Shown here piece after piece: positions 1-36,139 of a DNA stretch of 36,139 nt. The translations under genes and the position numbers were made by a program. Source of the stretch: Candidatus Cloacimonadota bacterium. GTDB lineage: Bacteria; Cloacimonadota; Cloacimonadia; Cloacimonadales; TCS61. The first letter of the stretch is position 1; the number at the start of each line of letters is the position of its first letter. Under the pieces are notes generated by a model that saw nothing but the letters and a program-made list of their open reading frames with translations, did no database searches and had not been told where the DNA came from. The stretch spans positions 1 through 36,139 of the forward strand of contig JAGLPW010000083.1 in the NCBI GenBank assembly GCA_023137125.1. Direction: 5' to 3'.

Positions 1-567
1 GGTGCAGATTTCTTCCTCAATCCAAGTTGGAGTTCCATTATTGCAGCTTGTTATTTTGGTAGAGATATTCCAAATCTCTATTTCAAGATTTCGATGTTAC
101 TTTCCACTCAAAATGTAATGCAATTCCGTATGCTTCTCAATATCATGAAATCTTATCTTCGTGATGATAATACTTCTCCTCTTTATGAAATCAATATTGG
201 GAACGGAGCATCTGCTGAAACATTTATCCAATGTGCAAAAGAACTTAAAGAAAGCGGTATTAAAGGTGTGAGTTTGGCTGCTCATATTTATATTAACCCA
301 GATCTTGGTATGGAAGGATTTAACTGGACTGAAAATGCGTTTAAAGTTCTGGAAAGCGGAACCGATATGACATTTAAATATGAAAGCGATGGAACTGCTC
401 GTGAATTAGATACAATGATGGCTTATTTTCTTTCGGAAGATGAACGCGATGAGAATGCAGAGAAGATAGGTGATGTAATCTATTATAAATCTCTTCGAGC
501 AACTAAAGATGGAAAGAGCTTTATGAAAAAAGGCATTAAACCAATTTTTGGTGGTAGCTCGTATTAA
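1..567 (+). CDS. Unrecognised protein, C-terminal part (partial at window start)
   Basis: The reading frame is open from the first base to the TAA at 565-567, giving 188 residues of the C-terminal part; the start lies outside the window. I do not recognise the family. The fragment looks like a soluble cytoplasmic protein: no membrane segment or signal is visible, and short hydrophobic stretches alternate with charged helices. One stretch (INIGNGASAETFIQCAKEL) followed by IKGVSLAAHIYIN resembles strand-helix-strand units of an alpha/beta or TIM-barrel fold, which is only an impression. It ends in a glycine/serine-rich tail. The next gene, an aminotransferase, starts about 100 bases downstream after a palindrome-rich spacer, so the two may or may not be co-transcribed. 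The ATG at 94 is internal and should not be taken as the start. Confidence 0.8.
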   Translation, partial: GADFFLNPSWSSIIAACYFGRDIPNLYFKISMLLSTQNVMQFRMLLNIMKSYLRDDNTSPLYEINIGNGASAETFIQCAKELKESGIKGVSLAAHIYINPDLGMEGFNWTENAFKVLESGTDMTFKYESDGTARELDTMMAYFLSEDERDENAEKIGDVIYYKSLRATKDGKSFMKKGIKPIFGGSSY

Positions 568-575
568 GAAAATTT

Positions 576-595
576 AACCCTTCAGAAGGTTATTT
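576..595 (+). terminator. Weak hairpin after the first gene
   Basis: The sequence at 576-591 (AACCCTTCAGAAGGTT) can fold into a small imperfect hairpin just after the stop codon. It is followed only by ATTTC, so it is a poor intrinsic terminator and may not stop transcription. Confidence 0.25.
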
Positions 596-610
596 CAAGT
601 GAATAGCTTC

Positions 611-647
611 AACCCGACTCGGGTTTATTATACTCGAGTCGAGTCGG
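611..647 (+). promoter_or_regulatory. Nested palindromes upstream of the aminotransferase gene; possible operator or attenuator
   Basis: Several inverted repeats overlap here. AACCCGA-C-TCGGGTT occupies 611-625. CCGACTCG (614-621) pairs with CGAGTCGG (640-647). A perfect ACTCGAGT palindrome sits at 632-639, and CGAGTC occurs twice in a row (635-640 and 640-645). A TATACT hexamer at 629-634, resembling a -10 box, lies inside the array, and the gene's GGGAG ribosome site is at 656-660. A repressor site over a promoter, or alternative RNA hairpins before the start codon, would both fit. No convincing -35 box is visible, so the promoter reading is tentative. Confidence 0.4.
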
Positions 648-665
648 CATAAATAGGGAGCAAAA

Positions 666-1877
666 ATGATCAATGATTGGAATGGAAAATATTCCAAAAT
701 AATGAAGGATTTTGAGGGATATTCGATTGGTAAAATATTCAAATATCTAAATGATCCTGAAATAATCTCGCTTGCGGGTGGACTACCTTCACCGGATATG
801 TTCCAGAAAACTCAGATGAGAGCGGTATCAAAGAGATTATTGGATAATAATTTAGAGAACATCTTCCAATATACTGCTGTGACTGGTGAGGAGAGTTTAA
901 AAAATGCCGTTATTGAATTCCTGAAAAAGGATGATATTAACATTACAAAGGAACAGGTGCTGGTAACATCTTCCGGACAGCACGGCTTAGATCTTACGGG
1001 AAGATTATTCCTCAATTCCGGTGATGTAATTATGATAGATCGTCCTACTTTTGCAGGAGCTATCGTTGCTTTTCAAATGCAGAATCCGCAGATAATTGGA
1101 ATTGATATTGAAGATGACGGACCAAATGTAGATGAGTACCGGAAAAGATTAGATGAGATGGATGAAAAACCAAAATTCATCTACGTTGTACCAGATTTCC
1201 AAAATCCCACAGGCATTACAACAAGTTTAGCAAAGCGTGAAGTACTTCTAGATCTTAGTTATGAATTTAATATTCCAATTGTGGAAGACAGTCCATACCG
1301 TGATCTTCGATACCGCGGTGAATCTATTCCTTCCATATTCTCATTAGACCAGAAAAGGAATGGAACTAATGTGATTGGGCTTTATACTTTCTCAAAAATT
1401 TTCTGTCCGGGTATCAGAGTTGGATTCAATATCGGTCCGAAAGAAGTTATTGAGAAAATGGGTAATATCAAAGGCGGGAACATATTAAACACACCAAAAT
1501 ATAATCAGGATCTTTGCACAGCATTCTTAATTGAAATGGATTACGATGCTCATATGGAAAAATGCAAAGCATATTACAGCGAGAAGCTCGATATATTTTT
1601 GCAATCTATGAAAAAGCATTTTCCAAGTGAATGGGGAGTGACATGGACAAAACCGGAAGGAGGATTATTCCTCTGGGTTTCGCTTCCTAAGCAGATCGAT
1701 ACAATGAAGCTATTCTATGAAGCCATAAAATATAAAGTTGCTTTTGTACCAGGAGAGGTTTTCTTTGGTGAAAATCCCAGTAAGAATGAAATGCGGATAA
1801 ATTTCTCATTTGCTTCTAAAGAGCAAATTGCGGAAGCAGTGAAGAGATTAGCAGAGTGTGTAAAAGCACAAATTTAG
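666..1877 (+). CDS. PLP-dependent aminotransferase, class I/II (LysN/MocR-catalytic-domain type)
   Basis: This 403-residue protein has the length and motifs of fold-type I aminotransferases related to 2-aminoadipate transaminase (LysN) and the catalytic half of MocR regulators, but carries no DNA-binding domain. Visible marks are the N-terminal SLAGGLPSPDMF, the SSGQHGLDLTGRLFL cofactor loop, the PDFQNPTG motif that contacts substrate and cofactor, EDSPYRDLRY, and the PLP lysine K244 in YTFSKIFCPGIRVGF. The enzyme should transfer an amino group between an amino acid and a 2-oxo acid in the cytoplasm. The substrate cannot be told from sequence; 2-aminoadipate, branched-chain and aromatic amino acids are all used in this family. 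The start is supported by GGGAG a few bases upstream. It is followed after nine bases by the SDR gene, suggesting one transcript. Confidence 0.9.
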   Translation: MINDWNGKYSKIMKDFEGYSIGKIFKYLNDPEIISLAGGLPSPDMFQKTQMRAVSKRLLDNNLENIFQYTAVTGEESLKNAVIEFLKKDDINITKEQVLVTSSGQHGLDLTGRLFLNSGDVIMIDRPTFAGAIVAFQMQNPQIIGIDIEDDGPNVDEYRKRLDEMDEKPKFIYVVPDFQNPTGITTSLAKREVLLDLSYEFNIPIVEDSPYRDLRYRGESIPSIFSLDQKRNGTNVIGLYTFSKIFCPGIRVGFNIGPKEVIEKMGNIKGGNILNTPKYNQDLCTAFLIEMDYDAHMEKCKAYYSEKLDIFLQSMKKHFPSEWGVTWTKPEGGLFLWVSLPKQIDTMKLFYEAIKYKVAFVPGEVFFGENPSKNEMRINFSFASKEQIAEAVKRLAECVKAQI

Positions 1878-1886
1878 GAGAAATAG

Positions 1887-2678
1887 ATGGATCTTAGGAT
1901 TGAAGGGAAAGTTGCTCTTGTAACTGCTGCCAGTAAGGGTTTGGGGAAAGCTGTGGCAACTCAATTGGCTTCAGAAGGTGCTAATGTTATCATTTGTTCC
2001 CGAAATCTAGAGTCTTTACAAAAAGCTAAATCTGAAATTACAAAAAAAACAAATACAGTCGTTTCGGTCATTGCTTGCGATGTAACTAATGAAAAGCAAG
2101 TGAAGCAAATGATTGATTCTATAATAGATGAATTTGGAACTATTGATATTCTCGTAACAAATGCCGGAGGTCCTCCTGCAGGTGGTTTCAGTGATTTTAA
2201 TGTAGAAGATTACCGAAAAGCTGTGGAATTAAATCTATTAAGTACTGTATCACTTTGCCAAAAAGTGGTTCCATTAATGCAAAAACAAAAATGGGGTAGA
2301 ATCGTGATGATGACATCAGTTTCAGTGAAACAACCTATTGCTAACCTGATTTTATCAAACACAGCACGAACTGGAGTTATTGGTTTTATGAAAAGTCTTT
2401 CCAATGAAGTAGCAAAAGATGGCATCACAGTAAATTCCATTTGCCCCGGATATACTAAAACACAAAGAATAGAAAATCTGGCTGAGGCTTTTACAAATAG
2501 TAGAAAGGGTACTATAGAAGACTTTTATAAGAAATTGGAAGCTGAAATTCCAATGAAGAGAATTGGCTCTCCAGAAGAATTTGCTCAATCTGTTGCATTC
2601 TTGGTTTCGGAAGGAGCGGGATATATCACTGGAGTTTCTTTGAAAGTAGATGGTGGATTTGCCAAGGGTTTATTTTGA
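1887..2678 (+). CDS. SDR-family protein lacking the canonical Tyr-Lys catalytic pair
   Basis: This 263-residue Rossmann-fold protein belongs to the short-chain dehydrogenase/reductase superfamily, near the 3-oxoacyl-ACP reductases. Conserved elements are a nucleotide-binding loop TAASKGLGKA (residues 13-22; the classical first Gly is Ala), CDVTN (64-68), NAGGP (92-96), a Ser-rich MMTSVS (141-146) and a C-terminal YITGVSLKVDGG. The segment that normally reads YSASK is SNTAR (157-161), so the catalytic Tyr becomes Ser and the Lys becomes Arg. I recall a recognised BKR-like SDR subgroup with this kind of imperfect tetrad, so this looks like a family trait rather than damage. Its reaction is unknown. 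An AGGAG site precedes the ATG, and the gene follows the aminotransferase closely. Confidence 0.88.
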   Translation: MDLRIEGKVALVTAASKGLGKAVATQLASEGANVIICSRNLESLQKAKSEITKKTNTVVSVIACDVTNEKQVKQMIDSIIDEFGTIDILVTNAGGPPAGGFSDFNVEDYRKAVELNLLSTVSLCQKVVPLMQKQKWGRIVMMTSVSVKQPIANLILSNTARTGVIGFMKSLSNEVAKDGITVNSICPGYTKTQRIENLAEAFTNSRKGTIEDFYKKLEAEIPMKRIGSPEEFAQSVAFLVSEGAGYITGVSLKVDGGFAKGLF

Positions 2679-2700
2679 TCAGAGTAATTAGAAGAAAATC

Positions 2701-2727
2701 AACACAGATCCACAGAGTCGCGGAGAA
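2701..2727. repeat. Nine-base periodic intergenic repeat, copy 1
   Basis: Three consecutive nonamers, AACACAGAT, CCACAGAGT and CGCGGAGAA, lie between the SDR and cupin genes. They share the pattern NNCnnAGAn/NNCnGAGAn. A related tract follows another gene at 6131-6166. I associate such CACAGAG/CACGAAG nonamer tracts with dispersed intergenic repeats in many bacterial genomes, from memory only. Confidence 0.4.
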
Positions 2728-2758
2728 ATAAGAAAAATAGTTTAAAAGGAAAAGGATT

Positions 2759-3103
2759 ATGAATAAAGATATTTATCCCAAGATGATCAAGAATTTACCA
2801 GAAATCGATATTGCACTGGATGGTGTTCGAGGTTGGTTAATGCAGGATGATACAATATCTGCAGTATTCTTCGAACTTGAACCGATCGGCAAAATTCCCG
2901 ACCATTCTCATTGCACACAGTGGGGAATGGTGCTGCAAGGTAAGATGAAACTGACTATTGATGGGAAAACTAAAACTTACACCAATGGAGATCATTATCT
3001 CATACCGGAAGGAATAATACATTCAGCCGAATTTATTACTAAATGTTATGTGATCGACTTTTTTGCAGATCCAAACAGATATAAAAAGAAAAAGGAAAAA
3101 TAG
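2759..3103 (+). CDS. Small single-domain cupin protein
   Basis: This 114-residue protein is a single conserved beta-barrel of the cupin type. Cupin motif 1 is visible as PDHSHCTQWGMVLQG (residues 47-61), with probable metal ligands H49 and H51 and Q54 in the position often held by Gln or Glu. Motif 2 appears as GDHYLIPEGIIHSAEF, with H88 the likely fourth ligand. The tail is lysine-rich. Such proteins are metal-binding enzymes (isomerases, dioxygenases, epimerases) or small-molecule sensors; nothing here fixes the role. AAAAGGAAAAGGATT precedes the ATG as a plausible ribosome site. Only six bases separate it from thrC, so co-translation with threonine synthase is likely. Confidence 0.82.
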   Translation: MNKDIYPKMIKNLPEIDIALDGVRGWLMQDDTISAVFFELEPIGKIPDHSHCTQWGMVLQGKMKLTIDGKTKTYTNGDHYLIPEGIIHSAEFITKCYVIDFFADPNRYKKKKEK

Positions 3104-3109
3104 AGAATT

Positions 3110-4477
3110 ATGAAGAAAAAGATCAAATATTATTCAACAAATTTAAAAGCAGAAGTTGTGGATTTCAAGAATGCATTATTAAAAGGTTTAGCTCCAGATA
3201 AAGGACTTTATATGCCTGAGGAGATTCCTACTTTTACAAAAGAGGAGATTAATAAATTTTCGCAGATGGAATATTATGAGATCGCCTATGAAATTGGCAG
3301 AAAATTCCTGCACGATCAAATTCCTGATACCGATTTGAAAGCTATTGTTAAAGATGCATATAATTATGAAGTTCCACTTGAAAAAGTTTATGATAGAAAA
3401 TATGTAATGCGGCTGGATCAGGGGCCAACAGCTTCTTTCAAGGATTTTGCAGCAAGAATGATGGGCAGGCTCATGCAATATTATTTAAAAAAAGAGGAAA
3501 GAAATCTGATAATTCTGGTTGCAACTTCTGGTGATACTGGAAGTGCTATCGCAAACGCATTTTATGGATTGGATAACATTAATATTGTGGTTCTGTTTCC
3601 GGAAAATGAAGTAACAAACCGTCAGAGAAAGCAGATGACAACATTGGGTGAAAACGTGCAGGTAATTGGCTTTGATGCCAAATTTGATGATTGCCAATAT
3701 CTGGTAAAAGATGCATTTTCTGATAGCGAATTGGATTACTTGAATCTTTCATCAGCTAACTCAATAAATATTGGAAGATTGATCCCTCAAATAGTTTACT
3801 ATTTCTATTCTTTCGCACACTTGAGAAAAAGTGAAGACGAAGAAGTTATTTTTTCTATCCCTTCAGGTAATTTCGGTGATATGATGGGCGGAATGTTTGC
3901 CAAACGTATGGGACTTCCAATTAAGAAATTCATTATTGCAACTAATGAGAATGATGAATTTCCTGCCTTTGTGAAAACAGGAAACTATAATAAAGTTGAA
4001 CCATCTAGAAATTGTCTTTCCAGTGCAATGAACGTGGGACACCCAAGTAATCTGTCACGGTTTATAGCACTGTATGATGGCATGATGGATGAAACTGGGC
4101 ACATTAGTAAAACACCGGATATGAAGAGATTACGTGAAGATATTTACTCAACCAGTATTACTGATGAAAAAACCAAAGCGATGATCGCTGAAGCTTATAA
4201 AAAACATAAACTCTTGTTAGAACCACACGGTGCCGTTGGTTGGGCTGGCTTGCAAAGGTTCTTGCAGGAATATCCGGAATTCGATACTGATAATCAATTA
4301 TGTATTTCATTAGAAACAGCTCATCCTGCCAAATTCCCGGAGCAGATCAGAGAGATTTTGAATTTTGATCCTGAGCTTCCTATAAGTTTAGAAGGCATTG
4401 AAGAGAAAGAAGAATTTTTCGATTCGATTGAAAATAATTATCAAGCATTCAAAAATTATTTAAAAGAGAAATATTAA
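3110..4477 (+). CDS. thrC: Threonine synthase
   Basis: This PLP enzyme converts O-phospho-L-homoserine and water to L-threonine and phosphate, the last step of threonine synthesis. The 455-residue length fits the long bacterial form. Diagnostic segments are the N-terminal YYSTNLKAEVVDFKNALLKG with APDKGLYMPEEIP, the PLP lysine K111 in GPTASFKDFAARMMG, the phosphate-binding ATSGDTGSAIANAF, NSINIGRLIPQ, and IPSGNFGDMMGG. The last two are typical of threonine synthase as opposed to threonine dehydratase. It follows the cupin gene closely. The same-strand gene at 6319 encodes a phosphoglycerate-mutase-like protein of the group proposed to supply its substrate as an alternative homoserine kinase; no ordinary GHMP-type ThrB is present in the window. 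Confidence 0.97.
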   Translation: MKKKIKYYSTNLKAEVVDFKNALLKGLAPDKGLYMPEEIPTFTKEEINKFSQMEYYEIAYEIGRKFLHDQIPDTDLKAIVKDAYNYEVPLEKVYDRKYVMRLDQGPTASFKDFAARMMGRLMQYYLKKEERNLIILVATSGDTGSAIANAFYGLDNINIVVLFPENEVTNRQRKQMTTLGENVQVIGFDAKFDDCQYLVKDAFSDSELDYLNLSSANSINIGRLIPQIVYYFYSFAHLRKSEDEEVIFSIPSGNFGDMMGGMFAKRMGLPIKKFIIATNENDEFPAFVKTGNYNKVEPSRNCLSSAMNVGHPSNLSRFIALYDGMMDETGHISKTPDMKRLREDIYSTSITDEKTKAMIAEAYKKHKLLLEPHGAVGWAGLQRFLQEYPEFDTDNQLCISLETAHPAKFPEQIREILNFDPELPISLEGIEEKEEFFDSIENNYQAFKNYLKEKY

Positions 4478-4551
4478 AATGATCTTCCAATATCGAAAAG
4501 AAATTTAGTGTTAATGAAAAATGAATGAAATTCAATTAACTAGGAGGTTAT

Positions 4552-6105
4552 ATGCAACTACATCATCGCTTTATACAAACCGCTAAAAAGTTTGGTAAGA
4601 AAATTGCTGTTTATGATATTGCAACAGATAAAGATGTGCAATATGAAAGAATGTTGATCATCTCTTTGATCTTTGCAAAAAAGTTCAAGAAAATCAAAAG
4701 TAAATATGTGGGAGTCATGGTTCCAACATCAGCCGGATGTATGCTGACAAATATCGGCCTACTGATGGCTGGCAAAATCCCGGTGATGATCAATTATGGT
4801 ACCGGAGCAATAGAGAATGCGATTTATGCTCAGGAAAAATGTAGTTTCGAAACGATAATCACGAGTAAGAAATTATTAGAAAAACTTAAACTTGATCCGA
4901 TAGAGGGCATGATATTTTTGGAAGATATTGCGGCTTCGATCAAACTTTTTGATAAACTTCCAGCACTTTTCAAATCAAAAGGTTCTGCTAAAAAGATCAT
5001 AAAATCGGTACATCATGGCGATATTGAAGAAACTGCAGTTATTCTGTTTACAAGTGGCAGCGAGAAAGAACCAAAAGCGGTTCAATTAACTCATAAAAGT
5101 ATTATGCACAATGTGAATGGAATTCCGGAAATTATGGATTTAGGCCCTGATGATATTTTCCTGGCAAACTTACCATTATTCCATGTGTTTGGAATCACTG
5201 CTAATTTTTGGTTACCTATCATATTAGGATGCAATCTTGTAGCTTATCCAAACCCACTCGACTATAAAATTATCTGTGGGTTGATTAAAAAATACAAAGT
5301 TACTTTAATGGCTGGAACACCTTCTTTCTATTATGGTTATCTAAAAAAATCCGCACCTGGAGATTTTGCTTCAATGAGAATTGCAATCTCAGGGGCAGAT
5401 ACTTTAACGAATCAGATCTATGATGGTTTCTTAGAAAAGCATAACCTGACAATATTGAATGCATATGGAACTACAGAGACAAGTCCTGCCATATCTATAA
5501 ATACACCAAATGAAAATAAAGCTGGAAGTGTGGGCAAACCAATTCCTGATGTTCAGGTTAAAATACTGCATATTGATACGGATGAAGAATTACCAGCCAA
5601 TTCTGTTGGAAAGCTATTGGTTAAAGGCGATATGGTAATGAAAGGTTATCTTGGTGATTTGGAAGAAACATCTCTTCGTATTCGTAAAGGATGGTATGAT
5701 ACCGGAGATATGGGGCTGGTTGATGAGGATGGTTATATCTGGCATAAAGGGCGTTTGAAGAGATTTGTGAAAGTTGGTGGAGAGATGATATCATTGGTAA
5801 AGGTTGAAGAAGTATTAAATAAATACCTTCCTGATGAAGTTATTTGTTGCGTGGTAGATGTACCGAATCCTACAAAAGGAGCGGATGTAGTTGCCGCAAT
5901 TACAACAGGTGAGATCGATACAAAAAAAATCATAAAGAAAATGGCTAATGATTTACCTGCAATTGCTCTTCCCAGAGAATTCCATATTTTTGAAGATATC
6001 CCAATGATGAGTAGCGGAAAAGTTAATTTCCGAGAAGTTGAAAGACTTTGTAGAGAAATACACAAAGAGAATAACAGAAAGAAAAAATATAAAGAGAAAA
6101 TATAA
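4552..6105 (+). CDS. AMP-dependent acyl ligase (acyl-ACP/acyl-CoA synthetase, Aas-like AMP-binding domain)
   Basis: This 517-residue member of the ANL adenylating superfamily should activate a carboxylic acid, probably a fatty acid, as acyl-AMP and pass it to a thiol carrier. Motifs in order are the phosphate loop FTSGSEKEPKAV (residues 166-177), LPLFHVFG, NAYGTTETSP, GWYDTGDMG, GRLKRFVKVGGEMIS, and the C-terminal catalytic lysine K490 in MMSSGKVNF. The Glu after TSGS and the HVFG/VGGEMIS segments resemble the adenylating half of Aas (acyl-ACP synthetase/2-acyl-GPE acyltransferase). The acyltransferase half is absent, so it may act with a separate acyltransferase or carrier. A perfect AGGAGGT precedes the start. 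The C-terminus is a lysine-rich run. True substrate unknown. Confidence 0.9.
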   Translation: MQLHHRFIQTAKKFGKKIAVYDIATDKDVQYERMLIISLIFAKKFKKIKSKYVGVMVPTSAGCMLTNIGLLMAGKIPVMINYGTGAIENAIYAQEKCSFETIITSKKLLEKLKLDPIEGMIFLEDIAASIKLFDKLPALFKSKGSAKKIIKSVHHGDIEETAVILFTSGSEKEPKAVQLTHKSIMHNVNGIPEIMDLGPDDIFLANLPLFHVFGITANFWLPIILGCNLVAYPNPLDYKIICGLIKKYKVTLMAGTPSFYYGYLKKSAPGDFASMRIAISGADTLTNQIYDGFLEKHNLTILNAYGTTETSPAISINTPNENKAGSVGKPIPDVQVKILHIDTDEELPANSVGKLLVKGDMVMKGYLGDLEETSLRIRKGWYDTGDMGLVDEDGYIWHKGRLKRFVKVGGEMISLVKVEEVLNKYLPDEVICCVVDVPNPTKGADVVAAITTGEIDTKKIIKKMANDLPAIALPREFHIFEDIPMMSSGKVNFREVERLCREIHKENNRKKKYKEKI

Positions 6106-6130
6106 AGAGAAAATATTACAGGCAATTTGC

Positions 6131-6166
6131 CTACAGATCTCGCTAAAGAACACGAAGTAGCAGAAG
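6131..6166. repeat. Nine-base periodic intergenic repeat, copy 2
   Basis: Four nonamers, CTACAGATC, TCGCTAAAG, AACACGAAG and TAGCAGAAG, follow the acyl ligase gene. They resemble the tract at 2701-2727 in period and in the ACAGATC and CACRNAG pieces. A 13-base hyphenated palindrome (AGGCAA-T-TTGCCT, 6120-6132) abuts it. No reading frame explains the region. Confidence 0.35.
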
Positions 6167-6220
6167 AGTAAAATCGCGTGTAAAGGTGATGACTCTGCTC
6201 ATAAAGCTAATAAAGTAAAT

Positions 6221-6250
6221 CAGGTTACCGAGCTTTTGCTTGGTAACTTG
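6221..6250 (+). other. Strong intergenic RNA hairpin without U-tract
   Basis: CAGGTTACCGAGC (6221-6233) can pair along its whole 13-base length with GCTTGGTAACTTG (6238-6250), with two G-U wobbles and a TTTT loop. The sequence after it (AATACATTACATT) is not a U-run, so it does not look like a normal intrinsic terminator. It lies about 70 bases before the phosphoglycerate-mutase-like gene and could be an RNA processing or regulatory structure, or part of a repeat. Confidence 0.5.
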
Positions 6251-6318
6251 AATACATTACATTATTGGGATTTAGAAAACGAGATCTCTTGATTGTTAGT
6301 TGAAAGAATAGGATTGAA

Positions 6319-7524
6319 ATGAAATATATAATTATTTTAGGTGATGGGATGGCAGATCATCCAATTGAAAAATTAGGGAATAAAACTCCCCTGCAGGTGG
6401 CTAATATTCCTAATATAGATAAGTTAGCAAAAATGGGAAGATGCGGTCTCTTCCAATCTGTGTCACTTGATATGCCACCGGGAAGTGAGGTTGCAAATCT
6501 ATCTGTTCTGGGCTACAACGTTCATAAAGTGTATGAGGGCAGAGGAGTTCTGGAAGGGGCAAGTATGGGGGTGGAAATAAAGAAAGGTGATCTTGCCATG
6601 CGCTGTAATCTTATCTGTATTGAAGATGGAAACATAAAGAACCATTCTGCCGGACACATCAGTACTGAAGAATCGCATATTCTCATAGATTTTTTGAATG
6701 AAAAACTGAGCAATGATTCTGTAAAATTCCATAAGGGAATTAGTTTCCGTCATTTACTTGTTGTGAAGAATGGAAATAATGACCTGCAATTTACACCACC
6801 TCACGATGTTCCGGGAACACCCTTTAAGGACGTAATGATAAAACCAACCAGTAAAAGTGGGGAAGATACTTGTAATTTACTGAACGATCTCATTTTAAAA
6901 TCACAAGAATTATTGAAAGATCATCCGATTAATAAAAAGCGCATTGCTGAAAGGAAAGATCCGGCTAATTCTGTCTGGTTCTGGTCTTCAGGTTACAAAC
7001 CTTCAATGAAAACGATGAAAGAAAAATTTGGAGTATCTGGAGCTGTGATTTCTGCAGTGGATATTATTAAGGGACTCGGAATTTATGCCGGGATGGATGT
7101 GATCGAAGTGGAAGGAGTAACTGGACTCACAGATACAAATTATGAAGGAAAAGCAGCAGCAGCTGTAAAAGCGATCAAAACCCACGATCTTGTCTATCTG
7201 CACGTTGAGGCTACCGATGAAGCCGGTCATTCTGGTGATGCTGAACTTAAAATTAAAGCACTCGAATATCTGGATGCTCGAGTTGTGAAGTATGTTTTAG
7301 AAGAAACCTCCAAGCTGGAAGGAGATGTAGCAATAGCTGTTCTACCGGATCATTCTACACCTTGTGAAGTGCGAACCCATACACATGATGCTGTTCCTTT
7401 TATCATTTACAATCCGAAATTTGAAGCAGACAAAGTTTCAGAATACAATGAAGAAAGCTGTAAGAAAGGTGGATTTGGCTTGATAGAAGAGGATGAATTT
7501 ATCAGGACATTGCTGGGGAAATAA
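6319..7524 (+). CDS. Cofactor-independent phosphoglycerate mutase-like protein; proposed homoserine kinase
   Basis: This 401-residue protein belongs to the archaeal-type (ApgM) branch of the alkaline phosphatase superfamily. Metal and phosphoserine motifs are visible: GDGMADHP with D9, MPPGSEVANLSVLGY with the likely phosphorylated Ser S56, SAGHISTEE, HVEATDEAGHSGD, and LPDHSTPCEVRTHTHD. The length and the segments FGVSGAVISAVDIIKGLG and GLTDTNYEGKA match the bacterial subgroup I know as 'proposed homoserine kinase' (TIGR02535), found in genomes lacking ThrB and near threonine-pathway genes. thrC is two genes upstream here, so I favour phosphorylation of L-homoserine for ThrC over 2-/3-phosphoglycerate interconversion. 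The assignment rests on similarity and context, so both activities remain possible. The ribosome site is AATAGGA. Confidence 0.85.
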   Translation: MKYIIILGDGMADHPIEKLGNKTPLQVANIPNIDKLAKMGRCGLFQSVSLDMPPGSEVANLSVLGYNVHKVYEGRGVLEGASMGVEIKKGDLAMRCNLICIEDGNIKNHSAGHISTEESHILIDFLNEKLSNDSVKFHKGISFRHLLVVKNGNNDLQFTPPHDVPGTPFKDVMIKPTSKSGEDTCNLLNDLILKSQELLKDHPINKKRIAERKDPANSVWFWSSGYKPSMKTMKEKFGVSGAVISAVDIIKGLGIYAGMDVIEVEGVTGLTDTNYEGKAAAAVKAIKTHDLVYLHVEATDEAGHSGDAELKIKALEYLDARVVKYVLEETSKLEGDVAIAVLPDHSTPCEVRTHTHDAVPFIIYNPKFEADKVSEYNEESCKKGGFGLIEEDEFIRTLLGK

Positions 7525-7620
7525 TAAGACACCATTCTGGTCATTCAAGATAAGTAATTGATGAATCATTTTTTGAGAATTGAAGGCGTTTTTTTATAAT
7601 AACAATACTAAATAATCCGG

Positions 7621-7662
7621 TTGACAAATTCAGCTTAATAAAAACATTCTACTGCATAAAAT
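7621..7662 (+). promoter_or_regulatory. Candidate promoter of the oxoacid:ferredoxin oxidoreductase operon
   Basis: A perfect TTGACA (7621-7626) lies 68 bases before the first gene of the operon. No good TATAAT follows at 16-18 bases; the candidates are CATTCT at 7645 and a distant TAAAAT at 7657. Downstream the DNA reads TTCTACTGCATAAAA (7647-7661), resembling the region after the TTGACA at 10381. The -10 assignment is open. Confidence 0.4.
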
Positions 7663-7688
7663 AATATTGAAATAATAAGGAGACAGTT

Positions 7689-7892
7689 ATGGCAAGAATG
7701 ACCGTTGACGCGGAAATATGTAAAGGCTGTGGTTTGTGTATTCCAGCGTGCCCTAAGAGTATTATTAGATTTTCTGAAAGTATCAATTCCAAGGGCTATC
7801 ATTATTCTGAATGTTTTGATCAAGAAGCTTGTATTGCTTGTAAATTATGCTATACAACTTGTCCAGACGTAGCAATTACAATAGAAAAATAA
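7689..7892 (+). CDS. 2-oxoacid:ferredoxin oxidoreductase, delta (ferredoxin) subunit
   Basis: This 67-residue two-[4Fe-4S] ferredoxin-type subunit has two full cysteine motifs: C11-x2-C14-x2-C17-x3-C21 followed by proline, and C48-x2-C51-x2-C54-x3-C58 followed by proline. It should carry electrons from the thiamine-diphosphate centre of the oxidoreductase to soluble ferredoxin. It is the first gene of the delta-alpha-beta-gamma operon, with AAGGAG upstream of its ATG. The order and size match 2-oxoisovalerate (Vor) and 2-oxoglutarate (Kor) ferredoxin oxidoreductases. Fixing the substrate needs the alpha and beta subunits placed in a phylogeny. Confidence 0.92.
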   Translation: MARMTVDAEICKGCGLCIPACPKSIIRFSESINSKGYHYSECFDQEACIACKLCYTTCPDVAITIEK

Positions 7893-7904
7893 ATGGAGGA
7901 TATT

Positions 7905-8993
7905 ATGGCTGAAAAGGTTTTGATGAAGGGTAATGAAGCAGTTGCTGAAGCCGCTATCCGTGCAGGTTGCAGGCTTTATTTTGCTTATCCGATCACTCCT
8001 CAAAGTGAATTAATAGAATATATGTCTAGAATGATGCCGAAAGTAGACGGTAATTTTGTGCAGGCAGAAAGTGAAATTGCTGCAATAAATATGGTATACG
8101 GAGCATCAGGATGCGGAAGAAGAACTATGACATCTTCTTCTTCACCTGGTATTTCCCTTAAAATGGAAGGAATTTCATATCTGGCCGGAGCAAATTTACC
8201 TGCTGTTATTGTAAATGTTCAGCGTGGTGGTCCGGGACTTGGTGATATTCAACCTGCACAAGGTGATTATTTTCAGGCAACAAAAGGTGGAGGTCATGGA
8301 GATTACCGTCTTATAGTTTTAGCACCAAGCACAGTTCAAGAATTTGCAGATATGGCAGATCTGGCTTTTGATCTTGGAGACAAATACAGAAATCCCGTAA
8401 TGATACTTTCTGATGGACTTCTAGGGCAAATGATGGAACCTGTTGAGTTTAAGCCTTACAAAACAGAAGAGGAATTGAAACAACTTGATGAGCAGCATTT
8501 CGATTGGTGTATGCATCCAAATGAAGATGAGCCGAATCATCATCACCATGAGATCAATTCTTTAGAGATCGATCCTCTGATTTTAGAACAGCATGTTATT
8601 AAGCTTGGAAAGAAATATGATAAGATCACTAAGAACGAGATAAGATATGAAAAGTATAATATTTCTGATGATAATGAAGTTGTGGTTGTTGCATTCGGTA
8701 CTGCTGCTAGAATAGCAAAATCTGCTATCGATGAATTACAGGAAGCAGGAACAAGTATTGGCATGATCAGACCGATAACAGTCTGGCCATATCCTTATGA
8801 TGCAATTAAAAATGTTCTTCATGATAAAGTTAAAAAGGTTGTTGTTTGCGAATTGAATCTTGGTCAGATGGTCGAAGATGTGAAACTGGCAGTTAATGGA
8901 AAAATACCTGTAGAATTCCTTGGAAAAGTGGGTGGTATTTTATTTACACCAGATGAAATTAAAGCTAAGATCTTGGATAAACAGGGGGAATGA
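7905..8993 (+). CDS. 2-oxoacid:ferredoxin oxidoreductase, alpha subunit (VorB/KorA type)
   Basis: This 362-residue pyrimidine-binding subunit of a 2-oxoacid:ferredoxin oxidoreductase acts with the neighbouring beta subunit to decarboxylate a 2-oxo acid to acyl-CoA in the cytoplasm. Recognisable pieces are GNEAVAEAAIRAGCRLYFAYPITPQSEL near the N-terminus, AESEIAAINMVYGA, TSSSSPGISLKMEG, and NVQRGGPGLGDIQPAQGDYFQ, followed by a His/Asn-rich linker (EPNHHHHEIN) common in Vor-type alpha subunits. I chose the ATG at 7905 over the in-frame ATG at 7893 because GGAGGA (7895-7900) sits inside the longer version at correct spacing for 7905. Vor (branched-chain 2-oxoacids) is my leading guess over Kor (2-oxoglutarate). 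It overlaps the next gene by four bases. Confidence 0.93.
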   Translation: MAEKVLMKGNEAVAEAAIRAGCRLYFAYPITPQSELIEYMSRMMPKVDGNFVQAESEIAAINMVYGASGCGRRTMTSSSSPGISLKMEGISYLAGANLPAVIVNVQRGGPGLGDIQPAQGDYFQATKGGGHGDYRLIVLAPSTVQEFADMADLAFDLGDKYRNPVMILSDGLLGQMMEPVEFKPYKTEEELKQLDEQHFDWCMHPNEDEPNHHHHEINSLEIDPLILEQHVIKLGKKYDKITKNEIRYEKYNISDDNEVVVVAFGTAARIAKSAIDELQEAGTSIGMIRPITVWPYPYDAIKNVLHDKVKKVVVCELNLGQMVEDVKLAVNGKIPVEFLGKVGGILFTPDEIKAKILDKQGE

Positions 8994-9745
8994 TGGAAAT
9001 TATTGCACAAAGACCAAAATCATTAACTGATATACAATTTACATACTGTCCCGGTTGTACTCACGGTATTTCCCACAGACTTATAGCAGAAGCAATTGAT
9101 GAACTGGAAATGAGAAATCAAATGATGGGTGTTGCTCCGGTTGGCTGTTCTGTTTTTGCATACAAGTTTTTCAATTTCGATATGGCAGAAGCTGCTCATG
9201 GTAGAGCTCCGGCTGTGGCAACAGGAATGAAAAGAGCACGACCCGATATGCATGTGTTCACATATCAGGGAGATGGTGATCTTGCCGCTATTGGTACTGC
9301 CGAGATCATTCATGCAGCAAATAGGGGAGAGAATATCACCGTTTTCTTCGTGAATAATGCAATTTATGGAATGACAGGTGGTCAGATGGCTCCTACAACT
9401 CTTCCCGGTATGAAAACTTCAACCTCACCTTACGGAAGAGATGAGAAAGATATTGGTTATCCTATTCAAGCTTGCGAATTAATAAATTCTCTGAGAGCTC
9501 CTTATTTTATCGAACGCGTTTCCCTGCTTTCTCCTCAAGATATTCTTAAAGCAAAGAAAGTTGTAAAAAAAGCTCTTCAATTTAACAAAGAAGAAAGAGG
9601 TTTTACTTTTGTTGAGTTTGTTTCTACATGTCCTACAAATTGGGGAATTGAACCGGTGAAAGCTTTGGATTGGGCAAAAGAGAATATGTTACCTTTCTTC
9701 CCACTTGGCAATTTCCGCGACAGATCCTTAGAAGGAGGGGAATAA
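8990..9745 (+). CDS. 2-oxoacid:ferredoxin oxidoreductase, beta subunit (thiamine diphosphate-binding)
   Basis: This 251-residue protein is the thiamine diphosphate-binding beta subunit. The CPGCTHG motif (C20, C23) and later C53 (VGCSVF) supply cysteines typical of the family. The ThDP/Mg site is visible as GDGDLAAIG (94-102) and VNNAIYGMTGGQ (121-132). With the alpha subunit it forms the active site that yields acyl-CoA and passes electrons to ferredoxin. Two adjacent ATGs (8990, 8993) are possible starts behind GGGGG at 8984-8988; the first overlaps the alpha-subunit stop in an ATGA arrangement, implying translational coupling. Its own stop overlaps the start of the gamma subunit by one base. 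Confidence 0.94.
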   Translation: MMEIIAQRPKSLTDIQFTYCPGCTHGISHRLIAEAIDELEMRNQMMGVAPVGCSVFAYKFFNFDMAEAAHGRAPAVATGMKRARPDMHVFTYQGDGDLAAIGTAEIIHAANRGENITVFFVNNAIYGMTGGQMAPTTLPGMKTSTSPYGRDEKDIGYPIQACELINSLRAPYFIERVSLLSPQDILKAKKVVKKALQFNKEERGFTFVEFVSTCPTNWGIEPVKALDWAKENMLPFFPLGNFRDRSLEGGE

Positions 9746-10284
9746 TGAAAACTGAAATTATTTGCTCCGGATTTGGTGGACAAGGTGCTCTTACAATTGG
9801 TAAATTTCTGGCAAAAGCAGGAATGGGAGAAGGACTTAATGTTTCATGGCTTCCTTCTTACGGACCTGAAATGCGTGGTGGAACTGCAAATGTTTCCGCT
9901 GTTATTTCAGATAAACCAATAGCTTCACCTTTGGTAACTTATCCCGATATTCTCATAGCTTTAAATCAACCTTCTATTGATAAATTCGGTCCGGATATAA
10001 AAAAAAATGGGTTGCTTATTTTTAATACGGATATGTGTCCTCACGGTATAAAGCGTGATGATATTACTATTATAAAAGCACCAATGAATCAAATTGCTAA
10101 AGAAATTGGAAGCATGATGGTTTTGAATATGGTTGCAATCGGCATTGTTATTGGCAAGACAGGGATCGTGAAATACGAAACTCTTGAAAATGACCTTAAT
10201 GGTTTCCTCAAGAAAAAGAATCCTGAGCTTTTGGAAGCTAACCTTAAAGCTATAAAAAAAGGAATTGAAATAGGTAAAAAATAA
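9745..10284 (+). CDS. 2-oxoacid:ferredoxin oxidoreductase, gamma subunit
   Basis: This 179-residue gamma-domain protein begins with TEIICSGFGGQGALTIGKFLAKAG, the glycine-rich start typical of KorC/VorC/PorC gamma subunits. It continues with WLPSYGPEMRGGTANVSAVIS, which is diagnostic of this domain. It binds the CoA-side/structural interface of the complex. I place the start at 9745, behind GGAGGGG at 9734-9740; a longer reading from the TTG at 9670 would overlap the beta gene by 76 bases and has no support. The stop is followed by the terminator at 10333, so the four-gene operon ends here. Confidence 0.94.
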   Translation: MKTEIICSGFGGQGALTIGKFLAKAGMGEGLNVSWLPSYGPEMRGGTANVSAVISDKPIASPLVTYPDILIALNQPSIDKFGPDIKKNGLLIFNTDMCPHGIKRDDITIIKAPMNQIAKEIGSMMVLNMVAIGIVIGKTGIVKYETLENDLNGFLKKKNPELLEANLKAIKKGIEIGKK

Positions 10285-10332
10285 TCATAACCGATTTTCA
10301 GGTTAATTGAGAAAAATGGTTTTATTTAATAG

Positions 10333-10364
10333 AATAGCCCGACAGAAATGCCGGGTTATTTTTT
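10333..10364 (+). terminator. Intrinsic terminator after the oxidoreductase operon
   Basis: AATAGCCCG (10333-10341) pairs with CGGGTTATT (10352-10360) with one G-U wobble across a ten-base loop, and continues into a run of T's (10359-10364). This is a standard rho-independent terminator. Confidence 0.85.
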
Positions 10365-10380
10365 ATATATTAAAATTAAA

Positions 10381-10412
10381 TTGACATTAATATTATATAT
10401 TTAAGTTCTAAA
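10381..10412 (+). promoter_or_regulatory. Candidate promoter of the lipoprotein cluster
   Basis: TTGACA at 10381-10386 lies 57 bases before the LpoB-like gene, just after the terminator. As at 7621, there is no clear TATAAT at normal spacing. The downstream stretch TTCTAAATCATTAAA (10406-10420) parallels TTCTACTGCATAAAA behind the other TTGACA. Confidence 0.45.
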
Positions 10413-10437
10413 TCATTAAAACTAATTAGGAGGTAAC

Positions 10438-11049
10438 ATGAAAATAAGTAAAATTGCAGTATTTGGATTATTAGTGATCATATTAATGCTTGTAGGTTGT
10501 GCAGCCCCTACTCGTACGGTTGAAAGAATTTCTGCGGAAGAGGTTACTGACCGTAGTGGCAATTGGAATGATACCGATTCACGTTTGGTTGCAGAGCAGA
10601 TGATAAAAGATTTGATGTACAGACCCTGGTTGCAGGATTTTGTTCTTGAAGAAGATAGAAAACCTGTGATGATTGTTGGAACTATCAGAAATTTTAGTTC
10701 CGAACATATTCAGGCAGATATTTTTATAAAGGATATAGAAAGAGAGCTTATCAACAGCGGAAAAGTTAAATTTGTAGCAAGTAAGAAAGAGCGTGATGAG
10801 ATCAGAGATGAGAGAATGGAACAGCAATCTTATGCTAGTGATGAAACAGCAAAAAGACTTGCTGCGGAATCCGGTGCAGATTTCATACTTCAGGGTGGAA
10901 TAAAATCTAATATTGATGCAAGTGGTGGAAAAGCAGTAAAATTCTATCAAGTAGATCTTGAACTTATAAATGTAGAATCAAACGAAAAAGTATGGATTGG
11001 ATCGAAAGAAATAAAGAAATACGTTAAGAAAAACAAAGTGAAATGGTAG
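10438..11049 (+). CDS. LpoB-like outer-membrane lipoprotein (penicillin-binding protein activator family)
   Basis: This 203-residue lipoprotein begins with a hydrophobic signal and a lipobox ending LVGC, so C21 should be lipidated. The region GNWNDTDSRLVAEQMIKDLM is characteristic of the LpoB/YcfM family (COG3417), followed by PVMIVGTIRNFSSEHIQADIF and ESGADFILQGGIKS. In Enterobacteria LpoB activates penicillin-binding protein 1B from the outer membrane. Many bacteria carry LpoB-like proteins next to COG3014 and LPP20-like lipoproteins, as here, and their target is not known outside Enterobacteria. A strong AGGAGGT ribosome site precedes the ATG. It heads a tight cluster with the next two genes (gaps of 7 and 20 bases). 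Confidence 0.88.
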   Translation: MKISKIAVFGLLVIILMLVGCAAPTRTVERISAEEVTDRSGNWNDTDSRLVAEQMIKDLMYRPWLQDFVLEEDRKPVMIVGTIRNFSSEHIQADIFIKDIERELINSGKVKFVASKKERDEIRDERMEQQSYASDETAKRLAAESGADFILQGGIKSNIDASGGKAVKFYQVDLELINVESNEKVWIGSKEIKKYVKKNKVKW

Positions 11050-11056
11050 ATCAAGA

Positions 11057-12451
11057 ATGAACAGAACACTCAAAGTATTTCTGATCCTTGTAATTTTATT
11101 CGTATTAAGTTGTGCAAACACAAAAAGCTCTAAAATACAGTTTGTCGGGATTGATGATAAACTTATCTCTCGTGACTATCAAGGTGCGCTAAATCAGATC
11201 AAAGCAGCTAAAGATAAATTTTATAAAGAGAAAGAAAAAGCACTCTATTATGTGGATGCTGGAATGCTGCATCACTATAATGGTGATTTTGAACAGAGTA
11301 ATAAATTACTTTCTAAAGCAGAAACAGCATTTGATGAGCTATATACTAAAAGTCTAGGTCGTGGAGCAGCTTCAATGTTATTGAATGATAACATTCTGGA
11401 GTATTCCGGTGAGGATTATGAAGATGTATATCTCAATGTTTTCAAAGCACTTAATTATGTTGAGCTAGATAAATTTGATGATGCATTTGTTGAGATCAGA
11501 AAGATAAATGAGAAACTTTCTTTACTTGAGCAAAAGCACAAAAAAATGGCAAAACAATATAACTCATCCAAAGATAAGAAGAAGAATTTTGAGACAGGTA
11601 AGAATAAATTCCATAATTCTGCTCTTGGAAGATATTTAAGCATGCTTCTTTACCGTGCCGAAGGAAAGATGGATGACGCCAGAATTGATAAAGAAAAAAT
11701 TGATGAAGCCTGGCAATTGCAATCACATATCTATAATTTCAGCAAACCATCTTTAAGTAGCTATCTTAACAGAACTGATAAAGCAAAGATCAATATTGTC
11801 TCCTTCACCGGTAGAGCTCCCGATAAGAAAGCAAATACACTTTATATCCATACAGAAAAGGATCTAGTTATAATTGGAACTACAAAAGAAAACCCTCGTG
11901 GAAAACAAAATTTGGAAACATTGGATCTGATAAAATGGAAGGATATGAAAAAAGGATATCACTTCAAATTCCAACTTCCATTTATGAAAAAAAGAAAATC
12001 TAATATTGGAAGGATAGAAGTTCTTATTGATGGTAACATTGCCACTGATCTACAGCTAATAGAAGATATCGAGAGAGTTGCATTGGAAACATTCAAAATA
12101 AAGGAACCCATGATCTATCTAAAGACAATTACCAGAACTGTTATTAAGGGACTTTTTGCAGCAAAACGCAAAGAAGAAATGGAGAAGAAAATAGATAATG
12201 CTCTTTTAGGATTTGCAGCTCGATTGGCTACAGATGCAATTGTGGACGCAACTGAAAATGCTGACCTTAGAATATCTAGATTCTTTCCGGCAAAAACTTC
12301 TATTACCGAAATTGAAGTAACTCCTGGAATACATAATATCAAAGTGAAATATTATTCCAAAAAAGGTTCCGTACTTTTTGTTGATGATCTTGGAGATAAA
12401 AACATTTCAAAATCAGGATTGAATTTATTTGAATCATTTTATTTAAATTAA
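11057..12451 (+). CDS. COG3014-like lipoprotein of unknown function
   Basis: This 464-residue protein has a short hydrophobic signal ending LSC-A, so C19 is a probable lipidation site. The N-terminal half is helical and TPR-like: repeated A-x-x-x-Y/F patterns in DYQGALNQIKAAKDKFYKEK, HHYNGDFEQSNKLLSKAE and YVELDKFDDAFVEIRKI. The C-terminal half looks beta-rich, with an amphipathic segment near residues 370-400. The pattern and the placement directly after an LpoB-like gene fit the COG3014 family, uncharacterised proteins that travel with LpoB. A role in outer-membrane or peptidoglycan assembly is inferred from context only. Only seven bases separate it from the preceding stop. Confidence 0.75.
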   Translation: MNRTLKVFLILVILFVLSCANTKSSKIQFVGIDDKLISRDYQGALNQIKAAKDKFYKEKEKALYYVDAGMLHHYNGDFEQSNKLLSKAETAFDELYTKSLGRGAASMLLNDNILEYSGEDYEDVYLNVFKALNYVELDKFDDAFVEIRKINEKLSLLEQKHKKMAKQYNSSKDKKKNFETGKNKFHNSALGRYLSMLLYRAEGKMDDARIDKEKIDEAWQLQSHIYNFSKPSLSSYLNRTDKAKINIVSFTGRAPDKKANTLYIHTEKDLVIIGTTKENPRGKQNLETLDLIKWKDMKKGYHFKFQLPFMKKRKSNIGRIEVLIDGNIATDLQLIEDIERVALETFKIKEPMIYLKTITRTVIKGLFAAKRKEEMEKKIDNALLGFAARLATDAIVDATENADLRISRFFPAKTSITEIEVTPGIHNIKVKYYSKKGSVLFVDDLGDKNISKSGLNLFESFYLN

Positions 12452-12471
12452 TCTAAATAATGAGAGGAAAT

Positions 12472-13494
12472 ATGAAAAAAACAATTTTACTATCAATTAT
12501 TATCATTCTTATACTTTCATGTGCTGCGCACGCCAAAAAAAGAAAAGGTTCCAAACCGGAATGGCTAATGAATCCAAAAGCTGTTTATTCGGAACAGATG
12601 TATCTTACAGCTATCGGTGAGGGAGATTCAAGAAGTGATGCAGAAAATATGGCTGCCGGTAAATTAGCTCGAATATTTGAATCTAACATCAAAGCAGAAG
12701 AGACAGTTAATCAACGCTATATGGAACTAACGAAAAACAATAAAACTAGCACAGAAGAACAAACCGATGTAACTAAAAGTGTGAATATCCAGTCTCAACA
12801 AACGCTTTTTAATATCCAATATGGAGAAAGTTATACAGATGATGTCGGGCAAGTTCATGCTATTGCTTTTCTAAATAGAATGAAGACGGCAGAGATCTAT
12901 GAGAGTAAAATTAATAAAAATGCAGGTCGTATAGATTATTTCATAGGAATAGCTGATAAGTCTGCTGATCCAATTCTTAAATATGCCGCAATGAGCGCAG
13001 CATCTGCTGTAAGCTCCATTAATGAATCGCTGCTTGCTCAACTCACTATTATTTTCCCTTCTGCTATTGATATGCTTGAGATAAACTATAATCATGACAT
13101 AATTGTAAGAGATGCAAAAGCAGCAGCGGCAGCAGTTTCATGTAAAATTGAAATACAGAATGATGAAGAAAATAAGATCACGATATTGCTGGAAGAACTT
13201 ATAAACGATCTGGGATTTGTCCTTTCTAAAGACAATGTATTAAAAATAGATGGTAATATATTACTGGAAGAAACAGACTTGAAGCGCGATTTGGAGTTTA
13301 TTCGTTTTGAATTGCAGATAAATGTTTCAGATAATAAAGATAATATTATTGTATCCATGTCTGAGAAGGGTAGAGAAGGGCATGTTTCTGCCTCAGAAGC
13401 AAAGGCGCGTGCTATTCGCACACTTGGTAAAAAGATCAATAAGCAACTAAAGAAGAAATTGATCACCTATCTAGATGGAATGGTTTTGGAATAG
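12472..13494 (+). CDS. LPP20-like envelope protein
   Basis: This 340-residue exported protein has signal MKKTILLSIIIILILSCAAHA. The LSC at 15-17 could be a lipobox (C17), or AHA-K a signal peptidase I site. The segment KPEWLMNP, then YLTAIGEGDSRSDAENMAAGKLARIFE, is the pattern of the LPP20 lipoprotein family: a tryptophan near the N-terminus and a G-x-G/A-x-S-x-x-x-A helix. I prefer the ATG at 12472 to the one at 12460 because AGAGGA lies between them at correct spacing. Along with the LpoB-like and COG3014-like genes it forms an outer-membrane lipoprotein trio. The function of the family outside Helicobacter is unknown. Confidence 0.78.
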   Translation: MKKTILLSIIIILILSCAAHAKKRKGSKPEWLMNPKAVYSEQMYLTAIGEGDSRSDAENMAAGKLARIFESNIKAEETVNQRYMELTKNNKTSTEEQTDVTKSVNIQSQQTLFNIQYGESYTDDVGQVHAIAFLNRMKTAEIYESKINKNAGRIDYFIGIADKSADPILKYAAMSAASAVSSINESLLAQLTIIFPSAIDMLEINYNHDIIVRDAKAAAAAVSCKIEIQNDEENKITILLEELINDLGFVLSKDNVLKIDGNILLEETDLKRDLEFIRFELQINVSDNKDNIIVSMSEKGREGHVSASEAKARAIRTLGKKINKQLKKKLITYLDGMVLE

Positions 13495-13530
13495 CCATTA
13501 AAAACTCAGTGGTAAAAAAGGTATGAACAA

Positions 13531-13947
13531 ATGAACTCCTACCGTAAAGAATTATGGTTTAGCACAAATCGACGCAGAGAATTAATAAATATCACTCCCG
13601 ATATTAATAATTGTCTTCTGGAGAGTGGAATAAAGGAAGGGCTTTGTCTTGTGAATGCCATGCACATTACAGCCAGTGTATTTATCAATGATGATGAATC
13701 TGGACTTCACAACGATTTTGAAAAATGGTTGGAAAAACTTGCACCCGAAAAACCATATTCACAATACCAACATAATGGATTTGAAGATAACGCTGATGCA
13801 CATCTAAAAAGAACAATTATGGGAAGAGAAGTAGTTGTTGCCGTTACAAATGGAAAACTAGATTTTGGACCATGGGAACAGATATTTTATGGTGAGTTTG
13901 ATGGTATGCGAAAAAAACGTCTTCTTGTAAAAATAATTGGAGAATGA
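13531..13947 (+). CDS. yjbQ: YjbQ/UPF0047 family protein
   Basis: This 138-residue protein aligns by eye over its full length with the YjbQ (UPF0047) family, small trimeric proteins some of which show weak thiamine-phosphate synthase activity. Typical segments are [21 protein letters not shown], then [18 protein letters not shown], and [18 protein letters not shown]; the conserved His and Asp/Glu residues are present. The cellular role of the family is not settled. It lies 36 bases after the lipoprotein cluster and its stop codon is one base before the start of the following outer-membrane protein gene. Confidence 0.92.
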
Positions 13948-13948
13948 T

Positions 13949-14815
13949 ATGAAAGTTGTATTTATATTATTATTAGTTTTTTCTGTTACAATGGTTTTTG
14001 CACAATTCGAAGAAGGATCACATTTATTTAAAGATCCATCAGTATCTTCTGAACTTTATAAAACCTGCACCATTTTTCATGTAGAAAAATTTCAAATCTC
14101 ACCGGAGATAGAATTTACACAAAGTCAGCAGAATTTGAAAATCCCATTATCATGTCCCTGGAAGAACTTTGTTTTTGGAGCACATATTCCTATTATTCGA
14201 AAAACAATTACCTATGATGATAAGAGTAAAAGTCCCATTGGTATCGGTGATATGTCTGTTACAGCTGCTTTCAGATCGTATTTAAAAGCAGACATTAAAG
14301 GATGGCAAGTGGATTATGCAGGAAACCTTACAGTAAAACTTCCAACAGGTAATAAAGATAAAATAGTAACAATAAATGGTGTTGATTCTATTGCACCTAT
14401 GGGTTCCGGCTCTTTAGATATGATATTTTCGGGTAATCTTCTTTTTAAAAGAGGAGTATATTCAGAACTATTTACAGATATACAGTTCAGATTGAACGGA
14501 CGTAACAAGGATGAAGCAAAATTAGGGAATTCGTTAAATATAAAGGGTAAATATGGCTTTATCCAGTTTGAACCGAAATTTGATGGATACATTACTATTT
14601 TGATATTTTTGAATGGGGATGGTGACGTGAATGATCCAATTGGACCTGATAAGATAGAATCTAGTATGTTTATTATCGATATTATTCCCGAATTACATTA
14701 TCTTACTTCTGTGGGAATGGCAAAAGTGAGCATTACTGTTCCAATGATTACAAGCGCAGATATTAAATTCACTCGGGATATATCTGTTCGATTTGGGCTG
14801 ACAAAAGAATTTTAG
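13949..14815 (+). CDS. Outer-membrane beta-barrel-like protein (MetA/phenol-degradation transporter-like)
   Basis: This 288-residue protein has a clear signal peptide (MKVVFILLLVFSVTMVFA followed by Q). The mature part consists of alternating short beta-strand patterns with aromatic residues, ending in DISVRFGLTKEF; a terminal phenylalanine is common in outer-membrane barrels. Segments such as IGIGDMSVTAAFRSYL and VDYAGNLTVKLPTGNKDK resemble the MetA/phenol-degradation (transporter-like) family of outer-membrane proteins. No substrate can be inferred. A start at ATG 13949 is preferred over an in-frame TTG at 13937 because GGAG lies right before it. It closes the plus-strand gene run and is convergent with the surface-protein array. 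Confidence 0.75.
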   Translation: MKVVFILLLVFSVTMVFAQFEEGSHLFKDPSVSSELYKTCTIFHVEKFQISPEIEFTQSQQNLKIPLSCPWKNFVFGAHIPIIRKTITYDDKSKSPIGIGDMSVTAAFRSYLKADIKGWQVDYAGNLTVKLPTGNKDKIVTINGVDSIAPMGSGSLDMIFSGNLLFKRGVYSELFTDIQFRLNGRNKDEAKLGNSLNIKGKYGFIQFEPKFDGYITILIFLNGDGDVNDPIGPDKIESSMFIIDIIPELHYLTSVGMAKVSITVPMITSADIKFTRDISVRFGLTKEF

Positions 14816-14833
14816 AAGTTTTTCAAAAGTTTT

Positions 14834-14861
14834 TTCCCTATGTGTGTAAACGCATAGGGAA
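14834..14861. terminator. Hairpin at the convergent junction, copy 1
   Basis: TTCCCTATGTG (14834-14844) pairs with CGCATAGGGAA (14851-14861), eleven pairs including one wobble, across the loop TGTAAA. It follows the outer-membrane protein gene by 18 bases. The downstream TTGAATATTAACATTTT is moderately T-rich, so it may terminate plus-strand transcription, though not a textbook case. Confidence 0.5.
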
Positions 14862-14886
14862 TTGAATATTAACATTTTAAAATAAC

Positions 14887-14904
14887 CCAACCGTTCACGG
14901 TTGG
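14887..14904 (-). terminator. Hairpin terminator, minus strand, second in tandem
   Basis: On the minus strand CCAACCG, loop TGAA and CGGTTGG form a perfect seven-pair stem (14887-14904), followed by GTTATTTTAAAAT. It would act as a second stop for the surface-protein operon. Confidence 0.5.
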
Positions 14905-14919
14905 TACGCATGAAACACT

Positions 14920-14954
14920 AAAATAAATAGCCCAGTCCTTTAGGGCTGGGCTAT
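14920..14954 (-). terminator. Intrinsic terminator of the surface-protein operon
   Basis: ATAGCCCAGTCC (14927-14938) and GGGCTGGGCTAT (14943-14954) form a twelve-pair stem with loop TTTA. Read on the minus strand it is followed by TTATTTTAG, a T-rich tract. It lies 15 bases after the stop of the gene ending at 14970 and should end that operon. Confidence 0.8.
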
Positions 14955-14969
14955 GTACAAATATACCTA

Positions 14970-17024
14970 TTATTTCAGCAGAATCATTTTCCTTATCCTG
15001 TGAAACTCTGTTGTAACCATATTGTAAAAATATAGTCCGCTTGCAACTGATTTACCATTATGATCTTTGCCATTCCAAACAGTATGGTGGAACCCAATAT
15101 CTTTATATCCATCTACCAATGTGAGGATCTTCCTGCCCTTGATATTGAATATCTCAATTTTAACTCTACCCGCATTTACAAGAGAATAATTGATAGTAGT
15201 TATCGGATTAAATGGATTCGGGAAATTTTGGCTTAGATCGGTTGTTACCGGTAAGATATCTCCAGCATCGGATCCCTCTTCAACCTGAACGATCCAGATA
15301 GTTTCAATAGTATATTCCTCATCAGATGCTAATGATTTGATCTCGATATCACCCACAACTTCGAAGATATGAATGAACTCCTCTGTTGATTCGGTTTGCA
15401 AGATATCATCAACAAACCATTCGTATTCTATTGTACTATCGATATCCTCTACTTCCACACTGAATGTAACAGTACTATCTTCTACAACTGTAAACTCAAG
15501 TTCTTCAGGTTGGAAACCAATGAGAACCGGTTCATCATTAACCGGAGTTACAATCACATCCACATCATCTTCTGCAGTTGCTCTGGATGCATTATCATCA
15601 ATTATGAAAGTGAGTGTCTCCGTTCCATTCCAATTTTCAGTTGCTCCAAATGTAACTTCCAGTCCATCAATATCAACAATAACCTCTATATTCCCTGTAA
15701 CGGAAAGTGTAAGATCATCCGGGTCAACATCATAAACAAATTCTGTGAAATCTACTATCAGTCCTCCATCTTCCTCAAATGTGAAATTTGCTGGTAAGAT
15801 AATTGTTGGATCGTCATTTACAGGAAGTACGATAACATCTACATCATCTTCTGCAGTTGCTCGGCTGTTCTCACTTATCGTGTTGTTTCTCTTTTGTGAA
15901 TTTCTTCTACCGGTTGAGAAGGAAACTCTGTCACCCTGACCATCATCAACTGTAAAAGTGAGTATCTCTGAACCATTCCAATTTTCAGTTGCTCCAAAGG
16001 TAACTTGCAGATCAGCAATTTCAACTGTGACCTCAGTGTTACCTTCTACAGTGAGAGTAAGAACATCAAGGTCAACGTCTTCAACATATTCCGCGAAGTC
16101 TACAATCAGTTCTTGATCTTCTTCGAATGTGAAATCATCAGGTAATGTAATTGTTGGGTCATCATTAACCGGAGTTACGATTATTTCTACATCATCCTCA
16201 GCAATTGCCCTGTTGTTGTCTTCAATTTTACTGGTATTTCTTTTACCGCTTGTAAAGGAAATTCTGTCACCCTGACCATCATCAACAGTAAAAATGAGTG
16301 TCTCGGTTCCATTCCAATTTTCGCTAGCACCAAATGTAACTTCCAAATCAACAATATCAACCGTGACCTCTATATTTCCTGTAACGGAAAGCGTGAGATC
16401 ATCCAGATCAATATCATCAACATATTGTGTGAAATCAACCATCATTCCATTATCTTCATCAAATGTGAAATTATCCGGTAACACAATTGTTGGAGCATCA
16501 TTAACCGAAGTTACAATAATATCTACATCATCAGAAGCTACAGATCTATTCATATTATCATTGGCTGTAAAAGTGAGTATTTCTGTTCCATTCCAATCCG
16601 GTGTAGAACTGAATGTGACAATGAAATCGACAATATCTACAATTATTTCAGTATTCCCACTAACACTTAATGTAACAATATCTCCATTAATATCATTAAT
16701 AAATGGTGCAAAATCCACAATAAGAACATCGTCTTCTTCAAATGTGAAATCATCCGGCAATATTATTGTGGGTGTATGATTATTTGGTTGCAGGAAACCG
16801 GGATAAAATATATATCCAGTACTTGTTTCTATATCGCCGGCAATTCCCAACATTGAGTTTTCCATAAGATCATAGCTTGCTGATCCCGGGGGAGATTCCT
16901 GGTTGGGATTACCTGTAAGAAATCCTCGTTGAATCAGTATGAAGTTGTCGCTTGATGGCTGATCTGCAGATATATAAGAAACAAAAAGCAGGCAACATAA
17001 TAGGATCAATATTATAATTTTCAT
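14970..17024 (-). CDS. Secreted tandem-repeat (cadherin-like) protein with T9SS type A sorting domain
   Basis: This 684-residue exported protein has a signal peptide (residues 1-20) and an N-terminal module to about 80. Four tandem Ig/cadherin-like repeats of 91-115 residues start at about 85, 178, 289 and 406, each beginning PTI-x-LP-x-x-FTFEED, carrying ENWNGTETLTF-like centres and ending in the Asp-rich AEDDV-x-x-IVTPVNDDP. A diverged fifth domain spans about 497-582. Residues 600-684 are a sorting domain: FPNPFNPITTINYSL, then VKIEIFNIKGRKI, and GLYFYNMV with a basic end. Such domains direct cargo through a type IX-like secretion system to the surface. Acidic motifs suggest calcium binding. 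Repeats 2 and 3 carry basic inserts (about 250-272 and 362-388). Its ATG overlaps the stop of the preceding tail-fibre gene (ATGA), so the two are translationally coupled. A role in adhesion is inferred. Confidence 0.88.
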   Translation of the reverse strand: MKIIILILLCCLLFVSYISADQPSSDNFILIQRGFLTGNPNQESPPGSASYDLMENSMLGIAGDIETSTGYIFYPGFLQPNNHTPTIILPDDFTFEEDDVLIVDFAPFINDINGDIVTLSVSGNTEIIVDIVDFIVTFSSTPDWNGTEILTFTANDNMNRSVASDDVDIIVTSVNDAPTIVLPDNFTFDEDNGMMVDFTQYVDDIDLDDLTLSVTGNIEVTVDIVDLEVTFGASENWNGTETLIFTVDDGQGDRISFTSGKRNTSKIEDNNRAIAEDDVEIIVTPVNDDPTITLPDDFTFEEDQELIVDFAEYVEDVDLDVLTLTVEGNTEVTVEIADLQVTFGATENWNGSEILTFTVDDGQGDRVSFSTGRRNSQKRNNTISENSRATAEDDVDVIVLPVNDDPTIILPANFTFEEDGGLIVDFTEFVYDVDPDDLTLSVTGNIEVIVDIDGLEVTFGATENWNGTETLTFIIDDNASRATAEDDVDVIVTPVNDEPVLIGFQPEELEFTVVEDSTVTFSVEVEDIDSTIEYEWFVDDILQTESTEEFIHIFEVVGDIEIKSLASDEEYTIETIWIVQVEEGSDAGDILPVTTDLSQNFPNPFNPITTINYSLVNAGRVKIEIFNIKGRKILTLVDGYKDIGFHHTVWNGKDHNGKSVASGLYFYNMVTTEFHRIRKMILLK

Positions 17025-18691
17025 AATTTCTCCTTTATCTGCTGTTGCAGCTCTTCTATCTGTTCTTGCTGCTCTTTTATTGCTTCTATTAACACAGGAA
17101 TAAGACCAATATAATTAATTCCTTTATATTCGAGTTTTTCCATATCTTTTTCTGCACCTTCGACACCTTCATTTTTGTCGTAAGCATGAACAATATCCTC
17201 AACAAGTTCGGGAATAATTTCTTCCAGTTCCTGGGCTATCAGACCGATCTGTTCACCTTCAGGTAACACTAATTGCTTTTCTTCTGTCATTTGAATAAAA
17301 TTAAAAGTATGCACATTCATAAGTTTGATTTTAGAAAGGGCATTCCTAAATGGGTGCACATTTTCTTTGAAGTGCTCATCGGAAGGACCGGTAAGTGTTC
17401 CGGTATAATGAACATTACCATTGAAATACCCGGCATAGTTAGTGCTGCCATTGTAGGCTCCACCAAAAATTGCAACATTTGTACCTGAACCACCAGCAAC
17501 TCGACCATATACTCCATAATAAGTGTTGTTTCCTGTTGGTAGTACTTTACCTTCAACACCACAGAAACCACCAACAAAAAATCCACCATAGCCCCAGCCA
17601 TCAGACGATATTGACTCACCGTAAACAGCTTTAGCATTAAAATTACCAGTACCGGTGATCTCAGCATGAACTGCATGTGAACTGCTACTATTATAATTTG
17701 CTCTAAAATAACCACCATAATAACCTGTACTATAACCGTAAACACCAGCACCACTATCTGTAGTATTATAACCAAAAACGGCATATCCACCATTTGTGTT
17801 GTTTCTTCCATAAACAGCTATATTGGATGAACCTAAATACCCATAATTACCACTGCTGTCATGCTTACCATAAGCACCATAATCTGTTGAGCCTATGTAA
17901 CCGTGATTACCATTGCCCCAATGAATACCCCATACTCCATATCCGCCAGTAGATGCATTACTAAGTCCATAAACACCAGAACCGTAATTTGTATAATTAC
18001 CACCATAAACGCCATAACTGGTTGAACCTAAAAAACCATAATTACCAGTGCTGATATTTTTGCCAGTAACACCGAAACCATTACTACTGGTATTCTCGCC
18101 CTTAATTACGCTATTTGGGTTAGCAAGATTAGCTGTGAGGTTGAGTGGAACATCCACATTTAAAGTTACGGCACCGGAAGTTCCTCCACCATTTAAGCCC
18201 GTGCCTGCAGCAACTGCTGTAATATCACCCCAAGTTGTGGTTGCTGGCATAAAATCAGATGAATTCTGTCCATCCAACAGATCGGCATCCAGCCCGGAAC
18301 CGGAACCCATATTCTGCAATGTGTAGGCTGTTTCCGCTTTAATAGCATAAGGAACGCTGGCAATAGTTGTACGAGGGGAAAGTGTCTCTCCGCCTACAAC
18401 TAATTCTAACCAGCGATCAGCACCATCGAAAAGATAGGGTGGGAAAGAAACCATTGAACCAAGCAATACATGAAAAATACCATTTGTTGTAGAAACATCC
18501 TGCGATTCACTCCAAAGTAAAGTTCCACCCGTTTCTGCATTATAGATCAAAAAATCAACTGTGACTACACTGTTTAGATAATTTCCATCACTGTCGGCAA
18601 ATCTGCCCTGGTAGTCTATTGTTTGCGGAACATTTTGTGCACAGAGGCACATTGAAGTAAATAATAAAATGATGATAATTGTTTTTTTCAT
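17021..18691 (-). CDS. Secreted tail-fibre-like protein with C-terminal S74 chaperone domain (paralog C)
   Basis: This 556-residue protein is the third of three tandem paralogs. It has a Sec signal (MKKTIIIILLFTSMCLCAQ), the shared module with TIDYQGRFADSDGNYLN, and the fibre-like LQNMGSGSGLDADLLDGQ and AGTGLNGGGTSGAVTLNVD. A Gly/Tyr/Asn-rich region of about 20-residue GVYG units follows. From S437 a Peptidase_S74 domain (PSDEHFKENVHPF) runs to the end, with a coiled coil in the last 25 residues. In phage endosialidase this domain trimerises the fibre and then cleaves itself off. Compared with paralogs A and B it lacks about 133 residues in the middle and has His for Arg in the SDER motif. 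I start at 18691, behind GGAGAG; an upstream ATG at 18739 has no ribosome site. The stop overlaps the next gene. Confidence 0.88.
   Translation of the reverse strand: MKKTIIIILLFTSMCLCAQNVPQTIDYQGRFADSDGNYLNSVVTVDFLIYNAETGGTLLWSESQDVSTTNGIFHVLLGSMVSFPPYLFDGADRWLELVVGGETLSPRTTIASVPYAIKAETAYTLQNMGSGSGLDADLLDGQNSSDFMPATTTWGDITAVAAGTGLNGGGTSGAVTLNVDVPLNLTANLANPNSVIKGENTSSNGFGVTGKNISTGNYGFLGSTSYGVYGGNYTNYGSGVYGLSNASTGGYGVWGIHWGNGNHGYIGSTDYGAYGKHDSSGNYGYLGSSNIAVYGRNNTNGGYAVFGYNTTDSGAGVYGYSTGYYGGYFRANYNSSSSHAVHAEITGTGNFNAKAVYGESISSDGWGYGGFFVGGFCGVEGKVLPTGNNTYYGVYGRVAGGSGTNVAIFGGAYNGSTNYAGYFNGNVHYTGTLTGPSDEHFKENVHPFRNALSKIKLMNVHTFNFIQMTEEKQLVLPEGEQIGLIAQELEEIIPELVEDIVHAYDKNEGVEGAEKDMEKLEYKGINYIGLIPVLIEAIKEQQEQIEELQQQIKEKL
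17211..17320. repeat. 110-bp block identical to 18947-19056
   Basis: This stretch within the S74 domain of paralog C is base-for-base identical to 18947-19056 in paralog B, ending abruptly at both edges (mismatches begin at once). It encodes MNVHTFNFIQMTEEKQL to the ELEEIIP region. The third paralog differs at several sites in the same segment, so recent gene conversion or duplication between B and C is likely. Confidence 0.8.
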
Positions 18692-18741
18692 AATTCTCTC
18701 CTTTTTTACAAATCTATTTTTTAAAAAATGTAAATACATTA

Positions 18742-20523
18742 TTAATTACCGACAGATCTTAAGAGTTCATCGATCTGTCTTTGCTGTTCTTCGTTTTGTG
18801 TGTTTAATTCTTTTATGGCTTCTATCAACACAGGGATAAGACCAATATAATTTATTCCTTTATATTCGATCTGATCCATATCTCTTTCAGCTCCTTCAAT
18901 TCCTTCGTTCCTGTTATAAGTATGAATATTATCCGAAACCAGATCAGGAATAATTTCTTCCAGTTCCTGGGCTATCAGACCGATCTGTTCACCTTCAGGT
19001 AACACTAATTGCTTTTCTTCTGTCATTTGAATAAAATTAAAAGTATGCACATTCATTAGTTTTATTTTGGAAAGGGCATTGTTGAATGGCTGCACATTCT
19101 CTTTGAAGCGTTCATCAGAAGCATTGATGAGTGTTCCGGTATAAGCTAAATCACCACTGAAATACCCAGCATAGTTAGTGCTGCCACTAGCGGCAATGCC
19201 ATAAATTCCAAAATTTGTGCCTGAACCACTTGCAGCACCCCGAATTCCATAATTAAAACCTGAACCACCGGAAACGTCAGCCTTCACTCCATAATAGTAG
19301 GAACTTCCTGTTGGAATTACTATGCTATAAACACCATGATATCCTCCTTCAAAATATCCACCATAAATTGCACCATTACCATGAACTCCAAAAGAAGATG
19401 TACCTAAATAACCGTAATTACCACTGTTGCTATTTTCACCATAAACTCCGTAAAAGGCTGAACCCAAATAACCAAAATTACCACTGTTGCTATTTTCACC
19501 ATAAACTCCGTAACCCAAACCGGTATTTTCTCCCTTAATAACGCTATTTGGGTCAGAAACACTTCCACTAAGGTTGAGGGGAACATCAACATTTAAAGTT
19601 ACATCACCGGAAGTGCCACCGCCATTTAAACCTGTACCTGCAGTTACGGCTGTTATGTCACCACCTGCAGACAATGTCTGCCAAGAGGCAGCTCCATTTG
19701 CATCGGAAGTGAGAACCTTGTTTACGCCCTGGCTGCCATCAACTATTTTAATGCTGCCTTCAACGTGTAATTCGGTGTCGGGAGAATCTGTTCCTATACC
19801 TACGTACCCTCCATTAAAGTAACTATTCCCATCAGCAGTAATTATAGTTGAAACCGGTCCGTTATCATACAGATAAAGACCACCAGCTCCAGAACCATTA
19901 GTACCAAGCTGACCTAATATTTCTGAATTAACCTGCCATTGGATTGGGTTGGCACCGGTACTATTAACAGTAAGCATACGGCTGGGTGCTGCTGTCCCAA
20001 TTCCCACATAATTCTGCACAATCAGTTGTCCTGTCATAGAATCACCGGTTGTATTCACCCAATCATCAGTAGTTGCTGGCATAAAATCAGATGAATCCTG
20101 TCCGTCCAGCAAATCGGCATCCAAACCGGAACCGGAACCCATATTCTGCAATGTGTAGGCGGTTTCAGCTTTAATCGCATAAGGAATACTGGCAATAACT
20201 GTTCGAGGTGAAAGTGTTTCACTACTTACAATTAGTTCCAACCAACGGTCTGCTCCATCGAAAAGATCGGGTGGGAAAGTAACTAAAGAACCAAGCAAAA
20301 CATGAAAAATACCATTAGCAGTTGAAACATCCTGTGTTTCACTCCAGAGTGCAGTTCCACCGGTCTCTATATCATAGATTAGAAAATCAACAGTGACTAC
20401 ACTGTTCAGGTAGTTGCCGCTATTATCAGCAAGCCTACCCTGGTAGTCTATGGTTTGCGGTACATTCTGTGCCCATAGGCACAACGAGGTAAAGAGTAAA
20501 ATAGTGATAAATAATTTATTCAT
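18742..20523 (-). CDS. Secreted tail-fibre-like protein with C-terminal S74 chaperone domain (paralog B)
   Basis: This 593-residue protein is the second paralog of the array, with signal MNKLFITILLFTSLCLWAQ and the shared N-terminal module. A fibre module carries MTGQLIVQNYVGIGTAAPSR and GIGTDSPDTELHVEG, the latter being the GIGT-x-x-P-x-x-x-L-x-V repeat seen in tail-fibre-type proteins, followed by AGTGLNGGGTSGDVTLNVD. A short GVYGENSNSGNYGYLG repeat region and an S74 domain from about S469 (ASDERFKENVQPF) follow, then a coiled-coil end. The likely fate is export, trimerisation, and autocleavage just before the SDER serine; the cleavage is inferred from the family. AGGAGGTCGT precedes the ATG. 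Paralog C starts 50 bases after its stop. Confidence 0.9.
   Translation of the reverse strand: MNKLFITILLFTSLCLWAQNVPQTIDYQGRLADNSGNYLNSVVTVDFLIYDIETGGTALWSETQDVSTANGIFHVLLGSLVTFPPDLFDGADRWLELIVSSETLSPRTVIASIPYAIKAETAYTLQNMGSGSGLDADLLDGQDSSDFMPATTDDWVNTTGDSMTGQLIVQNYVGIGTAAPSRMLTVNSTGANPIQWQVNSEILGQLGTNGSGAGGLYLYDNGPVSTIITADGNSYFNGGYVGIGTDSPDTELHVEGSIKIVDGSQGVNKVLTSDANGAASWQTLSAGGDITAVTAGTGLNGGGTSGDVTLNVDVPLNLSGSVSDPNSVIKGENTGLGYGVYGENSNSGNFGYLGSAFYGVYGENSNSGNYGYLGTSSFGVHGNGAIYGGYFEGGYHGVYSIVIPTGSSYYYGVKADVSGGSGFNYGIRGAASGSGTNFGIYGIAASGSTNYAGYFSGDLAYTGTLINASDERFKENVQPFNNALSKIKLMNVHTFNFIQMTEEKQLVLPEGEQIGLIAQELEEIIPDLVSDNIHTYNRNEGIEGAERDMDQIEYKGINYIGLIPVLIEAIKELNTQNEEQQRQIDELLRSVGN
18947..19056. 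repeat. 110-bp block identical to 17211-17320
   Basis: This is the paralog B partner of the identical block described at 17211-17320. Outside it the two genes differ by silent and replacement changes. Confidence 0.8.
19416..19513. repeat. 60-bp tandem coding repeat in paralog B
   Basis: A 38-base unit (AATTACCACTG to TCCGTAA) occurs at 19416-19453 and again, identically, at 19476-19513, exactly 60 bases apart. It encodes two near-identical 20-residue GVYGENSNSGN units. This indicates recent slippage or unequal crossing-over in the repeat region. Confidence 0.85.
19970..20037. repeat. 68-bp block identical to 22017-22084
   Basis: This segment of paralog B, encoding the IVQNYVGIGTAAPSRML region, is identical to 22017-22084 in paralog A. 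It is a second patch of recent sequence exchange, involving a different pair of genes from the 110-bp block. Confidence 0.8.
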
Positions 20524-20593
20524 ACGACCTCCTTTTTAAAAATTCGGACAGCTAAGGTAAAGGCTTATAAATCGTTAATCTATCCCCATGTTA

Positions 20594-22576
20594 TTAGTTA
20601 TTAGCAGATCTCAGAAGTTCATTGATCTGTCTTTGCTGTTCAACTAACTTTTGTTGTTGATCTTCGTTTTGTGTGTTTAATTCTTTTATTGCTTCTATCA
20701 ACACCGGAATAAGACCGATATAATTTATTCCTTTATATTCAATTCTTTCCATATCACTATCTGCTCCTTCGAGACCTTCATTTTTATCGTAAGCATGTAC
20801 TTCATCCTTCACAAGTTCAGGAAGTATTTCTTCCAGTTCCTGGGCTATCAAACCGATCTGTTCACCTTCAGGCAGAACAAATTGCTTTTCTTCTTCCATT
20901 TGTATGAAATTATAAGTATGCACATTCATTAGCTTTATTTTGGAAAGAGCATTTTTAAATGGTTGCACATTTTCTTTGAAGCGCTCATCTGAAGGATTGG
21001 TGAATGTTCCGGTAACATGTACATTACCACTGAAATACCCGGCATAGTTAGTGCTACCACCAATGGCAAAGCCATAAATTCCATAATTTGTACCTGAACC
21101 ATAAGCATAACTATCAATTGCAACATTGTAACCTGAACCACCATAAACGTAACCTCTCACTCCAATAGACGAGCTACTGCCTGTTGGGAATGTCATACCA
21201 TAAACACCATAATCACCCCCCACAAATTGACCACCAATACCATTACCATCTGGTGGCGTGGATTCACCATAAACAGCTACTGCATTACTACTGGTACCGG
21301 TGAACTCAGCATGGATTACATGTGTATTGCTACTATTATAATTTGCATTAAAGTAACCACCATAATAACCTGTACTAGTACCGTGAACACCAAATCCACT
21401 AATATTATCGTTATAACCGTAAATGCCACTTCCAGAAGATGCATAATTAAATCCAGAAACGCCACTACTGGATGAACCTAAGAGACCATAATTACCGCTG
21501 CTGATATGTAGACCATATACACCACTTCCAGAACCATAATTTTCACCGTAAACGCCAAAGCCAGAACCAGTATTTTCACCCTCAATAACGCCATTTGGAT
21601 TTGCTACATTTCCACTCAGGTTGAGCGGAACATCCACATTCAAAGTTACATCACCGGAAGTGCCACCACCGGTTAAACCTGTACCTGCTGTTACTGCTGT
21701 TATATCTCCACCTGTAGGCAGTGTTTGCCAAGTAGCAGATCCATTTACATCGGAAGTGAGAACTTTGTTTATTCCCTGGTTGCCATCAACTATTTTAATG
21801 TTGCCTTCAACGTGTAATTCGGTGTCGGGAGTAACTGTTCCAATACCAACATTACCACCACTAAAGTAACTATTTCCATTGGCTGTAATTACTGTGGAAA
21901 TAGGTCCGTTATCATACAGATAAAGACCACCAGCACCAGAACCATTAGTGCCAAGCTGACCTAATATTAAAGCATTTACTTGCCATTGGATCGGATTAGC
22001 TCCGGTACTATTAACGGTAAGCATACGGCTGGGTGCTGCTGTCCCAATTCCCACATAATTCTGCACAATCAGTTGTCCTGTCATTGTATCACCTGTTGTA
22101 TCCACCCAGTTATCCGTGGTTGCAGGCATGAAGTCAGATGAATCCTGTCCATCCAGCAGGTCGGCATCCAAACCGGAACCGGAACCCATATTCTGCAGTG
22201 TGTATGCAGTTTCAGCTTTAATGGAATAGGGAACACTCGCTACAACTGTGCGAGGTGAAAGTGTTTCACTACTTACAATTAGCTCCAACCATCGATCCGA
22301 GCCATCGAAGAGGGTAGGTGGAAAGGAAACTATTGAACCGAGCAGTACATGGAATATCCCATTAGACATGGAAACATCCTGTGTTTCACTCCACAGTGCA
22401 GTTCCACCAGTATCTATATCATAGATTAGAAAATCAACTGTGACTACTATGTTAAGGTAGTTACCGTCACTATCAGCAAGCCTACCCTGGTAATCTATTG
22501 TTTGCGGTACATTTTGTGCCCAAAGGCACACTGAAATGAAAAATAAAATTGAAAAAGATAAAAATACTTTTTTCAT
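20594..22576 (-). CDS. Secreted tail-fibre-like protein with C-terminal S74 chaperone domain (paralog A)
   Basis: This 660-residue protein is the first and longest paralog, with signal MKKVFLSFSILFFISVCLWAQ. It shares the N-terminal module with B and C and carries MTGQLIVQNYVGIGT, GIGTVTPDTELHVEG and AGTGLTGGGTSGDVTLNVD. Its Gly/Tyr/Ser-rich repeat region is longer than that of B, with VYGENYGSGSGVYGLH and SGSGIYGYN-type units. An S74 chaperone domain from about S529 (PSDERFKENVQPF) and a C-terminal coiled coil (about 620-655, rich in Gln and Glu) finish it. A strong AAGGAG lies upstream of the ATG. As the first gene after a 260-base spacer it probably carries the operon promoter. There are no phage structural, lysis or integrase genes nearby, so it is a cellular surface protein. 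Confidence 0.9.
   Translation of the reverse strand: MKKVFLSFSILFFISVCLWAQNVPQTIDYQGRLADSDGNYLNIVVTVDFLIYDIDTGGTALWSETQDVSMSNGIFHVLLGSIVSFPPTLFDGSDRWLELIVSSETLSPRTVVASVPYSIKAETAYTLQNMGSGSGLDADLLDGQDSSDFMPATTDNWVDTTGDTMTGQLIVQNYVGIGTAAPSRMLTVNSTGANPIQWQVNALILGQLGTNGSGAGGLYLYDNGPISTVITANGNSYFSGGNVGIGTVTPDTELHVEGNIKIVDGNQGINKVLTSDVNGSATWQTLPTGGDITAVTAGTGLTGGGTSGDVTLNVDVPLNLSGNVANPNGVIEGENTGSGFGVYGENYGSGSGVYGLHISSGNYGLLGSSSSGVSGFNYASSGSGIYGYNDNISGFGVHGTSTGYYGGYFNANYNSSNTHVIHAEFTGTSSNAVAVYGESTPPDGNGIGGQFVGGDYGVYGMTFPTGSSSSIGVRGYVYGGSGYNVAIDSYAYGSGTNYGIYGFAIGGSTNYAGYFSGNVHVTGTFTNPSDERFKENVQPFKNALSKIKLMNVHTYNFIQMEEEKQFVLPEGEQIGLIAQELEEILPELVKDEVHAYDKNEGLEGADSDMERIEYKGINYIGLIPVLIEAIKELNTQNEDQQQKLVEQQRQINELLRSANN
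22017..22084. repeat. 68-bp block identical to 19970-20037
   Basis: This is the paralog A partner of the identical block described at 19970-20037. Confidence 0.8.
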
Positions 22577-22836
22577 AACATTCTCCTTGCTAGATTATTA
22601 CTAATTACTGTCATACTACACCTTTTAGAGGTTTTCAGATTGACATGCCGATATTTGCGATAGTTACGATTAATTGAACAGATTTCGAAATCTTTAATTA
22701 TTTTTTATTCTATAATTAACAATTAAGTCTAAATATTTTGCATATTTTTTTGGCAAGTTATTTATTTATCTTGGAATCTCTTGTGAAATAGTTTAATATT
22801 TGAATTCAGTGCAAGCCAGTGTATATCAGAAACGAA
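22577..22836 (-). promoter_or_regulatory. AT-rich spacer before the surface-protein array, with a 14-bp palindrome
   Basis: No gene is visible in these 260 bases. A perfect palindrome AGATTTCGAAATCT lies at 22680-22693, about 105 bases before the start of paralog A on the minus strand, and the surrounding DNA is A/T-rich with several possible -10 elements (for example TATAGAAT on the minus strand). It is the likely promoter region of the array, with the palindrome a candidate regulator site. The exact promoter cannot be fixed by eye. Confidence 0.4.
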
Positions 22837-23679
22837 TTATCTTTTTTGTATCTTCAAAAATACATCATCCATTTCTGGTAATAATTCCGGATCAATTCGT
22901 TTATCTTTCCAACCAGCGCCCCAATGCAGGTGATCTCCTGTTGAACGTCCGCTAGAGCCTACTTCACCGATCTTTTCACCTTTAAGGATATAATCTCCCT
23001 TTTTTACAGAAAGCTCGCTCATATGAATGTAAATGGAGCTTAATCCACCACCATGATCTATCAGTACGAATTTACCATTGTAATAATAATTTCCTGTTAG
23101 TGCTACAATACCGGTTGTCATTGCAAAAATATCTGTTCCCTTTGGAGCAGCTATATCAAGTCCGTTATGCGGAGAAACTGTAATACCGTTCAATATTCTA
23201 TTACTGCCAAAAACTCCTGTTACCTCTCCATTTTCTACAGGGATTCTAAAATCATCTAAGTAAATGAACTGGTTGTTATGAATATTTTTCCGAATATCTT
23301 GCATTGTAGAATATTCACGTTCGATCCTGTTTATCACATCCGGATCTGTTGGATCTTCAAGATATTCAGGTGGGATATCATCAATTCTTTGAGTTTCATA
23401 TTCCCGCTTTGTTAGGTAGAATTTAGTTGTTATCATTTCACCACTTTTCATAACAAAGGTTAAAACATGACGGAGTTTTGCATCGCGATCAAAACCTAAT
23501 ATGGCTCTATTTTCAAAGATGAAAATTTCTATGTGATCAAGGAATAATTTTTCTATAGAACTATCAGTTTTGCATATGAGAATTCCACCCTGTACCGGAT
23601 TACCTCGCAAAGAAATAAGTTCTTTTGCTGAGAGTTGAACTGACATGATTAAGAACAGTACAAGTAGTAATTTTTTCAT
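22837..23679 (-). CDS. M23 family metallopeptidase (LytM/peptidoglycan endopeptidase-like), exported
   Basis: This 280-residue exported protein has a signal peptide (to about SA-19). The C-terminal peptidase domain shows the M23 zinc motifs: H171-x3-D175 in SPHNGLDIAAP, H219 in IYIHMSEL, and H250-L-H252-W in TGDHLHWG, so all zinc ligands are present and it should be active. Residues 20-140 form an unrecognised N-terminal beta-rich domain. The enzyme probably cleaves peptidoglycan cross-bridges in the periplasm. It follows BatE by only eight bases and appears to be the last gene of the Bat operon, which ties cell-wall cleavage to that system by context. Confidence 0.92.
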   Translation of the reverse strand: MKKLLLVLFLIMSVQLSAKELISLRGNPVQGGILICKTDSSIEKLFLDHIEIFIFENRAILGFDRDAKLRHVLTFVMKSGEMITTKFYLTKREYETQRIDDIPPEYLEDPTDPDVINRIEREYSTMQDIRKNIHNNQFIYLDDFRIPVENGEVTGVFGSNRILNGITVSPHNGLDIAAPKGTDIFAMTTGIVALTGNYYYNGKFVLIDHGGGLSSIYIHMSELSVKKGDYILKGEKIGEVGSSGRSTGDHLHWGAGWKDKRIDPELLPEMDDVFLKIQKR

Positions 23680-23687
23680 ATATTTAA

Positions 23688-24452
23688 TTAGAGTTCTATT
23701 CTTACAAAAGTATCTTTACTTATCCAACCACCTAATCCGTTCTCTAACTTGATCAAACTCCAGTTCTCTTCGCTTCTATCTATTGTGAATATCATTCCTT
23801 CATGAATTGTGAAAACTCGAGTAAAATCTTCTCCGGGACCGCTATATCCGATAGCAGAAGTGCTGAGTAGAACTCCTTCGTCATCACTATGAAATTCCTG
23901 CCATTTTAATATGCTGATAATAAGAAAAACTGAGAATAGAAAAACAAAAATAGTTGTAATAAATAAGGGAACTGTTTTCTCACGGTTTTTGTAATGAATT
24001 ATCATAAAATTAATAAATATTATTATTATTATAAATATAGCAAGTGTGATGATAGCCAAAAGATTAATAGAAAGTGAATCAAACGCCTTAAGCCAGAATG
24101 ATCTGATCACACTTTCACTTTCTGAATTCTGTTTATCCTTAGTAAAGGTAAGAGCGTAATCAAGATTTCTTCTGGCAGCCTGATGATTGGATCTTACTTT
24201 TAATGCTTTCTTGAAATAGAGAATAGATCTGCCAATTTCATTTATCCTGAAATAACAGTTTCCAATGTTGTAATAAAGGTCTGAATTAATAATTCCTTCA
24301 TTCTCAATAAGACTGAATTTTTCTAATGCTGTTTGATAATCTTTGTCATTATATGAGTTAATTGCTTCTTTGTGTATTGTGTCGATCTGACTAACGGCAA
24401 AGATGCTGGCTGCTATGAACACTAATATGAGGATAGATATTGTTTTTTTCAT
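23688..24452 (-). CDS. batE: BatE-like protein: TPR, two membrane segments, SH3 domain
   Basis: This 254-residue protein has a signal (1-19) and TPR-like helices (about 25-110, with YYNIGNCYFRINEIGRSILY). Two transmembrane segments (about 130-152 and 162-182) follow, then an SH3-type domain at the C-terminus (SAIGYSGPGEDFTRVFTIHEG then GGWISKDTFVRI). That order is the BatE pattern in the Bacteroides aerotolerance operon. Such proteins sit in the inner membrane with periplasmic SH3 and TPR parts. The Bat system's biochemical function is still uncertain. The gene lies 22 bases after batD on the minus strand. Confidence 0.88.
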   Translation of the reverse strand: MKKTISILILVFIAASIFAVSQIDTIHKEAINSYNDKDYQTALEKFSLIENEGIINSDLYYNIGNCYFRINEIGRSILYFKKALKVRSNHQAARRNLDYALTFTKDKQNSESESVIRSFWLKAFDSLSINLLAIITLAIFIIIIIFINFMIIHYKNREKTVPLFITTIFVFLFSVFLIISILKWQEFHSDDEGVLLSTSAIGYSGPGEDFTRVFTIHEGMIFTIDRSEENWSLIKLENGLGGWISKDTFVRIEL

Positions 24453-24474
24453 AATACTTAATCAACTCACTTTA

Positions 24475-26250
24475 TTAAAATTTATACTTTGTGATCTCAT
24501 TGATCGTCTCTTTGACCAGTTGAAAATCTGTTTCAATTCTCTCTTTGGAAAATCCACCAGGCATAAACCGTGCTTGATCACAGGTTTCAAAAAGTATCTT
24601 TATTTTTTCGATCAATTCTTCTGAAATATTTTTTGAACTTATTTTGGAAATAATATTTTCGGTGGAACTCCCACGCGGTTTTTTTAATTTATCTGCCAAA
24701 TAACTGCTTAATCCTAATTGTGCAGCAGCATAGAATCCTGGATCATCATGTGCTGCTAATATACTAGCTTCTTTCATATATTTTTTTAAGATCCTATTAG
24801 CTTGTTTTTGGCGGATGTAATCAACATTTCCTTTTAGCTTGGTTCTCTCTTTAGAATATATTATTGAGGCGGGAATGAGAACTAATATCATGAACCAAAT
24901 GAACCAGTAAAAGAACTTATCAAAGTAAATATTCTTTGAAGTAAGCGCGTTGTCAGTGATTATGAAACCGATATCCGAACCTTCCATACTGACTATAGAT
25001 TGTGCGGCACTGCTGGCAACAAATGTAAGATCACCTTCTCCAATCTTCAATTGATATGGTTTAGTCTGTTGTGTTTTGAAGCTACCGGAAGAAGTATCAA
25101 AATAGGTGAACGGAACAGACGGTAGTGTGTAGTTTCCTTTTTCCTGAGCAATGATCAGGTATTTTATTGTCTTTTTGCCGGATATCTTATTCTTATTTAT
25201 ATCTGTTGTGATCTCCGGATCTAAGAATCTTAAGTTATTCACTTCCTTTAGTTTTGGAATATCAAACTGCTTCAGGTTTCCGGTTCCGCTTATTGTGATA
25301 GTGTAAGTAAATGAATCACCAACATTCAATTGGTTTTGACTGATATTACTGGAAAGCTTGAATTTCCCAACTGCATTTGAATAAGAAGCAGATTTGTTGT
25401 TTTGTGGAATTGGTTTAACTTTTACTGATGTCGGTTTATTCTTAATGTTGTATCTTTTGGTAGTTCCGAAATCAAAAAAGCTGTGTGATTGAGTTCTAAT
25501 ATCAACATTCAGAGCTACTGAAGGAATGCTCAGCTTCCCACTTTTGGTTGGAAACAAGGCAACTGAACGTATCAGCATCACATTGTACATTATATCATTG
25601 TATGTTTCGCGATCAAAGCTTATGCTCTTGGGTTTGTAAATATCTTCTTTCCAGAAACCTTCAAAATTCGTATCTCCAGCAAAGGCAAGGTTGGCAATGT
25701 CATATCTGGAATAGAGCTTATATTCAACAATTATTGGTTCTTCTACATAAACATTTATTTTGTTGATATCTGCTTTTAAAAAAAGATTATCAGAGAGGTT
25801 TAAAGATGAATTTGGTTGCTGAGTGAATGATGATGAGGTTGGTGGAGCTGGTTGAGTAGTACCCTCTGAAACTTTTATATGAATAGGATTGGTTGTAAAT
25901 GTCTTATCTTTGATCTTTATAGTTATAGGTGGAATTATGTGATTTCCAATTTTGTTGGGACGCAGAGTATAAGTGAAACTCTTAGTAACTTTGGAAGTCA
26001 TTTTCCCTTGAATAATGGAATAGTTAGATGAGGAAGAAGTAGAAGAACCAAGATTCTCAAAGTTTTCTATTTTGGGTAATCTGGGTGTTGAAATATCACC
26101 AACTTTTTCACCGGAGATCTCAATTGTATACTTAACCAGATCAGAAATCCCGATCTTGGTTCTATCAACATAAGATTCAACTTCAATCTTCTGCGAGAAT
26201 AGAAGTTGACCAATTAAAAGCAAACTTAATATAAATATTATCTTCTTCAT
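24475..26250 (-). CDS. batD: BatD family protein
   Basis: This 591-residue BatD-family protein has a signal peptide (MKKIIFILSLLLIGQLLFSQ). Tandem beta-sandwich domains follow, with a Ser/Thr/Pro-rich linker (about 130-150). KIEVESYVDRTKIGISDLVKYTIEI at the start and NVGDSFTYTITISGTGNLK in the middle are typical. A membrane segment sits near residues 445-465 (FFYWFIWFMILVLIPASIIY), with a cytoplasmic helical tail ending GGFSKERIETDFQLVKET. It is predicted as an inner-membrane protein with a large periplasmic part, a partner of the VWA proteins BatA and BatB. It lies between batC and batE with short gaps. Confidence 0.9.
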   Translation of the reverse strand: MKKIIFILSLLLIGQLLFSQKIEVESYVDRTKIGISDLVKYTIEISGEKVGDISTPRLPKIENFENLGSSTSSSSNYSIIQGKMTSKVTKSFTYTLRPNKIGNHIIPPITIKIKDKTFTTNPIHIKVSEGTTQPAPPTSSSFTQQPNSSLNLSDNLFLKADINKINVYVEEPIIVEYKLYSRYDIANLAFAGDTNFEGFWKEDIYKPKSISFDRETYNDIMYNVMLIRSVALFPTKSGKLSIPSVALNVDIRTQSHSFFDFGTTKRYNIKNKPTSVKVKPIPQNNKSASYSNAVGKFKLSSNISQNQLNVGDSFTYTITISGTGNLKQFDIPKLKEVNNLRFLDPEITTDINKNKISGKKTIKYLIIAQEKGNYTLPSVPFTYFDTSSGSFKTQQTKPYQLKIGEGDLTFVASSAAQSIVSMEGSDIGFIITDNALTSKNIYFDKFFYWFIWFMILVLIPASIIYSKERTKLKGNVDYIRQKQANRILKKYMKEASILAAHDDPGFYAAAQLGLSSYLADKLKKPRGSSTENIISKISSKNISEELIEKIKILFETCDQARFMPGGFSKERIETDFQLVKETINEITKYKF

Positions 26251-26276
26251 TTTATCCTTTCAGAAATTCATGATGG

Positions 26277-26954
26277 CTACCAGTACTTTCCGGTTTTTGT
26301 TCTGTCAACATTCATTTTCTCTTTCTCTTTTTTCATCTCTTCTTTTTCTTTCTGCAGGAGAGCTTTGAGCATTTTTTCAGCATCTTCTTTCTTTTGCTCT
26401 TTTAGTTTCTGCTCTTGTGATTTTTGTTTTTCATCTTGTTTTTGCTCATCTTTTTCTTCGTCTTTATCGTCATTATCTTCTTTATTTTGCTCTTGTTGTT
26501 GCTTTTGCTCCTGCTGACGCTGCAGCATTCTTGCAGTAAGCTCATAATTGTAGCGTGCATCAAGATTTTGTGGATTTTCAACCAGAGCATCACGGTAATT
26601 CTTTATAGCATTCTTATAATCCTTTTGCAGGAATTTCACATTCCCAAGATTTTGTAATGCTTTAGATCTATCTTTGAATTTCTCATTATTTAGAGCAAGT
26701 TTGTAATTTTGTTCAGCTTCTTCCAGTAAACCATTTTTAACTTGTGCATTTGCCTGATTAAAATGCAATCTGGAATCTTTGGGATATTTAATGGCATTAC
26801 GTTTAAAATTTCTTTCAGAATTCTCAAAATCTTCTTTCTCATAAGATTTAACACCTTTTAAATTTCTGATGACTTTATCGTAATTTACAACATCAGAAAA
26901 CAGTGTGCTAAAAGATAACATTAGGATCAAAAGGATTAGTAATTTAGCTTTCAT
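26277..26954 (-). CDS. batC: BatC-like TPR protein
   Basis: This 225-residue protein has a signal peptide and three TPR-like units (NSERNFKRNAIKYPKDSRLH, EEAEQNYKLALNNEKFKDRS, KNAIKNYRDALVENPQNLDA). A long low-complexity tail of Gln, Lys and Glu follows and the protein ends DRTKTGKYW, a pattern common in BatC-type proteins of the Bat operon. The first codon overlaps the last base of the BatB stop (TAATG), implying coupled translation. The TPRs probably bind partner proteins on the periplasmic side. Confidence 0.85.
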   Translation of the reverse strand: MKAKLLILLILMLSFSTLFSDVVNYDKVIRNLKGVKSYEKEDFENSERNFKRNAIKYPKDSRLHFNQANAQVKNGLLEEAEQNYKLALNNEKFKDRSKALQNLGNVKFLQKDYKNAIKNYRDALVENPQNLDARYNYELTARMLQRQQEQKQQQEQNKEDNDDKDEEKDEQKQDEKQKSQEQKLKEQKKEDAEKMLKALLQKEKEEMKKEKEKMNVDRTKTGKYW

Positions 26955-27967
26955 TACAACACCCGCTTGAATTTTGTTTTCTTTTTATAGATGATAAGAG
27001 ATTCTATCAGAAGCAATATTAGCGCTGTCACTACAAAGTATTTATATTGTTCTTTGTATCTCACATATTCTTTAGAATCAAATTTCTTCTTCTCAAAAGA
27101 ATTGATGTTTTTCATTATCTCATATATCTCCGATTGCTGAGGTGTGATGGGGAAGAAGCGTCCATTTCCTTTTTTAGCGATCTGTGTTAGAGTGTTAATA
27201 TCAAGTTTTGTAAAAACAATATCACCTTTATCATCTTTGGCATAAACCACATCACCATCTCTGTTTTTAATAGGAATTGTGCTTCCTTCCGGTGAGCCGA
27301 TACCAAGAGTGTAAATAATAGCATTTTGTTTTCCGGCTTCTTCCGCAATTTCAGTTGCATTTTCTTCCAGATCTTCTCCATCGCTTACCACGATGATAAC
27401 TTTGTGCTTTTCTTTCTCGCCAAAAAGTTTCAATGAAGTAGAAATTGCTTCACCAATATTCGTACCGTACGATGGAACTGTTTCCGTATCAAGTATGTTT
27501 AGGAACAGCTTTGCGGCATCGTAGTCATTGGTGAGAGGACATTGTACAAAGCTTTTACCCGCAAAAGCAACAATAGCAATTCTATCACCTTTTAATTGAT
27601 CAATGAAAAGTGAGATCTGATCTTTTGCTCTCTTGATCCTGCTGGGTTGAATATCTGTCGCATCCATACTTTTGGAAACATCTATCGCTACAACAATATC
27701 AATTCCCTCTTTTTTAATGATCTGAACTTCTTTATCCCAACGCGGTCTGGCTAGAGCAATTATTATAAAGAGAAAAGCAAATACAAATATGAAATTCTTG
27801 AGTGACCAATGAAAACCTGAAAACTGCTGCATAAAGAAATCGTAAAATTTCACTTCTGCGAATTTAGAAAAATTCTTCTTTCTATTATGATTAGCAATTC
27901 CAATAAGAATTAAAAATACCGGTATCAGTATTATCAGAAACAACAAATATGGATTTCCCCAATGCAT
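26954..27967 (-). CDS. batB: BatB: von Willebrand factor A domain protein, inner membrane
   Basis: This 337-residue membrane-anchored VWA protein has two N-terminal membrane helices (about 5-25 and 57-75) and the conserved ALARPRW before the domain. The metal-ion-dependent adhesion site D96-x-S98-x-S100 (AIDVSKSM) and the second ligand region PSYGTNIGEAI and VSDGEDLEE are intact. A third membrane helix is at the C-terminus (YFVVTALILLLIESLIIYKKK). It pairs with BatA in the Bat operon and is expected to form a MoxR/VWA-type chaperone-like assembly. Unlike most Bat operons, a MuiA-family gene lies between batA and this gene. Confidence 0.92.
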   Translation of the reverse strand: MHWGNPYLLFLIILIPVFLILIGIANHNRKKNFSKFAEVKFYDFFMQQFSGFHWSLKNFIFVFAFLFIIIALARPRWDKEVQIIKKEGIDIVVAIDVSKSMDATDIQPSRIKRAKDQISLFIDQLKGDRIAIVAFAGKSFVQCPLTNDYDAAKLFLNILDTETVPSYGTNIGEAISTSLKLFGEKEKHKVIIVVSDGEDLEENATEIAEEAGKQNAIIYTLGIGSPEGSTIPIKNRDGDVVYAKDDKGDIVFTKLDINTLTQIAKKGNGRFFPITPQQSEIYEIMKNINSFEKKKFDSKEYVRYKEQYKYFVVTALILLLIESLIIYKKKTKFKRVL

Positions 27968-27989
27968 TTACTTACACTCCAAAATTTTC

Positions 27990-29636
27990 CTAAAGTCCCT
28001 TTATTTGTGTACCAATAGGGTACTCAACAGAATATTTAAACGGTATCAATATTTCTTCACCCGCCTTAGGCTCAAAGAACCATTCAATATATTTATGCTC
28101 ATTTATTTTTAATATCTCAGTATCTTCTTTGTATGATGGTTCTATCAATTTCACCTTAATTTTTTCATTTTGTGAAATAGGCAGCTGATCCCAAACAACT
28201 ATCTCTTCTTGAGTCTTTTTATTATTTGTTATCTTGATAAGATATTCAAATATTTTTTTATTTTTCTCAACAAAGATTCCGCCTGTCTCATCAAATTTTT
28301 TAACAAATCTATATTCTACTTTTATCCCCTCATCAACACCCAAAAACGTCCAAAACTCTTCTGTTGGAGCAACTGCTTTCAGATATGAATTTGCTACAAA
28401 GTTGTTATCCAAAAATACATTTGTATCTCCAGGTAGAAATGGATATTCGGAATCATTCTTAACTTTTGCTTTTAAATATGCATATTGAGAATGCTTGGGA
28501 ATTGTAGAATATCGGAATCCAGCCGGAAACTCCTGAATCGTGATAGTAACCAGATGTTGTTCATTATCACTCTTGATTGTGTTGCTTCCATCAATATCAA
28601 AAACAACTGAAGTGAAACCGGACTTAACGGTAGATTCTGGAATATCAATATCTATACTTAATGCTGCACCTCCATCTACAGGACCATCATACGAATGCCT
28701 GACTTTCTTTTCCACTATATTGCTCATACTAGGTGCATATCTATCTTCAAGTGATTCTTGTTTAACATGTCGATATTTTCTTATTGAGATATAATTAGGT
28801 TTTAATTCAGGTGGTTGTGCACTTATGTTTGGTTTTGCAGTAGATAGCTTGAGATCTACATCAACCCAATCTTCACCGGTTTTTTGGAAAATATTACTTT
28901 TGTAAGTAAGATGCATTGTTTTCTCTTGAGAATCTACTCTGATGTCATATATTGGTTTCCAGGATGGACCATAAACAATATAGGAAAGATCAAGTTTTAT
29001 ATTTCCCTCTTTTTGTACATCAACCAGAACTTCTACCATTTTCTTATATTTATAGTCTTGTTGTCCCATAACTAGAATCTCACGCTTAACTTTATCAATT
29101 TCAGCATTAACGTCTCGTACTAATTTATCAGTATTACGGATCTCTTTATCAAGGGTCTCTTGTTTGGAACGATAAAATTCAACCATCTTGATCCATTTTT
29201 CAGGGTCGAGTTCAACATTCTCTGTTTTTTCGGTTGTACTTGTAAGTTTAGTAAGAATATCTTTTACAACTCTTTTCTCATCTTGAGCTTGCGATTTTTT
29301 GTCATTGAATGTAATTTTCTTATCTTGAAGTTCAAGTAATTCATCGGTTAGAGTTTTTTTCTTTTCATCTGTTATTTGGGCAAATTGCTCGGACTTAAAG
29401 GTTACATCACGCAAAACTGCATTTCCCTTACCATCTGCCTGGATGCTGTTCTGTATAATGCTTTGTGGAAGTTCATCAAACAAAATTTTATGCTCTCCTT
29501 TTGTGAGATATATTGTCGCAGAGCGTGTGATCTGGGCACGGTCTGAATAAACTGTTACAGATGTAATTTTAGATTCTACAGCATTTAAACTAACTAAAAA
29601 AAGTACTAATAATAGTGGCAGAAAGATCTTTTTCAT
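27990..29636 (-). CDS. MuiA-family protein (mucoidy inhibitor A; DUF4139/DUF4140)
   Basis: This 548-residue exported protein has a signal to about residue 19 and a DUF4140-type N-terminal domain (SKITSVTVYSDRAQITRSA). A central coiled coil of Lys/Glu/Asp (about 90-185) and a long C-terminal beta-rich DUF4139 domain follow, with LSYIVYGPSWKPIYDIRVDS and ENEQ/ITIQEFPAGFRYSTIPK-like features. This matches the mucoidy inhibitor A family, of unknown mechanism in most bacteria. It sits inside the Bat operon, 11 bases after BatA behind an AGGGAGGG ribosome site and 22 bases before BatB, so it is co-expressed with them. The association is unusual as far as I know. Confidence 0.9.
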   Translation of the reverse strand: MKKIFLPLLLVLFLVSLNAVESKITSVTVYSDRAQITRSATIYLTKGEHKILFDELPQSIIQNSIQADGKGNAVLRDVTFKSEQFAQITDEKKKTLTDELLELQDKKITFNDKKSQAQDEKRVVKDILTKLTSTTEKTENVELDPEKWIKMVEFYRSKQETLDKEIRNTDKLVRDVNAEIDKVKREILVMGQQDYKYKKMVEVLVDVQKEGNIKLDLSYIVYGPSWKPIYDIRVDSQEKTMHLTYKSNIFQKTGEDWVDVDLKLSTAKPNISAQPPELKPNYISIRKYRHVKQESLEDRYAPSMSNIVEKKVRHSYDGPVDGGAALSIDIDIPESTVKSGFTSVVFDIDGSNTIKSDNEQHLVTITIQEFPAGFRYSTIPKHSQYAYLKAKVKNDSEYPFLPGDTNVFLDNNFVANSYLKAVAPTEEFWTFLGVDEGIKVEYRFVKKFDETGGIFVEKNKKIFEYLIKITNNKKTQEEIVVWDQLPISQNEKIKVKLIEPSYKEDTEILKINEHKYIEWFFEPKAGEEILIPFKYSVEYPIGTQIKGL

Positions 29637-29647
29637 TTTTCCCTCCC

Positions 29648-30637
29648 TTAAGGAATTTCCTTTCTAATTATAATTCTGAATATAAATTCTAACAGCATTA
29701 AAACAAACGCTGCTAATAAATATCTCCAGAATAATTCCTGATAAATATAATAATCATTTATCTTCAATTCGGTTCTTTCCATTTCATCAATATATTCCAT
29801 GATGGCAGATAGCTCATCAGTATTTGTTGCCAATCTCGCATGTTTGGTTCCGGTTATTTCAGCTATCTTATCAAGTGAATCCATATCTATTTCGATATTT
29901 ACTTTCTGATAACGTATTCCAAAAGCAGTTTGCACAGGATAATCCACAAGCCCTTTTCTGCCTACTCCTACCGGATATACTTTCACAGCAAAAGTAGATG
30001 CAAGCCCGGCAGCATCTAAAGGCTCGATCTCACCTGCATTATTTCGTCCATCAGTGATAAGGATAATTACTTTAGATTTGGCTTCAGAATCTTTTAGACG
30101 TGCTACTGCAGTGGCAAGTCCCATTCCGATAGCTGTTCCACTAGCATCTTCATCAATTGACACATTATCCATAATGGACATGAGAATATTATAATCAAGT
30201 GTGAGCGGACATTGCGTAAATGCATTTTCAGAAAATACAATAAGTCCAATCCGATCATTTCTACGGTGCTCAATAAAATCGATTGCTACTTTTTTTGCAG
30301 CTTCCAGTCTGTTCACAGGTTTAAAATCAACAGCTTTCATACTACCGCTCACATCGATTGCCAGCATAATATCAATACCCTTGCCGGTGATCTGCTGTTT
30401 CTTATGTGCAAGCCGAGGTCGTGCTAAAGCAAGAATGAGAAGCACTATCGTTAATGTTCTGATGATAATTGGAATATACTGCAGCAAGCTGCTTCTGCCT
30501 GCGATTGAACGGATCAAGTCAATACGACTGTGGATCAATCTGACCTTTTTCCTGCGTAGTATCAAGAATTCATATAACAAATACGGAATAATTATCAGAA
30601 GAGCCCAGAACCACTTCGGATTAACGTATTCAAGCAT
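29648..30637 (-). CDS. batA: BatA: von Willebrand factor A domain protein, inner membrane
   Basis: This 329-residue membrane-bound VWA protein has membrane segments at about 10-27 and 54-72. LALARPRL precedes the domain, an intact metal site D95-x-S97-x-S99 (AIDVSGSM) follows, then SGTAIGMGLATAV and LITDGRNNAG, and a C-terminal membrane helix. It fits BatA of the aerotolerance operon. I place the start at 30637 (MLEYVNPKWFW) because GAGGAG lies a few bases upstream; the ATG at 30658 would add seven basic residues and lacks a ribosome site. It overlaps the end of the preceding gene, suggesting coupled translation. Confidence 0.92.
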   Translation of the reverse strand: MLEYVNPKWFWALLIIIPYLLYEFLILRRKKVRLIHSRIDLIRSIAGRSSLLQYIPIIIRTLTIVLLILALARPRLAHKKQQITGKGIDIMLAIDVSGSMKAVDFKPVNRLEAAKKVAIDFIEHRRNDRIGLIVFSENAFTQCPLTLDYNILMSIMDNVSIDEDASGTAIGMGLATAVARLKDSEAKSKVIILITDGRNNAGEIEPLDAAGLASTFAVKVYPVGVGRKGLVDYPVQTAFGIRYQKVNIEIDMDSLDKIAEITGTKHARLATNTDELSAIMEYIDEMERTELKINDYYIYQELFWRYLLAAFVLMLLEFIFRIIIRKEIP

Positions 30638-31544
30638 TCTCTGTCTCCTCTGTCGCATTCAATTTTTCAAAAGATCTTAAGTAATTATCCAACCAATTCA
30701 ATGCTATCTTAGAATCAGAATCTGTTGGAATTGCTTTGGCAAATTTTATCATATCTGCTTGCATAAGAAACTTGAGAATCTCAGATTTTTTAGAATGATC
30801 ATCTAATATCAGGTTTGCCCTTATTTCGCTGGTTGTCATTTCAACAGAATTGATTTTATAATGCAATTCAATAAACAGACGTAAAATAAGTGAAATCCTG
30901 AAATAGAAATTTAAGAAATCACCTTTAATTAGTAGATCATCTTTTCTTAAATTATCCAGCAATTCCAAAGCAATAATGTATGCGGGTCTGTCATCAATGA
31001 TCTCCGGTTTAGAGATGTCTTTTTTGGCTTTCTTCAATAATTTAATTAAATATTTCACTGCAAATATGATGAGAATGATGATCAACAACGGAATGAAGTA
31101 ATCAAGAAATTTCAAGTTAACTGCCAGTGGATCTGTAATATCTTTGATACTTTTGGTGCTGTCAGTTATCACCGATTCTATATTCAGAATAAATTCTTTA
31201 GTTTTGAGAATTTCCAAACTATCGGTAGTTTTAACTGCAAATTCAAGTTCCAGAAAAGTGAATTCACCGGTATCAAAAGGCTGATATGTGAGATCTAGTA
31301 ATGTAGTTTTTATATCATTATTTATTTTTTCGGTTGATTCAATATTTTTTAAAATGAAAATATCAAGAGTATCATTTTGAGTTGAAAATATGCTGTCTGC
31401 AATTGCTGATGAGATATCAATGTGTAAAGTGAATGGGGTTCCAATAAAGAGTTTCTCCGGTTTTTCCAGTTGTTGTTCTAATTCAGCCGAAAATACAATG
31501 AGCGGAATAATTATTAATATCAGAAATAAATATATCTTTCTCAA
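30630..31544 (-). CDS. Membrane protein of the Bat operon (DUF4381-like)
   Basis: This 304-residue protein has a signal peptide (to about residue 20), a periplasmic beta-rich region and one transmembrane helix near 150-170 (LDYFIPLLIIILIIFAVKYLI). A basic, helical cytoplasmic part follows, containing the YIIALELLDNLRKDDLLIKGDFLNF-type segment. Its position between the DUF58 gene and batA, and its size, match the DUF4381-like proteins that accompany Bat operons. The function is unknown; it probably belongs to the membrane complex of BatA/BatB. The gene starts two bases after the DUF58 gene stop and overlaps batA. Confidence 0.72.
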   Translation of the reverse strand: MRKIYLFLILIIIPLIVFSAELEQQLEKPEKLFIGTPFTLHIDISSAIADSIFSTQNDTLDIFILKNIESTEKINNDIKTTLLDLTYQPFDTGEFTFLELEFAVKTTDSLEILKTKEFILNIESVITDSTKSIKDITDPLAVNLKFLDYFIPLLIIILIIFAVKYLIKLLKKAKKDISKPEIIDDRPAYIIALELLDNLRKDDLLIKGDFLNFYFRISLILRLFIELHYKINSVEMTTSEIRANLILDDHSKKSEILKFLMQADMIKFAKAIPTDSDSKIALNWLDNYLRSFEKLNATEETENA

Positions 31545-31546
31545 AA

Positions 31547-32431
31547 CTACCTCTGATTCTTCATTCTAATGCGGAATTTGAAGAATTTCATAAGTTCCGG
31601 AGCATAAGGTTTGTCTGTGCTTAATGTAACAAGATCGATCTTCAACTTTCTGAATTGCTGTTTGAGTTCAGTTTCCTGCTTGATGATGGCTTTGTTATAT
31701 TTTTCTCGCAATTTTTGGTTGGAAGAATTTACAGTGAATGTTTTTCCGGTTTCAGGATCTTGAAGGTGAAGTAATCCTGCATTTGGCATTTTGTATTCTG
31801 CACTATCCTGAATTCTTAAAGCGATAACATCATGCTTCTTAGCGAGTATCTTTAAACTATCTAAATAATCAGTATCCAGAAAATCGGAGATAACAAAGAT
31901 AATGCTATGCTTTTTGATAAGCCGATAAATGTACTCTACAGCATTCTTAATATTTGTTCCACTTTTCTTAGGCTCAAAATAGAGGATATCACGCAAAATC
32001 CTGAGTGCCGATTTTTTCCCTTTTGTGGGAGGAATATATTTTTCAACTTCATCCGTAAAAAGTAGAAGACCAACCTTATCATTATTGGATAAGGCGGAAA
32101 AAGAAAGAACAGCTGTAATTTCAGTGATGAATTCAGACTTCAGATAGCCTTTGGTTCCAAATAGGGTAGATGCGCTACTGTCGATGAGGAACATTACATT
32201 AAGTTCACGTGTTTCTTCGAATTTTTTTATGTATGGGAATCCATGGCGTGCTGTAACATTCCAGTCAATCTGACGGAAACTATCTCCACTTTGATATTCC
32301 CGCACTTCGGAGAATTCCAAACCTTGTCCTTTGAATAAACTGTGATATTCACCGGAAAAAAGGTCCGAAACCAGATCTCTGGTCGTGATCTCAATTTTAC
32401 GAATTTTCTTAATTATATCTGATGTTTCCAT
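31547..32431 (-). CDS. DUF58 domain protein of the Bat operon
   Basis: This 294-residue cytoplasmic protein has the DUF58 signature YQSGDSFRQIDWNVTARHG (residues 46-64) and a VWA-like fold with a complete metal site D84-x-S86-x-S88 (LIDSSAST). VGLLLFTDEVEKYIPP and FVISDFLD follow. DUF58 proteins work with MoxR AAA ATPases and Bat membrane proteins. It begins the part of the operon downstream of a repeat-bearing spacer. I see no Shine-Dalgarno sequence; instead the 20 bases before the ATG are AT-rich with a TATTATAAAT stretch, so leaderless or very weakly initiated translation is possible. The start itself is supported by conservation from the first residues. Confidence 0.9.
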   Translation of the reverse strand: METSDIIKKIRKIEITTRDLVSDLFSGEYHSLFKGQGLEFSEVREYQSGDSFRQIDWNVTARHGFPYIKKFEETRELNVMFLIDSSASTLFGTKGYLKSEFITEITAVLSFSALSNNDKVGLLLFTDEVEKYIPPTKGKKSALRILRDILYFEPKKSGTNIKNAVEYIYRLIKKHSIIFVISDFLDTDYLDSLKILAKKHDVIALRIQDSAEYKMPNAGLLHLQDPETGKTFTVNSSNQKLREKYNKAIIKQETELKQQFRKLKIDLVTLSTDKPYAPELMKFFKFRIRMKNQR

Positions 32432-32474
32432 AATTTATAATACACTTTATTAACATTATTAAATTAAACCCTCT

Positions 32475-32557
32475 GAAAAACTGCATTTTTCTTTCTCCCC
32501 TTACAAAGGGGAGCTCACAGCAAAAGGGCACATTATCCGATCCCCCCTCATAAGGGG
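32475..32557. repeat. Hairpin-rich intergenic element between moxR and the Bat genes
   Basis: Three hairpins follow in a row. GAAAAA/TTTTTC lies at 32475-32480 and 32486-32491. CTCCCCTT pairs with AAGGGGAG over 32495-32513, with a three-base loop. CCCCT/AGGGG lies at 32544-32548 and 32553-32557. The C/G-rich CCCCTTAT-type stems contrast with the AT-rich surroundings and look like a MITE- or REP-like element. It has no reading frame. Confidence 0.45.
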
Positions 32558-32616
32558 AACAAAAGGAGGTTTATATAGATCATTCAAAATAATCATTTCA
32601 TTAGTTTTGGTTTCAA

Positions 32617-32644
32617 TCCCCAATTCCTAATCCCTAATTCCTAA
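32617..32644. repeat. Seven-base tandem repeat (TYCCTAA type)
   Basis: Four heptamers in a row read TCCCCAA, TTCCTAA, TCCCTAA and TTCCTAA, ending just before the moxR stop at 32650. The unit resembles CCCTAA. Short heptamer repeats of this kind are known in some bacterial intergenic regions. It lies next to the hairpin element. Confidence 0.6.
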
Positions 32645-32649
32645 TCAAT

Positions 32650-33636
32650 CTATGGTACTTCAATCTCATCGAATAATCTGGTTACAATATCTTCTTGCGT
32701 GATTTGTTCTGCTTCAGCTTCATAAGTAAGAATAATTCTGTGCCTAAGGATATCTTTTCCAATAGCTTTTATATCATCTGGAGTTACATAACCACGATGT
32801 TCGAGGAAGGCATGAGCTTTTGCTGCCTGAGCAAGATAGATTGTAGCACGTGGTGAAGCCCCACAATCAATAAGATCAGAAAGATCACTCAAATTTTTAA
32901 ATTTGTCTGGTTCACGAGTCGCAAAAACCAGATCAAGGATGTATTCCTTAATTTTATCTTCCATATAAATATCTTTGATCAACTCTCTCATTTCCAGAAT
33001 ATCTTTGGGTTTCACAACTGCCTTAACTTTAATCTCATCTTTTCGAACCATTTTCTCAAGAATTAATTTTTCTTCTTCGCGGGAAGGATAATTAATAATA
33101 AGTTTAAGCATAAAACGGTCTACTTGTGCCTCAGGAAGCGGATATGTTCCTTCCTGTTCAAGTGGATTCTGAGTTGCCATAACCAGAAATGGCTTAGGAA
33201 GAGGATAAGTTGTATCTCCAATAGTTACTTGTCTTTCCTGCATTGATTCTAATAATGCAGATTGCACTTTTGCCGGAGCACGGTTTATCTCATCTGCAAG
33301 TACAAAGTTAGCAAAAACAGGACCTTTCTTAGCAACAAATTCGCTGGTTTTCTGATTATAAATTAGAGTACCCATCAGGTCAGCCGGTAATAGATCCGGA
33401 GTGAATTGGATACGTTTAAAAGTAGATTTGATAGTGTTTGCCAAAGTATGTACAGCAAGCGTTTTTGCAAGACCCGGAACACCTTCAAGTAGAATATGCC
33501 CATCTGCAAGCAGTCCTACAAGAAGCCTTCTGATCATGTATTTCTGACCTACGATAACTTTTTCTGTTTCTTGAGTTATCTTATCGATCAGCTCGCTTTT
33601 TTCCATCACTTTCTTATTAATTTCTTCAATTTTCAT
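32650..33636 (-). CDS. MoxR-family AAA+ ATPase
   Basis: This 328-residue AAA+ ATPase of the MoxR group has Walker A GVPGLAKT (residues 52-59), Walker B VLADEINRA (D115-E116), the ATQNP sensor-1 segment followed by EQEGTYPLPEAQVDRF, and sensor-2 GASPRA. It should be a cytoplasmic hexameric chaperone-like motor acting with DUF58 and VWA partners. The Bat genes follow on the same strand, but a 218-base spacer with hairpins and a heptamer repeat separates them, so transcription may be split here. GGAGGATC lies before the ATG. Confidence 0.96.
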   Translation of the reverse strand: MKIEEINKKVMEKSELIDKITQETEKVIVGQKYMIRRLLVGLLADGHILLEGVPGLAKTLAVHTLANTIKSTFKRIQFTPDLLPADLMGTLIYNQKTSEFVAKKGPVFANFVLADEINRAPAKVQSALLESMQERQVTIGDTTYPLPKPFLVMATQNPLEQEGTYPLPEAQVDRFMLKLIINYPSREEEKLILEKMVRKDEIKVKAVVKPKDILEMRELIKDIYMEDKIKEYILDLVFATREPDKFKNLSDLSDLIDCGASPRATIYLAQAAKAHAFLEHRGYVTPDDIKAIGKDILRHRIILTYEAEAEQITQEDIVTRLFDEIEVP

Positions 33637-33687
33637 TGATCCTCCAAAAAATATACTTATTAATATAAACGTATATAAAGAATTTAG

Positions 33688-34188
33688 TTACAATTTTATT
33701 ATATGTTTATGTTTAAAAACTTTTCCGTCGAGATGCTTAAACTGAATTTCTACATCACCTTTATCAATGGTCATAACTACGTAGGAAGCTTTCTGACCTC
33801 GATCAGTTTTGGCTTTTAGATGACCGGGATTAATAAAATGCTTATCTTCAATATGATCATAATTAGAATGATGAGTGTGTCCGTAAAGATAGATGTCTGC
33901 TGGGATACTGGTTTTTGATAGATCTTCGAGTTTGTGTGCTAAAGCAAATCTCCAGTTATCAATTTCAATTTCCAAGATTTTGGGAAGTTTCCCATTTTTA
34001 TAAGCGGGATGATAAATACCGGGAACTCTGATCAATTCTATGTTATCTGTGATGTCAGAATTATTATCCAGATCCTCGTAATCGTCACCTAAATGAAAAA
34101 TATGAGTATATTCATTTTCAATCTTAAAGACGTTTCTTAATGTCTTTTGATTCTTGTGAGTATCGGACAGAATAATTATCTTTTTCAT
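33688..34188 (-). CDS. YfcE-type metallophosphoesterase
   Basis: This 166-residue protein is a calcineurin-like phosphoesterase of the YfcE/MJ0936 family. Metal ligands are seen as SDTH (D9, H11), GDD (D35), AHK (H85) and YGHTHHS (H104, H106). The usual GNCD/GNH segment, which provides an Asn ligand, reads PGIYHP (56-61), so this position departs from the family and a ligand may be replaced. The substrate is unknown; family members hydrolyse cyclic or model phosphodiesters. It lies 13 bases after argS and 51 bases before moxR on the minus strand. Confidence 0.85.
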   Translation of the reverse strand: MKKIIILSDTHKNQKTLRNVFKIENEYTHIFHLGDDYEDLDNNSDITDNIELIRVPGIYHPAYKNGKLPKILEIEIDNWRFALAHKLEDLSKTSIPADIYLYGHTHHSNYDHIEDKHFINPGHLKAKTDRGQKASYVVMTIDKGDVEIQFKHLDGKVFKHKHIIKL

Positions 34189-34201
34189 GCACCAAAATTG
34201 A

Positions 34202-35851
34202 CTACATCTTTTTAGGTGAGGAAATTCCCATCAGATCAAGTGAAATTGAGATTACGTTTTGAACTGCACTGATCAAGTACAACCTTGCCAGACTTAAGTC
34301 AACTTTCTCTTCGTTGATAATTTTATATTTTGCATAGTATTTATGGAACATCCCTGCTAATTCGTGCACATAACCAGCCAATCTGTGAGGTTCTCTGTTA
34401 TCGGCACAAAGATTGAGAACAGATGAAAGATCCATCATCTTTTTGATAAGATTTAACTCGTCATCTTTATTCAATTTACTTAAATTCTTTTCGTCGAATT
34501 TCTTCAATGTTAATTTCGCTTTTTTTGCCTTCTTTAGAATACTAATAATTCGTGCATAAGCATATTGACAGTAGAAGACAGGATTTTCACTTGATTTTTT
34601 CTTTGCAAGTTCCAGATCAAAATCAAGATGAGCAGACGGCTTTCTACTAATAAAGAAATAACGGGCTGCATCTTTTCCAACTTCATCCAGCAGGTCATCC
34701 ATAGAAACGATCTTGCCTGCACGTTTAGACATTTTGACGACCTCACCATCTTCCAAAAGGTTTATATGTTGGAGAAAAACAACTTCCAGCTTAGAATCAT
34801 CAAGTTCCAATGCTTTAATTGCAGCACGAAGTTTAGAGACATGACCGTGGTGGTCGGGTCCCAGAACGTCGATAATAATATCGAAACCACGATTATATTT
34901 GGTTAAATGATAAGCAATATCTGGTACGAGATAGGTTGGATTTCCATCAGCTTTAATGAGTACACGATCTTTTTCATCACCAAATTTGGTTGAAGAAAAG
35001 AAAACCGCATCATCTTTTTCATAAGTGCAACCGGCTTCCGCCAGGTAGCTTAACGCCTCTTCCAGAATACCTTCTGCTCGCAGTTTTTTTTCAGACATCC
35101 AGTTGTCGAACTGTACATCAAATCGATTCAAACTAGAAACCTGCATTTTATGGATCTCACCTAAGGCAAAATTCTTCATTCGCTCAAGACGATCTTCTTC
35201 AGTCATGTGAAAAAGTTTAGTTCCCTCAATCGTATTCAACTCAGCTGCAAGATCTTTGATATATTCTCCATGATAAGCCTCAAAAGGGAATTCTTCAAGA
35301 TTATGACCATGCAATTCACGGTATCTGATCTCTAAAGATTCAGCAAAAATATCTACTTGATTTCCTGCATCATTAATATAAAATTCACGGAATGGTTCAA
35401 ATCCGATATAATCCATTATGCGATATAGACTATCTCCATAAGCTCCGGCACGAGCACTTACAATGTTCAATGGACCTGTTGGATTTGCACTAATAAATTC
35501 AATAATGACTTTTTTATTCTGTCCATAATTGGATGAACCATAATTTTCCTTATCATTTGAGATCTTCTGAAGTTCTTTATAATAAAGAGAATTTGCCAGT
35601 TTGAAATTAAGGAAGCCGGGTCCAGCGATCTCAATTGATTTGTAGTCTCTTTTTTTAGAAAGATCATCGGCAATTTTCTGGGCAATTTCACGTGGTTTCA
35701 TTTTTAGGATCTTTGTGTTAATAAGTGCAACGTTACTAGAAAAATCGCCATGCTCAGCTATATTTGGGATCTCAACAGTAAAATTATCACTATGCTTAGT
35801 ATTAATTTTTGTTAAAGATTTTAAAATATCATCATATATTTTTGTTTTCAT
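34202..35851 (-). CDS. argS: Arginyl-tRNA synthetase with an altered HIGH motif
   Basis: This 549-residue enzyme attaches arginine to tRNA-Arg using ATP. The N-terminal Add-1 domain, FISANPTGPL, YINDAGNQVDIFAESLEIRY, and the signature KMSKRAGKIV (K373-M-S-K376) identify class I ArgRS. The first class signature, normally HVGH after PTGPL, reads NIVS (N129-I-V-S132), as I checked base by base (CCATTGAACATTGTAAGTGCT on the minus strand). Both histidines that bind ATP in class I synthetases are thus missing at that place. The rest of the protein looks intact, so this is probably a lineage-specific variant, not decay. The gene starts six bases after rsfS. Confidence 0.95.
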   Translation of the reverse strand: MKTKIYDDILKSLTKINTKHSDNFTVEIPNIAEHGDFSSNVALINTKILKMKPREIAQKIADDLSKKRDYKSIEIAGPGFLNFKLANSLYYKELQKISNDKENYGSSNYGQNKKVIIEFISANPTGPLNIVSARAGAYGDSLYRIMDYIGFEPFREFYINDAGNQVDIFAESLEIRYRELHGHNLEEFPFEAYHGEYIKDLAAELNTIEGTKLFHMTEEDRLERMKNFALGEIHKMQVSSLNRFDVQFDNWMSEKKLRAEGILEEALSYLAEAGCTYEKDDAVFFSSTKFGDEKDRVLIKADGNPTYLVPDIAYHLTKYNRGFDIIIDVLGPDHHGHVSKLRAAIKALELDDSKLEVVFLQHINLLEDGEVVKMSKRAGKIVSMDDLLDEVGKDAARYFFISRKPSAHLDFDLELAKKKSSENPVFYCQYAYARIISILKKAKKAKLTLKKFDEKNLSKLNKDDELNLIKKMMDLSSVLNLCADNREPHRLAGYVHELAGMFHKYYAKYKIINEEKVDLSLARLYLISAVQNVISISLDLMGISSPKKM

Positions 35852-35857
35852 AGTTTA

Positions 35858-36139
35858 CTATTCTTTAGTTTCCTTTTTCGCTCTAGAACCAACAACATAA
35901 AGATCTTCTAATTTATAATATTCTCGTTTATCCTGGCTAAAAATGTGAACAATGATATCACCAAAATCTATCAATATCCAGGTACTGGAATTCTTGCCTT
36001 CCGTAGATAGTATTTCTATTCCCTTTTCTTTTGCCTTTTGAATAATATTCTCGGCAATAGCTTTATTATGCAGATCTGCGGTTCCACTGCAGATTATTAA
36101 ATGATCTGTAAAATCGGTTTCACCTGTTACATCGATGTG
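35858..36139 (-). CDS. rsfS: Ribosomal silencing factor RsfS (Iojap family), partial
   Basis: The frame is open on the minus strand from the window edge to a TAG at 35858-35860, giving 93 C-terminal residues; the start lies outside. The segment TDFTDHLIICSGTADLHNKAIAENI followed by GKNSSTWILIDFGDIIVHIFSQDKREYYKLEDLY is the Iojap/RsfS domain, which binds ribosomal protein L14 and blocks subunit joining during starvation. A C-terminal lysine-rich tail follows. It is six bases upstream of argS, suggesting an operon. Confidence 0.93.
   Translation of the reverse strand, partial: HIDVTGETDFTDHLIICSGTADLHNKAIAENIIQKAKEKGIEILSTEGKNSSTWILIDFGDIIVHIFSQDKREYYKLEDLYVVGSRAKKETKE

Follow-up and report, generated by a model that had tools for sequence, protein, structure and literature searches.

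Why should a bacterial chromosome carry, side by side, several secreted proteins that end like phage tail fibres, and what might hold such proteins on the cell? The question is raised by a 36,139-nucleotide stretch of a Candidatus Cloacimonadota genome (contig JAGLPW010000083.1, hereafter the window), from a Cloacimonadota genus that includes Ca. Tenebribacter. We verified four open reading frames on the minus strand, in the order A, B, C, D, from 22576 down to 14970. A first-pass annotation had described the first three as tandem paralogous secreted fibre-like genes, with the third overlapping a cadherin-like gene, and both descriptions hold. Each of A, B and C comprises a signal peptide, a common N-terminal domain, fibre repeats and a Peptidase_S74 domain with an SDxxxK motif, and C shares an ATGA at 17021–17024 with D. 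By sequence, without a dedicated predictor, we judged all four proteins to have a hydrophobic Sec-type N-terminus and all four genes a Shine-Dalgarno sequence. Gene C most likely starts at 18691 and not at 18739, because a good ribosome-binding sequence precedes the inner ATG only.

20594–22576, minus strand: gene A, mosaic adhesive trimer (MAT)-like fibre protein of 660 aa with a Sec-type signal; Bdello_MAT_N match of 48 bits and PF13884 match of 58 bits
18742–20523, minus strand: gene B, MAT-like fibre protein of 593 aa, from its reading frame and domain matches
17021–18691, minus strand: gene C, MAT-like fibre protein, from its Shine-Dalgarno sequence and domain matches; start moved from 18739 to the inner ATG
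14970–17024, minus strand: gene D, partner protein of 684 aa with a signal, a PD domain, Big/cadherin repeats and a type IX secretion (T9SS) tail; overlaps C
14887–14904, minus strand: terminator-like stem directly 3′ of D, from a pattern scan only; such stems are no commoner here than in shuffled sequences

Identity to A is 80% for B and 75% for C. The N-domain common to the three matches the family NF053851 (Bdello_MAT_N) at 47–53 bits (E 3e-12 to 3e-14) against a curated cut-off of 60, and because that cut-off lies above their scores we term the proteins MAT-like. It recurs in a fourth gene of the genome, C56, which belongs to a second copy of the fibre and partner gene pair that had previously been overlooked. 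A structure prediction of the N-domain, run without an alignment, gave a pLDDT of 55, too low for a fold to be judged or for its PDB hits to be of use.

The namesake proteins are those of Bdellovibrio, for which autocleavage and surface display have been demonstrated and which account for the recognition of varied prey (Caulton et al. 2024, PMC10769870). With the S74 subgroup of these (Bd3182, PMC10769870) the present proteins share a signal peptide, a conserved β-rich N-domain that is comparable in size and recognisably homologous, a fibre region, an S74 end with SDxxxK, and the occurrence of several paralogues with different tips. They differ in falling below the family cut-off, in being shorter (572–660 aa versus about 1,000), in forming a tandem array in a Cloacimonadota bacterium without evidence of predation, and in being paired with a PD/T9SS protein, a partner on which PMC10769870 is silent. 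We are confident that A, B and C constitute a MAT-like fibre array. The use of S74 fibres in a cell-surface setting, which the first-pass annotation had offered as its own inference, is bacterial practice as proposed, but it is not novel: it is already established for Bdellovibrio, and the present fibres are of that known kind.

The Pfam check returned PF13884 (Peptidase_S74) at 58, 55 and 48 bits for A, B and C against a cut-off of 22, and the Ser/Lys motif lies where SDER or SDEH had been noted.

20807–20992, minus strand: Peptidase_S74 domain of A, SDERFK at residue 529; relatives 7dc3 and 6f45 in the PDB
18937–19119, minus strand: Peptidase_S74 domain of B, SDERFK at residue 469, from the PF13884 match and the motif
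17201–17383, minus strand: Peptidase_S74 domain of C, SDEHFK at residue 453 of the long reading frame, from the PF13884 match and the motif

By analogy with characterised relatives, A, B and C would trimerise and cleave themselves through this domain. Phage tail fibres and endosialidases have the same S74 domain and SDxxxK, with repeats before and a helix after it; 6f45, among the PDB relatives, is a phage fibre, and the tail-fibre PHROG matches of our proteins are strong, mostly via the S74 region. These matches would suit a prophage remnant or a captured tail-fibre cassette. Phage fibres, however, differ from A, B and C, which have signal peptides and a MAT N-domain and lie in a bacterial chromosome with no phage genes. 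A search with the N-domain against 50,697 phage records gave no hit. Among the flanking genes scanned we recognised housekeeping functions and a Bat/M23 cluster but, as had been claimed, no phage structural, lysis or integration genes, and several species of the genus have the same M23 gene upstream. Eleven matches fell on viral contigs, of which two were read: L162 has no evident phage structural genes, and L155 carries recombinase and ParB-like genes. The Sec signals and the purifying selection described below also count against a phage origin, which we reject on the missing N-domain match and the housekeeping flanks and regard as highly improbable.

Comparison by module showed purifying selection at the two ends of the fibres (dN/dS about 0.1), whereas the tip repeats between them are relaxed (about 0.6) and rich in insertions and deletions.

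22205–22513, minus strand: MAT-type N-domain of A (residues 22–124), NF053851 match; dN/dS about 0.1
21017–21565, minus strand: diversified tip repeats of A (residues 338–520), just before the S74 domain; dN/dS 0.57–0.67, with many indels between paralogues

Tandem copy number ranges from 2 to 4 across the genus, and some of its fibre genes end in Lcl_C in place of S74. The genes thus display a mosaic pattern of constant base and diversified tip, seen in the module dN/dS values, the indels and the exchange for Lcl_C.

What accompanies the fibres is gene D. Its four Big_9/cadherin-like stretches agree with the earlier description as a cadherin-like protein; the type A T9SS tail of that description is borderline, exceeding the cut-off of TIGR04183 (26.6 bits against 23) and falling short of that of Pfam PF18962 (25.8 against 27). 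D resembles the T9SS type A cargo of Bacteroidota and relatives in its Sec signal and its C-terminal sorting domain, and its genome, like theirs, carries sprA and PorV-family genes; it departs from such cargo in the borderline score of the sorting domain and in its PD and MAT pairing, which is not a T9SS feature. The translocon gene sprA occurs both in the genome studied and in 20 of 20 relatives searched; here SprA reaches 510 bits in all against a cut-off of 200, and PorV-family genes exceed theirs. Behind the signal of D we found a further domain, missed by the first-pass annotation and absent from Pfam, an N-terminal unit of about 50 residues for which we coin the name PD. Its predicted structure (42 sequences; pLDDT 63, pTM 0.38) contains short strands only, too little to assign a fold or judge an interface.

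16782–16964, minus strand: PD domain of D (residues ~21–81); profile match 16785–16955, E 5.7e-15
14973–15224, minus strand: type A T9SS C-terminal sorting domain of D (residues 601–684); TIGR04183 26.6 bits against a cut-off of 23

The C56 gene is the only further MAT gene of this genome, and there too a PD/T9SS protein comes next, as D does after the array in the window. Searched genome-wide in 22 genomes, 38 of 47 PD genes lay within about 6 kb of a gene with a MAT N-domain, where 1.4 were expected. Since some of the genes behind the PD profile (A5) had been picked for being MAT neighbours, we added a test in 37 unseen genomes, in which at least 66 of 81 PD genes had such a neighbour (expected 1.5). 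The pairs occur in about ten bacterial phyla, in either order and nearly always on the same strand. MAT genes are roughly three times as numerous as PD genes, so many MAT proteins have no PD neighbour. In Zixibacteria (L186, 5786–6502) a truncated MAT N-domain is fused to the second half of a PD in one genome; a mere deletion joining two adjacent genes could account for it, and we give it little weight.

Two other candidate features of the pairing were considered. The T9SS tail is not a conserved property of the partners, because many lack it, often having a dockerin instead in other phyla: among 38 PD proteins, 13 matched a T9SS tail and 11 a dockerin. S74 is likewise unsupported as a PD-linked feature, with 5 of 33 PD-neighbouring MAT genes matching an S74 profile that is narrow (three close sequences). 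The proposal of a host-encoded surface system combining phage-style fibres with a T9SS-tailed partner is supported at this locus by the missing phage genes around it, the N-domain not found in phage records and the presence of sprA; across phyla, the T9SS tail is not what the partners have in common.

T9SS tails and dockerins are attachment modules, and a domain that joins them to the neighbourhood of MAT genes may be a physical dock for the fibres; judged from gene order and domain content, we place this a little short of an even chance. The PD protein could instead be a separate surface protein, such as a second adhesin or a part of a matrix or scaffold, that shares an operon with MAT-type fibres for the sake of co-expression and never contacts them. 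The Big/cadherin-like repeats of D might adhere unaided, PD proteins are very diverse in length and make-up, and some PD genes occur by themselves. Yet it is PD, and not the rest of the protein, that tracks MAT genes across some ten phyla, in either order but nearly always on the same strand, and co-expression alone would not explain the constant neighbourhood of one small domain. We consider a separate protein rather unlikely.

A pilus is also conceivable, with PD as a component and the MAT fibre as its tip or side fibre. In 11 of 38 PD proteins, PD resembles the N-terminal part of the NCBIfam family CPR_pilus_PamT (NF058579), on which we found no paper in the literature searched; in one Parcubacteria locus, genes for a PilB-type ATPase, a PD protein and a MAT protein follow one another, and a possible interplay of MAT proteins with type IV pili has been mentioned (Caulton 2024, PMC10769870). 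The remainder of PamT is not shared, however, and the best match reaches 34.5 bits against a cut-off of 240. This genome has no match to the family, and no pilus genes were recognised among the window genes scanned. A surface-bound protein fits the T9SS tails and dockerins better, and we hold the pilus to be quite improbable.

Our preferred reading is a chromosomal MAT-type trimeric adhesin array with a probable docking protein, an explanation that we hold, taken whole, at even strength. Sec would export A, B and C, which would form trimers by means of the S74 domain and the helix behind it. Self-cleavage at the serine of SDxxxK would then expose the repeat region as the tip, with the N-domain retained at the cell. 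D would cross the outer membrane via the T9SS and be held at the surface by its tail, and its PD would bind the fibre N-domain, or another constant part, and so fix the fibres to the cell; elsewhere, a different module, for instance a dockerin, would anchor PD. Because the tandem copies keep their ends and vary their tips, they would provide a small binding repertoire. Observed directly are the architecture, the catalytic motif, the pattern of selection, the T9SS translocon gene and the conserved PD/MAT gene pair; trimerisation, cleavage, the binding of PD, the passage of the fibres through the outer membrane and their ligands are inferred. Against this reading weigh the many MAT genes with no PD nearby, the isolated PD genes, the N-domain scores under the family cut-off, and the fact that the fibres have no T9SS tail that would account for their crossing of the outer membrane. 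The earlier suggestion of an adhesin plus scaffold comes close to this reading, in which the candidate docking role of PD is drawn from its association with MAT genes. More tentatively, the MAT N-domain and PD may be a widespread docking pair with swappable fibre tips and surface anchors in many phyla.

In Bdellovibrio, the surface anchor of the constant end of MAT proteins is stated to be unknown (PMC10769870). The new element here is the PD partner of MAT fibres: tracking the MAT N-domain over about ten phyla and fused to attachment modules, PD is a concrete and testable candidate for the anchor. If the reading is true, PD would be the surface receptor by which bacteria of many phyla retain phage-like, self-processing fibres on their cells. 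Such fibres would then serve little-studied environmental bacteria generally as a surface tool, rather than being peculiar to predators, and the many metagenome genes annotated solely by their tail-fibre-like end would gain a direction for study.

The array is a single four-gene unit on the minus strand, comprising three tandem fibre genes, A, B and C, followed by a partner gene, D:

20594–22576, minus strand: fibre gene A, open reading frame
18742–20523, minus strand: fibre gene B, open reading frame
17021–18691, minus strand: fibre gene C, from an inner ATG start; the open reading frame extends to 18739
14970–17024, minus strand: partner gene D, open reading frame with an ATGA overlap with C
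14904–14887, minus strand: terminator-like stem after D

The start of C was placed at the inner ATG (18691) because a good Shine-Dalgarno sequence precedes that codon only. A and B are separated by 70 bases, and B and C by 50. Relative to A, sequence identity is 80% for B and 75% for C. As the first-pass annotation had proposed, all three proteins share a signal peptide, a common N-terminal domain, repeats and a Peptidase_S74 domain, which scores 58, 55 and 48 bits in A, B and C, respectively, against a cut-off of 22, with an intact SDxxxK motif; from sequence, their C-terminal segment reads as helix. The cadherin-like partner overlapping the third gene was also recovered, with D carrying a signal peptide, four stretches of Big_9/cadherin-like type and, borderline by score, a type A tail of the type IX secretion system (T9SS). 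The annotation's remark that phage genes are absent holds for the scanned flanks, which carry metabolic and Bat/M23 genes. An M23 peptidase gene (22837–23679) directly precedes the array, and the same kind of gene does so in several species of the genus, which indicates a stable locus.

The N-terminal domain of A, B and C lies near Bdello_MAT_N (NCBIfam; E 3e-12 to 3e-14), the N-terminal domain of the Bdellovibrio mosaic adhesive trimer (MAT) family (PMC10769870); since these matches fall below the curated subfamily cut-off, we term the proteins MAT-like. Members of the family have a signal peptide, a conserved β-rich domain of ~130 residues and a trimeric fibre ending in S74 with SDxxxK or in another tip, and their autocleavage and surface display have been demonstrated (Caulton et al. 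2024, PMC10769870). In layout, the window proteins match the S74 subgroup. Their N-terminal domain had no match among 50,697 phage records. S74 fibres are already known from bacteria, and A, B and C add members to that kind.

Between paralogues, dN/dS is 0.07–0.11 in the N-terminal domain, 0.17 in the stalk (A versus B), 0.14 (A–B and A–C) or 0.31 (B–C) in S74, and 0.08–0.12 in the last segment. The tip repeats reach 0.57–0.67, a value inflated by alignment error in the repeats, with 58–127 gapped positions between paralogues; as dS there is ordinary (0.52–0.62), we take the contrast with the ends as real despite this error. Other species of the genus carry 2–4 tandem copies, some ending in Lcl_C, the Legionella collagen-like C-terminal domain, in place of S74, a natural tip swap:

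L045, 3311–4861: Lcl_C-ended array copy, same genus
L047, 8401–9780: Lcl_C-ended array copy, same genus

Constrained ends, relaxed tips, copy number and tip swap constitute the constant-base, changing-tip pattern of MAT fibres. Contigs of relatives often end within or right beside MAT genes (L042, L044, L045, L047, L054, L058 and others), as expected if repeats break assemblies, so that metagenomes probably understate the copy number.

The window's genome (2.93 Mb, 199 contigs, 86% complete) holds one further MAT-like gene, of 271 residues, on contig C56. Fifteen bases after it starts a gene for a 185-residue T9SS-tailed protein, whose tail matches that of D and whose N-terminus shows weak similarity to that of D (29% over 62 columns; pairwise E 1e-4, signal peptide included). 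We named this common N-terminal stretch, of ~50 residues, PD; its consensus from 75 sequences is NYQLNWQVISGGGGNSSSTNYKLKGTIGQTAAGSSTSTNYQLGPGFW. Short PD proteins had no Pfam match apart from their tails. Gene order was compared across Cloacimonadota genomes, as the first-pass annotation had suggested: where the contig continues, the neighbour of the MAT gene is in most cases a PD gene, with locus L056 an exception.

A one-genome-per-species scan gave 78 loci. Searched with a PD profile seeded from Cloacimonadota only, they yielded 16 PD genes outside that phylum in the first round and 27 once the profile had been iterated. Within the scanned loci all 32 PD genes lay at most three genes from a MAT gene, and 31 of them shared its strand; 32 were observed within two genes of MAT, whereas 2,000 permutations within loci averaged 16.5 and never exceeded 25. 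Because these loci had been chosen around MAT genes, we turned to whole genomes. Across 22 of them, 38 of 47 PD matches had a MAT gene within 6 kb (1.4 expected), and in all 38 cases the two genes shared a strand. In 37 Zixibacteria genomes, none used in building the profile, 44 of 81 PD matches were near MAT genes among the matches listed (1.5 expected). With a somewhat more permissive profile, examination of most remaining PD genes added 22 loci with a MAT gene nearby, giving at least 66 of 81. The association is not reversible, as there are roughly three MAT genes for every PD gene.

One Zixibacteria genome has a 238-residue open reading frame (L186, 5786–6502) that joins a truncated MAT N-terminal domain to the second half of PD, with a dockerin-like end; it may be a chance deletion between neighbouring genes. 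An IMG/VR contig (L155) carries three MAT-like genes, a PD-like stretch within an NlpC/P60 protein, and nearby recombinase and ParB-like genes, and is perhaps a mobile element carrying such fibres. In Elusimicrobia (L127, 5972–7879; L133, 6931–7875; L138, 6737–7744) a gene for a PorV-like outer-membrane protein directly precedes the MAT gene; the L127 protein has a PorV/PorQ family match and an OmpA-like end. This protein is possibly another anchor or export partner.

Among 38 PD proteins, 13 gave a match to a T9SS tail and 11 to a dockerin; both modules are known to keep proteins attached to a surface or scaffold. SprA and PorV-family genes are present in the window's genome, the latter with 17 matches, of which six, in five genes, exceed the cut-off; the matches lie on contigs C142, C4, C143, C1, C69 and others, a large T9SS shuttle-like set. 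A cohesin/dockerin system has been reported in Cloacimonadota, with a scaffold whose conserved C-terminal domain attaches to the cell surface (PMC8542988). A further similarity links PD to the N-terminal part of the CPR-type pilus protein PamT (NCBIfam CPR_pilus_PamT), and at a Parcubacteria locus PD and MAT genes stand in line with a PilB-type ATPase, so a pilus link is possible in some phyla. The conserved PD partner was not described in the libraries and papers searched; these covered subscription journals thinly, so a description elsewhere, notably for PamT, is possible.

In PD proteins the N-terminal domain associated with MAT genes is thus free, and a cell-attaching module often stands at the C-terminus. 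PD may be an independent adhesin domain merely co-expressed with the fibres. Both predicted structures were too weak for use. Going by gene order and domain layout alone, the simplest reading is that PD is a candidate dock for the MAT fibre, whose N-terminal domain binds a surface element that awaits identification according to Caulton et al. (PMC10769870).
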